Of a stretch of DNA of 64,000 bases, positions 1 through 64,000 are shown one piece after another. Position numbers and translations under genes: made by a program. Numbering within the stretch: the stretch's first letter is position 1; each line of letters starts with the position of its first letter. The notes beneath the pieces were generated by a model, which saw only the letters and a program-made list of their open reading frames with translations, had not been told where the DNA came from and searched no databases. The DNA comes from Prochlorococcus sp. AG-409-J16 (GTDB lineage Bacteria > Cyanobacteriota > Cyanobacteriia > PCC-6307 > Cyanobiaceae). The DNA lies in the NCBI GenBank assembly GCA_003215655.1, contig QCKB01000001.1:186001-250000 (forward strand), written 5' to 3'.

Positions 1-1607
1 ATCTTTATGGGAGAGTTGCTCGCCTTTTAAACAAAGCTATTGGCAGGAAACTTACATCAGTTGAATGCTGCTTGCTAATCGACGAGGCAGCAGTGACGAT
101 AGTGGCCGGAAATATTCGTCGCAGTGCTGGCATGCGCCAGTTCTCCTCTGATGACTTAAGTGCAGCCAATGCTAAGGAAAATCTATGGCAACAGGACTCC
201 GAAGGGAACTGGCGCATAGACCCCGAAAGAGACCCTCTACGTATGGCTAATCACACGAGGGTCTACCACACGAAGCCAAGTCGAGACGTTTTAGTAGAAG
301 CCGTCACAAAGCAATTCCAATCGGGTGAAGGGGCAATCCAATTTGCACCAGAAGCTATCGCTCGCTCTAATGCAGACCTACTAACAACACCCGAACTAAG
401 AAAAGAGTTTATAGATATCTACTGTGACCAAGGGAGAGAAGAAGCTGGACTCTGGCTACAAACGATAGATTCTTCTTTAAATGCAAAAGAACTAGAGCAT
501 CGGCTCCGCAGATATGGACTAAATCCATGTGGTGAAATTCTCGGATCAGATTTTCACTGCAATTTGGCAGAGGTTCATCTCAATCAGATCGACCCTTCCG
601 ATGATCAAGGTCAAGAAAATGCCTTCAAGGCAGCAGCTATTTCTGTAGCTTGCTTACTTAATCATCGCTTTGAAGTTGATAGATACCGTCAAAGCAGAGA
701 ATGGGATCCAATTGTAGGAGTTAGTTTCACAGGTCTATTTGACTTTTTTGTTCACGCATTTGGCACTGATTGGCTTAATTGGTGGGAGCAGGGACGACCC
801 GAAACCGAACAAGGAATAAACTTCAAAAAACAAGAGGCAGAATATCTAACCAAGTGGAGAAAAAGCGTTAACAACACTGTATGGAACTACTGCGATAAAC
901 ATGGCCTAAGGCGCCCCAATCGCTGTACAACAGTTCAGCCTGCAGGAACGAAAAGTCTCCTAACCGGTGCCTCACCTGGATGGCACCCACCAAAAGCACA
1001 AAGGTTCATCCGCAGAATAACCTTCAGGAAAAATGATCCTGTTGCTATGGCATGTATGGATTTCGGTTATACAGTTGTTCCTTCGCAATCTGATAAAGAT
1101 GAACAGGGAAGATTATTGAACGATCCCTTTGATCCAAAATGCACAGAATGGCTCGTTGAAATACCAACAGAAGTAAGTTGGGCAAACATCCCAGGAGCTG
1201 ATCAGGTCAACATAAATAACTTTTCGGCACTTGCACAATTTGACTTCTATATGCAAGTTCAACGTCACTACACAGATCACAACACATCAGCAACCATTGA
1301 ATTTCGGGAGAACGAAATTGAAGGTTTAGCCAATGCTTTGTTTGAGGCCATTCAAGATGGAGGAGGTTATATTTCGGCAGCCCTTTTAGCAAGGTTCGAT
1401 GCAAATGTGACCTTCCCTAGGCTTCCCTTTGAACCAATAAGTGCCCAGGTGTATGAACAACTTCAAGAGGAAGTCATGAAAAGAAGAGTAAATACAAACT
1501 TCTTCGATGCCCTTCACCGCTATGATATGGGCGACTTAACAGAAGCCGGACCAGCCGGATGTGACTCAGATAAATGCCTTTTGCCCTTAGCTAAACCTCA
1601 AAACTAA
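1..1607 (+). CDS. nrdJ: Adenosylcobalamin-dependent (class II) ribonucleotide reductase, 3' part
   Basis: The reading frame is open from base 3, so the 5' part of the gene lies outside the window; about 534 C-terminal residues are present. The enzyme reduces ribonucleotides to deoxyribonucleotides using a B12-derived radical. The active-site motif NPCGE is at bases 522-536, a phosphate-binding PAGTKSLLTGASPG stretch follows near base 940, and the C-terminal redox pair CDSDKC (bases 1560-1577) matches the shuttle cysteines of monomeric class II enzymes. Prochlorococcus relies on this oxygen-tolerant B12 type, which needs no iron cofactor. A TTG at base 72 is only an internal leucine codon. No intein is visible in the part present. 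Confidence 0.93.
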   Translation, partial: LYGRVARLLNKAIGRKLTSVECCLLIDEAAVTIVAGNIRRSAGMRQFSSDDLSAANAKENLWQQDSEGNWRIDPERDPLRMANHTRVYHTKPSRDVLVEAVTKQFQSGEGAIQFAPEAIARSNADLLTTPELRKEFIDIYCDQGREEAGLWLQTIDSSLNAKELEHRLRRYGLNPCGEILGSDFHCNLAEVHLNQIDPSDDQGQENAFKAAAISVACLLNHRFEVDRYRQSREWDPIVGVSFTGLFDFFVHAFGTDWLNWWEQGRPETEQGINFKKQEAEYLTKWRKSVNNTVWNYCDKHGLRRPNRCTTVQPAGTKSLLTGASPGWHPPKAQRFIRRITFRKNDPVAMACMDFGYTVVPSQSDKDEQGRLLNDPFDPKCTEWLVEIPTEVSWANIPGADQVNINNFSALAQFDFYMQVQRHYTDHNTSATIEFRENEIEGLANALFEAIQDGGGYISAALLARFDANVTFPRLPFEPISAQVYEQLQEEVMKRRVNTNFFDALHRYDMGDLTEAGPAGCDSDKCLLPLAKPQN

Positions 1608-2324
1608 TCAAAACAAAGAAATCAGCCAAAGAGAAATACAGTTAATCAACCAAGTATACTTATTAACAATAGAGTTTAACGCCAAATATAAATATTATAA
1701 GCAATAGATCACAGACCAGAGTATCTTATATTCAATTTTATTTATATAAAAGGTTTTAAGAATTATCATCATGAGATGACTACTAATGAATCATCTGATG
1801 CATATATTTTTAACGGATATAGCATCTTTAGGTAGCAGAGTACCTATGAAGAGGAATAACAGTGAAATTCTAGGCTTATTCCCTAAAATTTTAATGCTGT
1901 TGAAAAGGCATTAAAAGCTATTAGCTCAACAGCAGACCTGATCGACAAATGGACCTGGGGCAAGGTTCATATTGGATCAGGCTGCATCCCTAAAATATGT
2001 CATTCTACTAATTTAGAATAATATAACAAGATAGTGATCTTAGAAAATAAATTTCACCAAAAAAATCTCGAAAAAATAGAAAGTTGATAATAGGATTGTA
2101 TTATTAGTTTTAAAATTTATATTCAAATAAAATCAATTAAGATCCTAACCAAAGATCGTACTAAAAAGGTTTATTAATATGATTAGAGGTTATTGAAGAA
2201 CAAAAAAGCAACATTTTCCACAAACTCAGCAATTATTCGGTTTTAGCAGCAGAAAGCCTCTTTAAGCAGGATGATGCAAGCTAGTTGCTATTATTAATTG
2301 TCGACGATCATCGACATACAACTT
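1608..2324. other. Gene-poor intergenic region between nrdJ and tRNA-Ser
   Basis: About 700 very AT-rich bases with no intact gene that I can support. It holds a short protein-like stretch split between two frames (1846-2021, listed separately) and, at 2300-2317 just before the tRNA, a 6-base inverted repeat TGTCGA-N6-TCGACA. The rest shows nothing recognisable. Confidence 0.6.
1846..2021 (+). pseudogene. Possible small gene broken by a frameshift
   Basis: An ATG at 1846 opens a frame beginning MKRNNSEILGLFPKI. The protein-like sequence then continues in the -1 frame from about 1887 (NAVEKALKAISSTADLIDKW onward, ending in CHSTNLE) to a TAA at 2019-2021. The switch falls in the homopolymer-rich run CCTAAAATTTTAATG, where one lost or gained base would explain it. 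The joined product would be about 58 residues. The second part has no start codon of its own. I do not recognise the family. Sequencing error, true decay and recoding are all possible; the composition could also be chance. Confidence 0.3.
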
Positions 2325-2409
2325 GGAGGGGTGGTCGAGTGGTTGATGGCTCTGGTCTTGAAAACCAGCGATGTGAGAGCATCCGTGGGTTCGAATCCCA
2401 CCCCCTCCG
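2325..2409 (+). tRNA. tRNA-Ser (anticodon UGA)
   Basis: The acceptor arms GGAGGGG (2325-2331) and CCCCTCC (2402-2408) pair perfectly, followed by discriminator G at 2409. The anticodon loop CTTGAAA within GGTCTTGAAAACC gives anticodon TGA. A long variable arm, typical of serine tRNAs, precedes the T arm GTGGGTTCGAATCCCAC. CCA is not encoded. The length of 85 bases fits tRNA-Ser. Confidence 0.96.
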
Positions 2410-2582
2410 TTCTAAACTTGAATAATTGGGGATAGAAACTTGATAATGGCTGACAGGCCAGGATTTATACTAAATTTTTTGTAGTTCCAAACAAGTAATA
2501 GCTTTCGCAAAAGAAAATAAGCAAAGGTGCATACAAATCAATCAAATATATTTTTTAAACAAATGATTAGAATAGGCATACG

Positions 2583-2891
2583 TTAATTACTTAGTTCTGT
2601 ATAAGGTTCTATACAACGTTTACGAACAAAGCTATATGAGACAAACCCAGGCTGTTCATTAGAAAGGTCTGATAAGAAAGAATCCAAGGCTGATCTCAGA
2701 GATCTTCTAAAAACAAAAGGTCCAAACCAATAAGTAGTGTCAGGTGAAGATGTCTCGACCTTAGCCCACCAAAATAGACCGAGATTATTACCTAAAATTA
2801 GGTGGACTTCCCATGCAAGATGAATCGATAGAAGCAATAAGTCAATAAAACTAGAGCCAGCTAAGCGTGGATTTGTCTTCATAGCAACCAA
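2583..2891 (-). CDS. DUF1816 domain protein
   Basis: A 102-residue protein. Residues about 39-80 carry the DUF1816 pattern: a WW pair, a Val-Glu-Thr-Ser segment, a Thr-Thr-Tyr-Trp-Phe-Gly-Pro-Phe core, then a helix ending in Leu-Ser-Asn-Glu. DUF1816 is a small cyanobacterial family found in phycobilisome-containing and marine strains; its function is unknown. The N-terminus is moderately hydrophobic but is not a clear membrane segment. The gene stands alone between tRNA-Ser and a divergent hypothetical gene. M1 or M4 could be the start. Confidence 0.7.
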   Translation of the reverse strand: MVAMKTNPRLAGSSFIDLLLLSIHLAWEVHLILGNNLGLFWWAKVETSSPDTTYWFGPFVFRRSLRSALDSFLSDLSNEQPGFVSYSFVRKRCIEPYTELSN

Positions 2892-3026
2892 AGGTTCTGA
2901 TCCTAAAAAAGAAAAATAAAGGTGTTATATTCCTATAATTGTAGCGCCTCACAGATTTATAGATATGAGCCTAATGAAATTGATTTCCAGAACATATCAA
3001 CTAAAAGAATATTAAAGTAACATCCA

Positions 3027-3434
3027 ATGGTGTACATAAAAAACATGCAACGACCGGTTCTTGAAGTAGTGGAGTTTGATAGAGCAATAGAAAGTGCTGA
3101 CCTAAGCAACAATGAGCTAGCCATTATTGAACATATAAGATTTGTTGGAACATTTACTCAACCCTCAGTCAGAAAAGCATTAAGGCTAGAACCCAAACCT
3201 CCAGTCTTATCATTAATTTCAATGGCCTGTAAAAAAATAGGTACTCGAATACCTATGCATTTCAGGAGTGTCCGAGAGTGGTCAGAGTCAATTAGTGATG
3301 ATGGTATTCGCTGGGATGGGAATCTAATATGTAGTCCAGCATTCAACATTGAAGGTATAAAGCTATGCCCCGAAAATGGAAATTGTCAGCTTCATCTTTT
3401 TGCAGTTCATCCAGAACTATTCAATGGTTTATAA
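3027..3434 (+). CDS. Hypothetical protein, 135 residues
   Basis: I do not recognise this family. The protein is soluble and of mixed composition, with no signal peptide, membrane segment or repeat. Four cysteines (SMACKK, NLICSP, KLCPENGNCQ) include a C-x5-C pair near the C-terminus. A helix-rich N-terminal half (LSNNELAIIEHIRFVGTFTQ) and an Arg-Trp-Asp core are visible. A second Met at base 3045 is an alternative start. The ORF is well formed and is followed by another + strand gene 56 bases on, so it is probably real. Confidence 0.6.
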   Translation: MVYIKNMQRPVLEVVEFDRAIESADLSNNELAIIEHIRFVGTFTQPSVRKALRLEPKPPVLSLISMACKKIGTRIPMHFRSVREWSESISDDGIRWDGNLICSPAFNIEGIKLCPENGNCQLHLFAVHPELFNGL

Positions 3435-3490
3435 TATAAGATTGCATAAAAATAGATCTTAATCTAAATCCCTGGCATCAATTCAACATC

Positions 3491-3949
3491 ATGGCATCGA
3501 CTTTTAACTTATTACGGAGTCTAATCAGAAAGATCATTCTCTTCACTTTAATATTCATTGTTACGTTTTCTTTTTCTACAAAAAGTGCCTATGCAATATC
3601 TAATGATAAGAACACTAAAAAATTAGAAGAGAAAATAGCTAAAGGATATTCTGCAAAATTCTGCAACGCTATTGGGATGGGAATGTCAAAAGAAAGTTCT
3701 TTAAGACTAGCCATAAATGAAAACTCTAGTCCGATATTCAACTCATCTCTTTGGCTTGAATTGGCTATCTCGGGAGAAGAAAATATAGAGAAAGTAGAAA
3801 CAAATAGGGTAATAGATCTAGTATCATATGAAATCATAAATAAATGCGGTTATCCAATTGGGCTATCAGGAGAGAGCGGAGAAAAAGAATTTAAAAACCT
3901 CCTCACAAATGAATTATTAAGTATCGGGGAGGAGAATGTTTCTAAATAA
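3491..3949 (+). CDS. Hypothetical exported protein
   Basis: A 152-residue protein with a basic N-terminus, a hydrophobic core at residues about 15-30 and a signal-peptidase-like AYA-IS site at about residue 35. It should be exported to the periplasm or thylakoid lumen. The mature part is small and charged, with two cysteines (KFCNAIG, NKCGYP) about 58 residues apart that could form a disulfide. I cannot assign a family. Its stop lies 8 bases from the stop of the convergent pentapeptide-repeat gene. Confidence 0.62.
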   Translation: MASTFNLLRSLIRKIILFTLIFIVTFSFSTKSAYAISNDKNTKKLEEKIAKGYSAKFCNAIGMGMSKESSLRLAINENSSPIFNSSLWLELAISGEENIEKVETNRVIDLVSYEIINKCGYPIGLSGESGEKEFKNLLTNELLSIGEENVSK

Positions 3950-3957
3950 AAAAGTGC

Positions 3958-4431
3958 TTAACAGTTTAACGTCTCTCTAGTTTCTCTATTTGTAACAGGA
4001 TTAACACCATCCGCGCTCTCACATAGTAATTTCAAAACGTCATTCTTGAGATCAACATTGGTAAAATCTGCTCCTTGAATATTGACATTTTTAAAATGAG
4101 TATTAAAAGCAAATGCATTCTCCAATATCGCATTTGATAGATTTGTACCCTCAAAAACAGCTGAATCCAATGTTGCCTCAGTTAAGTTAGTGTTACTCAT
4201 ATCTGCCTCCTGCAATTTAGCTCCAAAAAGACTAGCCCCAGAAAGATCGCTACCAGAGAGATCTGCATTTAGAAGATTAGTAAGGTTAAATGTAACTCCA
4301 CTTAAATCCTTGTTAGAGAAATCTGAGCCAATCAATACCTGTTTTGCATAATCCATTGCTGCGAAGGCCTTACCTACTGGTATAAGAATACAAATCAAAG
4401 AAAGAACAACAGAAAAGATTTTATATAGCAT
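3958..4431 (-). CDS. Exported pentapeptide-repeat protein
   Basis: A 157-residue protein with a signal peptide (hydrophobic residues 5-22, cleavage near AFA-AM). It is followed by about 16 A(D/N)Lxx pentapeptides at residues about 33-130, such as ADLSG, SDLSG, ASLFG and ADFTN. These fold into a right-handed quadrilateral beta-helix. The C-terminus has two cysteines (LLCESAD and the last residue) that could staple the end of the helix. It is probably lumenal or periplasmic; the molecular role of these cyanobacterial proteins is unknown. A paralogue with the same plan and C-terminal cysteine arrangement lies at 44993-45481. Confidence 0.85.
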   Translation of the reverse strand: MLYKIFSVVLSLICILIPVGKAFAAMDYAKQVLIGSDFSNKDLSGVTFNLTNLLNADLSGSDLSGASLFGAKLQEADMSNTNLTEATLDSAVFEGTNLSNAILENAFAFNTHFKNVNIQGADFTNVDLKNDVLKLLCESADGVNPVTNRETRETLNC

Positions 4432-4563
4432 GATTAATTGGTAGGTTTAGATTTAAATCTAGCTAAGAAGCCTACTAAAGCCATATTACCAAGTAGAAGC
4501 TGATCTATTAAAGAAAAGGAGAATCTCAAGTTTAATTCTTCTTAATGATTCAGGCGGGATCGG

Positions 4564-4914
4564 ATGACTAGAGCAGATTTCCTGGCTAAAAATAGACATA
4601 TCAAGAATACTATGTTATCTACAACAACCAGAAAGCGCTTAGAAAATATTCTTGCTCGAATGTCAGCAAGGGAAGAAGTCAGTTTAGAAGAGAGGATTTA
4701 CTTACAGAAATTTGCAGACCGAGATCAAACAGTCGCTACCTGGCTTTCCAAGGCAAAGAAAGCCCAACAAGAGTTTAAGCCTAAAGATGCTATAGATCAG
4801 TTACTTGACGGCCTTCAATTAGGGTTCTCAGATCCAGAAGAAGATTTCAAGAAAGGAGAAGATGATCTAGGGGATTGGTTTAGCGGAGCCCCTTCGTGGC
4901 TAGGGAGAAGTTAA
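4564..4914 (+). CDS. Hypothetical protein, conserved-looking, 116 residues
   Basis: A soluble, highly charged helical protein with no cysteines and no membrane segment. Residues about 20-65 form two amphipathic helices (RKRLENILARMSAREEVSLE, then ERIYLQKFADRDQTVATWLS). The tail is acidic and ends GDWFSGAPSWLGRS. I cannot name a family. Met17 at base 4612 would also be a sensible start because the helical region begins there. It is convergent with the amidotransferase gene downstream. Confidence 0.65.
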   Translation: MTRADFLAKNRHIKNTMLSTTTRKRLENILARMSAREEVSLEERIYLQKFADRDQTVATWLSKAKKAQQEFKPKDAIDQLLDGLQLGFSDPEEDFKKGEDDLGDWFSGAPSWLGRS

Positions 4915-4935
4915 TATCAAGTAATTGTTATTTAT

Positions 4936-5667
4936 TCAACTTCTCCATAACAAACTAAATATTTTTCTCAATAAAGAAGTACGTTCCAACCTACTTGATT
5001 CAGAATATATTTTAAATTGTTCTTTTAATATGGATTTGCCTTCACTACCAAGGGCTTGATATATAAAATCATTATCTTTCTCTATCCACTTTATATATGA
5101 TGAGTACTCAACCTCTATATGGAATTGTAATCCAAAAGCATTATCTCCTATTCGAAAAAATTGCTCTCTACATCTCTCACTACTCGCCAATAAAATTGCT
5201 TCTGGTGGAAGAATAATTCTATCTGAGTGCCAATGTAATACATCTAAACTCGGAGGGAAATTATTTAATGCTAGTTCCCTATAAAAATTACTATTAAAAT
5301 ATAATTTTGACCAGCCTAACTCTGCTTTAATTGTTTTAGATTCTTTATCTATCAGCTTCTCGACTTTCCCTCCTAGGCAATGAGATATAAGTTGAGCTCC
5401 TAAACAAATTCCAATTACAGGTATTCCTTTATCTAGGCATTTACTAATTAATTCGATCTCCTTATTTATCCATGTGAATGCTGACATAGATTCATCATCT
5501 ATTCCCATAGAACCACCTAGTACTATTAAGCCACCAATAAGAGCTAACTGAGGGATCTCATCCCCTAAATAAATTCTACATATACTAAATTCCAAGTCAT
5601 ATTCTTTTGCTAGATAAGCAAGAATATCTGGGGTTTCATGTTCTACATGTTGCAAAAAATAAATCAT
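4936..5667 (-). CDS. Class I glutamine amidotransferase-like protein (GMP synthase type)
   Basis: The GATase1 fold is complete. The nucleophile elbow GICLGAQ carries Cys88, the catalytic dyad is His183 and Glu185 in QFHIE, and the oxyanion GGSMG motif is at residues 51-55. The length (243 residues) matches stand-alone class I amidotransferase-like proteins rather than GuaA or CarA, and no synthetase domain follows. In this group the enzyme releases ammonia from glutamine or hydrolyses gamma-glutamyl bonds; the substrate is unknown here. The gene is monocistronic, with a 460-base gap upstream. Confidence 0.82.
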   Translation of the reverse strand: MIYFLQHVEHETPDILAYLAKEYDLEFSICRIYLGDEIPQLALIGGLIVLGGSMGIDDESMSAFTWINKEIELISKCLDKGIPVIGICLGAQLISHCLGGKVEKLIDKESKTIKAELGWSKLYFNSNFYRELALNNFPPSLDVLHWHSDRIILPPEAILLASSERCREQFFRIGDNAFGLQFHIEVEYSSYIKWIEKDNDFIYQALGSEGKSILKEQFKIYSESSRLERTSLLRKIFSLLWRS

Positions 5668-6129
5668 TATCCTTATATAGTATAGAATTGGTTGCTTTAT
5701 AGGAAAAAGTTTCTACTTTTTATGCTCTGCAAATAAGCCTAGAAGAGTTCTTCGGTTCAATGAAGTAATGAATTATGCTACTTACGATACAAGTCAGTAT
5801 GCCAAAGGATAACAACCTAAATAAATTGCAAATTAAATATCTTAATTAGTAGCATTAAAGGCTGAGGTTCTAATAATGACTGAATGCCTAATATTCTCCA
5901 AAAAGGAGCTTAAACTAGTTTTGGAAGCTTGACTATGAGCATTTGTTGATTGGGGGGAACGTTCCTTAATCACGAAAAGGCTTCTATACCAATGTTTTTC
6001 GCGGAAAACGGGAGGAGTAGTAACAGAACCTAGAGTTTTTTGCTCCTTACTCCAGTTTTACGTGGTATTGGTTTTAGGATGTATGAGTTTGGGGAAACCT
6101 AGTGATTTATAAATTGCCCAAAATAAGCT
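5668..6129. other. Long intergenic region upstream of the Rieske oxygenase
   Basis: About 460 bases with no ORF that I can support. Features seen are a perfect 10-base palindrome GGAACGTTCC at 5956-5965 and a nested set of complementary segments at 5988-6072 (listed separately). The region is divergent between the amidotransferase and Rieske genes and probably holds both promoters. Confidence 0.6.
5988..6072 (+). promoter_or_regulatory. Candidate structured leader of the Rieske oxygenase
   Basis: Three nested perfect pairings are present: ACCAAT (5988-5993) with ATTGGT (6067-6072), AAAAC (6005-6009) with GTTTT (6055-6059), and GGAGTA (6014-6019) with TACTCC (6048-6053). The element ends 57 bases before the ATG and is preceded by the palindrome GGAACGTTCC (5956-5965). 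Folding was judged by eye only; no known riboswitch class is recognised. Confidence 0.35.
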
Positions 6130-7470
6130 ATGAGTGATGAAAAACTAGAGTCATTATCAACCGTCACTCTAAAGAACGGTTCTAGTGGCAAAAAAGCGAA
6201 CTCACTCAAATCCATTGGTAATAGTGAAAGTACAATCTCTTCACAACCATCTAATCAGCTTTCAGCAGGCCTACTAGGCTGGTATTCGGTATGCAGTAGT
6301 AAGACATTAAAAAGTGGTGAATTGTCCTTTATCACCATGTTTAATGAGCCATTAGTGCTCTATCGAGATAATGATTCAAGAGTTAGATGCATAAAAGATC
6401 TATGTCCCCACAGAGGCGCATCCTTTCAAGGAGGAACAATAGATTCAGGCGAAATAATATGTCCCTATCATGGAGGCAGATTCTCTGCAGAAGGAACTTG
6501 TACAAACTTAGATCGGATTACCTGTCAGCATATTGTTGATTCTAATTATAATAATTACGCAAAGAAAATTCATTTATATCAATACCCTTGTATTGAAAAC
6601 AATGGATATGTATACATATACTACACAGGAGAAGCAAAGACAGATTTAAAAGAATTTGAATTCAAAAGGTCCCTAAAGGATAGCTTACCTGAAGCCTATG
6701 GTTTTGAGACCTCAGAGTATGCATTTGAAGAAGTATTTGTAGACTTCAAATGCGACTGGGCAAGGATAATCGAGAATCACCTAGATATCCTTCATATATT
6801 CTGGATACATGGCAATACAATTCCTGATAAAGATGTAAATAGGAATGCTATTACAAGTTTCGACCAAGAAATAACAAGAGACTCACGCCATATTGAAAGT
6901 AAATATCATCACAAAAAGAATGGAAATGGTGAGGGTGAATTTATCTCAATAAAATTTGTACCACCTGGAAGAATAATGATATATAAAGGAACCCCGAAAA
7001 CTGCTAGGTATATTCAAGTATTAGACCATATTCCTTTAGGTTCAAATAGGGCAAGAGTAATTGTTAGGCACTATAGAAAATTCATGAAAAACAAGGTTTT
7101 AACTGACCTTATCCTTTTCAAACACTTACAACAACGAATATTCTACAAAGTTTTTTCTGAGGATTATTTAGTACTCAAGACTCAAACATTTAATGAACAA
7201 ATGGGCTATATAAAAAAAGACAATGTCAAATTATTAGGTGAAGACAAGATGGTTCAATATTACTGGGACTGGCATCAAAATGCCTTAAATAAAGATAAGC
7301 CATGGCAGATTCATGCAACAAATTCAAATACAAATACCGTTCATTTGGATATGCCAATGCCATACCCTCCAGAAAATCCAAAGTTAGCTATTGAAAACCA
7401 AAGAGCAATAGTTATTAAGCTACTAATAAGAGCATTGGTGCCAATAGGACTGCTATTACTAATAATCTAG
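6130..7470 (+). CDS. Rieske oxygenase, pheophorbide/chlorophyllide a oxygenase family; candidate chlorophyll b synthase
   Basis: A 446-residue protein. The Rieske [2Fe-2S] ligands are C92-x-H94 and C111-x2-H114. The mononuclear iron site is the E-N-x-x-D-x2-H-x4-H motif at residues 215-227 (Asp219, His222, His227), typical of PaO/CAO/Tic55 enzymes. A C-terminal hydrophobic segment (about 425-446) would anchor it to the membrane. Prochlorococcus makes (divinyl) chlorophyll b through a highly diverged CAO of this architecture without the algal regulatory domains, so CAO is the favoured role, but family membership is much surer than substrate. The first 45 residues are low-complexity and Ser-rich. 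The neighbourhood (isiB, pcb) fits antenna pigment metabolism. Confidence 0.8.
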   Translation: MSDEKLESLSTVTLKNGSSGKKANSLKSIGNSESTISSQPSNQLSAGLLGWYSVCSSKTLKSGELSFITMFNEPLVLYRDNDSRVRCIKDLCPHRGASFQGGTIDSGEIICPYHGGRFSAEGTCTNLDRITCQHIVDSNYNNYAKKIHLYQYPCIENNGYVYIYYTGEAKTDLKEFEFKRSLKDSLPEAYGFETSEYAFEEVFVDFKCDWARIIENHLDILHIFWIHGNTIPDKDVNRNAITSFDQEITRDSRHIESKYHHKKNGNGEGEFISIKFVPPGRIMIYKGTPKTARYIQVLDHIPLGSNRARVIVRHYRKFMKNKVLTDLILFKHLQQRIFYKVFSEDYLVLKTQTFNEQMGYIKKDNVKLLGEDKMVQYYWDWHQNALNKDKPWQIHATNSNTNTVHLDMPMPYPPENPKLAIENQRAIVIKLLIRALVPIGLLLLII

Positions 7471-7562
7471 CCTTCAAAGCAATTAGATTATTAATAAATT
7501 CAATAAACCAGCTTTTAAAGCATAGGGGTTTATACAATAAAATCATGTTATTTACTAAATAA

Positions 7563-7670
7563 ATGTCTGACAACTATGAAAGGCCTGGTTGGATGAATTG
7601 GGTATTTCTAGGAATATTTCTATGGTCAAGCTGGTTGTTAGTACAATTCTGGATGCAACGACTTAGTTAG
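7563..7670 (+). CDS. Putative 35-residue single-span membrane protein
   Basis: ATG at 7563, TAG at 7668-7670. The product has a short polar head (MSDNYERPG), a tryptophan-rich hydrophobic span from about residue 10 to 30 (WMNWVFLGIFLWSSWLLVQF) and a short basic tail (QRL). Five Trp in 35 residues and the sharp polar-hydrophobic-polar plan are typical of small photosynthetic membrane subunits. I do not recognise it as any known Psb, Psa or Pet protein. No clear Shine-Dalgarno is seen. It lies between the Rieske oxygenase and flavodoxin genes on the same strand. Confidence 0.5.
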   Translation: MSDNYERPGWMNWVFLGIFLWSSWLLVQFWMQRLS

Positions 7671-7779
7671 GTTATGCCTAAACTAAAATATTATATTAAT
7701 TAAATTCAAGCTAATACCAATCTAAATAGAGCAAGTAAAAGCGACTAATAAAGCTAATAAAGAGTTACTGAAGCTTTTG

Positions 7780-7797
7780 AGATAAGATTATGTATCT
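7780..7797. promoter_or_regulatory. Inverted repeat upstream of flavodoxin
   Basis: AGATA-N8-TATCT at 7780-7797, about 90 bases before the isiB start. It overlaps ATTATGTATC (7787-7796), a 10-mer that also occurs upstream of pcb at 11523-11532. The stretch 7671-7884 has no gene. It could be a binding site for an iron regulator, but the AT-rich background makes chance matches likely. Confidence 0.3.
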
Positions 7798-7884
7798 TTT
7801 AACACTCGAATTAGTGCGCCTTGTTCACCCGTTTATTCGCTTATTGAATTAGGACTGTATATCAATATTAATCCAATAAGCACC

Positions 7885-8403
7885 ATGGCTGTAGGCATCT
7901 ACTTTGCTACCACAACTGGGAAAACTGAAGATATCGCTGAGCGTCTTCATGGATTGCTCAGTGGGGTTAATTCACCCAAAGACCTAGCAGATATTTCCGA
8001 TGTCAGTGAGTTCAATGACCTAGATGGGATTATTTGCGGAATACCCACATGGAACACAGGAGCCGATTCTGAGCGCTCTGGTACCGCTTGGGACTCAATG
8101 CTTGAAGACATAGGTGGTCTAAGCCTTGGGGGAAAAAAGGTTGCGATTTTCGGATTAGGGGATTCTTCGACTTATACAGAAAACTTCTGTGATGCCATGG
8201 AGGAATTGCATTCCTATTTCAAAAAGGCTGGAGCAACTATGGTCGGATATGTAGGAAAAGGCTCCTATACCTTTGAAGAATCCAAAAGTGTTGTTGGAGA
8301 CTCATTCTGCGGTCTTCCACTTGATGAGGATAGCGAATCAGACCTTACTGATGAAAGGTTAGAAAACTGGTCCAAGCAACTCAAAGGAGAGCTAGGATTC
8401 TAA
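7885..8403 (+). CDS. isiB: Flavodoxin (long chain)
   Basis: A 172-residue FMN protein that replaces ferredoxin as photosystem I electron acceptor when iron is short. The FMN phosphate loop TTTGKT is at residues 10-15, the aromatic 50s loop PTWNTG follows, and the GLGDSSTYTENFCDAMEEL segment and the long-chain insertion are intact. The length is normal for the family. The spacing to the downstream ABC gene (165 bases) suggests a separate transcript. In cyanobacteria isiB is a classic iron-stress gene, which anchors the interpretation of this region. Confidence 0.97.
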   Translation: MAVGIYFATTTGKTEDIAERLHGLLSGVNSPKDLADISDVSEFNDLDGIICGIPTWNTGADSERSGTAWDSMLEDIGGLSLGGKKVAIFGLGDSSTYTENFCDAMEELHSYFKKAGATMVGYVGKGSYTFEESKSVVGDSFCGLPLDEDSESDLTDERLENWSKQLKGELGF

Positions 8404-8499
8404 CCTAAGCCAAAGTATTTAGGCCTTTAGGAAATCAAAATATAAAGTGGAATTAATAAGCAATTAAAATATTATCAGGCAATCATAAGTAAGCTATTA

Positions 8500-8517
8500 G
8501 ATAATGATATTGATATT
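8500..8517 (+). promoter_or_regulatory. Candidate Fur-type site (three GATAAT-like hexamers)
   Basis: Three tandem hexamers GATAAT, GATATT, GATATT run from 8500 to 8517, about 50 bases before the ABC ATPase start. This matches the hexamer-array view of a Fur box. Two of the three units differ from GATAAT at one position. The stretch is AT-rich, so a chance match is possible. Confidence 0.4.
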
Positions 8518-8568
8518 AATTGCCATAGATCCATATGGTAATTAAAATGCAGAAAAATCACCAATTAA

Positions 8569-9360
8569 ATGAATATTAAACAGAAGTGGCTTGAAATAAG
8601 TTCACTTGAAGTATGGATAGAAAATAATAAAGTATTTAGAGACATAAATTTAAATATAGCAATTGGCGAGAATACTGTTATTCTTGGAGAGAATGGTTCA
8701 GGTAAAAGTACGCTTGTAAAGTTAATAAGTAGAGATATATACCCTGTAATTAGAGAGTATTCTAGTCTTAAAATATTTGGAGAGGAAAAATTTAATTTAT
8801 GGGACCTAAGAAAGAATATAGGATTTTTCTCTACAGAATTAGTGGTAAGAAACAATAGCAATAAAACAATCTTCGAAATATTAGTCTCAGCATTCTACGG
8901 TTCATTGATTAATGGTCCAAAAATAAAAGCAGACCGATTCCAAAAAGAACGAGTTATTGAGGTCCTAAAACAGTTTGATCTAACACATTTAAGTGATTCT
9001 AAGTTCTCTGAATTATCAGATGGTCAAAGAAGAAGGACCTTAATTGCAAAGGCCATTATTCACAAACCAAAGGTATTAATACTAGATGAACCAATTATTT
9101 CTCTAGATATAAAATCTAAATACAAACTACTGTATATTCTAAATAATCTATGTGAAGATGGTACAACTATTTTAATGCTAACACACCAAGTTGATTCAAT
9201 ATTCAAATCGATAAATCGTGTCCTTTTTATGAAAGGTGGGGAAATAATTAAAGATGGAAAACCAGAGCAAATACTTACTTCAACCAACTTATCTGAGCTC
9301 TATCAAATCAAATTAAGAATAATAGAGCATAATGGATATAGACAATTACTACCCTTTTAG
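8569..9360 (+). CDS. Stand-alone ABC transporter ATPase
   Basis: A 263-residue nucleotide-binding protein with every ABC element: Walker A GENGSGKST at 40-48, signature LSDGQ at 149-153, Walker B VLILDEP at 169-175 and the switch His206. The degenerate signature, the ENGSGKST loop and the length resemble ModF/YlmA-like ATPases. No permease or substrate-binding gene lies beside it, so partner and substrate are unknown. A GATAAT-type hexamer array lies just upstream and flavodoxin precedes it, so iron-linked expression is a reasonable inference. The gene is clearly AT-rich and Lys/Ile-rich. Confidence 0.85.
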   Translation: MNIKQKWLEISSLEVWIENNKVFRDINLNIAIGENTVILGENGSGKSTLVKLISRDIYPVIREYSSLKIFGEEKFNLWDLRKNIGFFSTELVVRNNSNKTIFEILVSAFYGSLINGPKIKADRFQKERVIEVLKQFDLTHLSDSKFSELSDGQRRRTLIAKAIIHKPKVLILDEPIISLDIKSKYKLLYILNNLCEDGTTILMLTHQVDSIFKSINRVLFMKGGEIIKDGKPEQILTSTNLSELYQIKLRIIEHNGYRQLLPF

Positions 9361-9421
9361 GAACAAAAATAAAACTATATCTAGTTTAATCAATCGATTA
9401 ATGGTTAAACTGAACTAATGT

Positions 9422-9625
9422 CTATATGAATATAAACATAAAAAAGATAACAATAAACATAATCACGAAGAATCTACGAAGACCTATTTTTCTAACTATT
9501 AAAGGTGATGTACTTGAAGCACTGCTGATGGGTTGTCCACATTTGACGCAGATCATACGTCCTGCAAGTGCTCGATCTGCTCGAAAACTTGTTCCCCCAC
9601 AATTTTGACAATAAATCCTACTCAT
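9422..9625 (-). CDS. Small zinc-ribbon membrane protein
   Basis: A 67-residue protein. The N-terminal half has a C6-x2-C9 ... C26-x2-C29 zinc ribbon (YCQNCGG, CVKCGQP). After a Ser/Thr-rich linker comes one strongly hydrophobic C-terminal span (residues about 50-67) ending FMFIFI. The plan is a metal-binding head on a tail anchor. I know no assigned function. It is convergent with the ABC ATPase gene. The intact cysteine pattern makes it more likely real than the antisense frame. Confidence 0.65.
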   Translation of the reverse strand: MSRIYCQNCGGTSFRADRALAGRMICVKCGQPISSASSTSPLIVRKIGLRRFFVIMFIVIFFMFIFI

Positions 9626-9717
9626 TATTTATCAAAACCAAAGCCATATTGAGTACTCCTAGAGAAGTGCATTAAGAACATAAGCATCATATGAGTAAAG
9701 AGGATAATTTATTTAAA

Positions 9718-10485
9718 TTATTTGGTTAAATCTGGAACCCAGTTTTCAAGAAACCGTAAAGGTTGCCGCATCGTCTCAGAATAAGAAAGTAATGACTTGG
9801 AATAATACGAATATAAAAAATTATCATTTTCCGATATTAAAAAAGTTCCACCTCTCTGAGTTAAGTATAAACCATTCAACATGTAGAGCTTCCAGTTAGA
9901 AATTACTTCAATCATGTTAGCAAGCCTATGAGTAGCCAACTCAAATGGTCTTTGAAACCCTTCTCCACCTGCAGCCTTAAATATGGAAGCAGAAAATGAT
10001 GGAAGTTTTCCTAATCTGATAACCACATCATTTCTAAATATCTGGGATGATTTAGGATCACCTATATATCCTCTAACAACCTCTTTTATAGTACCCTTTG
10101 ATCCTAAGCCTGCGCACATGAGAAGTAAGTTTAAATAAGTTAATGAAAAGAATTCGAGACCTTTATCTAGCCCAAAAGAATTATGAATTACATTATTTGG
10201 AAAAACATAAAGGTGCTCTTTGGGTATTCCAGTATAATTACAGAACCTATTTTTTGATTCTTCATTCCCTATAGCAATTATACAAAGACTGATGCAAGCT
10301 TTTTTTAGCTTAGGAAGTATAGGTACAATCAGTTGAATATATTCAATACTATCAAAATCGCCCAAAAGTCCAACAAAAATGACAAGTCTCTTAGTTCTAT
10401 TTTTCAATAATATAGGCATTTGAACTTTTGAATATTTAGAGAAGTCAAACCTATAAGGAATATCCTTAGCATGACAATTTGTCAT
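9718..10485 (-). CDS. Peroxiredoxin-like-2 / AhpC-TSA-type thioredoxin-fold protein
   Basis: A 255-residue protein whose central region (KRLVIFVGLLGDFDSIEYIQ, then CISLCIIAIGNEESKNRFCN and TGIPKEHLYVFP) matches the AhpC-TSA_2 (Prx-like 2) pattern common in cyanobacteria. The usual peroxidatic CxxC is not obvious: Cys occurs at KACISLC and NRFCN, but no classical active site is visible. The C-terminal half (GGEGFQRPFELATHRLANMI, then LTQRGGTFLI) is typical of these cyanobacterial proteins. The role is probably redox-related but unproven. It is divergent from the ferritin gene. Confidence 0.6.
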   Translation of the reverse strand: MTNCHAKDIPYRFDFSKYSKVQMPILLKNRTKRLVIFVGLLGDFDSIEYIQLIVPILPKLKKACISLCIIAIGNEESKNRFCNYTGIPKEHLYVFPNNVIHNSFGLDKGLEFFSLTYLNLLLMCAGLGSKGTIKEVVRGYIGDPKSSQIFRNDVVIRLGKLPSFSASIFKAAGGEGFQRPFELATHRLANMIEVISNWKLYMLNGLYLTQRGGTFLISENDNFLYSYYSKSLLSYSETMRQPLRFLENWVPDLTK

Positions 10486-10673
10486 AAATGATTCTCAATC
10501 TAATATTGTAAATTATAATAGACAAGTCTAAATATTGACATTAAAATACTATATAGAATAGGTTTCAGAAGAATTTCACACCCAAGATCTATAAAAATCC
10601 TTTCAGTAAATAATTACTATGTATATGCTTTTTAAAAATTCAAAGCAATAGAATAGTAGCAATAACTATTAAG

Positions 10674-10685
10674 GGAAAGCTTTCC
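10674..10685. promoter_or_regulatory. 12-base palindrome at the ferritin start
   Basis: GGAAAGCTTTCC is a perfect palindrome ending 9 bases before the ferritin ATG at 10695, in the position a ribosome-binding site would take. As DNA it could be an operator; as RNA it could sequester the start region. It resembles GGAACGTTCC at 5956-5965 upstream of the Rieske gene in having GGAA and TTCC ends. Confidence 0.4.
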
Positions 10686-10694
10686 TTAAAACCA

Positions 10695-11228
10695 ATGCAA
10701 GACCTAACAAAAGCAATCAATAACCATTTGGCTTGTGAGTTTCAAGCTAGTCATACCTATCTAGCAATGTCAATTTGGCTTAGAGAAAAGGATCTAGCAG
10801 GTTTTTCTGCCTATATGCAAAAAAAGAGTGTTGAAGAAAGAGGGCATGCAGATCGATTAATTGGATATCTTGTTGATTGTGATGAACAAGTAGAGCTTCC
10901 TAGTGTTGAAGCCCCACAGCGGAGCTGGACATCTACTCAAACTCTTTTTGACCAAGTCTACGAAATGGAGCAAGCTGTTACAGCTTCAATAAACAGAATA
11001 TATTCCATTGCCGAGCAAGCTGGGGAGAGAAGTGCTACCGCCATGCTTGATTGGTTTGTAGCAGAACAACTTCAAGAAGAAGCAGAAGCAAGGTTTGTTC
11101 GCAAACGGTTAAGACTAGCAAGTGATAATAGTGCTGCATTACTATTGCTAGATCAACAATTTATAGATGGGAATGCTCTATCAACAGTTATTGGGAACAT
11201 CTCAGGTCTAACTAATAAACCCAAATAA
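10695..11228 (+). CDS. Ferritin (bacterial FtnA type)
   Basis: A 177-residue four-helix iron-storage protein that oxidises Fe(II) and stores it as mineral. Ferroxidase ligands are visible: Glu in CEFQASHTYLAM (helix A), the E-x2-H pair in VEERGHADRL (helix B), Glu in YEMEQAV (helix C) and Glu in AEQLQEEAEA. The tryptophan and length fit FtnA. It is followed by the Pcb gene on the same strand. A second ferritin of a different subtype lies at 13999-14577. Confidence 0.95.
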   Translation: MQDLTKAINNHLACEFQASHTYLAMSIWLREKDLAGFSAYMQKKSVEERGHADRLIGYLVDCDEQVELPSVEAPQRSWTSTQTLFDQVYEMEQAVTASINRIYSIAEQAGERSATAMLDWFVAEQLQEEAEARFVRKRLRLASDNSAALLLLDQQFIDGNALSTVIGNISGLTNKPK

Positions 11229-11643
11229 ACTATAATTAAATATGGAATAATAGAATCTTTTCTAAGCTTATAATTCACCTTATAGTGTAATCATTTATAT
11301 CTAATTGACTAGAAAATAATAAAGTCATAACTTAGTATTATTTTCATAATAAATGAATATATATTATCTATCCAAGATCAATGAAGATACTAATGAGTAT
11401 CAATTCCTTTTAGGGGGGCGAAGCAAAAGATGAAGCTAACTGCTTAAACTTCCATCAGTTAACTTCTTGGGTGGCTTTAAATAAATAAGCGCAAACCAAC
11501 ATATTGTTCTCAATCAAATGCAATTATGTATCCAATGATATTGTCGAGATGTTCTAAAGTTGACACACGTAATAAGCCATGTGAAGCGCTTAGTAATCTC
11601 TTGGAACTAATAAATAAATTATCAGAGCCTTTGCTTCTATCTC
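11229..11643. other. Long leader/intergenic region upstream of pcb
   Basis: About 415 bases between ferritin and pcb. The largest + frame is a 26-codon ORF at 11353-11433 (starts MNIYYLSKINEDTNEYQ), not well supported. A hairpin is possible at 11432-11466: GAAG-c-TAACTG pairs with CAGTTA-a-CTTC around a 13-base loop. ATTATGTATC (11523-11532) is shared with the isiB upstream region. ACACG-N8-CATGTG-like half sites lie near 11565-11583. Confidence 0.5.
11432..11466 (+). promoter_or_regulatory. Hairpin in the pcb upstream region
   Basis: GAAG (11432-11435) and TAACTG (11437-11442) pair with CAGTTA (11456-11461) and CTTC (11463-11466), with a single C-A mismatch and a 13-base loop. No U-run follows, so it is not a standard terminator for the ferritin gene. 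It lies 178 bases before the pcb start. Confidence 0.35.
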
Positions 11644-12699
11644 GTGCAGACCTACGGGAACCCGAATGTTACCTATGACTGGTACGCGGGCAATTCTGGG
11701 GTAACAAACCGTTCAGGGAAATTCATCGCCGCCCATGCAGCTCATGCTGGCCTGATGATGTTCTGGGCAGGTGCGTTTACCCTCTTTGAACTAGCTCGCT
11801 ATGATCCCTCATTGCCTATGGGCAATCAGAGCTTGATCTGCTTGCCTCATCTTGCGGGCTTAGGAATTGGAGGAATTGACGGCGGTGTGATTACCGAGCC
11901 TTATGGCTGCACAGTGGTCGCAGTTCTCCACCTTATTTTCTCTGGAGTTTTGGGTGCAGGTGGCCTCTTGCATTCAATGAAATATGAAGGAGATCTTGGA
12001 AGCTACCCAGAAGGTAGCCGACCTAAGAAATTCGACTTCGAATGGGATGATCCCAACAGGCTTACTTTTATTCTTGGTCATCACCTAATTTTCCTTGGTC
12101 TTGGCAACATTCAATTCGTTGAATGGGCAAGAATTCATGGCATTTGGGATTCAGCCCAAGGTGTTACCCGTCAGGTTCAATACAACCTTGACCTTGGGAT
12201 GATCTGGAATCACCAAGCTGACTTCCTAGCAATTAATAGCCTCGAGGATGTAATGGGAGGCCATGCTTTCCTAGCATTCTTTACCATCATTGGTGGTGCA
12301 TTTCATATTGCTACCAAGCAATTTGGTGAGTACACCGAGTTCAAAGGAAAAGGTCTTCTTTCTGCTGAAGCCGTTCTTTCTTACTCCCTAGCTGGAGTTG
12401 GATATATGGCATTTGTTGCAGCGTTCTGGTGCTCTACTAACACCACCATTTATCCAACAGAACTATATGGTGATGTTCTAAAGCTCCAATTCGATTTTGC
12501 TCCTTACTTTGTTGATACAGCTGATCTACCCGCGGACGTTCACACCGCTAGAGCTTGGCTTTCAAACGTTCATTTCTATCTTGGCTTCTTCTTCCTGCAA
12601 GGTCATTTATGGCATGCACTAAGAGCTATGGGATTTGACTTCAAACGTATTGGCAAAGCCTTTGAGAATATGGAAAGTGCCAAAATTACAGCCAAATAG
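11644..12699 (+). CDS. pcb: Prochlorophyte chlorophyll a/b-binding antenna protein Pcb
   Basis: A 351-residue, six-span antenna protein of the IsiA/CP43 family, with a GTG start giving the characteristic MQTYGNPNVTYDW N-terminus. Histidines in the helices (AAHAAHAGL, LPHLAGLG, VLHLIFSG, GHHLIFLG, GGHAFLAFF, GHLWHALRA) are the expected chlorophyll ligands. The conserved SLEDVMGGHAFLAF and NVHFYLGFFFLQGHLWHA blocks are intact, and the C-terminus ends MESAKITAK. Pcb proteins bind divinyl chlorophyll a and b around photosystem I or II. The position between ferritin and a Crp-type regulator, close to flavodoxin, suggests an iron-stress PSI-type Pcb, but the sequence alone does not settle the PSI or PSII partner. 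A strong terminator follows. Confidence 0.97.
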   Translation: MQTYGNPNVTYDWYAGNSGVTNRSGKFIAAHAAHAGLMMFWAGAFTLFELARYDPSLPMGNQSLICLPHLAGLGIGGIDGGVITEPYGCTVVAVLHLIFSGVLGAGGLLHSMKYEGDLGSYPEGSRPKKFDFEWDDPNRLTFILGHHLIFLGLGNIQFVEWARIHGIWDSAQGVTRQVQYNLDLGMIWNHQADFLAINSLEDVMGGHAFLAFFTIIGGAFHIATKQFGEYTEFKGKGLLSAEAVLSYSLAGVGYMAFVAAFWCSTNTTIYPTELYGDVLKLQFDFAPYFVDTADLPADVHTARAWLSNVHFYLGFFFLQGHLWHALRAMGFDFKRIGKAFENMESAKITAK

Positions 12700-12737
12700 A
12701 ACAATCCTCAATAGATAGTTCTCTAAATGGTTCCTTT

Positions 12738-12770
12738 AAAGGTCTCACCAATATGTGAGACCTTTTTTTT
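12738..12770 (+). terminator. Rho-independent terminator of pcb
   Basis: AAAGGTCTCAC (12738-12748) pairs perfectly with GTGAGACCTTT (12755-12765) around the loop CAATAT. The downstream arm runs into eight T residues (12763-12770). It lies 39 bases after the pcb stop. Confidence 0.93.
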
Positions 12771-13086
12771 GCCCTCATTATTTTTTCAAGCAAAAGATTA
12801 TTAAGGGGTTTTCAGAGTTTCATGATGCATTCCTACTCTTACCATCAGCGAGCAGAGCCATATACCTTGTATCTCTGTGCCATAAATCGACAAGATGGCA
12901 AGTGCTCAAGTGCTCACAATTCCACCGAATTGGAGAAATAAGCACTGTTTGTAGTGACTATCTATACAGATTCGTCATTCATCTGGTAAACGGTCTCGCA
13001 ACAAACGTCTTGCTATTGAGAATCGCTTGCAAAAGGGTACCTTTTGGGTTTAGGTTGCGAAAACTTCTCAACAAGCTCCAGGAGCA
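12771..13086. other. Intergenic region between pcb terminator and Crp-type regulator
   Basis: No well-supported gene. A 39-codon frame at 12822-12941 (starts MMHSYSYHQRAEPYTLYLCA) and a start-less frame ending at 13053 (SGKRSRNKRLAIENRLQ) look mildly protein-like and could be a decayed gene. Neither has a recognised family. Confidence 0.45.
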
Positions 13087-13680
13087 ATGAGCTTCCGTTT
13101 TCTCCCTGACGATCCAATATCAGCCGTGAGGATGCCAACAGGGCAATCAGTACTAATTGATCCTTCTGCAAGATCAGGTGATGCATGCCTTGAAGTACTT
13201 GAAGGAGTTGCACGGGTCTATTGCCCATGCGAAGAGACCGAAGGTATGACTCTTGCCTTCCTTCAAGCAGGTGATCAACTCCGAACTGATCGACTATGCA
13301 GCGAAGGTGTATGCGTAGAAGCCCTCACACCTCTTTGCTTTAGAAGTGATGCGGAAGTAAATGAAGGCGAAGGTTTTGATGCAGTAAATGAGTGGACGCT
13401 TCAATTACTACGCATAAGACATCTAGGAAGTGCAGAACAAAGGCTTCAAGCCCTATTTGCTCTTTTAGTTAACCGGCTAGGAAGAAGGTGCGGCGATTGG
13501 TGCGATCTTCCATTCCGACTAACACACGAAAGGATTGGAGAACTCATTGGTTCAACTCGAGTAACTTCCACCCGCTTAATCTCAAGGCTTAGGACCGCTG
13601 AATTATTAAACGTTCCTAGTGGTGAACCAATCCTTCGACTTGCGCCAACTCTCATCGAGTCAGCACCAATAGCCGCCTAA
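13087..13680 (+). CDS. Crp/Fnr-family transcription regulator
   Basis: A 197-residue protein with a divergent N-terminal effector domain (GQSVLIDPSARSGDACLEVL) and a C-terminal winged helix. The HTH is LTHERIGELIGSTRVTSTRL at residues about 142-161. The effector domain lacks the cAMP-binding RGExG motif of true CRP, so it may bind another ligand or none. The neighbours are pcb, two ferritins, isiB and a FutC-type gene, so control of iron-linked genes is a reasonable inference. It probably forms an operon with the 90-residue gene 15 bases downstream. A paralogous regulator is at 15986-16750. Confidence 0.88.
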   Translation: MSFRFLPDDPISAVRMPTGQSVLIDPSARSGDACLEVLEGVARVYCPCEETEGMTLAFLQAGDQLRTDRLCSEGVCVEALTPLCFRSDAEVNEGEGFDAVNEWTLQLLRIRHLGSAEQRLQALFALLVNRLGRRCGDWCDLPFRLTHERIGELIGSTRVTSTRLISRLRTAELLNVPSGEPILRLAPTLIESAPIAA

Positions 13681-13695
13681 GGGAAGGGATCCACT

Positions 13696-13968
13696 ATGCA
13701 AACATACACAATTACTAGATCTGAAAGTGTAATCGGCAGCCTATGCCGAGAAGTTGAATCAATTAGATGTAGAGGAAGAAGTATCTCTAATTCAATATTG
13801 AATAGCAAAGATGGAATATTGATATCAAGATTAAATTCTGAATTTAAACTATTACAAAAAAGACGTTTTGAGTTAATCAATTCAGTAAATAAATTAAGAC
13901 ACTCTGAATTATCTGATAACTTGTCATTAGATTTTCTAAATGAAATACTTAAAAGAGGTTTAATATAA
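13696..13968 (+). CDS. Small helical protein, cotranscribed with Crp-type regulator
   Basis: A 90-residue protein starting 15 bases after the regulator, with a purine-rich AAGGGAAGGGA stretch before the ATG. Residues about 40-72 form a helix that could be a coiled coil (SEFKLLQKRRFELINSVNKL). One cysteine pair (SLC, RCRG) is near the N-terminus. I do not recognise the family. The tight spacing suggests translation with the regulator and perhaps a shared role. Confidence 0.6.
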   Translation: MQTYTITRSESVIGSLCREVESIRCRGRSISNSILNSKDGILISRLNSEFKLLQKRRFELINSVNKLRHSELSDNLSLDFLNEILKRGLI

Positions 13969-13998
13969 TTAAATATAATATCTCTTTAGTCTTACAAA

Positions 13999-14577
13999 TT
14001 AAGCAAGCTTAGCAGGGCTATGCTTACCTTCGCTTAATTCTCCATCTATAATAAGCATCGCCGAAGGTTGATCATTAGCGAACTTAACTCTCCCCATTAA
14101 ATGAGCGAAGTCATTCTCAGAGTTAATTTGACTATCAATAGTTGGATCTAAAAAGACTGTGGTTCTCATATCAGAAGATCTCTCTGCAATTGCATACAGT
14201 TGATTTAAAGATGTAGTCACATCAGCCTCCATTTGGAAAGAGGCCTCTAGGATCTCCTGAGGAGAAGACCAATTTTGCCTTGGTGCTGGTAATTCCTGCA
14301 GTAGCACAGTCTGGCCGCGAGCTATTAGATAGTCGGCAAATTTGCAAGCATGCTCTTGTTCGCTTTTTGCTTCATTCTTAAAAAATTCAGCAAACCCCCT
14401 TAACTCCCTTTCCGCGAACCAAATTGCAATTGCAAAATAAGCTGCACTTGCGTTTCTCTCCATAGTTAGGTGTTGCTGAAAAGCTTCTACCAAAGCATCT
14501 TCCATATGCTCTGCTATTGCCCTTCCAGCAGGGCCTTTTGATACTGACAAAGAAGATTTACCTGTTAATGAAGTCAT
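13999..14577 (-). CDS. Ferritin, marine Synechococcus SynFtn type
   Basis: A 192-residue ferritin of a subtype distinct from the one at 10695. It shares the RxxxVFLDPxxxxQxxSExxFAxLxGRVKFA block and the APRQNW segment with the structurally studied Synechococcus ferritin. Ferroxidase residues are present: Glu and Tyr in MERNASAAYFAIAIW, E-x-E-H in SEQEHACKF, Glu in QMEADVTT. The ATG at 14577 is preferred over an upstream in-frame Met at 14586. A 43-residue Cys-rich frame and a repeat-rich spacer lie divergently upstream. Two ferritins close together may differ in iron handling, for example storage versus fast buffering. Confidence 0.93.
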   Translation of the reverse strand: MTSLTGKSSLSVSKGPAGRAIAEHMEDALVEAFQQHLTMERNASAAYFAIAIWFAERELRGFAEFFKNEAKSEQEHACKFADYLIARGQTVLLQELPAPRQNWSSPQEILEASFQMEADVTTSLNQLYAIAERSSDMRTTVFLDPTIDSQINSENDFAHLMGRVKFANDQPSAMLIIDGELSEGKHSPAKLA

Positions 14578-14637
14578 GATGATCACTAGATCAATTTTTC
14601 AGTAGCAAAACACACAAGCAAAATAAAGCTCACTTGA

Positions 14638-14733
14638 TGTGACAAATGATACATGAGCTCAAGAGTGAGTCACATAAATGTATCAGCTGATATCTCAGGC
14701 CTAGAATGAGATGCAATATCAAAAAGGCCTTTT
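14638..14733. promoter_or_regulatory. Repeat-rich control region between ferritin and the Cys-rich mini-gene
   Basis: Four interleaved elements occur: TGTGAC (14638-14643), TGATACAT (14647-14654), GTCACA (14669-14674) and ATGTATCA (14678-14685). TGTGAC is the inverse of GTCACA, and TGATACAT is the inverse of ATGTATCA. A perfect palindrome TATCAGCTGATA (14681-14692) and another, AAAAGGCCTTTT (14722-14733), follow. TGTGA/TCACA halves resemble Crp-family sites, and two Crp-type regulators are encoded nearby. Confidence 0.5.
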
Positions 14734-14744
14734 AGCAAGTATCA

Positions 14745-14876
14745 ATGACGAGAGCAATAGGCAGATCTATTGATGACTTTCCTGAGTCAAAGAAGACCAG
14801 TAAGGCAAAGAAAAGGAATTGCAAGAAGCATAAATGTTCCAAATGGAAGGGAGGGAAGTGTCAATGCGGGAAATAA
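14745..14876 (+). CDS. Putative 43-residue Cys/Lys-rich mini-protein
   Basis: ATG at 14745, TAA at 14874-14876. The N-terminal half is MTRAIGRSIDDFPESKK. The C-terminal 19 residues are dense in Cys, Lys and His (NCKKHKCSKWKGGKCQCGK), with four cysteines spaced C-x4-C-x7-C-x-C. It could bind metal or nucleic acid. It is divergent from the ferritin behind a repeat-rich control region and is followed by a convergent FutC-type gene. It is too short for most gene finders. No homologue is known to me. Confidence 0.5.
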   Translation: MTRAIGRSIDDFPESKKTSKAKKRNCKKHKCSKWKGGKCQCGK

Positions 14877-14921
14877 TAAACCTAAGAAATCTAAGCCTAT
14901 TATTTAATAAATAATCTAGTA

Positions 14922-15995
14922 CTAATTAAACTTGCAAGGGATTGTACCCGGAAAAAGTATTCCTGACTCACCAGGACGAAATCCAACAAAGCAATTTTCA
15001 CCAACTTGAATTGGTTGATCCAAAGGATGCTGAATGCGAAGAATAAAATCTGATAATTTCACTCGCAACCTCCAATGATTGCCTAAAAACTCTCTTCCTA
15101 AGATCTTCGCCTTTCCATTAGGGTCTCTTTTTATTTGAAGAGATTTTTCATCTATCATTAATTCATTTGCCGAAGAACCCCTTATATTTTCCACCCCTTT
15201 AATAGGTCCAAGAGGGGTAAGTATTTCTGTTCCAAAAATTTCAACTGGTACAACATTACGCTGCAGAACAAATCTCCCTACAAAGGGAGTTGCTGGTTTA
15301 TGAACAAGATTATTAGGTTCAGTACATTGGTGAAGCTCACCATCACGAAGTACTGCTACTCGATCACATATAGCAAGTGCCTCCTGAGGGTCATGGGTTA
15401 CCAAAATGCCACTTGCTGAACAACTTTTTAAAACCTTCGGAAGTTCACTTCTAAGTCTTAATCTAACCTCCACATCTAAATTCGAAAAAGGCTCATCTAA
15501 AAGGACTAAAGATGTTCCTGGGGCTAATGCTCTAGCAAGTGCTAATCGTTGTCTTTGGCCTCCTGATAATTCATGGGGGAATCGATTACGTAGATCGACT
15601 AAACCAAGAATCTCTAAAAGCCAGTTAACTCGACTTTTATCTTGTCCTCTTCTTAATCCGAAACAGACATTAGTCCATGCATCCAGATGAGGGAATAGAG
15701 CATAATCTTGAAAAACCATTCCAACACATCGATTCTCAGGAGGTTCTATGTTCCTAGAGTTTGCAACTTGTTTTCCATTTAAATATATTCTTCCTTTATG
15801 AGGACGTTCAAAGCCAGCGATCAATCTAAGAAGGGTTGTCTTTCCGCATCCAGATGGGCCTAAGATCCCTAATAACTCACCCTCTCTAATATCTAAGTTG
15901 ATTTCCTTAAGTGACCAGTTAGAAGACTTTCTGGCACCATAACAATGCCAAAGATCGTTAATACTAAGATGTGTATTAGTCAAAGCTAAGCACAA
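14922..15995 (-). CDS. futC: Iron(III) ABC transporter ATPase (FutC/FbpC type)
   Basis: A 357-residue CUT/FbpC-type ATPase. Walker A GPSGCGKT is at 46-53, the Q-loop at 96, LSGGQ at 143-147 and Walker B LVLLDEP at 163-169. A C-terminal TOBE-like extension (about 240-357) is typical of the ferric iron importers. The gene overlaps the Crp-type regulator upstream by 10 bases. No permease (FutB) or binding protein (FutA) is in this window, so they must be elsewhere. The substrate is inferred from family resemblance and iron-related neighbours; sulfate and polyamine ATPases share the architecture. Confidence 0.78.
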   Translation of the reverse strand: MCLALTNTHLSINDLWHCYGARKSSNWSLKEINLDIREGELLGILGPSGCGKTTLLRLIAGFERPHKGRIYLNGKQVANSRNIEPPENRCVGMVFQDYALFPHLDAWTNVCFGLRRGQDKSRVNWLLEILGLVDLRNRFPHELSGGQRQRLALARALAPGTSLVLLDEPFSNLDVEVRLRLRSELPKVLKSCSASGILVTHDPQEALAICDRVAVLRDGELHQCTEPNNLVHKPATPFVGRFVLQRNVVPVEIFGTEILTPLGPIKGVENIRGSSANELMIDEKSLQIKRDPNGKAKILGREFLGNHWRLRVKLSDFILRIQHPLDQPIQVGENCFVGFRPGESGILFPGTIPCKFN

Positions 15996-16750
15996 TGATG
16001 TGGGGATTTAATCAATACCTCAGACAGAAGGAGTGATCCATCTGGGTCAATTAATTGAACATGCTTTTGATTACGCAATTCTGTAATTTGCCTTGTAACT
16101 GTTGAGCGTGTTGCTCCTATTAGTTCGGCAATCCGAGCATGAGACAAAGCAAATGGTAGTACGTAATAATGGCCTTTCTTAATTCCAAATCTAGAAACAA
16201 GCAATTTGAATAACGAGACTAGTCGATATCCTGCTCCTACTGGATGCCTTACAAGATGAAGATCAAAAAGCCATTGCCAAGTTATATCATTCTCAAGAGG
16301 ACATTTATCTATATACGAAAGCTCGAGATTGATATCTGTTAGAGCTTCTAGCAAGAAATTAGAACTACTAGGCAAACGGATCCAATCCATTTGCGGAAAA
16401 CCACAAAATCCCAGGGTTATATCGGGGAACTCTCCACCAAACGAGCCCGCAAGCCTTGCAATCCCTTGCTTGAAAATTAAACATGCACATCTCCTACCAT
16501 CGGAAGGAGGTGACAGAAGGTAGCTTTGTCCAGCCCTTAGTTCAAGAGAATGAGTGTTGTCCAGATCATTAAAGGAATTGCAAACATTCTGAAAGCAATA
16601 AAGACAAAAAGAGGCCATCCATAATTTAGTGGGAATCCCTAGATAATCAGGAAGAAATGACGTTGCTTGTCCTCCAAATAGATTGCTGCGCAAGGGAATT
16701 GAATAGACAGAAGAACAATCACCTAATAAATGAACCTGGCTTACTGGCAA
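15986..16750 (-). CDS. Crp/Fnr-family transcription regulator
   Basis: A second Crp-type regulator, up to 254 residues, with a winged-helix motif LSHARIAELIGATRSTVTRQ near residues 201-220. It resembles the regulator at 13087. The effector domain is Cys-rich (SFCLYCFQNVC and others), which might allow redox or metal sensing. The paralogue suggests that the first 44 residues may not be translated; the start could be Met45 at base 16618. The stop overlaps the futC start, so the two are translated together, linking this regulator directly to iron uptake. Confidence 0.82.
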   Translation of the reverse strand: MPVSQVHLLGDCSSVYSIPLRSNLFGGQATSFLPDYLGIPTKLWMASFCLYCFQNVCNSFNDLDNTHSLELRAGQSYLLSPPSDGRRCACLIFKQGIARLAGSFGGEFPDITLGFCGFPQMDWIRLPSSSNFLLEALTDINLELSYIDKCPLENDITWQWLFDLHLVRHPVGAGYRLVSLFKLLVSRFGIKKGHYYVLPFALSHARIAELIGATRSTVTRQITELRNQKHVQLIDPDGSLLLSEVLIKSPHHCA

Positions 16751-17088
16751 TTGTTACGCCCAAAAGACTATGTTCTCCGAAAAAAGGGCCAAGAAGACGA
16801 AAGGTAATGTATATAAAGGCACAATTTGAAGTATCAAATAGAATAAATACCAGTATCCTCGTCAAGCCTTGAAGAAGTTGAAAGGCAAATCAACATCTCT
16901 AATACGTAGAAGAGCATTAGCAGAAGCAAGACACCTTTCTTTTTAAGGGAATCACTAGGCTTTACTTGCTAGGCGCTAACCCTGTACGAACAACCCTCTT
17001 AAAAGGGGTAAATAGTACAAGCAAAGTAGTAATAGATATAATCAGTAGAGTCAAAGTTTATCTACTCGCTAAAAAATAAAATTATTCC
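16751..17088. other. Intergenic region upstream of both flanking genes
   Basis: About 340 AT-rich bases divergent between the Crp-type regulator and the VTT membrane protein. It contains no ORF, RNA or repeat I can support. Promoters for both genes presumably lie here. Confidence 0.6.
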
Positions 17089-17730
17089 ATGAAAAATATA
17101 AATACATGGCCAAAAATATTAGCAATATTGACTGTAGTTATATTTGCATTTATTGTATTAAATATCGGCATACAAAATATAAAAGAAAAAATATACCTTA
17201 TGGGCATCTGGGCTCCCATCTGTCTTGTTGCATTAAGGGCTACTAGCGTAATAATACCAGCCTTACCTAGCACCGCCTATTCATTAATAGCAGGCGCTTT
17301 TTTAGGTTTCAAACAAGGCTTATTAACGATATGTATTGCAGACATATTATCTTGCACCACATGTTTTTTTCTAGCCAAAAGGTATGGTCATAGACTCGTA
17401 AAAAGATTAATTGGTGAGAAATTTCTTATTAAAATTCAGAAAGTAAGCAGCAAGTACCTTGAAAAAAATTTCTTCCTAATGACAGGAATAATGATGACTG
17501 GCCTATTTGATTTCTTCTCATATGGCATAGGTCTTACTAAGACCAATTATCGTCGCTTTCTTTATTCCCTTTTGCTTAGCGTTTTTCTTTCAAATCCCCC
17601 TATAGTCGCTTTAGGCGCAGGCTTGCTTGATGGCGGGAAGCGCTATCTGATTCTGGCTGTAGTTGGCATATTCATTTTAGCTATCTTAACAGGTTTAACT
17701 AGAAACAAGATAGGTAGATCTATGCTTTAA
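17089..17730 (+). CDS. VTT/DedA-like membrane protein (TVP38/TMEM64 family)
   Basis: A 213-residue membrane protein with about five or six hydrophobic spans. The family core is visible: PALPSTAYSLIAGAFLGFKQG, then the second half-repeat GIGLTKTNYRRFLYSLLLSV, with a charged linker between. These proteins sit in the inner membrane and are related to lipid scramblases; no defined substrate is known in cyanobacteria. It has no obvious operon partner. Confidence 0.8.
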   Translation: MKNINTWPKILAILTVVIFAFIVLNIGIQNIKEKIYLMGIWAPICLVALRATSVIIPALPSTAYSLIAGAFLGFKQGLLTICIADILSCTTCFFLAKRYGHRLVKRLIGEKFLIKIQKVSSKYLEKNFFLMTGIMMTGLFDFFSYGIGLTKTNYRRFLYSLLLSVFLSNPPIVALGAGLLDGGKRYLILAVVGIFILAILTGLTRNKIGRSML

Positions 17731-17851
17731 AATAAAAAGAAATAGGAATCAAGAAGATATATATAATAGTAAAATACATAATATAATTTCATTTATTTTA
17801 CAAATTAACGATTATAAAGCTAAGATATTAAATAAATAAATCTATAGGCTC

Positions 17852-18199
17852 ATGCCACTTATAACAATACAAACTTCTTTGGGCGAAATTCCAAATGCAA
17901 AAATCTTCCTTCAAGATCTCTCTAAAGATATTGGCTCGGTTCTCGGAAAATCGGAAAAATATGTAATGGCTTCAATTATTCCAAACCTAACAATGACTTT
18001 TTCTGGAGACACATCTCCATCCTGTTATGTAGAACTAAAAAGTATTGGGCAAATCAGTACTTCTATGACAAATGAATTATCAATTTTGATATGTAATAAA
18101 ATATCTAAAGATCTCGGAGTGAATGGAGATAGAATATATATACAATTTGAATCTGTACGAGGAGAGTTATGGGGATGGGATGGAAGAACTTTTGCTTAG
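17852..18199 (+). CDS. MIF / phenylpyruvate tautomerase family protein
   Basis: A 115-residue protein of the macrophage-migration-inhibitory-factor family. Pro2, which becomes the catalytic N-terminal base after Met removal, is present. Conserved elements include the SIIPNLTMTFSGDTSPSCYV strand region and the C-terminal IYIQFESVRGELWGWDGRTF. Cyanobacterial members are close to animal MIF and have tautomerase activity in vitro. The cellular role is unknown. The length is standard. Monocistronic. Confidence 0.9.
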   Translation: MPLITIQTSLGEIPNAKIFLQDLSKDIGSVLGKSEKYVMASIIPNLTMTFSGDTSPSCYVELKSIGQISTSMTNELSILICNKISKDLGVNGDRIYIQFESVRGELWGWDGRTFA

Positions 18200-18251
18200 A
18201 CTAACTATTATTCAAAATACAGTCTAAATAAATAAATACACCTTTAATTCA

Positions 18252-18905
18252 ATGAATAGGAAACAACGTGCTGAAAAAGTCCAGTCCCATCTAGATAAAC
18301 TATATCCAAGTCCATCCATACCACTTAATCATTCAAATCACTTCACACTTCTAATTGCAGTATTACTTAGTGCCCAATCCACAGATAAAAAAGTAAATGA
18401 GTTAACACCAGATTTGTTTAGATTGGCCTCTTGCCCTGGCACTATGAAATTATTAGGACAAGAAAAGATATATTCTATAATCAAGCCATTAGGTCTAAGT
18501 AGACAAAAAGCTAAGCATATATATTTACTTTCGAGTCTCTTGATAGATAATTTTTCTGGACAAGTTCCTAATGATTTTAATTCTCTTGAAATGCTTCCAG
18601 GAGTAGGTCATAAAACAGCAAGTGTTGTAATGGCACAAGCCTTTGGTATACCTACTTTTCCAGTCGACACACATATTCACCGGCTAGCCCAAAGGTGGGG
18701 ATTGACAAATGGCATGAATGTTAAGCAAACAGAAAAAGATCTGAAGTCTCTATTCCCTACCAACTCCTGGAACAAATTGCATTTGCAAATTATTTTTTAT
18801 GGTCGTGAATTTTGCACGGCGAGAGGTTGTGATGGGACGAAATGTCATCTCTGCAAAGCCCTATTCCCAAAAAGAATAAAAGCATTCATAGCAAAAAAAG
18901 CCTAA
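18252..18905 (+). CDS. nth: Endonuclease III
   Basis: A 217-residue DNA glycosylase/AP lyase that removes oxidised pyrimidines. The helix-hairpin-helix LPGVGHKTA carries the catalytic Lys121, and the catalytic Asp139 is in PVDTHIHR. Four C-terminal cysteines (188, 193, 198, 201) are spaced C-x4-C-x4-C-x2-C, unlike the E. coli C-x6-C-x2-C-x5-C cluster motif. The [4Fe-4S] site may therefore be built differently or be absent. Convergent with the rhomboid gene. Confidence 0.93.
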   Translation: MNRKQRAEKVQSHLDKLYPSPSIPLNHSNHFTLLIAVLLSAQSTDKKVNELTPDLFRLASCPGTMKLLGQEKIYSIIKPLGLSRQKAKHIYLLSSLLIDNFSGQVPNDFNSLEMLPGVGHKTASVVMAQAFGIPTFPVDTHIHRLAQRWGLTNGMNVKQTEKDLKSLFPTNSWNKLHLQIIFYGREFCTARGCDGTKCHLCKALFPKRIKAFIAKKA

Positions 18906-18916
18906 TAAACCTTTAT

Positions 18917-19456
18917 TCAATTATTTTGCAATCTACTAAGTATAGATGCGGCTAATATGCCTGAGAAAAAACCACAAGTATGACCAATCCAACTTATGCC
19001 TTCCTGGGAAAATATTGGAATCAACGCAAATAGATAATCACTAAATATTATAGCAATTAATATTGACGAAATAATCCTAAGTAAATTTCTCTGTATTAAT
19101 CCAAGTGTCAAAAGATATCCCAAAAGACCATAAACAATTCCTGATAGACCATGAACTGGGTTAATTGTAAAAAGCCAAATAGGCAACTGGAATATGACAG
19201 CAAAAACCAAAACACCAAAATATTCAAAAGTGCTTTCACTTAGAACTATTAAACTTAATGGGAAAAATATCAAAGCATTAGATAACAAATGTCCAAAACC
19301 AGAATGACTAAATGGTGCCGTAAATAAATACCATAATGAAGACCTAGGAACCAATGGAAGATTCCAACTGCCACCGAAAAAAATTTGATCTATAAATTCT
19401 TGCAAAAAAGCAATTGATAAAATTAGTATTGGGATAAGGATTCGATATTTTTTCAT
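18917..19456 (-). CDS. Rhomboid-family intramembrane protease
   Basis: A 179-residue membrane protein with about six spans. The rhomboid landmarks are HSGFGHLLSN (residues 51-60), GLSG with nucleophile Ser105, and the catalytic His159 in WIGHTCGFFSG. It should cleave membrane-spanning substrates; none is known here. The length is compact for the family. Convergent with nth, with 11 bases between the stops. Confidence 0.85.
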   Translation of the reverse strand: MKKYRILIPILILSIAFLQEFIDQIFFGGSWNLPLVPRSSLWYLFTAPFSHSGFGHLLSNALIFFPLSLIVLSESTFEYFGVLVFAVIFQLPIWLFTINPVHGLSGIVYGLLGYLLTLGLIQRNLLRIISSILIAIIFSDYLFALIPIFSQEGISWIGHTCGFFSGILAASILSRLQNN

Positions 19457-19615
19457 CGATCAAATGATTCTAAAAATAAATGCTTAAAGGTTAAATTAAA
19501 AGTAGTTCAGTATAAATGATTAAAGAATCCGCATCTCAAGTTAAGAACTATCGATCCCTCCAGCAATCTCACCATTGAGTTCGCTAGAAAGGCCTAAGAA
19601 ATTCCATGTCTTGAA

Positions 19616-20281
19616 ATGAAATTAGCAATCAGCGGTGCTTCCGGGAAAACTGGATATCGAATTGCGGAAGAAGCCTTTGCCTCAGGGTATGAGGTGAAAG
19701 TTTTAGTTCGACAGGACTCTATAGTTCCTGAGAGTCTAATTAAATCAGAAAAGAATATTCTCTCTCTATGGAATCAATCAAAGCTTGATGAGGCCTTAAT
19801 GGGTTGCGATGTTCTTGTTATTGCAACAGGAGCAAGGCCATCAATTGACTTAACTGGTCCAGCAAAAGTTGATGCTTTTGGAGTTCGTAATCAGGTTGCA
19901 AGCTGTCAAAGAGTTGGAATCAAACGAGTGATTTTAGTAAGCTCTCTTTGTGCCGGGAGATGGTTCCATCCACTAAATTTGTTTGGATTAATCCTAATTT
20001 GGAAAAGGATTGGAGAACAGGCTCTTCAAAATAGTGCCCTTGATTGGACTGTTATCCGTCCTGGAGGTTTAACAGAACAAGAAGACAATCTCGAGAAGGA
20101 ACATATTCGTTACTCTGGTCCAGACAGGCAACAAGATGCATATATACCAAGACGTCTCGTGGCCAAAAGTTGTATAGAAGCTATTAATACCCCAAGTTCT
20201 ATTCGAAAGATTATTGAGATCACTAGTGGAGAAGAACATCCAGAAATCAAAATGAGTGAGGCAATAAAAGGATTTGCCTAG
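19616..20281 (+). CDS. NAD(P)-binding atypical short-chain dehydrogenase
   Basis: A 221-residue Rossmann protein. The dinucleotide motif ISGASGKTG is at residues 5-13, VLVIATGA in the middle, and the WTVIRPGGLT segment is typical of atypical SDRs of the NmrA/Ycf39-like group. It lacks the classical YxxxK pair, so it may be a binding or assembly protein rather than an oxidoreductase. The next gene on the strand may be cotranscribed. Confidence 0.85.
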   Translation: MKLAISGASGKTGYRIAEEAFASGYEVKVLVRQDSIVPESLIKSEKNILSLWNQSKLDEALMGCDVLVIATGARPSIDLTGPAKVDAFGVRNQVASCQRVGIKRVILVSSLCAGRWFHPLNLFGLILIWKRIGEQALQNSALDWTVIRPGGLTEQEDNLEKEHIRYSGPDRQQDAYIPRRLVAKSCIEAINTPSSIRKIIEITSGEEHPEIKMSEAIKGFA

Positions 20282-20318
20282 TTGCTGTCATAGTCTCCAA
20301 AGGAGATGCAACTCACTC

Positions 20319-20528
20319 ATGATCAATAACGCCAAGGTTGATGCGTTGCAACTAATGCTGACTGACCTTCGTACTCGTAACGAACCCATTCGACACAAGG
20401 CCGCGTTTAGAGGGTGCCAACCCGAATTCCAAGCCCTGGTAACCAAACTAATTAATCAACTGGAAAGTGAGCTTCTCGAAGAAAAAAAATCATTTCGTGA
20501 TCAAGCTTCGAGCAACAAAGCAAAATGA
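20319..20528 (+). CDS. Small helical hypothetical protein
   Basis: ATG at 20319 is preferred because AAGGAG lies about 14 bases upstream and the reading frame upstream of it (back to 20274) looks non-native. The product is about 69 residues, mostly helical (VDALQLMLTDLRTRNEPIRH, then FQALVTKLINQLESELLEEK), with a basic end. No family is recognised. It follows the SDR gene closely and may be cotranscribed. Confidence 0.65.
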   Translation: MINNAKVDALQLMLTDLRTRNEPIRHKAAFRGCQPEFQALVTKLINQLESELLEEKKSFRDQASSNKAK

Positions 20529-20569
20529 CTCGTTATATCCAATACCTATAAGGAATCGCCAGTTGAAGA

Positions 20570-21460
20570 CTATCCAAGCTCTAAGCAGGCAAGTCCAAAG
20601 ACCTCTTCCATTGAAATAGGAGGCTGCTCCCCTCTGTACATCCTCAGGGTCTCAGATACTGCCTTAAACCCTAGCCTTTTCATCAGCGACTCTGCTGATG
20701 AATTAGCCCCCGGAGAGTCAAGAAGAATTACACCTGGATGGCGATCCATAAGATGTCTTAGCAAAAATTCTGCAAGTTCTGGGCTATCTGCTAATAGGGG
20801 GCCAATACGCCACCCTTTGCCTTTAGGGAGCAAGCATGGTCGAATTCTGCCAAAACCATGACAACTACCATTCTCATCTGCAAGAGCCAATACGGTCCCT
20901 GCAGGATGATGAAGCCAATCTGAAATGAAGTGGGGTCTAGGGCTGGGTTCACGTTTTGCGTCATATAACTGCACAGCCATCGCAGGTATCGAAGCTCCTT
21001 CTAAAAGTCTCAAACCACTTTGATCTCCATTTGAGCTTTTATTTGTAGCCAAATAATCGCCATTGCCTTCCCAATGCCACCTTGTAGTAGTTGAGGATGG
21101 TGCGAAGCCCCAGTTTGAATAGTCATTAACTCGATCTATAGCTGCTTCTAAACCTATACACGGCAAGTCATCAAGATGATCTAAAGAATGCTTCCAAAGT
21201 TCTACTCCATAACCATTCCCACGATATTTAGGAGTCACCAAAAACAAACCGATAAAGCCATAAGCAGAGTTATAACGAACACCCGAAATGCAACCAATTG
21301 GTTTATTACCCAGCCAACCGACCCATAATCCTTGGCGGTCTGTATGTCGGAAAATACCTACATCCCCAATACCTGGAGCAAACCCTTCTAACCTTGCCCA
21401 CCTTGTGACGTAAGAAATATCATCAGGCGTAAGAGGAAGAATTTTTAGTGGTGATGGCAT
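20570..21460 (-). CDS. GNAT-family N-acetyltransferase, two-domain
   Basis: A 296-residue protein. The N-terminal GNAT domain shows the acetyl-CoA motif VTPKYRGNGYGVELWKHSL at residues about 75-93. A second GNAT-like domain follows (about 155-290, FGRIRPCLLPKGKGWRIGPL then RHLMDRHPGVILLD). This matches YitH-type double-GNAT proteins. The substrate is unknown. About 250 bases with no gene precede its start. Confidence 0.85.
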   Translation of the reverse strand: MPSPLKILPLTPDDISYVTRWARLEGFAPGIGDVGIFRHTDRQGLWVGWLGNKPIGCISGVRYNSAYGFIGLFLVTPKYRGNGYGVELWKHSLDHLDDLPCIGLEAAIDRVNDYSNWGFAPSSTTTRWHWEGNGDYLATNKSSNGDQSGLRLLEGASIPAMAVQLYDAKREPSPRPHFISDWLHHPAGTVLALADENGSCHGFGRIRPCLLPKGKGWRIGPLLADSPELAEFLLRHLMDRHPGVILLDSPGANSSAESLMKRLGFKAVSETLRMYRGEQPPISMEEVFGLACLELG

Positions 21461-21710
21461 GAGGAGATAAGTAATCTTCGAATTATTTTGCGAAAGAGTA
21501 AATCAAAACCAACATGGCAAAAAACACTTAATTAAAGGGTGCCTCTCATTAACCATCAGGATTCATCTCACTAAGCAACCTTAATGCTCAGCTTGCCTGG
21601 TCAATTCAATATAGGCATCGCTTTAACCATGAATCAAAAACAAATATCTACCTAACCCATCAGAAATAGAAACTTACTTAAACGAACCAGAAACAGGTCA
21701 TTTCACAAAA

Positions 21711-21956
21711 TCACAAATCGCGTTCCAAATTATTCTCTAATTGTTCTCGATAAAGTGATGGTGCTATTAAAAGAAATAATATCCACCATCCAGAAACTCC
21801 TATAAGAAGAATTGCTGTAAACCAAACACTATGAACCAATAGCCAGCTGCCGAAAATCAAAACTGCACCTGTAAGCAAAATGCTCCACGGTTTACACCAC
21901 CATGGTTTCTCCTCCCAAAACGTCTTAATAGAAGATGTTTCTTTAGCTGTATTCAC
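21711..21956 (-). CDS. Small membrane protein, two hydrophobic spans
   Basis: An 81-residue protein starting with a charged head, then TrpTrpCys-LysProTrp, then two hydrophobic spans (about residues 25-45 and 49-67) and an acidic C-terminus. The family is a conserved cyanobacterial hypothetical without known role. Its start overlaps the stop of the PPC-glutaredoxin gene by 4 bases (ATGA), so the two are translated together and may function together. Confidence 0.75.
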   Translation of the reverse strand: MNTAKETSSIKTFWEEKPWWCKPWSILLTGAVLIFGSWLLVHSVWFTAILLIGVSGWWILFLLIAPSLYREQLENNLERDL

Positions 21957-22558
21957 TTCAAGTCCTCTAACTTTCCTAAGCTATTTAACTCAGCTAAAGC
22001 CTCATATCCTCCGATCAAATCTCCATCAATAAAAACCTGAGGGAAGGTAGAGAGTCCACTTCTCTTCTGAAGAGATCTAAACGCATCATCATTATCAATA
22101 GTGCTAACAATATGAGGAACATTCTTAGCTTTCAAGATTCGAAGCGCTCTTGTTGACCAAGGACAAGAATTCATAACAGCTATTTCAACCCTTGGATTAT
22201 TCATTTCCTTAGAAGCAGCACTAAAAGGTTCGTGCTCTAAAAATCCAACCAAAATATCTGCACCCTTTAAGACCAAAGTCCCCTCCTCAAGATGACCACC
22301 CCAAACCTGACAATCACCATCTGACAAGCTCAGGTGTAAATGCACCCCATTCGGAGAAATGGTGCCATTAAGCGTAATAATTTCAAGATTTCCTTCTAGG
22401 CGAGTTTTTTCAGCTCGTCCTGGACATTGAAATACAGCACTTGACAAATTCCCAACAACTCCCAACACATAACCTTCCGCTTTTTCCTCAAACGCCAATT
22501 TCTCAAGACTTAGACGAATATCACTACCTGAAGGAAGTGTGAGGTTTACCGGACGCAT
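21953..22558 (-). CDS. PPC (DUF296) domain fused to a monothiol glutaredoxin
   Basis: A 201-residue two-domain protein. Residues 1-110 are a PPC/DUF296 domain with the HLHLSLSDGDCQVWGGHLEE core (about 73-92). Residues 124-201 are a glutaredoxin with the active site C132-P-W-S135 and the cis-Pro/TFPQVFIDG plus GGYEAL glutathione-binding region. The CPWS site is monothiol, consistent with iron-sulfur or glutathione-linked roles rather than disulfide reduction. It forms a translational pair with the small membrane protein downstream. Confidence 0.85.
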   Translation of the reverse strand: MRPVNLTLPSGSDIRLSLEKLAFEEKAEGYVLGVVGNLSSAVFQCPGRAEKTRLEGNLEIITLNGTISPNGVHLHLSLSDGDCQVWGGHLEEGTLVLKGADILVGFLEHEPFSAASKEMNNPRVEIAVMNSCPWSTRALRILKAKNVPHIVSTIDNDDAFRSLQKRSGLSTFPQVFIDGDLIGGYEALAELNSLGKLEDLK

Positions 22559-22774
22559 GGCAGTCTCTATCTATTGATTGACAGACTAAGAGCTGATCTC
22601 GATTATCTCTATCCACCCTCTCTTTAAAAATCTCATTCCCTTTTGCTTCATAAAAGAGCTAATACCTAACACTTAAAGATCTCTTGCACTTCAAGAAACA
22701 ACAGCGCCAAATGGTTAGGGATGCCTTATTTTTTTCCATATATAAATAATTTTCCCTGATTATTAACCTGATCC

Positions 22775-23314
22775 ATGCTTCTAAAAAGTCTTGAAGGATG
22801 CAAGTTGGCAATTGGGTCCTACCCAATATTTAACTATAATGCTATTAATGGAGGGGGTATAGGAACAACATTTCCACCAGAACAAGATGGGCTACAAAAT
22901 ATAAGATTTGATCCCAAGGAATTTTCCATTCCTCCACTCAATTCAACTACCACCAAAATACTTAAATTACCTCTTCCTCCTGGCCTGGAAATAGAAATAT
23001 TTCCTGATTTACTTGAAGGCTCGCTCATAGGAGATAGTGGCCTCCTCTCCCTTCAGTTCAAAGCAAGATTCCGTCTAAAAATTTTTCATTGGATAAAAGC
23101 ACCAGACCTACTAATAACCACATGTCTAACTACCGAAGGAGTTAAAACTGCTTACCACAATAAAGTTGAAGGGCAAAGAGTCCAAGCAAATGGTTTTTGT
23201 CGCCTAGTTGGTATTTCATCAGTTCCTAAAAGCGGGAATCTTATTCTTGATACTTTCCTTGGACTCCCAAACGAAGCTCTTGCTATTTTGTGCTGCGAAA
23301 TTACTAAGCATTAA
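22775..23314 (+). CDS. Conserved-looking hypothetical protein, 179 residues
   Basis: A soluble protein with a beta-rich pattern (LPLPPGLEIEIFPDLLEGSL, then LLSLQFKARFRLKIF). There is no signal peptide; GGGIGTTFPPEQDG is a Gly-rich loop near the N-terminus. Possibly a cyanobacterial lipid- or pigment-related hypothetical, but I cannot name the family. It precedes the DUF3104 gene by 66 bases. Confidence 0.65.
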   Translation: MLLKSLEGCKLAIGSYPIFNYNAINGGGIGTTFPPEQDGLQNIRFDPKEFSIPPLNSTTTKILKLPLPPGLEIEIFPDLLEGSLIGDSGLLSLQFKARFRLKIFHWIKAPDLLITTCLTTEGVKTAYHNKVEGQRVQANGFCRLVGISSVPKSGNLILDTFLGLPNEALAILCCEITKH

Positions 23315-23380
23315 AGCCATACTCCAAACACACCCGCCACAAGCGGTTATGTATAGTACTTTTGTACTGCCGCGAAGAAA

Positions 23381-23629
23381 GTGCCTGGTCCTTCACCTGA
23401 CTTCTTAAATATGCGATGTGGAGATTTGGTTGTTATCTCAGAGTTTCCAGCAATTGATAAGAATACAGACTGGTGGATGGGAGAAATAATTCATATCGCA
23501 AATAGTGCACGAGGAATAGAGCCATCAATCTTTCAAATCAGCTGTATCGATACTGGAGCTGTTCGAACTGTCAATGCAGACTCTGTTATTGGGCTAATCA
23601 AAAAAACAAACCGAATTATCAATATTTAG
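23381..23629 (+). CDS. DUF3104 protein
   Basis: An 82-residue protein with the DUF3104 pattern: a GDLVVISEF strand, then DWWMGEIIHIANSARG, then FQISCIDTGAVRTVNADSVI. This family is nearly restricted to cyanobacteria and has an SH3-like look; its function is unknown. The GTG at 23381 or the ATG at 23411 could be the start. It is convergent with a 26-residue membrane frame. Confidence 0.75.
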   Translation: MPGPSPDFLNMRCGDLVVISEFPAIDKNTDWWMGEIIHIANSARGIEPSIFQISCIDTGAVRTVNADSVIGLIKKTNRIINI

Positions 23630-23635
23630 AAGAAC

Positions 23636-23716
23636 TCAACTCTGCTCTATTTTTCGAACTATAAAAAGCATCAATACAAGAGATCCAGCTAGAGCAAATA
23701 ACAATGCCAAAGTCAT
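23636..23716 (-). CDS. Putative 26-residue single-span membrane protein
   Basis: ATG at 23714-23716, TGA at 23636-23638. The product is one hydrophobic span (LALLFALAGSLVLMLFIV, residues 3-20) followed by a short charged tail (RKIEQS). AGGA lies about 7 bases upstream of the ATG. The plan resembles tiny photosystem or cytochrome b6f subunits, but I cannot match it to a named one. Its stop is only 6 bases from the stop of the convergent DUF3104 gene. Confidence 0.45.
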   Translation of the reverse strand: MTLALLFALAGSLVLMLFIVRKIEQS

Positions 23717-23829
23717 GGGAGAATCCTATTCATCTTATTTATATAGATTGACATTGATTCAACACCTCCCAGGGGAGTCCAGCTTCTGATGTGGCATAAA
23801 TACATTATTACTCCTCCAATATATAAAAC

Positions 23830-23848
23830 ATTCTCTATGTAAGAGAAT
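23830..23848 (+). other. Short hairpin upstream of pgsA
   Basis: ATTCTCT (23830-23836) pairs perfectly with AGAGAAT (23842-23848) around a 5-base loop. It sits 30 bases before the pgsA ATG. No long U-run follows. It may be a leader structure or chance. Confidence 0.3.
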
Positions 23849-23878
23849 TAATTTTCTAAATATGATTAGTTTGAAACT

Positions 23879-24436
23879 ATGGAGTCATTTGCAAAAAAGA
23901 GAAGTTGCTCGAACTTACGAAAATGGGCCAATGCTTTAACTATTACTCGCGCAGTAGCTGGTTTACCTCTTGTTTTGGCGCTGATTTTAAATCAATTTAG
24001 TTTGGCTTGGATAATTTTATTAATAGCTGGCATAACCGATATAGCAGATGGTTGGCTCGCTAGACGCTCAGGGGAAAGCAGCCAATGGGGAGCAAAATTA
24101 GATCCTCTTTCTGACAAGCTTTTACTTGCAGCACCATTTCTCTGGCTAGTAAGTAATGGTGTCATCCCAGTATGGGCAGCCTGGCTACTTATGGCGAGAG
24201 AACTTCTAGTAACTGTATGGAGATCTACTGCTAAAGCTGGTGGTCCAGCTTCTAAAGGAGGAAAAGCGAAAACGATCCTCCAATTTATTAGCATGTTGCT
24301 TCTGCTTTGGCCTTCTATCTGGGGCGGAGTGATGCTTTCAGATGCCTTACAAGGATTGGGCTTATGGTTATTTTGGATCTCACTACTATTAGCAATTAGC
24401 TCAGGAGTCTCATATTTCAAGCTCCAATTAAATTAA
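23879..24436 (+). CDS. pgsA: CDP-diacylglycerol-glycerol-3-phosphate 3-phosphatidyltransferase
   Basis: A 185-residue membrane enzyme that makes phosphatidylglycerol phosphate, the precursor of the only phospholipid of thylakoid membranes. The CDP-alcohol phosphotransferase motif D-G-x2-A-R-x8-G-x3-D-x3-D is present at residues 57-79 (DGWLARRSGESSQWGAKLDP then LSDK). About five hydrophobic spans are visible. Its 3' end overlaps the convergent CSP41-like gene by 20 bases. Confidence 0.95.
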   Translation: MESFAKKRSCSNLRKWANALTITRAVAGLPLVLALILNQFSLAWIILLIAGITDIADGWLARRSGESSQWGAKLDPLSDKLLLAAPFLWLVSNGVIPVWAAWLLMARELLVTVWRSTAKAGGPASKGGKAKTILQFISMLLLLWPSIWGGVMLSDALQGLGLWLFWISLLLAISSGVSYFKLQLN

Positions 24437-25343
24437 TATCCAACGTAAAATCAGGATGATTTGATGAATTTAAGGAATAGTCTTTTTGAAAACTGTTAGA
24501 CAAGCCCTCTTCTAAATCAAAGCTTGGTTGCCAATTCAATTCTCTTTCAATAAGGCTTATATCCGTAAAGAAGTGATTCATTCTCAAAGGGAACACCTTT
24601 CTAGCCTTTGGGTCAATATCCACAGGATCAAATGAATAAGTCTTTATAGATACAGGGTCCCTTTTACATGCGCGTGCAGCCGCCTCTAGAAGGCCGCGAA
24701 AAGTAATGGCTTTTTTCCCAGAACAGTTATATATACGATTAGTTGCCACTTCAAAATTAAGGCTCATGACCATTGCATCAGCGAGATCATTCACATGACC
24801 CAATTGAGTAATTGTTTGACCATCTAGGGGCAACGGGACAGGCCTCTGATGAATAATTCGATCAAAAAACCAACTTTCAATAGGGTTGTAATTTCCAGGT
24901 CCATAGATATAGGTAGGCCTAAAGCTGGTAAATGGAATTCCTTGATCTTTAAGCCAATGTTCAGTTTCTGCCTTTCCGGAATGTCGACTCAAAGGGTCAA
25001 GTGAGCTCCCCTCATCTAGAGGTAGTTCCTCAACAGATGAATAAACACCAGCAGAACTCACATAAAGGAAACGATAATTGGGGGCTCCAGTAACTTCTAA
25101 AACACTCTGACTATCTTTAAGAGTCCTTCCAGAGCTATCAATAATTACATCAAATGTTCGGCCTTGAAGAGGCAAGAGGTCATTAGCAATTGAACGATCC
25201 CCTTGGACATGTTCGACAGTTCTGGGCACTTCATTGCGACCTCGAGTGAACAAAGTCAGTGAATGCCCCATAGAACCAAGTCGCTCGACAATGGCCTTAC
25301 CTACAAACCTTGTCCCACCCATAACAAGAATTTCCACAGCCAA
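24417..25343 (-). CDS. NAD-dependent epimerase-like protein (CSP41-like)
   Basis: A 308-residue SDR-fold protein with GGTRFVG at residues 9-15, typical of the cyanobacterial/plastid CSP41 group. Other family features are the LYVSSAGVY and FRPTYIYGPGN segments. CSP41 proteins bind and cleave RNA in chloroplasts; the cyanobacterial role is less clear and a sugar epimerase role cannot be excluded. The start is TTG at 25343 or GTG six bases later. It overlaps pgsA convergently. Confidence 0.85.
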   Translation of the reverse strand: MAVEILVMGGTRFVGKAIVERLGSMGHSLTLFTRGRNEVPRTVEHVQGDRSIANDLLPLQGRTFDVIIDSSGRTLKDSQSVLEVTGAPNYRFLYVSSAGVYSSVEELPLDEGSSLDPLSRHSGKAETEHWLKDQGIPFTSFRPTYIYGPGNYNPIESWFFDRIIHQRPVPLPLDGQTITQLGHVNDLADAMVMSLNFEVATNRIYNCSGKKAITFRGLLEAAARACKRDPVSIKTYSFDPVDIDPKARKVFPLRMNHFFTDISLIERELNWQPSFDLEEGLSNSFQKDYSLNSSNHPDFTLDINLIGA

Positions 25344-25431
25344 AAATACAAGTACTCGAAACCATTGAAGCGTGTTATCAAATTAGATCCATCTGATATG
25401 AAAAGGATGAGATGGAAAGTACTATTCTCTT

Positions 25432-26199
25432 ATGGAAATCATCCCTGCAATAGACCTACTTGAGGGCAAGTGTGTTCGTTTAAACCAAGGTGATTACTCT
25501 AAAGTCACCCTATTTAACGATGATCCACTAGAACAGGCACTTAGCTGGCAAGCGCAGGGTGCAGATCGTTTGCATCTGGTAGATCTAGATGGTGCCAAAA
25601 CTGGAAAACCTGTAAACGATCTAATTGTTAAAGAGATAATTTCATCATTAAATATTCCTGTCCAACTAGGTGGAGGCGTGCGTTCTATAGATCGATCTGA
25701 GGAATTACTTGAATATGGGCTGGATAGAGTCATTCTCGGAACAGTTGCAATAGAAGAGCCTGATCTAGTCAAAAAGCTAGCCAAACGATATCCAAGAAGA
25801 ATCGTTGTGGGCATAGATGCAAAAGATGGCAAAGTTGCAACTAGGGGCTGGCTGAATAAAAGTAATATCTACGCAACTGAGCTAGCTAAAAGCTTTTCCG
25901 AAACAGACCTAGCAGCAATCATATTTACTGACATTGCAACTGATGGAACCCTTGAGGGGCCAAATCTAAACGCGATGCGTAAAATTGCTGAGGCCAGCAG
26001 CGCTCCTGTTATTGCTTCTGGAGGAATTGGCTCTATGTCTGATCTCCTCTCATTGCTCACGCTTGAGTCATTTGGCGTTGTAGGTGTAATCATCGGAAGA
26101 GCTCTATATGACGGCGCATTTGATCTAAAACAAGCTAAACAAGCTATTGGGAATTGCCGTCTTCAGGATCCATCATCAGAAACTTCATACTTAGCTTGA
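25432..26199 (+). CDS. hisA: Phosphoribosylformimino-5-aminoimidazole carboxamide ribotide isomerase
   Basis: A 255-residue (beta/alpha)8 enzyme of histidine synthesis that isomerises ProFAR to PRFAR. The N-terminal catalytic region IPAIDLLEGKCVRL, the GGGVRS phosphate loop, GTVAIEEP, and the second half DIATDGTLEGPN with ASGGIGS are all intact. The length is normal. A hairpin (26207-26222) lies just after the stop. Confidence 0.97.
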   Translation: MEIIPAIDLLEGKCVRLNQGDYSKVTLFNDDPLEQALSWQAQGADRLHLVDLDGAKTGKPVNDLIVKEIISSLNIPVQLGGGVRSIDRSEELLEYGLDRVILGTVAIEEPDLVKKLAKRYPRRIVVGIDAKDGKVATRGWLNKSNIYATELAKSFSETDLAAIIFTDIATDGTLEGPNLNAMRKIAEASSAPVIASGGIGSMSDLLSLLTLESFGVVGVIIGRALYDGAFDLKQAKQAIGNCRLQDPSSETSYLA

Positions 26200-26206
26200 A
26201 TTTGGG

Positions 26207-26222
26207 CTGGAGGATTCTCCAG
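26207..26222 (+). other. Hairpin between hisA and the DUF3685 gene
   Basis: CTGGAG (26207-26212) pairs with CTCCAG (26217-26222) around the tetraloop GATT. There is no U-run, so it is at most a weak or rho-assisted terminator, or an mRNA-end stabiliser. Confidence 0.35.
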
Positions 26223-26265
26223 ACAGTCGTTACCTTTAACTCATCAGGATTAGGTTGAAATTAAT

Positions 26266-27933
26266 TTGGCTGAAGGAACTCCAAGGCAAATACTCCTCCT
26301 GGCCTCTGGTTTGCTTGGAGAGTCCTTATCTCTGCAACTATCTAAATACGAACCAGGGATAGAAGTAATCCTGAAAAAAGACCGCCTCACAAAACATCCT
26401 GCTCTTGTAATCTGGTCTCTAGAGAGCATGGAAGCTCCTAATACAATTCTTTTGGAGCTGAAACGCTTAAAAGAGCACTGGAAGCCTTCTCCCGTATTAC
26501 TAATAATTCCAGCCAATCTTCGAATAAATACAACAGAGTTACTAAACCTCGATTGCCAAGGCCTACTCCAAGACCCTGATCTATTAACTTTAAAAGAAAC
26601 TATAAAAACCCTTATCGAAGGAGGACGAGTCGTTCAACTTCAAGAGTCTCCAAGTCAAAAAAATATTAAGAATGAAACCCCAATTGGTCTTGGTCAATGG
26701 TTATTAGTCAGTGGGCTACAACAAATAAACAATGATCTTGAAAAGATAGATGCTCTACTTAATCCAACTCCAGAAAATATTCTAATAGGATTGTTAATCA
26801 AGGGTCGCAAAAGAGAACTTCTTGGGGCAAGAAGGTTTATACTTTGGCTTTGGGGGCCAGTCCAATCCAACCATCTTTCAACGAGTTCTAAAAGTAACAA
26901 TATAATAGATCGAAACGACAAGACTTCTATCTTTAATAATGAAGATAAATATTTCAACCCAGCAAATATTGTATTAAAAGAGAGATCTTCAAAAGCTGTT
27001 TGGGGTTTAATAAAAATTCGTATTGAAGAGGCCTTAAAAGGTGGGCTTGATAATGCAACAGGAAATCTTCTTGCGATTGAAGGTTTAGACCCAGCTAAGC
27101 GTCAAATATTATTCTTATCACTATTAGAGCAATTAAATAATGTTATTAATAAACTACAATCCTATAAAAAATCTGAAGGAGAAATTTGTCAGATGTGGAA
27201 CTCATTGCAGAAAGAAATGCGTGTACAAGCTCTTAGCACAATGATAGGAAGTTACGTAAGACTTCCATTAAATGGAGAATCTAATCCGGTTGCAGAACAT
27301 TTAATTAGAACTGCAGACCTTGAACAAGTTGACGACGATATTCCTAATCCAAACAAGATGCTAAATCCATTAATATTAGAACTTCCCGTGACTATTGATG
27401 GGCAACTACTTCCATCTGACAACCCCAGGGCTCTAATTCAAATAGAGCTTCTTATTAACAACTGGTTAATAAGAACAGTTGAATTAATAAGCGCTGAAGT
27501 CTTAGGAGCATGTGGGGAATGGCAGGAATTAAGACGTTACCTACTTAAAGAACAGTTGCTTTCTACAAGAGAACTTGAACGCATTCGCAACCAACTAAAT
27601 AGTCAAACGCGCTGGGACAATCTTATAGAACGACCTATTCATCTTTATGAAAGCAAACGAATGTTCTTCCATTTGAAAGGAGGATCTATCGAAACCCTTT
27701 TTCAAACTGATCCTAGAGATGATGAGCTTCGAAAACTTGGCTGGCTACAACAACAAGTAGTCCTATTGCTAGAAGCACGTGATGCCATAGCGCCACAGCT
27801 ACAAACACTGCTAAAGAGAATAGGAGACTTAATGGTCGTATTACTAACAAAAGTAATAGGAAGATCAATAGGCCTTATTGGCCGAGGTATTGCTCAGGGC
27901 ATGGGACGCAACATAGGCCGAGGAACCTATTAA
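26266..27933 (+). CDS. DUF3685 (Ycf55-like) protein
   Basis: A 555-residue protein with a response-regulator-like N-terminal segment (RQILLLASGLLGESLSLQLS, VLLIIPANL) and a long helical C-terminal domain typical of DUF3685, related to the red-algal plastid protein Ycf55. The role is unknown. The only possible start in frame after the upstream TAG (26251) is TTG at 26266. The C-terminus is basic and Gly/Arg-rich (GRSIGLIGRGIAQGMGRNIG). Confidence 0.8.
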   Translation: MAEGTPRQILLLASGLLGESLSLQLSKYEPGIEVILKKDRLTKHPALVIWSLESMEAPNTILLELKRLKEHWKPSPVLLIIPANLRINTTELLNLDCQGLLQDPDLLTLKETIKTLIEGGRVVQLQESPSQKNIKNETPIGLGQWLLVSGLQQINNDLEKIDALLNPTPENILIGLLIKGRKRELLGARRFILWLWGPVQSNHLSTSSKSNNIIDRNDKTSIFNNEDKYFNPANIVLKERSSKAVWGLIKIRIEEALKGGLDNATGNLLAIEGLDPAKRQILFLSLLEQLNNVINKLQSYKKSEGEICQMWNSLQKEMRVQALSTMIGSYVRLPLNGESNPVAEHLIRTADLEQVDDDIPNPNKMLNPLILELPVTIDGQLLPSDNPRALIQIELLINNWLIRTVELISAEVLGACGEWQELRRYLLKEQLLSTRELERIRNQLNSQTRWDNLIERPIHLYESKRMFFHLKGGSIETLFQTDPRDDELRKLGWLQQQVVLLLEARDAIAPQLQTLLKRIGDLMVVLLTKVIGRSIGLIGRGIAQGMGRNIGRGTY

Positions 27934-27985
27934 CTAAACACCAAGCCTTAAAACAGCACCTCCAAACATCACTCTAAAGGAACCC

Positions 27986-28543
27986 ATGATTAATCCAATT
28001 GTAAAAATATTGAGTGTTTGCCTAGCTTTTTTACTGCTGGCTGCTCCACTACATGCTGCTCGAGATACAGATAGTTATGACGGCAATATCTTTCCTATTT
28101 ATGCAGGGAATGGTTCTCTCGTGCCACCATCTACAACTGTGGCTGAAGCCCTAAGAAAAAAAAGAACAAGCGTAATAATCTTCTATCTGGATGACAGCTC
28201 TACAAGCAAAGCTTTTGCCCCCGTAGTCTCAGGCTTAAAACTACTTTGGGGGTCTTCTATAGATCTAATACCACTAACAACTGATTCTCTTCAGAATCGA
28301 CCTTCAACTAACCCTAAAGAGCCTTCCTATTACTGGCATGGGAAAATCCCTCAGGTAGTTGTTCTAGACGGATCAGGCAAAGTTGAATTAGATGAAGAAG
28401 GACAAGTCTCCATAGAAAAAATCAATAAGGCAATTAGTAAAGCGACAGGATTAGACGAGCCATCATTCTCTATTACAATCAAAAGTTTTAATGAGTACAA
28501 CAGTGAGCCTGAAAAAGATGGATATACGGCTCCACGCAAATGA
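27986..28543 (+). CDS. Exported thioredoxin-fold-like protein without CxxC
   Basis: A 185-residue protein with a signal peptide (hydrophobic residues about 8-22, cleavage near LHA-AR). The mature part has a thioredoxin-like beta-alpha pattern (SVIIFYLDDSSTSKAFAPVV, then KIPQVVVLDGSGKV) but no active-site cysteines; the only Cys is in the signal peptide. It probably acts in the thylakoid lumen or periplasm as a structural or chaperone factor. It follows the DUF3685 gene by 52 bases and may be cotranscribed. Confidence 0.75.
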   Translation: MINPIVKILSVCLAFLLLAAPLHAARDTDSYDGNIFPIYAGNGSLVPPSTTVAEALRKKRTSVIIFYLDDSSTSKAFAPVVSGLKLLWGSSIDLIPLTTDSLQNRPSTNPKEPSYYWHGKIPQVVVLDGSGKVELDEEGQVSIEKINKAISKATGLDEPSFSITIKSFNEYNSEPEKDGYTAPRK

Positions 28544-28647
28544 AAGATTCAAAATAAAGACCATTACTAAATACTTCATCCAACTTTATCCTTAAGAAAA
28601 TTTCCTTTGACGAAGGAAAATCTGTATCCTATTTAAAAACTATTGCT

Positions 28648-29814
28648 ATGATCAACCTATTGATTTTATTATTAATTTTATCAATTTCATTATTATTAAT
28701 TGAGTTTAACCATCGAATAAGACCTTATTCGCCGCTAAAAATAAAAGTATCAGATTGGAACTTGAATAATGAAAACAATAGGCTTCACCTAAAAGGACTA
28801 ATCGAAATTAAAAACCCACATCCTAAAATCGAAATAATGGTTCCAGAAATAAAACTAGAGCCTATTCTCTTTGGTATCAAGAATATAAATAACATCGAAG
28901 TGCAAACTAAGCTCACTAGCAAACACCACGACGAGAAGGAGCGAGATGATCAGTATTGGTTTGCTTATATAGTTAAAAGTAAAAAAAAGACATTTGCAGA
29001 ATTCGAAATACTCATAAAAGGCAATACACCTTCTGAATTTTTAACAAATCTAGAGAATATATGGCTAAAGATCAATTGGATAAATTATGGGCCATTTGGA
29101 AGATTAGAGAGGACAGATGGAATATTAATTCCTGTAAGGAAAGAAATGCCTTTGAAAAAATCAGAAGCTCAATTCATCAAAGCAAAAGATTACCAACTAC
29201 TGCCTGTTAAAACACACCTTCTAGGAATTCTAGACAACCCTTTAGAAGTATTAGTTAATTATACAAAACCTATAATTCAGAATGGAGATATTCTAACTAT
29301 TGGTGAAACCCCTTTAGCAATAATGCAAGGGAGATACATACATCCGAAAAATATTCATATTAGTCTCCTAGCAAGAGTTTTATGCAGGTCATTCCACCCC
29401 ACAAGTAGCCTTGCTACAGCTTGTGGGATGCAGGCACTTGTGGACCTCGTAGGCCCATCACGTGTGATCCTAGGATGGACATTTGGAGTCTTACTTAAGC
29501 TTGTAAATATAAAAGGGGGTTTTTATCGTTTTGCTGGTGAGCAAGCTCGTTTAATAGATGACATCACTGGAACAACTCCTCCCTATGACCAAACAATAGT
29601 ACTAGGTCCGATTGCCACAAAAGACTTTTGCAAACACGCCTCCAAGCTCCTTGGAGTTGCAGTAGCAATTGTGGATGTAAACGATTTAGGGCGGGTAAAA
29701 GTTCTCGCCTCAAGCGAAGGCTGTAATCACTCGTTTATTAAGCGAGCTCTTTGTCAAAACCCTGCAGGTAACGCCAACGAACAAACTCCACTAGTTTTGA
29801 TTAGACCAAGTTGA
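28648..29814 (+). CDS. CofE-like (F420-0:gamma-glutamyl ligase related) membrane-anchored protein
   Basis: A 388-residue protein. An N-terminal membrane segment (residues 2-20) and a beta-rich region are followed by a CofE-like domain from about residue 185 (LLPVKTHLLGILDNPLEVLV, GDILTIGETPLAIMQGRY). The C-terminal part shows DNDLGR-like VDVNDLGRVKVL. Cyanobacteria carry such homologues without the rest of F420 synthesis, so a different amide-ligase or binding role is likely. Single gene. Confidence 0.75.
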   Translation: MINLLILLLILSISLLLIEFNHRIRPYSPLKIKVSDWNLNNENNRLHLKGLIEIKNPHPKIEIMVPEIKLEPILFGIKNINNIEVQTKLTSKHHDEKERDDQYWFAYIVKSKKKTFAEFEILIKGNTPSEFLTNLENIWLKINWINYGPFGRLERTDGILIPVRKEMPLKKSEAQFIKAKDYQLLPVKTHLLGILDNPLEVLVNYTKPIIQNGDILTIGETPLAIMQGRYIHPKNIHISLLARVLCRSFHPTSSLATACGMQALVDLVGPSRVILGWTFGVLLKLVNIKGGFYRFAGEQARLIDDITGTTPPYDQTIVLGPIATKDFCKHASKLLGVAVAIVDVNDLGRVKVLASSEGCNHSFIKRALCQNPAGNANEQTPLVLIRPS

Positions 29815-29876
29815 GATAAATACAAAACAATATTCAACCAAGAGAGATAGATTGAGTTAAATAATCTTGCTTTGAC

Positions 29877-30926
29877 GTGATTGAAGCATCAAGTGGTCAC
29901 CTTCGAGTGGAATCGCTAAACGCGAATCACTTTCGCTTATTAGAAGGCAGCCAGCAAGCCAAATTACTCCCATGGCTTCAAACGATGCTCCTTCGCAATT
30001 GGATAGCAAAAGCGGAAAAGCATTTACCGGGACTACTTCCTGCTCGACAGCCAAAATGTCTTGTAGCAATAGAGAAAAATAAACTTGTAGCTTTCATAAT
30101 TGCAAAACCATACAATCGTAGGGGTACATGTTGGTCTATAGGCTTACCGGAGCTAATAACATCATCCACAAATTCCACTTCACGCTATATAAAACAAAAT
30201 CTTATAGAGAGTGCTTTAGATAAAAAAAATAATCAATTGCAAAGTTGGGTTTTCCGTTGCCCAGCTATTGATTCTGAACAAATTGGTATTGCAAGAGAAT
30301 TAGGATTCCAACCTCTAAAAGCACTCCAAAGCTGGACCCCCCCTTTACAGTCTTTTAAAGAGCATCAAAGAACAATTGAAATATTCTTGCCAACCGAACT
30401 TGAATGGTTAAAAATCACACGAAACACAGCCCGTTTACTTTTTCCTCTAGAACAAGCAGGGTGCTCAGGTCATCTACGTCAAATTGTAGATAGAGAATGG
30501 ATTGATCTTCTTGAAAATAACAATTCAGGTAGTGGAGTTCTCCTTAACAAGGCTGGAAATAAATCAACAGCGATAGCAGGACTAGTTTCTAGGACTGATT
30601 CCACAAGAAGCACTGTTCTCGAACTAATTCGTGGAATAGCTTGGGACCATCGTTTACCAAATGCCCTAGAAACAATTCTCGATAAAATCATATGTATATC
30701 TGATAGCCCCAAAATCGATACCGCTAGTGAAGACGATCAACTCAACCAATTGCTAGAAGGGCTTGGTTGGCGTCGTAGTTCAGAAGAAATCCTTCTTGGA
30801 AGAAGTCTCTGGAGAAGAAGTTCAAAAAAAGCTTTAATAAAAGGAACAAGACGACTTCAGTCAATGCTTGGAGGCCTACAGCCTCAGCAGCCACCTTTAC
30901 CTAGTCCATCACTAGGGAAAAGATGA
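29877..30926 (+). CDS. Acetyltransferase-like hypothetical protein
   Basis: A 349-residue protein starting with GTG at 29877. The N-terminal half resembles cyanobacterial GNAT-like proteins (KCLVAIEKNKLVAFIIAKPY, then IGIARELGFQPLKALQSW). A typical acetyl-CoA loop is not clear. The C-terminus is basic and proline-rich. The stop overlaps the ruvX start (ATGA), so the two are translated together. Function unknown. Confidence 0.65.
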   Translation: MIEASSGHLRVESLNANHFRLLEGSQQAKLLPWLQTMLLRNWIAKAEKHLPGLLPARQPKCLVAIEKNKLVAFIIAKPYNRRGTCWSIGLPELITSSTNSTSRYIKQNLIESALDKKNNQLQSWVFRCPAIDSEQIGIARELGFQPLKALQSWTPPLQSFKEHQRTIEIFLPTELEWLKITRNTARLLFPLEQAGCSGHLRQIVDREWIDLLENNNSGSGVLLNKAGNKSTAIAGLVSRTDSTRSTVLELIRGIAWDHRLPNALETILDKIICISDSPKIDTASEDDQLNQLLEGLGWRRSSEEILLGRSLWRRSSKKALIKGTRRLQSMLGGLQPQQPPLPSPSLGKR

Positions 30927-31414
30927 TAACCAAGAAAAGCCCAAAACCTTGCTCAATTTTGAGTATTGATATTGGAAGGAAACGTATCGGAGTAGCAGGT
31001 TGTGACCCTCTTGGAATAACCGTGACCCCTCTTCCAGCTGTTAAGAGAAAAAGCTTTAAAGAAGATATAGAGATCTTTAAATCTCACTGCATTTTTCGCA
31101 AAGTTGAAGGCCTAGTAATAGGTCTTCCTTTAGATGCAAATGGATTGCAGACCCAACAAGGAAGATTTAGTCATCGATATGGACAAAACCTTGCTCTGGC
31201 ATTAGGACTGCCAATAGCTTGGGTCAACGAACATTCCTCAACTTGGGCAGCGGAAATTCGGTACAAACTTCATGGTGACAGGAGTGGAAAACTTGACAGT
31301 GCTGCTGCTGCATTGCTACTAGAACAATGGTTACGAGAAGGGCCTGAACTTAGGCCAGTTAACATAGCTTCCTCAATAATAAATAGTGGAATTCATCCAA
31401 AAAATGGATGCTGA
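30923..31414 (+). CDS. ruvX: RuvX/YqgF family RNase H-fold protein (Holliday-junction resolvase-like)
   Basis: A 163-residue RNase H-like protein. The N-terminal SIDIGRKRIGVAGCD holds the first conserved Asp, VIGLPLDANG the middle strand, and NEHSSTW plus KLDSAAAALLLEQWL the C-terminal acidic residues. The family is linked to 16S rRNA 5' maturation and was proposed as a Holliday-junction resolvase. The start overlaps the preceding gene by 4 bases. Confidence 0.9.
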   Translation: MITKKSPKPCSILSIDIGRKRIGVAGCDPLGITVTPLPAVKRKSFKEDIEIFKSHCIFRKVEGLVIGLPLDANGLQTQQGRFSHRYGQNLALALGLPIAWVNEHSSTWAAEIRYKLHGDRSGKLDSAAAALLLEQWLREGPELRPVNIASSIINSGIHPKNGC

Positions 31415-31435
31415 AAAACAAACTCTTACCCTTTT

Positions 31436-31978
31436 ATGTCTGAATCAGGTCTGAACAACAATGGAGACGTACCAAGCATCCTAGTTAAGGACAGTAATGG
31501 AAGCAGTCTCGTATGTTTTCTTGAGCAACTTATTCCTATTAATGGAATTGACTATGCTCTCCTAACCCCTGTAGACACTCCAGTCTCTCTATTCCGTTTA
31601 GTAGAAGGCAAAGATCCAGAACTAATTGAAAAAGTCACATCTAATGAGCCTATCCTTTCTGTAGCAGACGTAGTGCTACAAGAACATGATCTTACGCTTA
31701 TACGTTCTGCCGTAACCCTTACAGTAACTGGCGAGTTAGACGAGCCAGAACCTGAGGATTTAGAAGAGGATGACCTCGATGACGACTCTGAGACCTATGA
31801 GTTACTTGTTGGGTTCAGAGTAGAAGATCAAGAATATGGGCTTTACATACCTCTTGATCCTTTTTTCGTAGTCGCACGAATAGAAAATGGTGAAGCTAAT
31901 CTTGTAGAAGGCGAGGAATTCGACAAGGTTCAACCTCTTATTGAAAATGAACTGGAGGGTCAAGACTTATCGGACTAA
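31436..31978 (+). CDS. DUF3727 (with DUF1292-like N-terminus) protein
   Basis: A 180-residue acidic protein. The N-terminal region (VKDSNGSSLVCFLEQLIPIN, YALLTPVDTPVSLFRL) is DUF1292-like, and the C-terminal region (EDQEYGLYIPLDPFFVVARI) matches DUF3727. An acidic linker (EPEDLEEDDLDDDSE) lies between. The family is found in cyanobacteria and plastids; the role is unknown. Its TAA overlaps the proposed start of yqeG. Confidence 0.85.
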   Translation: MSESGLNNNGDVPSILVKDSNGSSLVCFLEQLIPINGIDYALLTPVDTPVSLFRLVEGKDPELIEKVTSNEPILSVADVVLQEHDLTLIRSAVTLTVTGELDEPEPEDLEEDDLDDDSETYELLVGFRVEDQEYGLYIPLDPFFVVARIENGEANLVEGEEFDKVQPLIENELEGQDLSD

Positions 31979-32487
31979 TTAGCCTCAACTGGCTTAAACC
32001 AGACTGGGAACCAGGCCTAATAGTTTCCCAGATCCCAATACAACATTTTCTTGACATCGGTCTAAAAGCATTAGTCATTGATGTGGATGGGACACTCCTA
32101 AAAGGCAAAGAAACCCTCTTAGAAAAACCAATTAGAGAATGGTTGAATGAAGCAAAAAGTGATCTTCTTCTTCACCTTTTGAGTAACAACCCATCAAAAA
32201 AACGTATATCTGCAGTAGCAAGTCAATTGGAACTACCTTACACATATAGTGCAGCCAAGCCTAGGAAAGCAGCACTCCAAAGGGTATTGAATGAACTAAA
32301 TCAAGACCCTAATAAGGTTGGGATGATAGGAGATAGAATTTTTACGGATGTATTAGTAGGAAATCGACTTGGGTTATATACAGTTTTAGTTAAGCCAATG
32401 ATCAATGAAGATAAACTATTAAACTCTTTGTATATTCAAAATTTAGAAAAAAGAATAACAAGACTCTTCAAATATAAAGAACCATGA
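31978..32487 (+). CDS. YqeG-family HAD phosphatase with no canonical start codon
   Basis: A HAD IIIA-type phosphatase of about 169 residues. The catalytic motif I is DVDGTLL (Asp35 and Asp37), and the C-terminal GDRIFTDVLVGNRLGL holds the metal-binding Asp pair. The frame is open back to a TGA at 31948 but contains no ATG, GTG or TTG before the motif; the first GTG (32083) lies inside DVDGT and would delete the nucleophile. ATT at 31978-31980, overlapping the TAA of the upstream gene, is the most likely start; ATC at 31969, 9 bases after GGAGGG, is the alternative. YqeG relatives include a plastid/mitochondrial phosphatidylglycerophosphate phosphatase. Confidence 0.8.
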   Translation: MSLNWLKPDWEPGLIVSQIPIQHFLDIGLKALVIDVDGTLLKGKETLLEKPIREWLNEAKSDLLLHLLSNNPSKKRISAVASQLELPYTYSAAKPRKAALQRVLNELNQDPNKVGMIGDRIFTDVLVGNRLGLYTVLVKPMINEDKLLNSLYIQNLEKRITRLFKYKEP

Positions 32488-33584
32488 GCCTTAAGGTACT
32501 AAAAATTGGCACTAGCCTTCTTAAAGGCAATGAACGAACCTCTACTGCAGAAGTTATCGGCACCTTTAGCCAATGTATTTCTGAAGGTATCGACAAGGGA
32601 GACAGATTTGTTCTTGTTACCAGTGGAGCAGTAGGACTCGGATGCCAATGCATAGGCATTAAAAAGCCTCCAGTTGATGTGGTTTCTCTTCAAGCAGTTG
32701 CAGCAATTGGTCAAGGCCAACTAATGGCGCTTTACGACCAATCAATGAGAAAATTTCATCGAAGAGTTGCACAGGTACTACTAACACGTTCAGACTTCGG
32801 CTCAAGGAGTAGGTACAACAATGCATCTAATACCCTCAAGAAACTTCTCGACTGGGGAGTCCTGCCTGTAGTTAATGAGAATGACGCGCTATCTCCTGAA
32901 GAGTTGAGATATGGAGACAATGACACTCTTTCTGCATTAGTTGCTTCAGCATTAGAAGCGGATCAATTAATCCTATTAACTGATATAGATCATCTCTATT
33001 CTTCTGACCCCCGAATGGACAAAGAAGCAAAGCCAATTAGAGATATTCACAATGCTAAAGAGTTAAATTCACTTATATCAATATCAGGAGCCGGACAAGG
33101 AGGTATGTGGGGCACAGGTGGAATGTCAACAAAACTAGATGCCGCAAGAATTGCTACTACTAGTGGTATCGAAGTTCATCTAGCAGATGGCAGAGACCCT
33201 AAAACTTTGAAAGATTTACTAAATGGATGCAGGGGAGGAACAGTCTTTCATGCCAATCCAAAACCCATTGGCAATCGAAAAAGCTGGTTAGCTCATGCAC
33301 TCAGGCCAGTAGGTGCTATACAGCTTGATCAAGGAGCCTGTAATGCTTTAAATCATCGTGGAGCTTCATTACTACTGGTAGGGGTAAAAAAGGTTGTAGG
33401 TCAGTTTGAAGCAAACGAACCTGTCAAAATCCTTACCCCAGAGGGAGAAGAACTCGCAAGAGGGTTGAGCTCCTTTAGTAGTCAAGGGCTTAAAACAGCA
33501 TTGGAGTCAATTACCTCTTCAGGGGCCTCTCCAATAGTTATCCATAGAGATGTTCTAGTCCTTACAAAAGGTCAGTTCAGTTGA
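32484..33584 (+). CDS. proB: Glutamate 5-kinase
   Basis: A 366-residue enzyme that phosphorylates glutamate in the first step of proline synthesis. The N-terminal kinase domain is intact: KIGTSLLKG, VTSGAVGLG, NENDAL, and the GTGGMSTKLDAARIAT block. A C-terminal PUA domain follows from about residue 275. It overlaps yqeG by 4 bases (ATGA), so it is translationally coupled. Confidence 0.97.
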   Translation: MSLKVLKIGTSLLKGNERTSTAEVIGTFSQCISEGIDKGDRFVLVTSGAVGLGCQCIGIKKPPVDVVSLQAVAAIGQGQLMALYDQSMRKFHRRVAQVLLTRSDFGSRSRYNNASNTLKKLLDWGVLPVVNENDALSPEELRYGDNDTLSALVASALEADQLILLTDIDHLYSSDPRMDKEAKPIRDIHNAKELNSLISISGAGQGGMWGTGGMSTKLDAARIATTSGIEVHLADGRDPKTLKDLLNGCRGGTVFHANPKPIGNRKSWLAHALRPVGAIQLDQGACNALNHRGASLLLVGVKKVVGQFEANEPVKILTPEGEELARGLSSFSSQGLKTALESITSSGASPIVIHRDVLVLTKGQFS

Positions 33585-33630
33585 TCAGCCAAAAGACTCC
33601 TACTATCGCGCCTACGAGGATTAATAAAAA

Positions 33631-34674
33631 ATGCGTTTCAGCAAATTGATCACTGATCTCCAAAAAGGTTCTTCTGGATTGGAGGCATCCGAACTAGGAA
33701 CAGATCCCGATCTGCTTTCTGGAGCTTCAATTGAACAAGCATTATCAAATCAAATTTGTTTCCTAGAAGCAGGTAACTCCTTATCCAAAGAATTGAATAG
33801 CACTAAAGCTGGGGCGGTAATTATTCCATCTCAGGAGGATTTAATTGAAATAGCTCAAAGAAGAGAATTGGCTTGGGCAACATTTAAGAACCCTCGACTT
33901 GCCTTTGCCGAAGTTCTTGAGCTACTTCAACCTACCCCTCAAAATATTAGCGGGATTCACCCAAGTGCGGTTATCCATGAGAATGTATTTCTAGGAGACA
34001 ATATTTCCATCGGAGCAAATGTTTTTATTGGTAATGGATCACGGATAGCCAGTAAAAGTGTTATTTACCCTGGTGCAGTTATCTACGAGAATGTCATTCT
34101 GGGAGAAGCATGCATAGTGCATGCAAATGCGGTAATTCATCCACGCACAAAGCTAGGCAAGAAGTGTGTTATTCACTCAAATGCAGTTATTGGTTCTGAA
34201 GGTTTTGGTTTTGTTCCAACACCAAATGGCTGGAGGAAAATGCCGCAAACTGGAAGAGTTGTTCTTCAAGACGAGGTTGAAATTGGATGCGGATCAAACA
34301 TTGATCGTCCTGCAGTAGGAGAAACTTTTATTGGAGCAGGTACAAAAATAGATAACCTCGTACAAATTGGTCATGGGGTTACAACTGGAAAAGACTGCGC
34401 AATGGCAGCCCAAGTAGGAATAGCTGGAGGAGCTCGTTTAGGGAATGGAGTAATCCTTGCTGGGCAAGTAGGAGTTGGCAATCGTGTAAAGGTTGGAGAT
34501 CGAGTCGTGGCAAGCTCAAAATGCGGTATACATAGTGATGTCGCCCCAGATCAAGTAGTCAGCGGCTTTCCAGCTATTCCTAATCGCCTTTGGCTTCGTT
34601 GCTCTATTGCCTTTAGTAAATTACCTGAAATGGCAAAGACCATTAAAGAACTAACAAAACGAGAGACTAGTTAG
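33631..34674 (+). CDS. lpxD: UDP-3-O-acylglucosamine N-acyltransferase
   Basis: A 347-residue enzyme of lipid A synthesis. The left-handed beta-helix is visible as many hexapeptide repeats from about residue 108 ([28 protein letters not shown]). The catalytic His lies in the QIGHGVTTG stretch, and the NIDRP segment is conserved. The N-terminal uridine-binding domain precedes it. The length matches cyanobacterial LpxD. Confidence 0.95.
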
Positions 34675-34708
34675 TCTTTTCTTTTGCGAACTTAACTAAA
34701 GATTCCTA

Positions 34709-35782
34709 ATGCGCAAATACCGCATCGCACTACTGCCTGGGGATGGTATTGGTCCCGAAATAACATTGGTTGCTGAAAAACTATTGAAGGCAGCTTCCCA
34801 AAAACATGGCTTTGAACTAATTATCACTAGAGAACCCTTTGGTGGTGAAGCAATTGAAGCCACTGGGTCTCCTCTACCTCTATCGACCTTGGAAACCTGC
34901 AAGTCAAGCGATGCAGTACTACTAGCCGCAATAGGGAATCCCAAATTTGACACCTTGCCTAGGGAGAAGAGGCCAGAAACTGGTCTTCTTTCTTTAAGAT
35001 CAGAGCTTCAATTGTTTGCAAATATTAGGCCTGTTAAAATATATCCCGCCCTAATAAATGCAAGTAGTCTAAAATCAGAAATAATCAAAAATGTTGATCT
35101 AATAGTAGTCAGAGAATTGACTGGTGGTATATACTTTGGTGAGCCAAAGGGCAGGATTGAAAGTGATGATGATATCCGTGCTTTTAATACAATGACCTAC
35201 TCGAAAAAAGAAATCGAAAGAGTAACAAAAGTTGCTTTTGAATTAGCCAAAGATAGAAGGTCTAAACTATGCTCTGTAGACAAAGCAAATGTCCTTGATG
35301 TAAGCCAATTATGGAGGGATGAAGTCAATTCATTATCAAATACTTATCAGGGTGTTGAAGTAAGTCACCTTTATGTAGATAATGCTGCGATGCAATTAAT
35401 ACGTGACCCAAGCCAATTTGATGTCCTATTAACAAGCAACCTCTTTGGAGACATATTAAGTGACGAAGCTGCAATGCTTACTGGGTCAATTGGCATGCTT
35501 CCTTCAGCATCTCTTGGAAGCATCGGGCCAGGTCTATTTGAGCCAGTACATGGCTCAGCGCCAGACATAGCAAATAAAAACATGGCCAATCCAATTGCGA
35601 TGGTTCTTTCTGCTGCGATGATGCTTCGCATTGGGCTTAAAGAGTTAGAAGCTGCTAACAGCATTGAAGATGCAGTTAACAAAGTTCTAACCAAAGGATT
35701 CCGCACTGGAGATCTTATGAGCGAGGGCTGTATCCAACTGGGTTGTGAAGAAATGGGCGCTCATTTACTTGAGTCTCTTTGA
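34709..35782 (+). CDS. leuB: 3-isopropylmalate dehydrogenase
   Basis: A 357-residue NAD-dependent decarboxylating dehydrogenase of leucine synthesis. The N-terminal LPGDGIGPEI, the substrate-binding RELTGGIYFG, VDKANVLDVSQLWR and NLFGDILSDEAAMLTGSIGM blocks, and the GLFEPVHGSAPDIA loop are all present. It follows lpxD with 34 bases between. Confidence 0.97.
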   Translation: MRKYRIALLPGDGIGPEITLVAEKLLKAASQKHGFELIITREPFGGEAIEATGSPLPLSTLETCKSSDAVLLAAIGNPKFDTLPREKRPETGLLSLRSELQLFANIRPVKIYPALINASSLKSEIIKNVDLIVVRELTGGIYFGEPKGRIESDDDIRAFNTMTYSKKEIERVTKVAFELAKDRRSKLCSVDKANVLDVSQLWRDEVNSLSNTYQGVEVSHLYVDNAAMQLIRDPSQFDVLLTSNLFGDILSDEAAMLTGSIGMLPSASLGSIGPGLFEPVHGSAPDIANKNMANPIAMVLSAAMMLRIGLKELEAANSIEDAVNKVLTKGFRTGDLMSEGCIQLGCEEMGAHLLESL

Positions 35783-35879
35783 ACGGATTTATGACCATAA
35801 GCTTGGAGAACTTCTTGAAAAAGCAAAAGAATTGACTGACGACCTGCGAAAATTACTTAGATGTAAAAAGCGTAGATGA
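35745..35879 (+). CDS. Speculative overlapping small ORF between leuB and prk
   Basis: A GTG at 35745 in the +1 frame of the leuB end opens a 44-codon frame (MKKWALIYLSLFERIYDHKL, then a basic amphipathic helix ending RKLLRCKKRR). Its TGA overlaps the prk ATG as ATGA. A TTG at 35769 would be a shorter start. No Shine-Dalgarno is visible and no family is recognised. The ATGA coupling and helical composition are the only support. Confidence 0.22.
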   Translation: MKKWALIYLSLFERIYDHKLGELLEKAKELTDDLRKLLRCKKRR

Positions 35880-36781
35880 CAAAGCTTCACCCGGTCGTAG
35901 CCGTTACTGGTTCCTCCGGAGCAGGAACCAGCACTGTCAAAAGGGCCTTCGAGCATATCTTTGCTCGGGAAAGCATCATCCCAGCTGTGGTGGAAGGCGA
36001 TAGCTATCACCGCTTCGAAAGGCTGCCAATGAAACAAGCAATGGCAGATGCACTATCTAAAGGACAAAATTTTTCTCACTTTGGTCCTGAAGCCAATCTC
36101 TTTGACAAGCTTGAAGAGCTATTCAGAACCTATGGAGAAACTGGGAGTGGGCAAAAACGTTACTACCTCCATAGTCCCGAAGAAGCTGCTGAACATAATG
36201 CTCGTCTAGGTACAAAACTTGACCCAGGTCAATTCACTCCATGGGAAGACATTCCAAAAGGTACCGACCTACTTTTCTATGAAGGCCTTCATGGAGGGGT
36301 GGTAGGCGATGGATATGACGTTGCATCTGTGGCCGACCTACTTGTAGGCGTGGTTCCTATAACTAATCTCGAATGGATTCAAAAAATTCATCGAGACAAT
36401 TCTGAAAGAGGCTATTCAGCAGAGGCAATTGTAGACACAATTCTAAGAAGAATGCCTGATTATATAAACCATATATGCCCTCAATTCAGCCGCACAGATA
36501 TTAACTTCCAAAGAGTTCCAACCATTGACACCTCCAACCCGTTTATCTGCAGAAACATACCAAGTCCTGACGAGAGTTTTGTAATCATTCATTTCCGCAA
36601 AGGTGCCAGAGAAAAATGGGGAATCGACTTCTCTTATCTACTAGGCATGATTCATGACTCCTTTATGTCTAGCCCAACAAGCATTGTTGTTAATGGGGGA
36701 AAAATGGGATTTGCAATGGAATTAATCTTGACTCCAATTATTCATCGAATGATTGAAGAAAAAAAGAACCAATCTAAATAA
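35876..36781 (+). CDS. prk: Phosphoribulokinase, proteobacterial-like type
   Basis: A 301-residue enzyme that phosphorylates ribulose 5-phosphate to the Rubisco substrate. The P-loop-like GSSGAGTSTV (residues 12-21), the EGDSYHRFER and FYEGLHGG blocks, PITNLEWIQKIHRD and RVPTIDTSNPF match the CfxP-type kinase of proteobacteria. The plant/beta-cyanobacterial enzyme instead has a GDSGCGKS P-loop and regulatory cysteines, which are absent here (the two Cys seen are in HICPQF and FICRN). Direct thioredoxin/CP12 control of the classical type is therefore not expected. Confidence 0.93.
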   Translation: MTKLHPVVAVTGSSGAGTSTVKRAFEHIFARESIIPAVVEGDSYHRFERLPMKQAMADALSKGQNFSHFGPEANLFDKLEELFRTYGETGSGQKRYYLHSPEEAAEHNARLGTKLDPGQFTPWEDIPKGTDLLFYEGLHGGVVGDGYDVASVADLLVGVVPITNLEWIQKIHRDNSERGYSAEAIVDTILRRMPDYINHICPQFSRTDINFQRVPTIDTSNPFICRNIPSPDESFVIIHFRKGAREKWGIDFSYLLGMIHDSFMSSPTSIVVNGGKMGFAMELILTPIIHRMIEEKKNQSK

Positions 36782-36914
36782 GTTCTAGGCAAAATAAACA
36801 TATTTCCTAAATTCTCTTTTACTACTTAAATACTAAGAAAACAAAATTTTATCTCCAAAAAGGATAGGAAGGTTTACACAAGGGTCTTTAATAGAGATAA
36901 AGATATTTGATCTC

Positions 36915-37796
36915 GTGTCACTATTTGACTGGTTTGCAGATCGCCGCAAAGGTCAATTCGTAGGAAAGGTTAGCCAGGAAACTGATGAAAGCGATGGACT
37001 CTGGTGCAAATGCCCAGAATGTACTCAGGTTGTATATCGCAAAGATCTAATAGCAAACTCTAGTGTTTGCAGCAATTGTGGGCATCACAATAGAATTAAT
37101 AGTGAAGAGAGAATCAAGCTTATTGCCGATAAAAACACTTTTGAGAAACTCGATCAACAATTAAGTCCCACTGATCCCCTTGGATTTAAGGATAGAAGGA
37201 GCTATTCGGACCGACTAAGAGAAAGCCAAGCAAAAACCGGCCTAAAAGATGGAGTGGTTACTGGAATTTGCACAGTTGAGGGATTCCCGCTCGCCTTAGC
37301 CGCAATGGATTTCGGCTTCATGGGTGGATCTATGGGCTCTGTAGTTGGAGAAAAGATTACTCGTCTAGTTGAAAGAGCCACTTCCAAGCGCCTACCTCTA
37401 CTAATTGTTTGCGCCTCTGGTGGGGCAAGAATGCAGGAAGGAATGCTTAGCCTTATGCAAATGGCAAAGATCTCAGGTGCTCTTGAAAGACATAGAGAAG
37501 CACAACTTCTATATATGCCACTTCTTACACACCCAACAACCGGGGGCGTAACTGCAAGTTTTGCAATGCTTGGAGACCTAATACTTGCTGAACCAAAAGC
37601 GCTAATTGGATTCGCAGGTAGAAGGGTTATTGAACAAACACTTAGAGAAAAACTGCCAGAAAATTTTCAAACTGCCGAATACCTTCAAGAACATGGTTTT
37701 GTGGACACAATCGTTCCAAGAACACAATTAAGACCAACACTTGCCTCACTAATGCGTCTACATGGCAGCAAAAAAATTGAGCTTAAAAAGAAATGA
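36915..37796 (+). CDS. accD: Acetyl-CoA carboxylase carboxyltransferase subunit beta
   Basis: A 293-residue subunit of the fatty-acid-initiating carboxylase. It starts with GTG. The N-terminal zinc ribbon has C33-x2-C36 and C52-x2-C55. The crotonase-like transferase domain shows [22 protein letters not shown] and the [19 protein letters not shown] block. Its stop overlaps the start of the oxidoreductase gene (ATGA). Confidence 0.97.
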
Positions 37797-38896
37797 ATAA
37801 GAGCTTCTCCGAGCCAATAGGAATTGCAATCGCAGGACTTGGCTTTGGAGAGTCCGTGCACCTCCCTGCACTAAATTCCAATCCAGAGCTACAAGCGATG
37901 GCATTATGGCATCCAAGAAAAGAGCGCCTAAATAATGCCAAAGGAGTACATAACTTAATTGGATATAGCGACTGGAAGGAACTCTTACAGGACCATGAAA
38001 TAAAAGGAGTGATTATTGCAACACCTCCTCACAAAAGGTATCAACTCGCACTCGAAGCATTAGAAGCTGGGAAACACCTACTACTTGAAAAACCTGTCGC
38101 CTTATCAGCACAAGAAGTAAAAGAACTTCAAAAGCTGGCTATTCAAAAAAATTTGAGTGTGGCAGTAAATTTTGAATATCGTGCAGTCCCATTATTTCTT
38201 CAAGCAAAGAGACTTATCGAAAACGGGTTACTTGGAACACCTTGGCTAATAAAACTAGACTGGCTAATGAGCAGCCGCGCCAATCCCTCACGTCCTTGGA
38301 ATTGGTATTCTCAAGAAGAGGTAGGCGGAGGGGTTAATGGAGCTTTAGGAACTCATGCTTTTGATATTTTGCATTGGTTATTTGGACCAATAGCAAGCGT
38401 TAGTGCACTTAAATCAACTTCTATTCGAAATCGCCTCGACCCGAAAACTACTACTTCTAAAAATGTAACTAGTGAAGATACAACTCTTGCTCAATTTGAA
38501 ATAAATGATTTATCAAGCTCTTCAAAAGTACCAACACAAGTAACTCTTTCTGCAGTAGCAAAACATGGAAGAGGTTTCTGGTTAGAGATTTATGGAAGCA
38601 AAGGAAGTCTTTTACTTGGCAGTCCAAACCAAAAAGACTATGTACATGGATTTGGGTTGTGGGCATCATCAGGAGAAGAAGCAATGCGAGCAATCCCTCC
38701 AGATGAGGATCTATCCTTCAACACCACTTGGAGTGATGGTCGAATAGCTCCTGTTGCAAGACTCCAATCTTGGTGGGCTGAAAGCATAAACAATGGAACG
38801 CCAATGGTCCCAGGACTTGCAGAAGGTTTCGCAAGTCAACTTGTATGTGACAAGATCAAAGAAGCTTCAATGTCTGGAACAAAAATTTCAATCTGA
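37793..38896 (+). CDS. Gfo/Idh/MocA-family oxidoreductase
   Basis: A 367-residue two-domain protein. The N-terminal Rossmann fold begins [15 protein letters not shown], the catalytic EKPVAL motif is near residue 100, and the C-terminal domain includes [18 protein letters not shown]. The substrate (a sugar or inositol derivative) is unknown. It is translationally coupled to accD (ATGA). A 177-base gap follows before the class I aldolase. Confidence 0.9.
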
Positions 38897-39073
38897 AAAA
38901 ATATTTTCCATAGAAGCGACTCTTATGTGACCAATAATTTATTCCAACGCTTAAATAGCACCGATAAACAATATTAGGCCTTGAAGAGTGATGTTTTATA
39001 CCGAGTTAAGTGCTCAAGATTAAAAGATGGATAGTCCCGCCTGAAAAAATCTTTTAGATTTTCTATTGGGAAG

Positions 39074-40141
39074 ATGACTCTTAAGTACTACAAAGACGAA
39101 CTAAAAAAAAATGCAAGCGCTCTTGCTAAACCAGGCAAAGGAATCCTTGCTGTTGATGAATCAACCAAAACCATAGGTAAACGTCTTAGCTCTATTGACG
39201 TTGAAAATACTGAAGATAATAGAAAAGCCTATCGAGGAATGTTATTCACAACTCCTGGACTAGATGAATTTATTAGTGGAGCAATTCTCTTCGAAGAAAC
39301 TCTTTTCCAGAAACATCCAGATGGGGAACAAATGGTTCAGAAGCTTCAAAAGCTAGGGATTATTCCTGGAATCAAAGTGGATACTGGACTAAGGCCTCTT
39401 CCTGGAGCAAATCCTATTGAAACTTTTTGCTCCGGATTGGATGGACTTGTAGAAAGAGCCGCTGATTATTACGCCCAAGGAGCCCGTTTTGCAAAGTGGC
39501 GAGCAGTCCTTCAAATAACGGATGATGGATGCCCATCAAAGCTATCAATAGCTGAAAATGCTTGGGGATTGGCTCGTTATGCCCGTTCTGTTCAGGAGTC
39601 TGGTCTTGTTCCGATTATTGAACCTGAAATTCTTATGGATGGCTCTCATGAAATTAAAAAAACCGCCCTCGTTCAAGAAGAAGTTATCAAGGCAGTTTAT
39701 GCAGCGTGTCAGTTAAATGGCGTTTTATTAGAAGGAACACTGCTAAAGCCATCAATGACAACTCCTGGAGCAGATTCCTCTCAGAAATCTGAGCCTAAAG
39801 CTGTTGCTGAAATGACCATTAGGATCATGGAACGATGTGTTCCAGCAAGCGTTCCTGGCATAGTCTTCCTCTCTGGAGGGTTAAGCGAAGAGGCTGCATC
39901 GGTATATCTGAACCTAATGAATGGAATTGATCGAAAAGCAAAATGGAATGTTTCGTTCTCATACGGAAGAGCTTTACAGCATTCCTGCCTTAAAGCCTGG
40001 GGAGGAAAAGATATAACCGCTGGGCAAAATGCACTAATTGCTAGGGCGAAGGCAAACTCTGAAGCCTCGAAAGGCTTATATGTAGCAGGCTCTCAGCCTT
40101 CTTCCGATGAAGCTTTGTTTGTAGCTGGTTACACTTATTAA
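39074..40141 (+). CDS. fda: Fructose-bisphosphate aldolase, class I
   Basis: A 355-residue Schiff-base aldolase. The active-site Lys225 lies in LLEGTLLKPSMTTPG, with GILAVDES near the N-terminus, KVDTGLRPLPG and FLSGGLSEEAASVYLNLMN also conserved. It needs no metal. It is directly followed by the metal-dependent class II enzyme, so the cell has two non-homologous aldolases side by side. The 3' flank (40139-40178) holds two overlapping inverted repeats. Confidence 0.97.
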   Translation: MTLKYYKDELKKNASALAKPGKGILAVDESTKTIGKRLSSIDVENTEDNRKAYRGMLFTTPGLDEFISGAILFEETLFQKHPDGEQMVQKLQKLGIIPGIKVDTGLRPLPGANPIETFCSGLDGLVERAADYYAQGARFAKWRAVLQITDDGCPSKLSIAENAWGLARYARSVQESGLVPIIEPEILMDGSHEIKKTALVQEEVIKAVYAACQLNGVLLEGTLLKPSMTTPGADSSQKSEPKAVAEMTIRIMERCVPASVPGIVFLSGGLSEEAASVYLNLMNGIDRKAKWNVSFSYGRALQHSCLKAWGGKDITAGQNALIARAKANSEASKGLYVAGSQPSSDEALFVAGYTY

Positions 40142-40256
40142 TCACTCAAGCCACCAAGTAAACATGTGATTAGTGGCTATTTTCTCAATCAAACAAGCAC
40201 TACTGCGCGTCTGGATGCATCAAGGGTAGGTGACATTTCTTACCTTCATCTTTTAC

Positions 40257-40281
40257 AGTCCTGTGCCCAGGCACCAGGACT
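40257..40281 (+). promoter_or_regulatory. Strong hairpin in the leader of the class II aldolase gene
   Basis: AGTCCTG (40257-40263) pairs with CAGGACT (40275-40281). Inside it TGC pairs with GCA across a CCAG loop, with one bulged C. It sits 41 bases before the ATG, and a good AGGAG Shine-Dalgarno lies between. With no U-run it is not a terminator. It could be a regulatory or stabilising 5' structure. Confidence 0.5.
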
Positions 40282-40322
40282 CTAATGAGAACATGGGCCT
40301 TCTGACAACATAGGAGAAATCG

Positions 40323-41396
40323 ATGGCCCTTGTTCCACTAAGGCTTCTGCTTGATCATGCCGCTGAAAACGGTTATGGGATACCAGCTTTCAATGTAAAT
40401 AATCTCGAGCAAGTACAAGCCATCATGGAGGCTGCTGCTGAAACCGACAGCCCTGTGATCCTTCAGGCTTCAAGAGGTGCACGTAGCTATGCCGGTGAGA
40501 TTTTTCTAAGACATCTGATCATTGCTGCTACAGAGACTTATCCAAACATTCCTGTGGTAATGCACCAAGACCATGGCAATGATCCTTCTACCTGCTATTC
40601 AGCCGCAATCAATGGTTTTACATCAGTAATGATGGATGGCTCACTAGAGGCTGATGCAAAGACCCCTGCTAGTTACGAATACAACGTAGAAGTAACTAAA
40701 ACAGTGGTGGACTTTGCACATTCCGTTGGGGTAAGCGTCGAAGGCGAACTAGGGTGCCTAGGATCTCTTGAAACTGGAAAGGGCGAAGCCGAAGATGGTC
40801 ACGGTTTTGAAGGGGAACTTTCTAAAGACATGCTTCTTACCGACCCAGCAGAAGCGGCAGATTTTGTATCCAAAACTAAAGTCGATGCTTTAGCTATAGC
40901 AATCGGTACCAGTCATGGAGCCTACAAATTCACACGAAAACCAACTGGAGAAGTTTTAGCTATTAGTCGTATCGCAGAAATCCATAAAGCCCTACCAAAT
41001 ACACATCTGGTTATGCATGGATCAAGCTCAGTACCTCAAGAGTGGCTTGACATGATCAACAAATTTGGCGGTGCGATTCCAGAAACCTATGGAGTTCCTG
41101 TTGAAGAAATTCAAGAAGGTATTCGCAATGGAGTTCGAAAAGTCAACATTGATACTGACAATCGACTCGCATTCACTGCGGCTGTTCGTGAAGCAGCAGC
41201 TGCTGATCCAACCAATTTTGACCCAAGACACTTCAATAAGCCTGCCCGTAAATACATGAAACAAGTTTGTCTAGATAGATATCAACAATTCTGGTGTGCC
41301 GGACAAGCAAGCAAGATCAAGCAGAAAAGTATTAACTTCTATGCAGATCTTTATTCAGAAGGGAAATTAGACCCACAAAAGAAAGTCGCTGCCTAA
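40323..41396 (+). CDS. cbbA: Fructose-bisphosphate aldolase, class II
   Basis: A 357-residue zinc-dependent aldolase of the photosynthetic (CbbA) subtype, which also condenses sedoheptulose bisphosphate. The active-site HQDHGND holds Asp83 and zinc ligand His84; [30 protein letters not shown] and [12 protein letters not shown] complete the site. A clear Shine-Dalgarno and a leader hairpin precede it. It is convergent with purQ behind a shared terminator. Confidence 0.97.
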
Positions 41397-41440
41397 AAAT
41401 AGCTAGATGAAGGGAGATTAAATGTACTAATTGTTTTTAA

Positions 41441-41467
41441 GTTAGCCAGATCTTTTCTCTGGCTAAC
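41441..41467. terminator. Hairpin terminator between cbbA and purQ
   Basis: GTTAGCCAGA (41441-41450) pairs perfectly over 10 bases with TCTGGCTAAC (41458-41467) around a TCTTTTC loop. It sits between two convergent genes. The flanking T-rich and A-rich stretches are short, so it probably terminates both directions without a classic long U-run. Confidence 0.75.
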
Positions 41468-41509
41468 TAATTCATTTGTATATTCAATTGAGAATACATT
41501 AAGGTAACG

Positions 41510-42163
41510 TCAACCAATAAGAGCCTCCAAAATCTCCCTCCCATCAAGAGTTCCCGTCAAAGGATCACAAGCTCGTTCCGGGTGGGGCATTAAACCAAGT
41601 ACATTCCCAGACTTATTAGTAATTCCAGCAATATCACTTATAGAACCATTTGGATTAATCAAATATCTCAATGCAATGGCATCCTCATCCTCAAGTTTAT
41701 GCAAAGTATCTTTACTGCATTGATAGCGACCTTCCCCATGAGCAATAGGCAAAGTAAGTAAATCTCCAGGGTTTTTATTTTGCAACCAAGAGGTCCGTTG
41801 GCTCACAACTTCTAACTCAACATCCTTACAAACAAAATGAAGCCCACTATTTCGAGTTAACGCTCCAGGAAGGAGCCCAAGCTCTGTTAAAACTTGAAAG
41901 CCATTACATATTCCAAGAACTTTCCCGCCATTATCAACAAATTCAATTAGTGCTTCCAAAACTGGAGCAAACCGCGCAATTGCTCCACAACGCAGATAAT
42001 CTCCATAGCTAAATCCACCTGGGAGCACTACAGCTTCCAAACCACTAAGATCACGGCTTTCGTGCCAAAGGAATTTCGTAGAGAATCCCAAACATCCTTC
42101 TGTAGCCCAACGAACATCCCTATCACAATTGGAGCCAGGGAAAACAACAATACCAATACTCAT
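41510..42163 (-). CDS. purQ: Phosphoribosylformylglycinamidine synthase, glutaminase subunit
   Basis: A 217-residue glutamine amidotransferase that feeds ammonia to PurL in purine synthesis. The [10 protein letters not shown]-terminus, the GICNGFQVL elbow with Cys86, and the C-terminal [11 protein letters not shown] with His and Glu are complete. It follows purS after 6 bases, forming a purSQ operon; purL is not in this window. Confidence 0.97.
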
Positions 42164-42169
42164 AGGACT

Positions 42170-42442
42170 TCAGGAAATATCGTTTGACGAACAAGAAGAT
42201 AATTCAAGCGTCCAATCCTCTATTACTGAATTAGCCAATAAACGATCACTAAGAATTTCCAGGCGCTTTCTAGCCTGATCCTCATCAGAAGCATCAATAA
42301 CAATCTCCACAGCCTTTCCAATACGTAATTTCTCTATTCCTTCTATTCCCAATCTATTTGCAGCAGCTCTAGTTGCTTCACCAGCAGGATCAAGAACAGA
42401 AGGCCGAAGGCTTACTAAAACGCGAGCTTGAAATTTTGACAC
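42170..42442 (-). CDS. purS: Phosphoribosylformylglycinamidine synthase subunit PurS
   Basis: A 90-residue small subunit that bridges PurL and PurQ. The FQARVLVSLRPSVLDPAGEA start and the KLRIGKAVEIVID strand are typical. The C-terminal tail is slightly longer than usual and ends in a Ser/Cys-rich stretch. It is translated just before purQ. Confidence 0.95.
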   Translation of the reverse strand: MSKFQARVLVSLRPSVLDPAGEATRAAANRLGIEGIEKLRIGKAVEIVIDASDEDQARKRLEILSDRLLANSVIEDWTLELSSCSSNDIS

Positions 42443-42788
42443 GGTCTAAAAGCTGTGGTTATCAAATCATGAAAGTCCCAAAACGCCAAATAGCTCTTTG
42501 ACCTTAGAACCTTATCAAGCTTAAAACCTCTTCCTCAAAGAGACAAACTTCAGGCTAAAAGTTGGCAAAGTAAAATACTAAAAGATCTAGCAGGAATCAA
42601 TATCTTCGTACTTAATCGAGAGGCGATTTAATATGAAAGCCTAAATATAGATAGTTAAAACAACAAAACCCTTACTTCATTTGTCATCAAGTCAAATAAC
42701 TCGAGTATTACTCACCCAATCAAGAGAAATATTTAACATCTGGTTAGGACAAGAGGACGAGTTGCTTGGCTAGCTATATTTAGGCAAC
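42443..42788. other. Intergenic region upstream of purS
   Basis: About 345 bases. A start-less frame around 42500-42631 (KLQAKSWQSKILKDLAGINI, ending at a TAA) looks faintly protein-like and could be an old remnant, but nothing supports a gene. No RNA or repeat is recognised. Confidence 0.5.
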
Positions 42789-43010
42789 TTAATCACAGCA
42801 TTCCAAATCAAGCAAAACAACTCCCCTGCCGAGGCAGTCAAGACATGTTTGATAACAATTGGGATTGCTCTTAGTGTATCCATTACCACCACAACTATGA
42901 CAAATTTCTTTCCCTTCTAAGGAATTTGCTCTGTTCTTTGAAAAACGAGCCTTACTTATCTTATTCAATGACTTCACGGAAGATCTATCCAAAAGTAGTA
43001 ATGAGACCAA
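42789..43010 (-). CDS. Small DnaJ-type zinc-finger protein
   Basis: A 73-residue protein. The C-terminal half has two CxxCxGxG-like units, CHSCGGNG and CLDCLGRG, the pattern of the DnaJ cysteine-rich domain and of small BSD2-type chaperones. A third Cys pair (NCYQTC) and a final CC are extra. The N-terminus is basic. A small thiol/zinc chaperone is likely; the client is unknown. The gene stands alone. Confidence 0.7.
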   Translation of the reverse strand: MVSLLLLDRSSVKSLNKISKARFSKNRANSLEGKEICHSCGGNGYTKSNPNCYQTCLDCLGRGVVLLDLECCD

Positions 43011-43307
43011 TTCGTCTTAAACGAAATGGGGAGGGTGCTTGACGAAACAAATGCACTATTACTAATACATCCGCTCAAGACAACCCCTTTGAATCAATTT
43101 TTTACTAGATTTCTAGTAAGAGATTATTAAAAGTCCTTTAGCCTGCAAATCGAGAATCCTTAATAGAATTATCCACTTTAATTACATAGCTAGTTATAAA
43201 AAGCTAGACAAATCAACGAGAACTATTATTAAAGTACCTTTGAAGCCTATTTTGAGAGGCCTAATAAACCAATCAAAGACTTCTTTCCGCCAGTTCTATA
43301 TAAGAAC

Positions 43308-43829
43308 ATGAAGCAACGGTTCATCCCTCTATATATCCCTTACACAAAAATCAGCATTGCTGGTTTATCAGGCTTTGCTTCCATGAACTTTAAGCTTAGG
43401 AGAGAAGGTTATAAAAGCAGCAAAGCAATTACTCAATCATGCCTAGGAAATATTGCCATATATGCAATCTATCAAACCCTATTGGTGGGATTTAAAACAG
43501 AGTTGCTACGCAAAAAAGGATTAATAACTAAGTCAGATCAAGCTACTATTCTTATACAAACAATCAAAGAATCGTTAAAAGATGGAGCGACAATAAGTCT
43601 TTCGATTGGGCTCTTAATATTTATCTGCCCATGGCTATACCTGCCTTTTTCTATACTCGGCCTTGTTGGCATAGGTACAACTTCCGTGGATTTATTTAAT
43701 GTCTTTTGGGATGGACTTGATGAAAAGAATAAAGCCGAGCTCCTTGAAATATCAAAAGAAGCTGGTGTGAACCTTAGATTATTGCTAAATGGAGGCAACA
43801 ATTATCTGCGCAATATGTACGCCAATTAA
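43308..43829 (+). CDS. Hypothetical membrane-associated protein
   Basis: A 173-residue protein with hydrophobic segments around residues 45-60 and 95-130 (ISLSIGLLIFICPWLYLPFS) and a charged C-terminal helix. I cannot assign the family; the plan resembles small picocyanobacterial membrane proteins. Before it lies a 297-base gap containing a 7-base inverted repeat TTACTAG-ATTT-CTAGTAA (43102-43119). Confidence 0.6.
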   Translation: MKQRFIPLYIPYTKISIAGLSGFASMNFKLRREGYKSSKAITQSCLGNIAIYAIYQTLLVGFKTELLRKKGLITKSDQATILIQTIKESLKDGATISLSIGLLIFICPWLYLPFSILGLVGIGTTSVDLFNVFWDGLDEKNKAELLEISKEAGVNLRLLLNGGNNYLRNMYAN

Positions 43830-43887
43830 ATAAATAGTTTAAAATGTATAGTATTAACACTGAAAGATGGCTTAACTTAATACCATC

Positions 43888-44952
43888 CTAAAGGAGACCA
43901 TCTTTTAGATCTTGGTTGAAATCTTCACTTATGTTTTCCTGAAGGCTTATTATTACCAACTCAATTCCAGAATCATTTGGCTTCCATACGTTGGTAGGAG
44001 CCGACTCGAACCAAGAAGCAAGTCTTGGGCCGACCATCTGTAATTGCAATGGAAGCTCCTTGCCAGACAACCAAATCCTGCCCTTAACCCTTACAAGCTG
44101 ATAGTCAGAAGCTAGTAATTGCAATAATTCCTCAGTTTTTTTTCTATCAATCGTTACCTCAAGCCTTATGGTCCAAGTTGTAACTTGGACATGACTATGT
44201 TCGTGCACATGTTCAATATCATTATGACTAATATCTACTGATTTATCTAGTTCATCTCTAGAGAAATCACGATCCAAGCCTAATACCAATGATGGATCCA
44301 CTTGACCATGACTAATTGGGATAGCAATAGTCCCCTTTCTCGCCTTATTTAAGAGTTCTGAACTCACCTCATTTAAATCGTTAGGAGATAAAAGATCTGC
44401 TCGACTAATCAATAAAAGATCTGCCGCCTGAATCTGATTAGAAAACAATTCATTCAAAGGGGTGAGATGATCAATATTTGGATCATCAACCCGCTGCCTT
44501 TCTAAAGCAGAAGGATCTCCGACAGGGCTCCCAGCGGCTAACGCCTCACCATCTACAAGAGTTATTACTCCATTGAGATGGACTCGAGATCTAATGGCAG
44601 GCCAATCAAGTGCTTGCAATAAAGGTCGAGGCAATGCCAAACCACTTGTTTCTATAACTATTCCATCCAGTTGCTCAGATCGAGCCAGTAAGGCCTCAAT
44701 AGAAGGTAAGAATTCTTCCTGAACTGTGCAACAAAGGCATCCATTATTTAATTCAATAAGTCTGTCTTCTATTTCATCTTCTGAACAAAATCCACAACTT
44801 TTAACTAAATCCCCATCCAATCCAACACTGCCAAACTCATTCACCATTACACCCAATCTAAGACCGCTACTTGAAAGTAAATAGCGTAAAAGAGTTGTTT
44901 TTCCAGTCCCAAGAAAGCCTGTTACGATAGTAATTGGTATACGGCTAGACAT
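43888..44952 (-). CDS. cobW: CobW-type G3E GTPase / metal chaperone
   Basis: A 354-residue P-loop GTPase. Walker A GFLGTGKTT is at residues 12-20, the metal-binding CLCC motif at 72-75 (Cys72, Cys74, Cys75), and the ETSGLALPRP block follows. A His-rich linker (HNDIEHVHEHSHV) separates it from the CobW C-terminal domain, a mark of metal delivery, often zinc or cobalt. No Zur site or cobalamin gene is adjacent, so the metal is not settled. Confidence 0.9.
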   Translation of the reverse strand: MSSRIPITIVTGFLGTGKTTLLRYLLSSSGLRLGVMVNEFGSVGLDGDLVKSCGFCSEDEIEDRLIELNNGCLCCTVQEEFLPSIEALLARSEQLDGIVIETSGLALPRPLLQALDWPAIRSRVHLNGVITLVDGEALAAGSPVGDPSALERQRVDDPNIDHLTPLNELFSNQIQAADLLLISRADLLSPNDLNEVSSELLNKARKGTIAIPISHGQVDPSLVLGLDRDFSRDELDKSVDISHNDIEHVHEHSHVQVTTWTIRLEVTIDRKKTEELLQLLASDYQLVRVKGRIWLSGKELPLQLQMVGPRLASWFESAPTNVWKPNDSGIELVIISLQENISEDFNQDLKDGLL

Positions 44953-44992
44953 AAATTAATTCCATTGCTTAATAATTAGATTAAATATTTAG

Positions 44993-45481
44993 TTAACATC
45001 CAAGGCTATAACTAGTACTCTCTCCCGTGACTTTGTTTGAGCCCTCTGCCATTGAACAAAGTTCTTTCTGTTGAACTCTGTTTAGGACAGCATTCGTAAA
45101 ATCTGCCCCCTCAATAAGAGCATCAGAGAAAGTACTCTCCATAAGAAGTGCATTAGTGAAATTTACGTCCCTCAAGTCTGCTCCTTCAAATAAACTCGCA
45201 AAAGCAACTACATCCTCCAAATCAGCACTATTTAAATTTGCTCCTTGCAGCTGACTATTATTAAAAACAGCTCCCCTAAGGTCTGACCCACTTAAATCAA
45301 CTCCTCGAAGATCTGTCTTGACAAACTCAAGGCCTTTCAAATCAAGACCATGCATATCTGGGGAAATCACCAGCTCATCTTGATTCCTTATCTCTGGTGG
45401 AGTTTTAGCCCAAACAACTGAAGTAGAGAAGAAGAATCCGAAAATCAAAAGTGTTATCAACACAATTGATCGGATTCTCAT
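44993..45481 (-). CDS. Exported pentapeptide-repeat protein
   Basis: A 162-residue protein from ATG at 45481 (an upstream ATG at 45505 would add eight atypical residues). A signal peptide (MRIRSIVLITLLIFG, cleavage near VWA-KT) is followed by about 16 A(D/N)LxG repeats such as VDLSG, SDLRG, ANLNS and ADFTN. The C-terminus has two cysteines, KELCSMAEG and the last residue, exactly as in the paralogue at 3958-4431. Probably lumenal; role unknown. Confidence 0.85.
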   Translation of the reverse strand: MRIRSIVLITLLIFGFFFSTSVVWAKTPPEIRNQDELVISPDMHGLDLKGLEFVKTDLRGVDLSGSDLRGAVFNNSQLQGANLNSADLEDVVAFASLFEGADLRDVNFTNALLMESTFSDALIEGADFTNAVLNRVQQKELCSMAEGSNKVTGESTSYSLGC

Positions 45482-45576
45482 CCATAAAGCATCACCTAAA
45501 AACATTTGAGATCAAGTAGGCCACTAGCCACTAATTTATCTATTCACGTTATGCCAAAAACGCCAACTAACACACC

Positions 45577-46194
45577 ATGGCCATGACATTGAGAGTTGTG
45601 GTTCCCCCACATCCACTTATTGGGCATTGGCTAACCATTCTGAGAAATGCTTCAACCCCCTCTCCTCTTTATTCAACAGCCTTGGAAGAGCTTGGCCGAT
45701 GGCTTACTTATGAAGCATTGAGAGAATGGCTACCTCACCGCAGAGAAGAAGTTGCCACACCAAGTTCCAGAACCGAAGGCATAATTATTGAACCATCTGT
45801 TCCTTTAATTGCTATACCAATAATCCCAGTAGGCATCTGGCTGTGGGAAGGAGGTAAACAAGTATTGCCAAATGCCTCTCTTTGCCTTGAAGGAACACCA
45901 AAAACAGTCGAAAAGAATGCAGGGATAATTATTTATTTAGATCAAATTGCCAATGGAAACAGGCTAAAAACTTTATTAAACACTCTTCAAGAAAAGAAAG
46001 TTGCAGCACAAAGGTTAAGAGTAATAACCGCCTTGGCTTCCAGCCCAGGCCTTACAGAAATTGGAAAAACTTTCCCAGAACTCACTATTTATACTTCTTG
46101 TATAGACCCTGAAGTTTCCAAAGAGGGGTTGATTCTTCCTGGAATAGGAAATCCCGTCTTACGGGTTAACACCAGAATCTCAAGCCCGATCTAG
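45577..46194 (+). CDS. Degenerate uracil phosphoribosyltransferase homologue
   Basis: A 205-residue protein that aligns with UPRTase over the whole length: VVVPPHPLIGHWLTILRNAS, LTYEALREWLP, and PGIGNPVLRVNT near the C-terminus. The PRPP-binding DPMLATGGS motif is replaced by LDQIANGNR, and the uracil-binding PGLGDAGDR by PGIGNPVLR. It has therefore probably lost catalysis, or uses another substrate. Single gene. Confidence 0.8.
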   Translation: MAMTLRVVVPPHPLIGHWLTILRNASTPSPLYSTALEELGRWLTYEALREWLPHRREEVATPSSRTEGIIIEPSVPLIAIPIIPVGIWLWEGGKQVLPNASLCLEGTPKTVEKNAGIIIYLDQIANGNRLKTLLNTLQEKKVAAQRLRVITALASSPGLTEIGKTFPELTIYTSCIDPEVSKEGLILPGIGNPVLRVNTRISSPI

Positions 46195-46218
46195 GATTAG
46201 GGTAATTCAATTGCTCCA

Positions 46219-46518
46219 ATGAGTCAGTATCGTGACCAATCATCTGGCAGCTTGTCTTCTTTGATTAGCGGCGTAGTGCTAGGGGCAGCAGGAGTTGCCT
46301 GGTGGCTTATTTCTGAAGCTGAACGAAGACAAAAAAGTCGTAAACAAAAAGCGATGTTGTATGCGCCAAGAATTCAAGATGGCTCTGAAGCCTTTGAGCC
46401 ATCCACAACAGAAGTTAAAAAAGAAAATAATGAACAGCTCGAACATCGTGTTGAGCAACTAAATGCTGCAATTGCAGATGTAAGGAAACAGCTTGAAGAT
46501 CTTGGAGCAAGAACCTAA
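46219..46518 (+). CDS. Small protein with a membrane anchor and coiled coil
   Basis: A 99-residue protein. One hydrophobic span (SGVVLGAAGVAWWLI, residues 17-31), a basic stretch (RRQKSRKQK), then a C-terminal coiled coil (NNEQLEHRVEQLNAAIADVR). The family is a conserved cyanobacterial hypothetical without a known role. It follows the UPRT-like gene by 24 bases and may share its transcript. Confidence 0.72.
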   Translation: MSQYRDQSSGSLSSLISGVVLGAAGVAWWLISEAERRQKSRKQKAMLYAPRIQDGSEAFEPSTTEVKKENNEQLEHRVEQLNAAIADVRKQLEDLGART

Positions 46519-46575
46519 AGAACTAATAAATAGGCACCTTTGACACCTTCTTAAACAAGCTCCCTTTAGAAAAAC

Positions 46576-48246
46576 ATGCTCCGATCAGCAGCTATTACGC
46601 AAGGAGTTCAGCGATCTCCAAACCGCGCGATGCTACGTGCAGTTGGCTTCAAAGATAAAGACTTTGGCAAGCCAATTATTGGAATAGCCAATGGCTACAG
46701 CACAATTACACCATGCAATATTGGCCTAAACGAACTAGCTCTTAGGTCCGAAGAATCAGCTCGAATAGCTGGTGCAATGCCTCAAATGTTTGGAACAATT
46801 ACAGTCAGCGATGGCATCTCAATGGGAACAGAGGGAATGAAATATTCCCTTGTCTCAAGAGAAGTAATAGCTGATGCCATAGAAACAGCCTGTAATGCAC
46901 AGAGCATGGATGGCGTACTTGCTATAGGCGGTTGCGACAAAAATATGCCTGGTGCGATTCTGGCTATGGCAAGAATGAATATTCCTGCAATATTTGTTTA
47001 TGGAGGAACTATCAAACCAGGGAAACTCGCAGGATCAGATTTAACAGTGGTAAGCGCTTTTGAAGCGGTCGGTCAACTTGCGAGTGGGAAGATCGATGAA
47101 GAACAACTATTAGCTGTCGAAAAAAATGCATGTCCTGGCGCAGGAAGTTGTGGTGGCATGTTTACTGCAAATACAATGTCGGCTGTAATTGAAACAATGG
47201 GGTTAAGCCTTCCATACAGTTCAACAATGGCGGCTGAGGACTCTGAAAAATCTATTAGCGCTAGCAGAAGTGCAGAGGTTCTGGTTGAAGCAATAAAATC
47301 AAATATCCGACCATTAGATTTACTAACTAAAGAAGCATTTGAAAACGCTATAAGTGTAATTATGGCTGTAGGTGGTTCGACAAATGCTGTTCTTCATCTA
47401 CTTGCTATTGCCCGAACTGCAGGCGTCAATTTAGACATCGATGATTTTGAACGTATTCGTCAAAAAGTGCCTGTTATATGTGATCTCAAGCCTAGTGGCA
47501 GTTTTGTAACCGTTGACCTTCATAAAGCTGGCGGGATTCCTCAAGTCATGAAGATTTTGCTCGACGGAGGTTTAATTAATGGTTCCTGCAAAAATATTGA
47601 AGGGAAAACAATAAATGAACTTCTTAAAGATGTCCCCTCAGACCCCCCAAAGAATCAAAATGTCATTCTTCCACTGTCCTCGCCCCTTTATAAGAAAGGT
47701 CATCTAGCAATATTGAAAGGTAATTTAGCGACTGAAGGAAGCGTCGCTAAGATCAGTGGTGTAAAAACACCTGTACTTACTGGTCCAGCAAAAGTCTTTG
47801 AAAGCGAGGAAGAATGTCTAGAAGCGATTCTTGCAAGCAAAATCAAAGCAGGAGATGTTGTTGTAATTAGGTATGAAGGACCCGTAGGAGGACCAGGCAT
47901 GAGAGAAATGCTTGCTCCAACATCAGCAATAGTTGGACAAGGTCTTGGAGATAAGGTCGCTCTTATTACAGATGGTCGTTTCAGCGGCGGCACTTATGGG
48001 CTAGTCGTAGGACATGTTGCGCCTGAAGCTGCTGTTGGAGGTGCAATTGGTCTCATAGAAGAAGGTGACAGCATTACTGTTGATGCCAATCGACTCTTAA
48101 TTCAACTCAACATAGATGGAGCAGAATTAGAGAAAAGAAGAAGCACATGGAAGAAGCCAGCACCTAGATATAAGAAAGGAATCCTGGGTAAATATGCTCG
48201 TCTAGTTAGCAGCTCAAGCAGTGGCGCAGTTACAGATCAAGCCTAA
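46576..48246 (+). CDS. ilvD: Dihydroxy-acid dehydratase
   Basis: A 556-residue iron-sulfur dehydratase of branched-chain amino acid synthesis. Cluster ligands are in [10 protein letters not shown] and [16 protein letters not shown]. The C-terminal [15 protein letters not shown] block is also conserved. The length is standard. Convergent with the hypothetical gene at 48250 with no visible terminator. Confidence 0.97.
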
Positions 48247-48249
48247 AAA

Positions 48250-48684
48250 TTAATTTTCTTCAGTACTAACAAATAAAGCCCGAAGTCTTCTAGCTAAAGC
48301 CTCTAAAGGTGCTCCATCATTAGGAGCACTACACCTCTTGCCAGTTTTACCATCCATCCAAACCGGATGCTGTCCTTGCCAAAGGATTGGTCTTTCTGGC
48401 TGATCCAACCAACTAAGCAAAAGATTCAGATCTTTCCCACTACTATAAATTTCAAGTTCAAGATCCTTTTCTGGATACCTTGAGCCTTCTTGATCTCGAC
48501 ACTCTATTCTTGCAATCAAATCAGTAGAGATTGCATTAAAGACGTCTAGATCACGTTCCCCATCTTTCTGTAAAAATTCATCTGAGCCTATAACTATGAC
48601 TGCATGCCTCCAAGGCTTAAAGCAAACATCTGCAGCTGCAGCGACTATGGAAGTCCAATCTTGATTGAAATCAGGAGATTGCAC
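48250..48684 (-). CDS. Conserved-looking hypothetical protein, 144 residues
   Basis: A soluble alpha/beta protein with no membrane segment. Core segments are WRHAVIVIGSDEFLQKDGER and GSRYPEKDLELEIYSSGKDL, ending LEALARRLRALF. I cannot name the family, although it looks like a cyanobacterial core hypothetical. Its start overlaps the 3' end of the CIA30 gene by 14 bases, so it is probably cotranscribed and coupled with it. Confidence 0.7.
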   Translation of the reverse strand: MQSPDFNQDWTSIVAAAADVCFKPWRHAVIVIGSDEFLQKDGERDLDVFNAISTDLIARIECRDQEGSRYPEKDLELEIYSSGKDLNLLLSWLDQPERPILWQGQHPVWMDGKTGKRCSAPNDGAPLEALARRLRALFVSTEEN

Positions 48685-49252
48685 TAATTGAACGTAGTAG
48701 TAATTGAATAGGTCCTGATCTAAAACCTGGATTCAACTGACCAGCCTGACCAAACTTTGAATGAAGCAACTGGAATTGAGTAATACTTGAGGGATCGAAG
48801 CTAACAGGCAATTTGACAGCCTTAGCACTGATAGTGGCCTCAAGAGAGTCAAAGGGAATTTGAACTTTTGTTGTCCCTATTTCTTTAGTGGGAAATGTAA
48901 ATATCCAGCGAAGTCCCCCATAGAACATCTCAGTTAAACCAAAAAAACTATTTCGACATCCAACTGCGAATTTAAGGTTTCTACCCTCACCATCGACTTC
49001 TAACTGAAAGCTTCTAAATTGAGAAAGGTTTAAAGCTGGCTTAAAAAGTTCTGAACGACAACTAACAAATCCACCTCCCTCCTCAATCAGTTTTCCCTTT
49101 AGCAACAATCCTTGTGATAAAAGGGTGCATCCCGCGCTACTTGAACCTCCCATTATTGAGTCATTAAGGGATGTCCAACCAGAAAAACCTTCTCCAGAGA
49201 ATATCGAAAGTTCTGATTCTGAGTTACATGGATACTCTTTCTTCACATTCAA
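48671..49252 (-). CDS. CIA30-family protein (NDUFAF1-like)
   Basis: A 193-residue beta-sandwich protein with the CIA30 core: WTSLNDSIMGGSSSAGCTLL at residues about 26-45, then GGGFVSCRS and FQLEVDGEGRNLKFAV. CIA30/NDUFAF1 is an assembly factor for complex I in mitochondria; in cyanobacteria it is proposed to help assemble membrane complexes. The last residues match the RSGPIQLLLRSI family ending. It overlaps the next gene. Confidence 0.85.
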   Translation of the reverse strand: MNVKKEYPCNSESELSIFSGEGFSGWTSLNDSIMGGSSSAGCTLLSQGLLLKGKLIEEGGGFVSCRSELFKPALNLSQFRSFQLEVDGEGRNLKFAVGCRNSFFGLTEMFYGGLRWIFTFPTKEIGTTKVQIPFDSLEATISAKAVKLPVSFDPSSITQFQLLHSKFGQAGQLNPGFRSGPIQLLLRSISAIS

Positions 49253-49291
49253 TTTTTAAAAATCAATTTATGAAAGATTGTCTTCCCAATG

Positions 49292-50014
49292 TCATATTCC
49301 ATTAGAAGCAGCTTGATCAGCTATTACAAGTATCTCAGAGTCTGGCTGAACCAATCGAGCGGGTGTCCTAGACGAAGACTCATCAGGGTCAAGCAAGCGT
49401 TTTAAGGCATCTTGCTTGCTGCTACCACTTACCAAGAAAATCACTTTCCTAGCAGCACTCAAGACTTGGGCGGTAAGAGTTATACGATCAAGTCCTTTAC
49501 CAGTTCCTACAGTGACCCAACTATCTTGATTCTGAAGTGCTCTAGTACCTGGGAATAAAGAAGCTGTATGCCCATCTTCCCCAAGGCCTAAAACCATCAA
49601 ATCAAATACAGGAGGTTCACCAATACAAGTCTTCGTCAATACCTTCGCAAAAGCCTCAGCACTAAGAGTAGGTGTCTCCATCTCAACCGTTTGGATTGGG
49701 TAGAAGACTGCTTTCGCTCCAGAAGATGATGCAAATAATGTCTTCTGGAGCATATAAGCATTACTGGCTTCGTCATTTAAGTCGACCCATCGCTCATCTC
49801 CTAAAAACACATCAACTCGGTCCCAAGGCAAATGCTCCTCTCCAACCAAGCTGTAAGCATTAGCTGGTGTACTCCCACCAGCTAATGCAATCTGGGCACG
49901 GTCTTTTTGATCAAGGGCTAAATCTATATATGCAGCCATTGCTTCAGAAGCTCGCCGAGCGAGGTCCTGAAGATCACTAGCAATTACAAGGTTGTATCGC
50001 GCAGTAATTCCCAT
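49292..50014 (-). CDS. pgl: 6-phosphogluconolactonase
   Basis: The second enzyme of the oxidative pentose phosphate pathway. The preferred start is ATG at 50014, one base after the gnd stop; an upstream in-frame start at 50080 lies inside gnd. The product is 240 residues with ALAGGSTPANAYSLV, FLGDERWV and LGLGEDGHTASLFPG, all typical of PGL. It forms a tight operon with gnd, so lactone hydrolysis and the following decarboxylation are made together. Confidence 0.96.
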   Translation of the reverse strand: MGITARYNLVIASDLQDLARRASEAMAAYIDLALDQKDRAQIALAGGSTPANAYSLVGEEHLPWDRVDVFLGDERWVDLNDEASNAYMLQKTLFASSSGAKAVFYPIQTVEMETPTLSAEAFAKVLTKTCIGEPPVFDLMVLGLGEDGHTASLFPGTRALQNQDSWVTVGTGKGLDRITLTAQVLSAARKVIFLVSGSSKQDALKRLLDPDESSSRTPARLVQPDSEILVIADQAASNGI

Positions 50015-50015
50015 C

Positions 50016-51434
50016 TCATTCAAGCCATTCAGTATGGAATGATCCATCTTTATCGACACGCTCATAAGTATGTGATCCAAAGCAATCTCTCATTGCCTGT
50101 ACCAAATTCTGAGGTAATCGAGATGTCCTATAACTATTAATGTAGTCAAGTGTGCTACTAAGGCATGGAACTGGTATTCCAGCTTCTGCAGCCCCCGAAA
50201 CAATCTTAGCCAATCCAGACATCCTGCTATTAATCTGTCCAGCAAACCATGGATCAAGTAAGAGATTCAAAAGCTTAGGGTCGGCATTAAATGCATCCTG
50301 AATTCTCTTTAAAAGGCGAGCTCTAATAATGCAACCACCCTTCCAAATTTGTGCAATGGAATGCATATCTAAATTGTATTTGTACTCATCAGAAGCAATC
50401 CTAAGAAGATCCATCCCCTGGGCATAACTAGCCATGGATGCAGCTATAACTGCATCCATAAGAATAGGCATTCCATTCGATGGATCTCCCATATCAAATG
50501 TTTTTAATGCTGGACCATTCAAAATAGATTCAGCCTTAACTCTTTGAGTTTTCATAGAGCTAATAACACGAGCGTTCAATGAGGAATAAATTGTTGGGAC
50601 AGATGCTCCTAATTCCAACGCACTTACTACAGTCCAAAGACCTGTACCTTTCTGACCAGCCTTATCCATAATTTTCTCAACCAAATCGCTCTTATCATCG
50701 GGATCTTTTGTCCGTAAACAAACTTCTGTGATCTCAACTAGGTATGAAGAAAGCTCCTCCGTTGAATTCCAACTAGAAAAAACATTAGCCATTTCATTAC
50801 CATCCATTCCAGCAACTCTCTTCATTAAGTCATAAGCCTCAGCAAGGATCTGTTCAATTGCATACTCAATCCCGTTATGAACAGTCTTAACAAAATGTCC
50901 TGAACCACCTGGTCCTATATACGTGACACAAGGCCCATCATCAACCTGGGCAGCCATCTTGCAAACAAGGTTCTCTATAGCTTCATAAGAAGCTTTAGTC
51001 CCACCCGGCATCATGCTCGGTCCATCAAAAGCACCTTTTGCTCCCCCTGAAACCCCCATACCTATATATCCAAAGCTTTTACTTTCCAATTTCGCAACGC
51101 GCCTCTCTGTATCTCTAAATTCAGAATTACCTCCATCTATCAAAAGATCACCAGCTTGAAGATATGGCGATATCTGGTCGATAACGGCATCAATTGCAGG
51201 TCCAGCCTTGATCATCATCAATATCCTCCGAGGCCGATCAAGTTTGTCAACGAAATCCTGAAGATCTACAGCTCCTTCAATTTTCTTATTTGCACCTCTA
51301 CCATTTAGGAACTCCTGAGTCTTAGAAAATGTACGGTTGTAGACGACACTAGAAAATCCATTCCTCTCAGCATTTAATACGAGGTTCTCTCCCATAACGC
51401 CAAGACCAATCAACCCAAAATGTGCCTTGGACAT
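50016..51434 (-). CDS. gnd: 6-phosphogluconate dehydrogenase (decarboxylating)
   Basis: A 472-residue enzyme that yields ribulose 5-phosphate and NADPH. The NADP site GLIGLGVMGENL, the catalytic IGMGVSGGAKGAFDGPSMMP and HNGIEYAIEQ blocks are complete, and the C-terminus ends normally. The ATG at 51434 is preferred over an upstream TTG at 51452. The stop sits directly before pgl. Confidence 0.96.
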   Translation of the reverse strand: MSKAHFGLIGLGVMGENLVLNAERNGFSSVVYNRTFSKTQEFLNGRGANKKIEGAVDLQDFVDKLDRPRRILMMIKAGPAIDAVIDQISPYLQAGDLLIDGGNSEFRDTERRVAKLESKSFGYIGMGVSGGAKGAFDGPSMMPGGTKASYEAIENLVCKMAAQVDDGPCVTYIGPGGSGHFVKTVHNGIEYAIEQILAEAYDLMKRVAGMDGNEMANVFSSWNSTEELSSYLVEITEVCLRTKDPDDKSDLVEKIMDKAGQKGTGLWTVVSALELGASVPTIYSSLNARVISSMKTQRVKAESILNGPALKTFDMGDPSNGMPILMDAVIAASMASYAQGMDLLRIASDEYKYNLDMHSIAQIWKGGCIIRARLLKRIQDAFNADPKLLNLLLDPWFAGQINSRMSGLAKIVSGAAEAGIPVPCLSSTLDYINSYRTSRLPQNLVQAMRDCFGSHTYERVDKDGSFHTEWLE

Positions 51435-51568
51435 AATCAACAAGATTTTCAACTTGCGTCAGTGTGACCAAGGCATGCTGAATCGTCTGCAATCTGCTCA
51501 TCAATGTCAGGGTTGACCCATCCTTTGTCAAAAGGCGTTAGTCCACCTTGATCAGAAAAAGCTAGTTT

Positions 51569-52864
51569 TTATATAACTGTTCCATCTGTAATTGTTGCAT
51601 TCTTAACCACCACAACTATTCCATTTCGAATATAAAAACCCTGATCGGCCCTATCCGCCTCTTCAACATGGTCCTTGTTGACGATGGTCACGTTATTACC
51701 TATCCGAGTATTTTTATCCAAGATTGCTCTTCTAACTGTTGAACCTTGCCCTACCCCTAAAGGTATTCCTCCACCACTTCTCAAAATAGTTCTCTCTTCA
51801 GAGGATTCATAGAAATCGGAACCCATAACAAGAGAATCTTGAAGAACAACATCACTTTCGACTCTGCTTCTAACCCCTAAAACGCAATGGTTAATACTGC
51901 AAGATTTAAGAATAGATCCCTCACCAATAATTGATTCAGTAATCTGGGCATCTACTAATTTAGTAGGAGGTAAATACCTAGGCCTTGTATAAATAGGGAA
52001 TTTCTCATCATAGAAACTAAATGGAGGTGATGGTTGCTGAGTAAGCGCCAAATTAGATTCATAAAATGCTCCTATAGTTCCTATATCCTCCCAATAATCG
52101 TCAAAAACATAACTTTTTAATTTATCCCCACGCAAAAGTGACTCAGGAATTATCTCCTTTCCAAAATCTTTATATGATGGGTTTTTATTTAAAAGATCAA
52201 ACAAGGTAGACCTACTAAAGACATAAATACCCATAGAGGCTAGATAAGGTCTTTCTAATGAAGATTCCATAGATAAGCCAAATCTAGACGTATCAAGAGC
52301 CATGGCCTTTAGTGAATCACCCTTAGGTTTTTCACGAAACTCCTTAATATCACCATCATCATCTGTACGCATCAATCCAAATCCTTGAGCTTGTTCTGCA
52401 TTAACAGGAAGTGCCGCTACTGTTAGATCGGCACCTGTAGATCGATGATGTTCAACAAAAAGGCTGTAATCCATTCGATATAATTGATCTCCTGAGAGAA
52501 TTAAGTATTCATCAACATCCCATTCTTGGAATAGCCATTGATACTTTCTAACTGCATCGGCAGTTCCTTCAAACCAAGAAGGGCTTTCAGGTGTCTGTTG
52601 TGCAGCCAATACCTCTACAAAGCCTTGGCCAAATGGCGCACTTAAGTTATAGGTTTGAGTCAAGTGTCTATTTAAAGATGCGCTATTGAACTGAGTCAAT
52701 ACATACATCTTGTTGATACTTGAATTAATGCAGTTACTAATTGGGATATCAATAAGCCGATACTTCCCTGCCAAGGGAACAGCAGGTTTAGCCCTCATCT
52801 TTGTAAGCGGATAGAGGCGAGTTCCTGCTCCACCTCCAAGGATTATGGCCAGTACTCTCTTCAT
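51569..52864 (-). CDS. glgC: Glucose-1-phosphate adenylyltransferase
   Basis: A 431-residue enzyme that makes ADP-glucose for glycogen. The N-terminal [20 protein letters not shown] nucleotide site, the [10 protein letters not shown] motif and the FREKPKG loop are present; a left-handed beta-helix domain with the C-terminal regulatory site follows (about residue 300 on). In cyanobacteria this enzyme is activated by 3-phosphoglycerate. The ATG at 52864 is preferred over a GTG two codons upstream. Confidence 0.96.
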
Positions 52865-52984
52865 GCACACCTCGTAGCTTGGCGTAGCAATGCAAACCTA
52901 ATAGATTTTTGCAAGTTCCTACATTTAAAAAGTAGATATTCGACAAATCTGTCGAAATACAAAGCAAGAATTCTTTTCGGGGAA

Positions 52985-54298
52985 CTATTTTGCATTTGGT
53001 TGAGAGTCATCCAATGAGAAAAGAGCCTCTACAGCTTTCAAAGATTGCTGCCTCTCTGTCCTAGCTTGCGGAGAGCGAAGTTGGGTAACAGGAGTATGAA
53101 GGATTTTATTAACGATACCTTTGCTTAGCGCCTCAACCACTTTTCTCTCCCTAGCAGAGAAATCAGATCCCATTCGACTTAAAGCCTTCTGCAATTCTTC
53201 TTTGCGAATTGACTCAAGAGCAGCCCTCAATTTATTAATTGTCGGCACTGCCTCAAGACTGTCCCACCATTCCAAAAACAAACGAGTCTCATCCTTTAAC
53301 AAATTTTCAGCTTCAAGCGCCATTTGTTGACGTGCCTCTTGGTTCCTTGAAACGACTTCTTCAAGATCGTCCACATCATGAGCCTCGACTCCTTCAACTT
53401 CCTGCACATCAGAAGAGATGTTCCTAGGAACTCCAATATCAATTAAACGAAGTACTGATTCTCTTTTCAGTTGATTAAGCAGACATGCATCAATAATTGG
53501 CTTTTCTGCTGCCGTACTAGTGAAAACCAGTGAACAACTACTTAGGCAATGATTTAAATCTTCTAAGGACCTGCAATCTACAGATAGTTCAGGAAAGCCA
53601 GTCGATAAATCCTTAGCTCTCTGAGTTGTCCGATTTAGAAGCATCAATTGTGAACAGCCTTTAGCTTGAAGATGTTGAAGAAGTAATCGACTCATTCTCC
53701 CTGCACCAACGACTGCGATATCTTCAGCCTCAAGGCTAACCAATTGATCTTCCCCTCGTGACTGTCCGACCTTGAGTTGAGCGAGCTCAACAGCGGCAGA
53801 GCTTATAGAAACTGCACCAGTCCCAAGATTTGTTTCACTACGAACTCTCTTCCCTGTACTAACAGCCTGAGTAAGCAAACGATTAAGTATTGGCCCCATT
53901 GAATGATGTTCTTGACCAAGGCGAACCATTTTCTTCACCTGAGCAAGAATCTGACCCTCACCAAGGACCAAACTATCTAAACCACCAGCTACTCTCATCA
54001 AATGAGCAATTGCCTCTTCATGATAGAAATCAAAAAGATGTGGAGAAAGATCTTCTTTCGGTAAGCCTGAATATTGACTTAGATAATCGCTAATAGCTGT
54101 AATCCCAAGTTGTGGATCCCTAATAAGGGTGTATATCTCAAGTCGATTACAAGTACTAAGAATTGAGACCTCCAGAATCTGTTCCTTCTCCTTCAAAGTC
54201 TTCAAAGAACTCTCAATAGTTTGTTCAGGAATACTTAATTTCTCACGGATTTCCACAGGCGCCGTGCGATGACTAAGACCGACTACGGCAATGTGCAT
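52985..54298 (-). CDS. hemA: Glutamyl-tRNA reductase
   Basis: A 437-residue enzyme that starts tetrapyrrole synthesis for chlorophyll and heme. The N-terminal VVGLSHRTAPVEIREKL and ILSTCNRLEIY, with the active-site Cys, are intact. GEGQILAQVK and the NADPH-binding GAGRMSRLLLQHL follow, then a C-terminal dimerisation helix. Monocistronic and divergent from no close gene; it sits 34 bases downstream of glpX. Confidence 0.97.
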   Translation of the reverse strand: MHIAVVGLSHRTAPVEIREKLSIPEQTIESSLKTLKEKEQILEVSILSTCNRLEIYTLIRDPQLGITAISDYLSQYSGLPKEDLSPHLFDFYHEEAIAHLMRVAGGLDSLVLGEGQILAQVKKMVRLGQEHHSMGPILNRLLTQAVSTGKRVRSETNLGTGAVSISSAAVELAQLKVGQSRGEDQLVSLEAEDIAVVGAGRMSRLLLQHLQAKGCSQLMLLNRTTQRAKDLSTGFPELSVDCRSLEDLNHCLSSCSLVFTSTAAEKPIIDACLLNQLKRESVLRLIDIGVPRNISSDVQEVEGVEAHDVDDLEEVVSRNQEARQQMALEAENLLKDETRLFLEWWDSLEAVPTINKLRAALESIRKEELQKALSRMGSDFSARERKVVEALSKGIVNKILHTPVTQLRSPQARTERQQSLKAVEALFSLDDSQPNAK

Positions 54299-54332
54299 AG
54301 ATACTTTCCTTGTCCTTTTTTTAAGAGTTAAA

Positions 54333-55337
54333 TCAGCTCAGGGCGATGCTCTGAGCACCATCCTTGATATGGACGGTATTGGTAAAACGAGCAGTACTAT
54401 CCAAAGTACTAATCACAAGACTGCTAGTACGTGTGCAATCTTTTTCAAACTTAACTCCATGGAACAAGAGACCATCAGTAATTCCGCTCCCTGCGAAAAC
54501 AACATTTTCACCTGAGGCAAGTTCTTCCGCCTCATAGATTTTGTCAACATTATTAATTCCCATTTCGTTCAATCGAGCGATATTGCCCTCTTTTGTGTAA
54601 TCAGCCCATTCACTTGTCTGAGCAATCGCAGGGTCATATACCAACTGCCCCTGAAAATGACCCCCTAAAGCTCTCATTGCAGCAGCAGAGATAACACCTT
54701 CAGGAGCAGCCCCTATACCCATAAGGCAATGAGTACCTGTTCCTGCAAAGCCACACGCAATAGCAGCTTGTACATCTCCATCAGATATTGGCTGTACACG
54801 TGCCCCAGTCGAACGAATCTCTGCAATCAAATCTTTATGTCTTGCCCTATCCATAACAACAATTGTGAGCTCATTAACTTGTAGTCCTAAACATTGACTA
54901 AGAATTTTTATATTCTTAGTTGCAGAATTACGTATATCGACCTTCCCTTTTGCAGCAGGTGGCGCAGCTAATTTCTTCATATAGAAATCAGGAGCATTAA
55001 AAAGCCCCCCACGATCGGAAGCTGCCAAAACAGCCATGGATCCACGTTGGTTATTCGCGCAAAGGTTTGTACCCTCACAAGGGTCTACCGCAAAGTCAAC
55101 ACCAGGTCCAGATCCACTACCGACCTCCTCACCGATATAAAGCATCGGAGCTTCATCTCTTTCTCCCTCTCCAATAACAATCCGACCTTGCATTTGAATC
55201 TTTCCCATGCGCTTACGCATGGCCTCTACAGCCGCTGCATCAGCTTCATCCTTCTTACCTAAGCCAGTCAAATGAGCAGAAGCAATGGCTGCCTGCTCTA
55301 CTACTTCGAGAATTTCTTGTATAAGAGTGCGATCCAA
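54333..55337 (-). CDS. glpX: Class II fructose-1,6-/sedoheptulose-1,7-bisphosphatase
   Basis: A 334-residue metal-dependent phosphatase of the cyanobacterial bifunctional type that serves both steps of the Calvin cycle. [30 protein letters not shown] and the [10 protein letters not shown] active-site block are present, as is [16 protein letters not shown]. It lies directly before hemA on the same strand and is divergent from rpe. Confidence 0.96.
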
Positions 55338-55552
55338 TGGTAAGTAGCGGTGGGAATTAAGTGTTGCCGAAAAGATCTTTGCATTAACGGGATCAAACTC
55401 ACGAAGTAACGATTTAAGTTGCTTCGTAAAACAAAGGACCCTTTAAAGCAGTGTTTCAAGGCTCTTGAGCGGGGTAACTTTATCAGTGCATGCTCCAATA
55501 AAAGGACTATTGACGCTGATCAATAGAATCTCATTTCAGACAACCAAGTTCG

Positions 55553-56227
55553 ATGAGCAAAAAACCCCTGGTTATAGCCCCCTCAATCCTCTCTGCTGAC
55601 TTTGCAAGACTAGGAGAAGAAGTAAAAGCTGTAGATCAAGCCGGAGCGGACTGGATCCATGTCGACGTAATGGATGGTCGCTTCGTCCCAAACATCACTA
55701 TCGGACCATTGATTGTTGATGCTCTTAGGCCTGTAACCCAAAAGCCCTTGGATGTTCACCTAATGATCATTGAACCTGAGAAATATGTCGGCGATTTCGC
55801 GAAAGCCGGCGCAGATCATATTTATGTTCAAGTAGAGGCATGCCCACATCTCCATCGGAACCTCGGCCAAATCAAAGATCTTGGTAAGAAAGCCGGTGCT
55901 GTTCTAAATCCCAGCACATCTATTGATTCCCTTGAATACTGCTTAGAGCTTTGTGATCTCATTTTAATAATGAGCGTAAACCCAGGTTTCGGAGGTCAAA
56001 GTTTTATAGAAAGCCAGGTAAAGAAAATTAAAGATCTACGACGTATATGCGATGAAAAGGGGCTTGATCCTTGGATAGAAGTTGACGGAGGAATCAAAGC
56101 AGAGAATGCTTGGAAAGTTATAGAGGCTGGTGCGAACGCAATTGTCAGTGGATCAGGGGTATTCAATCAACCAAGCTATGCAGATGCAATAAAAGGTATT
56201 CGAAATAGCAAAAGGCCAGAAAATTAA
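55553..56227 (+). CDS. rpe: Ribulose-phosphate 3-epimerase
   Basis: A 224-residue TIM-barrel enzyme that interconverts ribulose and xylulose 5-phosphate. [14 protein letters not shown], the metal-binding [28 protein letters not shown] and VDGGI blocks are complete. It shares the carbon-fixation neighbourhood with divergent glpX. Confidence 0.97.
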
Positions 56228-56277
56228 TTTTAACAGGAAAGCATATGTCTATCATCAGAAACTTTTAACTCTAAGTT

Positions 56278-57180
56278 TCAAAAAAACCATCCATAACTAT
56301 GCAAACCTATTCCCAACAAATTAACTCCTATATAACAGACTAAAATAACAGTAGAACCTACAACTGCAACAAATGCTGGTCTACGCCCCTGCCAGCCACG
56401 GCTCAATCTAGTGTGAAGATAAGCTGCATATATCAACCAACAAATTAAAGCCCAAGTTTCCTTTGGGTCCCAACTCCACCAGCTACCCCAAGCCTCATTT
56501 GCCCATACTGCACCACTTATTATCCCAAGGGTTAGCAGAAGGAACCCCAAGGAAATCGTTCGATAACTAAGACTATCTAATTGCTCACTTCTTTTAATAC
56601 TTATTAAATCGAGAGGAATACCCTTCTCTTGCTTAGAAAGATTTGCTTGCCTAAATCCACCTATTCCAATTGAATTACTTCTTAGCTCAATACTTTGATC
56701 TCTATCAACTATCAGAACTGCACCTGATAACAATGACCCCACTAAAAGCGCTGCATAACTAATCATTATTACGCTTACATGCATCACCAACCAACTTGAA
56801 CGTAAAGCTGGCACAAGAGGTGCAGCGTCTTGCAAACTCTCTGGCAAAACAAAACTTGCAAAAGCTATTGAAATCAAGCCAATAGGGGTAACCGCTGCAG
56901 CGACCAAAGGAGAAGGCCAAGACCTCTCAACTAACAGCTGCACGAGTGTGCAGGCCCAAGCAAGAAAACAAAGAGATTCATATAAATTACTAATTGGGAA
57001 ATGACCAGCTTGCCACCATCGCAAGATCAGCTGGGATGTAAGTCCTAAATTAGCTATCGCGACAAGTGCCCTTACCGCCGGAGAGGAATGCTCCTCACCG
57101 ACTTTCCAAAAGGCAATTGGAAGAGCAATTAGGAGCAATAAGAAAGCTCCTTGCCCAAATAACAACACTGGGTCAACCAT
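56278..57180 (-). CDS. ccsA: Cytochrome c biogenesis protein CcsA
   Basis: A heme-handling membrane protein of system II cytochrome c maturation, about 300 residues from ATG 57180 (a longer start at 57216 is possible). The tryptophan-rich [18 protein letters not shown] signature and conserved histidines in the membrane segments are intact. About eight spans are visible. The partner Ccs1 (ccsB) is not in this window. Confidence 0.95.
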
Positions 57181-57259
57181 TTGAGCTGATTGAATTGAAA
57201 TTAAAGTCAAAGTCAAGTAGAGCCACTAAAACCTATTAGATAGAAGTTGGTCCTGAAAC

Positions 57260-58471
57260 TCAGCGACTTGCTTGTCGCAGTAAAAGACTGCCTCCAAATA
57301 TAGATATAAATATTGGAGACCAGGCGGCTACAAAGGGACCCAAGGTCCCCTTTACCCCAAGAGAACTAAACCCAAAACTAAGTACGTAATAAATCAAAAT
57401 CAAAACGACACTTATCCCAAAACCCTGACCTCTACTTGTAGTTGAATTTGGCTTTGCACCAAGACTGCTACCAATTAAGCCGAAAACAAGACACGCCATA
57501 GGCAAAGTAAATTTCTCCTGTATTCGCACTTTCATTCGGCGAGATTCTTTACGATTTCCTGCTTCGGCATATAAGCGCTGAGCCCGAATCGCTTGTAAAA
57601 CATTCATATCATTTGCATCCTTGGGCAACTCTGCAACCTTCTTAGGCCCAGGACCTAAAGGATAAAAATAACGATTAAATTGAACCGATGTCGTACTTCC
57701 ATTAGGAGAAATGGTCAGAATTCTTCCATCTAAAAATTCCCATTTAGCCTCTCGTTCATTCCAAAATGCTTTATTCGCCATTAACAGTTGTGTGTAACCC
57801 GCACGAGAAAAATCAAGCAAAGTAACTTTATTCATTGCACTTTGTCGAAATTCCTTGGCATAAAACAACTGCGTCAAACCTTTCTTTCTAACTGTTTGTT
57901 CATCACTATCTATCTGCCCAAAACGCGAATAAATTATGTCTTTGCCCTTTTCTGTAGAGATAGCTTTACCAAGAGATCTACGAAGAGTTACTTCTGCAGC
58001 CCTGTTAGCAGGTGGAACAAGAACATCATTGAACAAAAAAGTTAATCCTGTCATCAAAAGGGCCAGGACTAATGCAGGTGCAACCATCCGAGAAGTTGTA
58101 ACTCCAACACTCCTAAGCGCTTTCAATTCACTATTAGCTGAAAGACGGCTATAGGCCAACAAAGTAGCCATGAGCATTGCCATCGGGAAAGAAATCACCA
58201 AAAAGCCAGGCAATCGAAGGAACAAAACCTGAACAGCAACCTGTAAGGGAAGTCCAGCTTCAACAATCTTTCGGACCAACTCAAACATCACGCCCAATGA
58301 AAGTGACACCACAGTGAAAGCAGCTATTGCAAAAAGTAGGGGTGGCAACAATTCACCAAATAACCATCTATCTAGAAGAGGTATTTGTCTCCACTTCTTG
58401 AAAAACAAGCGGACATATTTGTCAATCAAAGGTATTTGAAGACTCGAAATTAAACTAAGAACGTTACTCAA
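57260..58471 (-). CDS. LptF/LptG-family permease (LPS export)
   Basis: A 403-residue permease of the LptF/G (YjgP/YjgQ) type. N-terminal hydrophobic spans are followed by a large periplasmic region and further spans. It starts with TTG at 58471, overlapping the TGA of the lptB-type gene. Paired with that ATPase it should extract lipopolysaccharide from the inner membrane. Only one permease is coded here; marine cyanobacteria often have a single LptF/G homologue. Confidence 0.85.
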   Translation of the reverse strand: MSNVLSLISSLQIPLIDKYVRLFFKKWRQIPLLDRWLFGELLPPLLFAIAAFTVVSLSLGVMFELVRKIVEAGLPLQVAVQVLFLRLPGFLVISFPMAMLMATLLAYSRLSANSELKALRSVGVTTSRMVAPALVLALLMTGLTFLFNDVLVPPANRAAEVTLRRSLGKAISTEKGKDIIYSRFGQIDSDEQTVRKKGLTQLFYAKEFRQSAMNKVTLLDFSRAGYTQLLMANKAFWNEREAKWEFLDGRILTISPNGSTTSVQFNRYFYPLGPGPKKVAELPKDANDMNVLQAIRAQRLYAEAGNRKESRRMKVRIQEKFTLPMACLVFGLIGSSLGAKPNSTTSRGQGFGISVVLILIYYVLSFGFSSLGVKGTLGPFVAAWSPIFISIFGGSLLLRQASR

Positions 58472-59196
58472 AGCTTGAACCCCTCTCCTAAATAATGTCG
58501 TCTTACCTGGGAATCATTTGCGACTTGCTGAGAAGGACCAGAAGCAAGAATTTTGCCTTCAGCCAGTATGTAAGAGCGATCTGTAATCGCCAAAGTTTCT
58601 CTTACATTGTGATCCGTTATCAAAATCCCCATCCCTTTTTTCCTGAGGCTATGAATCAAGCTTTGAAGATCAGCTACCGCTAGTGGGTCTATTCCAGCGA
58701 AAGGCTCATCTAACAAAAGATATCTAGGACCATTCATACCAACCGCCAATGCCCTTGCAATTTCACACCTGCGTCGTTCTCCACCAGAGAGCTGAGCCCC
58801 CCGTCTATGCATAAATGAATTCAGCTGAAAATCTTCTATCAATTGATTTCTACGATCACGTCTTTGGGAAAGAGATGATTCGCCTTGAGAAATTGCTAAT
58901 TCCAAATTCTCAAGAACAGTTAGCTGCCTAAAAACACTTGGCTCTTGAGGTAGATATCCAATCCCCAAACAAGCTCTCCCTGGCATAGACAATTCCGCAA
59001 CTGATTTCCCATCAAGCATTATTTGCCCTGAATCTGGCTGCAACAAACCAATCACTAAGTTAAAAGTGGTAGTTTTGCCTGCTCCATTAGGTCCCAACAG
59101 ACCAACAACTTCACCAGGATTAAGTCGCATTGAAATACCTTTAACCAGCGGTCTGCCTCCAATGGACAATGCAACCTTTTCTAAGAAGAGACTCAT
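58468..59196 (-). CDS. lptB: LPS export ABC ATPase
   Basis: A 242-residue ATPase with GPNGAGKTT Walker A (residues 34-42), the FNLVIGLLQPDSG segment, LSGGERRR signature and LLLDEPFAGIDP Walker B. The FxRxLTVxEN Q-loop (PSVFRQLTVLENLE) is typical of LptB. It powers the permease encoded directly downstream, which it overlaps by 4 bases. Confidence 0.93.
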   Translation of the reverse strand: MSLFLEKVALSIGGRPLVKGISMRLNPGEVVGLLGPNGAGKTTTFNLVIGLLQPDSGQIMLDGKSVAELSMPGRACLGIGYLPQEPSVFRQLTVLENLELAISQGESSLSQRRDRRNQLIEDFQLNSFMHRRGAQLSGGERRRCEIARALAVGMNGPRYLLLDEPFAGIDPLAVADLQSLIHSLRKKGMGILITDHNVRETLAITDRSYILAEGKILASGPSQQVANDSQVRRHYLGEGFKL

Positions 59197-59197
59197 C

Positions 59198-59593
59198 TCA
59201 AGTGGTACCCATATATCTCTTCTTCAGCTTGGGAATACTGCATGCATCCAAGTCAGAATTTATTTGAAGCTTTCTCAACCGATCTTCAACACAAATACAA
59301 AGTGCTTCTATATCAATTCCTAAATCTGGGGCCCCTAAAGTTTTAAGTCTTCCAAGACTTTCCCCATAAAGAATAGTTGCTCCTGCCTTATTGCCTCTCT
59401 CAAGATGTAACTGAGCAACAGCTATTTGTAGAAAACCTTGAATAGTCTTTCTTTCTGGACCTGTTGTTTCATGCCAAATTTCCTCAAATGCATCATGAGC
59501 TGGATACCAGTCTGCGGAATTAAAAAGAAGCAACGCTCTCTTAAAGCGAGGATCATCGTATAGATCATTCTGGTAATCTATTTCCTTACTCAT
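59198..59593 (-). CDS. DUF309 protein
   Basis: A 131-residue helical protein with the DUF309 core RALLLFNSADWYPAHDAFEE, IWHETTGPERKTIQGFLQIA and AVAQLHLERGN. The family is soluble and of unknown function, widespread in cyanobacteria. Its ATG overlaps the typA stop by one base, and lptB follows 1 base later, so the gene is in a tight string. Confidence 0.9.
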   Translation of the reverse strand: MSKEIDYQNDLYDDPRFKRALLLFNSADWYPAHDAFEEIWHETTGPERKTIQGFLQIAVAQLHLERGNKAGATILYGESLGRLKTLGAPDLGIDIEALCICVEDRLRKLQINSDLDACSIPKLKKRYMGTT

Positions 59594-61395
59594 TAACGTT
59601 TTACCATTTTTTTAGAAGATAATTTCCTTAATCGAATTGATAGAGGCGTTACCTCTAACATTTCATCTGAACCGATATATTCAAGAGCCCTTTCAAGGGT
59701 CATCTGGACAGGGGACTGAAGAGTGTCTAGCTCCTCTGCGCCTGAGGATCTCATATTAGTTAACTGCTTAGTCTTGCAAACATTAATTTCCAAGTCTTGA
59801 GGGCGATTATTCTCTCCAACAATCATTCCCTTATAAACTTTAGTCCCTGGTGAAATAAAAAATTGTCCTCGATCTTCAGCATTTTTCAAAGAATAAAAAG
59901 TTGCCGTTCCCTCTTCAAAGGCAATAAGTACTCCATTCCTACGAGCATCAAAATCTCCCATCATGGGGCGATACTCAAAAAATGAATGGCTCATAATTCC
60001 TTCTCCTCTTGTCGCTCGAACAAATTCTCCACGCAATCCAATTAATCCTCTAGAAGGAACAACAAACTCAATTTGAGTCCTCCCATCTTTGCCAGTTTCC
60101 ATATTCTTCATCTCTCCTCTACGTATTCCCAGCTTCTCAATACATGCCCCAACAGAGACCCCTGGAACATCCATTACAAGTGTTTCAACTGGCTCACATG
60201 AAATCCCATCGATTGTTCGAAAAATAACTTGCGGCTGTGAAACTTGAAATTCATAACCTTCTCGCCTCATCGTCTCTATAAGAATTCCCAAATGTAATTC
60301 TCCACGTCCACTAACTGAAAACCGATCAGGAGAATCAGTGTCCTCTACTCTTAAAGCAACATTTGTAAGTAATTCCTTATAGAGCCTATCCCTTAGCTGT
60401 CGGCTAGTAACGAATTTGCCTTCCTTTCCTGCAAATGGAGAGTCATTAACTACAAAAGTCATTTGCAGAGTTGGCTCATCTACCTTAATTAAAGGCAGAG
60501 CCTTTGGCTCGTCAGGACAAGCGATAGTTTCTCCTATATTTACATCATCGAAACCAGACAAAGCAACAATATCCCCTGCATTAGCACCATCTATTTCAAT
60601 TCTTTTTAGTCCATCAAATCCAAGTAATGTACTAATTTTTCCCCTCTTGAGGCTGCCATCATCTTTTATTAAATATGCATTTTGACCTTTTTTTATTCTC
60701 CCATTATGAACCCTTCCTATAATTATTCGGCCAAGAAAGTCTGAATAGTCAAGTGTAGTCACCTGAAGCTGAAGAGGTTTATTTATATCGCCAACAGGTG
60801 GCGGCACATGACGTAATATTGCATCAAATAAAGGCTTCATAGTATCACTTTCAAAACTCATCTCAGGCTTAGCAAATCCACCTAAACCACTTCCAAATAG
60901 ATAAGGAAAATCACATTGATCATCATCTGCACCAAGCTCAAGAAATAAATCAAGAACCTTATCTACTGCTGTCTCAGGCTCCACTCTGGCTCTATCAATC
61001 TTATTTACGAAAACAATTGGTCTCAATCCCTTCTCTAATGCCTTTTTCAAAACAAATCGTGTTTGAGGCATAGGCCCTTCATTTGCATCAACAATAAGCA
61101 AGCAGCCATCAACCATCCCTAGAACCCGTTCCACCTCTCCACCAAAGTCAGCATGACCAGGCGTATCAACAATATTAATTCGAGTTTCTTTATAGGTAAC
61201 AGCAGTGTTCTTAGAAAGGATTGTTATCCCTCTTTCTCTCTCAAGGTCATTGGAATCCATTACGCAAGTTGGTACTGCCTCATTGTCACGAAAAATCCCT
61301 GACTGACTCAGTAGGGCGTCTACCAAGGTTGTTTTGCCATGATCGACATGAGCGATAATCGCAATATTGCGGATCGCCAGGGTCGGGGCACTCAT
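59593..61395 (-). CDS. typA: Translational GTPase TypA/BipA
   Basis: A 600-residue ribosome-associated GTPase involved in 50S assembly and stress adaptation. The G1 AHVDHGKTT, G3 DTPGHADFGGEVERVL and G4 NKID blocks are present, followed by EF-G-like domains and the TypA-specific C-terminus (ALEYIGSDEMLEVTPLSIRL). Complementary segments lie in its leader at 61434-61463. Confidence 0.97.
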   Translation of the reverse strand: MSAPTLAIRNIAIIAHVDHGKTTLVDALLSQSGIFRDNEAVPTCVMDSNDLERERGITILSKNTAVTYKETRINIVDTPGHADFGGEVERVLGMVDGCLLIVDANEGPMPQTRFVLKKALEKGLRPIVFVNKIDRARVEPETAVDKVLDLFLELGADDDQCDFPYLFGSGLGGFAKPEMSFESDTMKPLFDAILRHVPPPVGDINKPLQLQVTTLDYSDFLGRIIIGRVHNGRIKKGQNAYLIKDDGSLKRGKISTLLGFDGLKRIEIDGANAGDIVALSGFDDVNIGETIACPDEPKALPLIKVDEPTLQMTFVVNDSPFAGKEGKFVTSRQLRDRLYKELLTNVALRVEDTDSPDRFSVSGRGELHLGILIETMRREGYEFQVSQPQVIFRTIDGISCEPVETLVMDVPGVSVGACIEKLGIRRGEMKNMETGKDGRTQIEFVVPSRGLIGLRGEFVRATRGEGIMSHSFFEYRPMMGDFDARRNGVLIAFEEGTATFYSLKNAEDRGQFFISPGTKVYKGMIVGENNRPQDLEINVCKTKQLTNMRSSGAEELDTLQSPVQMTLERALEYIGSDEMLEVTPLSIRLRKLSSKKMVKR

Positions 61396-61433
61396 AAGGT
61401 TTGCTTCTTTACTTAAGAGAAAAAGGCGCTTTA

Positions 61434-61463
61434 TGCGCTGAGGCGCAAGGCTATCTCAGCGTG
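61434..61463 (-). promoter_or_regulatory. GC-rich hairpins upstream of typA
   Basis: CGCTGAG (61436-61442) and CTCAGCG (61455-61461) pair perfectly with flanking G-U pairs, around a 12-base loop. GCGC repeats nearby (61426-61446) offer alternative hairpins. The block is unusually GC-rich for this genome and lies 40-70 bases upstream of the typA start. It could be a leader structure or the end of a transcript from the VanY-type gene. Confidence 0.4.
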
Positions 61464-61559
61464 CGATTGGACACCTAATTTAATCAGCTGGGAGTCCTTA
61501 GCTTGATTTAAAGCCAAAGCAATTTCCATAATGCTTTTAGCAGAACTCCTTATAAGAAT

Positions 61560-62291
61560 CTAAAAACTGTTCTTTGCCCTTCTTGCTTCCTCAAATTGCC
61601 TTAAAGCATCTGCTGTTCCTTCAAATCGCCAATGCCAAGGCTCATAAGAAACACCCTGTTTATTCTTCGGAGGGAATGAAAGGATGAAATGATATTTAGC
61701 AGCATTCTTCTTTAACCATTTAAATGCCCTAGTAGATGCAAACTCGACTGAAAAATCAGTCTCTGGTCTAGCCATATCGCCTAAATCAATTGCATAACCT
61801 GTACTGTGCTCAGAATAACCAGGCGGAGCCGAAACCTTTGAGCGCTCAGAAGCAGTCTGATTCCTAACAGATTTGAGATCAAAAAAGATTTCCTTTTGTA
61901 GAGAGTGTGATCTATATCCGCTTAAGAAAGTCAAATTTATCCCTTCAGCAGCTGCTGCTGTTCTCATAAGTTTTAATGCCTCAGCTGTATCTACATGGAC
62001 CTTAAGACCAGGCCTTATTTCAATGAGGTTCTCTTTAGCGGCCTCGGGGTATGGGAAATGTCCTAACAATCGACCATCATTTGATGGCACAGCTTGATAT
62101 CGCCTTAACGAGCCTTTAAAAGAAAAAAAAGGGAAAAACTGGGAACCAAAAACAAAAAACAATAGAAATATTCCAACTATCACCAAAACTCTGGATCCCA
62201 ATTTCAAATCAGCCAATCTTTGGGAGCTATCCCTTCGCGCGAAAGGGATCTCATCATTTGTTGAACTTCGAGCTCTATCTGCTCGAGCCAC
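61560..62291 (-). CDS. VanY-type D-alanyl-D-alanine carboxypeptidase
   Basis: A 243-residue zinc peptidase with an N-terminal basic head and one membrane span (residues about 30-50). Zinc ligands are in PPGYSEHSTGYAIDLGD (His, Asp) and EPWHWRF (His), preceded by SGYRSHSLQKE. It should trim D-Ala from peptidoglycan in the periplasm. Vancomycin resistance is not implied. It is divergent from chlP. Confidence 0.9.
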   Translation of the reverse strand: MARADRARSSTNDEIPFARRDSSQRLADLKLGSRVLVIVGIFLLFFVFGSQFFPFFSFKGSLRRYQAVPSNDGRLLGHFPYPEAAKENLIEIRPGLKVHVDTAEALKLMRTAAAAEGINLTFLSGYRSHSLQKEIFFDLKSVRNQTASERSKVSAPPGYSEHSTGYAIDLGDMARPETDFSVEFASTRAFKWLKKNAAKYHFILSFPPKNKQGVSYEPWHWRFEGTADALRQFEEARRAKNSF

Positions 62292-62404
62292 GGACTTGAC
62301 CCATAGTGATGTTTCGATCGTAACGGTCTAGGTTAAAACAACCCACAATGAAGCATTTGTCAGTGTTAGTTTTCAAATAGCACTTCAGGATTAGGTCTAC
62401 AAAG

Positions 62405-63769
62405 ATGTTGCGTGTTGCTGTAGTTGGTGGTGGCCCTAGTGGTTCATGTGCCGCAGAAATTCTTGCTAAGGCCAATATAAAAACCTGGATTTTCGAAAGG
62501 AAGCTAGACAATGCAAAACCCTGCGGAGGAGCAATACCTCTTTGCATGGTTGAAGAATTCGATCTCCCCGAATCAATAATCGACCGTAAAGTTAGAAATA
62601 TGAAAATGATCTCTCCCTCAAACCGCGAGGTAGATATTCGTCTAGATAACGTTTATAGCAAAGATGACAAAAGCGAATACATAGGGATGCTTCGTAGAGA
62701 AGTTATGGATGCCTTTATGCGTAATCGGGCAGCTGAGCTTGGAGCAAACCTGGTTAATGGTCTAGTTACCAAAATAGAAACTGGTACCAATCGAGAAGGT
62801 CCATATACCCTCACCTACTCCGATTATTCAGCTGGAGAAGCTACAGGCGAGATGAAGACCCTTGAGGTTGATATCATCATTGGTGCTGACGGGGCAAATA
62901 GCCGTGTAGCAAAAGCAATGGATGCAGGTGATTACAACTACGCAGTTGCTTTCCAGGAACGCATCAAACTACCTCCTGAAGAAATGAAATATTACGAAGA
63001 TCTTGCTGAGATGTATGTCGGCAGTGATGTTTCACCTGATTTCTATGGCTGGGTATTTCCGAAATATGACCATGTAGCTGTAGGGACTGGAACAATGAGA
63101 AAAAACCAATCACTTATTAAAGACTTACAAGAAGGCGTGCGTGATCGAGCCATGAAGAGGCTCGTTCATGGGGAGGTAATTAAAATAGAAGCACACCAAA
63201 TCCCTGAACATCCCCGTCCAAGAAGAGTTGTAGGCCGAATGGCTCTAGTTGGAGATGCTGCTGGATATGTCACAAAGAGTTCTGGAGAAGGAATCTACTT
63301 TGCTGCAAAAAGTGGAAGAATGTGTGCGGAACAAATTGTTGAATCCAGTAAAAGAGGGCAAACAATCCCAACAGAAGGAGATCTCAAAAAATACCTCAAA
63401 AAGTGGGATCGCAAATATGGCGCCACATACACAGTTCTATCAATCCTCCAATTCATTTTTTATCGCAGTGATGCGGCCCGAGAGGCCTTCGTTGCAATGT
63501 GCGATGACATGGATGTTCAACGTCTAACTTTTGACAGTTACCTTTACAAAAAGGTAGTTGCAATGAATCCATGGCAACAAATCAAACTAACCCTTCTAAC
63601 TATTGATGCAATTGCAAGAGGTTTAGTTAGGCCACCTTCTTCCTCTTACAAACCCGTACCTAGTGCCGTTCGCAGCGACGAAGAAGTCAATAAGATGCTT
63701 GCAATTAAAGGCATTACAGGAGGAATAAAAGTAGGGAACAAAAAGCCCTCTACTGCAAGCAAAAGCTAA
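62405..63769 (+). CDS. chlP: Geranylgeranyl reductase
   Basis: A 454-residue FAD enzyme that reduces the geranylgeranyl group to phytyl for chlorophyll and tocopherol. The FAD motif VVGGGPSGSCAAE is at residues 6-18, the KPCGGAIP loop and the RVVGRMALVGDAAGYVTKSS block are conserved. The length is normal. It adds to the pigment genes in this window (hemA, Rieske oxygenase, pcb). Confidence 0.97.
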   Translation: MLRVAVVGGGPSGSCAAEILAKANIKTWIFERKLDNAKPCGGAIPLCMVEEFDLPESIIDRKVRNMKMISPSNREVDIRLDNVYSKDDKSEYIGMLRREVMDAFMRNRAAELGANLVNGLVTKIETGTNREGPYTLTYSDYSAGEATGEMKTLEVDIIIGADGANSRVAKAMDAGDYNYAVAFQERIKLPPEEMKYYEDLAEMYVGSDVSPDFYGWVFPKYDHVAVGTGTMRKNQSLIKDLQEGVRDRAMKRLVHGEVIKIEAHQIPEHPRPRRVVGRMALVGDAAGYVTKSSGEGIYFAAKSGRMCAEQIVESSKRGQTIPTEGDLKKYLKKWDRKYGATYTVLSILQFIFYRSDAAREAFVAMCDDMDVQRLTFDSYLYKKVVAMNPWQQIKLTLLTIDAIARGLVRPPSSSYKPVPSAVRSDEEVNKMLAIKGITGGIKVGNKKPSTASKS

Positions 63770-63780
63770 CCATTGCTCCT

Positions 63781-64000
63781 TTAACTAACTATTCGGCTGA
63801 AATCAGCCAACATACCAGCCTGATTTCGTAGGACTCCAAGCAAATTGAGACGATTTTGTCTTACTGCTAAGTCTTCTGCCATAACTAAAACACTTTCTTC
63901 CCCGTCAAAAAAGGCTTCTAAGGCCTTAGAACCTTCAATAAGACGTTGGGTTAAATCCCTATAACGGTTTAGAGATTTCTCCTGCAAAATTGGTTCTATC
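63781..64000 (-). CDS. glyS: Glycyl-tRNA synthetase beta subunit, C-terminal end
   Basis: The frame runs off the window edge at 64000, so only about 73 C-terminal residues are seen. The end LTQRLIEGSKALEAFFDGEE with VMAEDLAVRQNRLNLLGVLR is the tRNA anticodon-binding tail of GlyS. The TTG at 63987 is an internal leucine. It is convergent with chlP (11 bases between the stops). Confidence 0.93.
   Translation of the reverse strand, partial: IEPILQEKSLNRYRDLTQRLIEGSKALEAFFDGEESVLVMAEDLAVRQNRLNLLGVLRNQAGMLADFSRIVS

Follow-up and report, generated by a model that had tools for sequence, protein, structure and literature searches.

How is translation of yqeG initiated in Prochlorococcus sp. AG-409-J16, where the gene has no canonical start codon ahead of its catalytic motif? 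In the window (the whole 64,000-nt stretch of DNA that was analysed), the yqeG frame is open on the forward strand from 31951, past a TGA at 31948-31950, to a stop at 32485-32487, and its 178 codons include all HAD motifs. The initial annotation proposed a real AUU or AUC start for this gene, on the grounds that no canonical start precedes DVDGT in the frame from 31951, that the only GTG would cost the nucleophilic Asp, that an ATT at 31978 overlaps the upstream TAA and that an ATC at 31969 lies 9 bases after GGAGGG. Rereading the frame bore out all four observations: there is no ATG, GTG or TTG from the upstream stop to the GTG at 32083, which encodes the V of D-V-D-G-T and was rejected as a start because the nucleophile Asp would be removed; the DUF3727 stop TAA (31976-31978) shares its final A with ATT 31978-31980; and GGAGGG is at 31954-31959. 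The features of the locus are as follows.

30923-31414, forward strand: ruvX, the upstream neighbour (TIGR00250, 77.9 bits)
31436-31978, forward strand: DUF3727 gene (PF12527, 98.7 bits), its 3' end overlapping yqeG in another frame
31954-31958, forward strand: GGAGG Shine-Dalgarno (SD) sequence, 10 bases ahead of ATC and 19 ahead of ATT
31969-31971, forward strand: ATC, the favoured candidate start, at -7 when numbered from the T that opens the DUF3727 stop
31969-32487, forward strand: yqeG, HAD IIIA phosphatase, as proposed from AUC (172 codons plus stop; TIGR01668, PF09419 and motifs)
31978-31980, forward strand: ATT, the alternative candidate start, which lines up with relatives' ATG and shares a base with the DUF3727 stop (TAATT)
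32083-32085, forward strand: GTG, the earliest in-frame codon of canonical type, V of DVDGT and unusable as a start
32484-33584, forward strand: proB (TIGR01027, 370.7 bits), overlapping the yqeG stop as ATGA

The genes thus follow one another on one strand in the order ruvX, DUF3727, yqeG, proB. Among the 69 main frames of the 64,000-nt window (non-overlapping, at least 90 codons), requiring a canonical start shortens just two by more than 20%, yqeG and an unrelated frame of 102 codons, and yqeG is the sole gene of a recognisable family without a usable canonical start. Immediately downstream of a ferritin-domain gene (13999-14598), the 102-codon frame (13680-13985, reverse strand) shows no Pfam match and offers its earliest canonical start 35 codons in; the frame may not code for protein, or may itself be another case of an odd start.

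The identity of the gene is clear from its translation, which scores 117.5 bits against TIGR01668 (curated cut-off 89.1) and 38 bits against Pfam PF09419 (PGP_phosphatase), making phosphatidylglycerophosphate its putative substrate. The HAD catalytic motifs DVDGT, SNNPSKK, AAKPRK and GDRIFTD are all kept, and NWLKPDWEPGL, past the candidate starts, closely resembles the sequence of relatives. Among the Cyanobiaceae, a yqeG gene turned up in 362 of 400 genomes; of the 251 with good quality, 247 have it.

We read the DUF3727-yqeG junction in about 125 loci, numbering positions from the first base of the DUF3727 stop; the window is the single genome of its genus and species in this set. Relatives mostly begin yqeG with ATG at +2 (TAATG or TGATG), which is the first start in 32 canonical genomes, and the others with ATG, GTG or TTG at -1, +5, +8 or -10. 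Three groups, 31 genomes in all, lack a canonical start upstream of the conserved N-terminal region: the window, genome G086 and all 29 readable genomes of genus g83. Both the window and G086 have ATC at -7 and ATT at +2, the ATT occupying the position of many relatives' ATG, as expected for a change from ancestral TAATG to TAATT; at locus L116 the junction reads TAATT. In g83 the near-cognate codons are ATC at -7 (29 genomes), ATA at -1 (27) and ATT at -10 (27). An in-frame GTG at +35 in one g83 genome (L151) and TTG at +71 to +95 in a few others were not counted as starts, because the conserved N-terminal part would be deleted. Prochlorococcus single-cell genomes AG-402 and AG-363 carry the same junction sequences as found among the loci read. 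In two g83 loci with identical junctions (L141 and L044, one species), the DUF3727 stop is shifted 12 bases upstream and overlaps the ATT as TAATT, with the TTATCAGAATAA stretch behind the relocated stop unaltered. In genus g5 and its kin (L023, L118-L120, L189, L190, L197 and L198), yqeG starts from an ATG at -10, within the DUF3727 end, and most have GGAGG at -22..-18, an upstream SD and start serving a canonical codon.

Purifying selection is acting on g83 yqeG as far as the DUF3727 junction. Median dN/dS is 0.21 for the gene and 0.25 for the stretch ahead of DVDGT, and falls to 0.02 over codons +2 to +11, where changes are nearly all synonymous and hence indicate that translation in g83 begins upstream of +2, leaving ATA -1, ATC -7 and ATT -10 as the candidate starts. 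The Ile codon at +5, also considered, was discarded: the coding signal reaches +2, and the codon itself alternates between ATA, ATT and ATC, with two species having TCA or TTA instead.

Comparison of relatives partly separates the two candidates in the window and favours ATC. The ATC at -7 is the sole near-cognate codon common to all 31 non-canonical genomes, and is open in every one of them, as against just 6 of 95 canonical genomes, a contrast to be read knowing that the genomes are not independent of one another and that this position was singled out after inspecting the data. Its rivals in g83 vary, ATA -1 being CTA in L142 and L145, and ATT -10 being GTT in L148 and CTT in L150. Spacing of the SD points the same way. 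Strong anti-SD pairing at -17..-8, seen in 51 of 62 relatives with a start at -1 or +2, is lost in the window (-0.5 kcal/mol) and G086 (-1.2 kcal/mol), and strong pairing is found instead at -24..-15 (-9.8 and -8.6 kcal/mol, respectively), 8 to 10 bases from ATC and 17 to 19 from ATT, so that ATC (GGAGG, 10 bases) but not ATT has an SD at proper spacing. Most g83 genomes carry both SD sites, and the codon at the upstream GAGG is GAG in 29 of 29. Clade g5, with the ATG -10 and upstream GGAGG of most of its members, provides a canonical precedent for the ATC geometry. Besides the retrospective choice of this codon, two observations count against AUC. First, ATC overlaps Leu-Ser codons of DUF3727 and its conservation may therefore have another cause; the Leu codon at ATC is invariant in g83, as is 1 of the 14 other conserved Leu columns compared (2 of 15 in all). 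Second, drift alone would not lead one to expect ATT precisely where ATG used to be in two lineages, the window and G086. Predicted folding around ATC and around ATT is about -12 kcal/mol for each and does not tell them apart.

Taken together, these data suggest that a rare AUC (or AUU) codon is the probable start of YqeG in this organism, in keeping with the initial annotation, whose proposal of such a start is supported by the TAATT of G086 and by the 29 of 29 g83 genomes without a canonical start. To the more specific reading, that yqeG is a working gene translated from the near-cognate AUC at 31969 positioned by the GGAGG 10 bases upstream, we assign roughly an even chance. In this scheme, GGAGG 31954-31958 would hold a 30S subunit, either freshly recruited or remaining after translation of DUF3727, and fMet-tRNA would initiate on AUC 31969 with insertion of fMet, possibly helped by ribosomes ending DUF3727. 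By analogy with other near-cognate starts (PMC5472188, PMC2268962), the yield of YqeG would be modest or low and sensitive to IF3.

The best surviving alternative, possible but appreciably less probable, is termination-coupled reinitiation, whereby ribosomes ending DUF3727 at UAA would step back one base and restart on AUU 31978, a mutated ancestral AUG, with g83 using AUA -1 likewise. The ATT is positionally homologous to ATG +2, is found in two lineages (the window and G086), and the one-base overlap of stop and start is a classic coupling layout (reviewed in PMC12548453). However, neither the window nor G086 has an SD within about 17 bases of ATT, and IF3 overproduction lowers reinitiation, more strongly without an SD (PMC2268962). 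Moreover, codon +2 in g83 is AAC, AAT, ACT, GAT or AAA rather than ATT, so that coupling there needs a different codon, and ATA -1 is CTA in two species. We prefer AUC over AUU reinitiation, although both could contribute.

Ribosomal frameshifting into the -1 frame late in DUF3727 would yield a DUF3727-YqeG fusion that needs no start codon, and would fit the overlap of yqeG with DUF3727 in that frame. We consider it improbable: at the corresponding position canonical relatives use ordinary start codons, and no conserved slippery heptamer was found where the two genes overlap in the window, G086 and the 27 g83 genomes scanned, X XXY YYZ being absent from all but one of these (26 of 27 in g83), an isolated hit in L148.

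A sequencing error hiding a true ATG seems just as improbable. One base separates TAATT from the TAATG of relatives and the window genome is alone in its species and genus in the comparison set, but TAATT recurs in G086, g83 genomes assembled as single contigs (n = 6: G085, G115, G139, G159, G190 and G202) also lack a canonical start, and the SD of the window differs too, which one wrong base does not explain. Aligning the 5' ends of related genes, the check suggested by the initial annotation, thus argues against a private error, since the loss recurs in G086 and in 29 of 29 g83 genomes. A hidden indel masking an ATG was ruled out, as the junction aligns without gaps to those of L002, L005, L013, L021 and others. 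Least probable of all is decay of yqeG, complete or in progress, in the lineage of the window. Gene decay commonly begins with loss of the start codon, but the 178 codons are open with all HAD motifs intact, purifying selection acts on the g83 copies that lack a canonical start, and yqeG is retained across the good-quality family genomes. Frameshift fusion, error and pseudogene are hence all unlikely.

In a tree of YqeG, DUF3727 and ProB, the three non-canonical groups are separate, with g83 as one clade adjoining the ATG-bearing L024 and L047. The best trees, a second one included, require three start-loss changes, of which at least two are already demanded by strongly supported branches. We set aside one shared origin for the three lineages, although the AU test did not reject their arrangement as one clade (p 0.09). 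The start was probably lost two or three times, three being the best estimate from these phylogenies. We regard as doubtful a wider interpretation, in which the picocyanobacterial DUF3727-yqeG junction has repeatedly swapped AUG for AUC plus a relocated SD, in one genus for as long as its sampled history reaches, because selection favoured a phosphatase made in small amounts and responsive to IF3.

AUC and AUU starts are themselves known, but natural ones outside infC are few and yqeG would add one; what stands out is the recurrence of the start loss and its genus-wide conservation. Loss of the canonical start in probably three lineages, conserved across a genus in one of them, makes a natural series that could probe what permits AUC use, be it SD strength, spacing or coupling. 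Gene finders do not expect near-cognate starts, and in such genomes yqeG may be annotated too short or missed altogether. Among titles and abstracts on Prochlorococcus and non-canonical start codons, a partial coverage of the literature, none describes such a yqeG start.

In E. coli, infC starts with AUU, and infC uses its near-cognate start for IF3 autoregulation. For infC, starts at AUU and at AUC are well documented, the ATC of Streptomyces among them (PMC5472188). In annotated genomes AUG-to-AUU switches are very rare: in one survey, just one of 61,358 ancestral AUG starts was reconstructed as having changed to AUU (PMC5622118), a count of the kind that annotation bias lowers. Like infC, yqeG is a conserved gene with a putative near-cognate isoleucine start, but it encodes a phosphatase, whereas infC autoregulates IF3 through its start. 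We looked for infC as a parallel AUU case in the window genome and found ATG, as in six relatives (seven Cyanobiaceae genomes, L208-L214), so that the classic AUU autoregulation of infC seems absent here. Like Streptomyces sigR, whose GTC start was missed by annotation, is repressed by IF3 and was shown experimentally (PMC5472188), yqeG is a gene other than infC with a rare start, but it differs in codon and function and its start is predicted from comparative sequence data. Finally, as in termination-reinitiation systems (ATGA/TAATG), the DUF3727/yqeG and yqeG/proB overlaps have the usual coupled layout, but in contrast to those systems the restart codon at yqeG is neither AUG nor GUG nor UUG.
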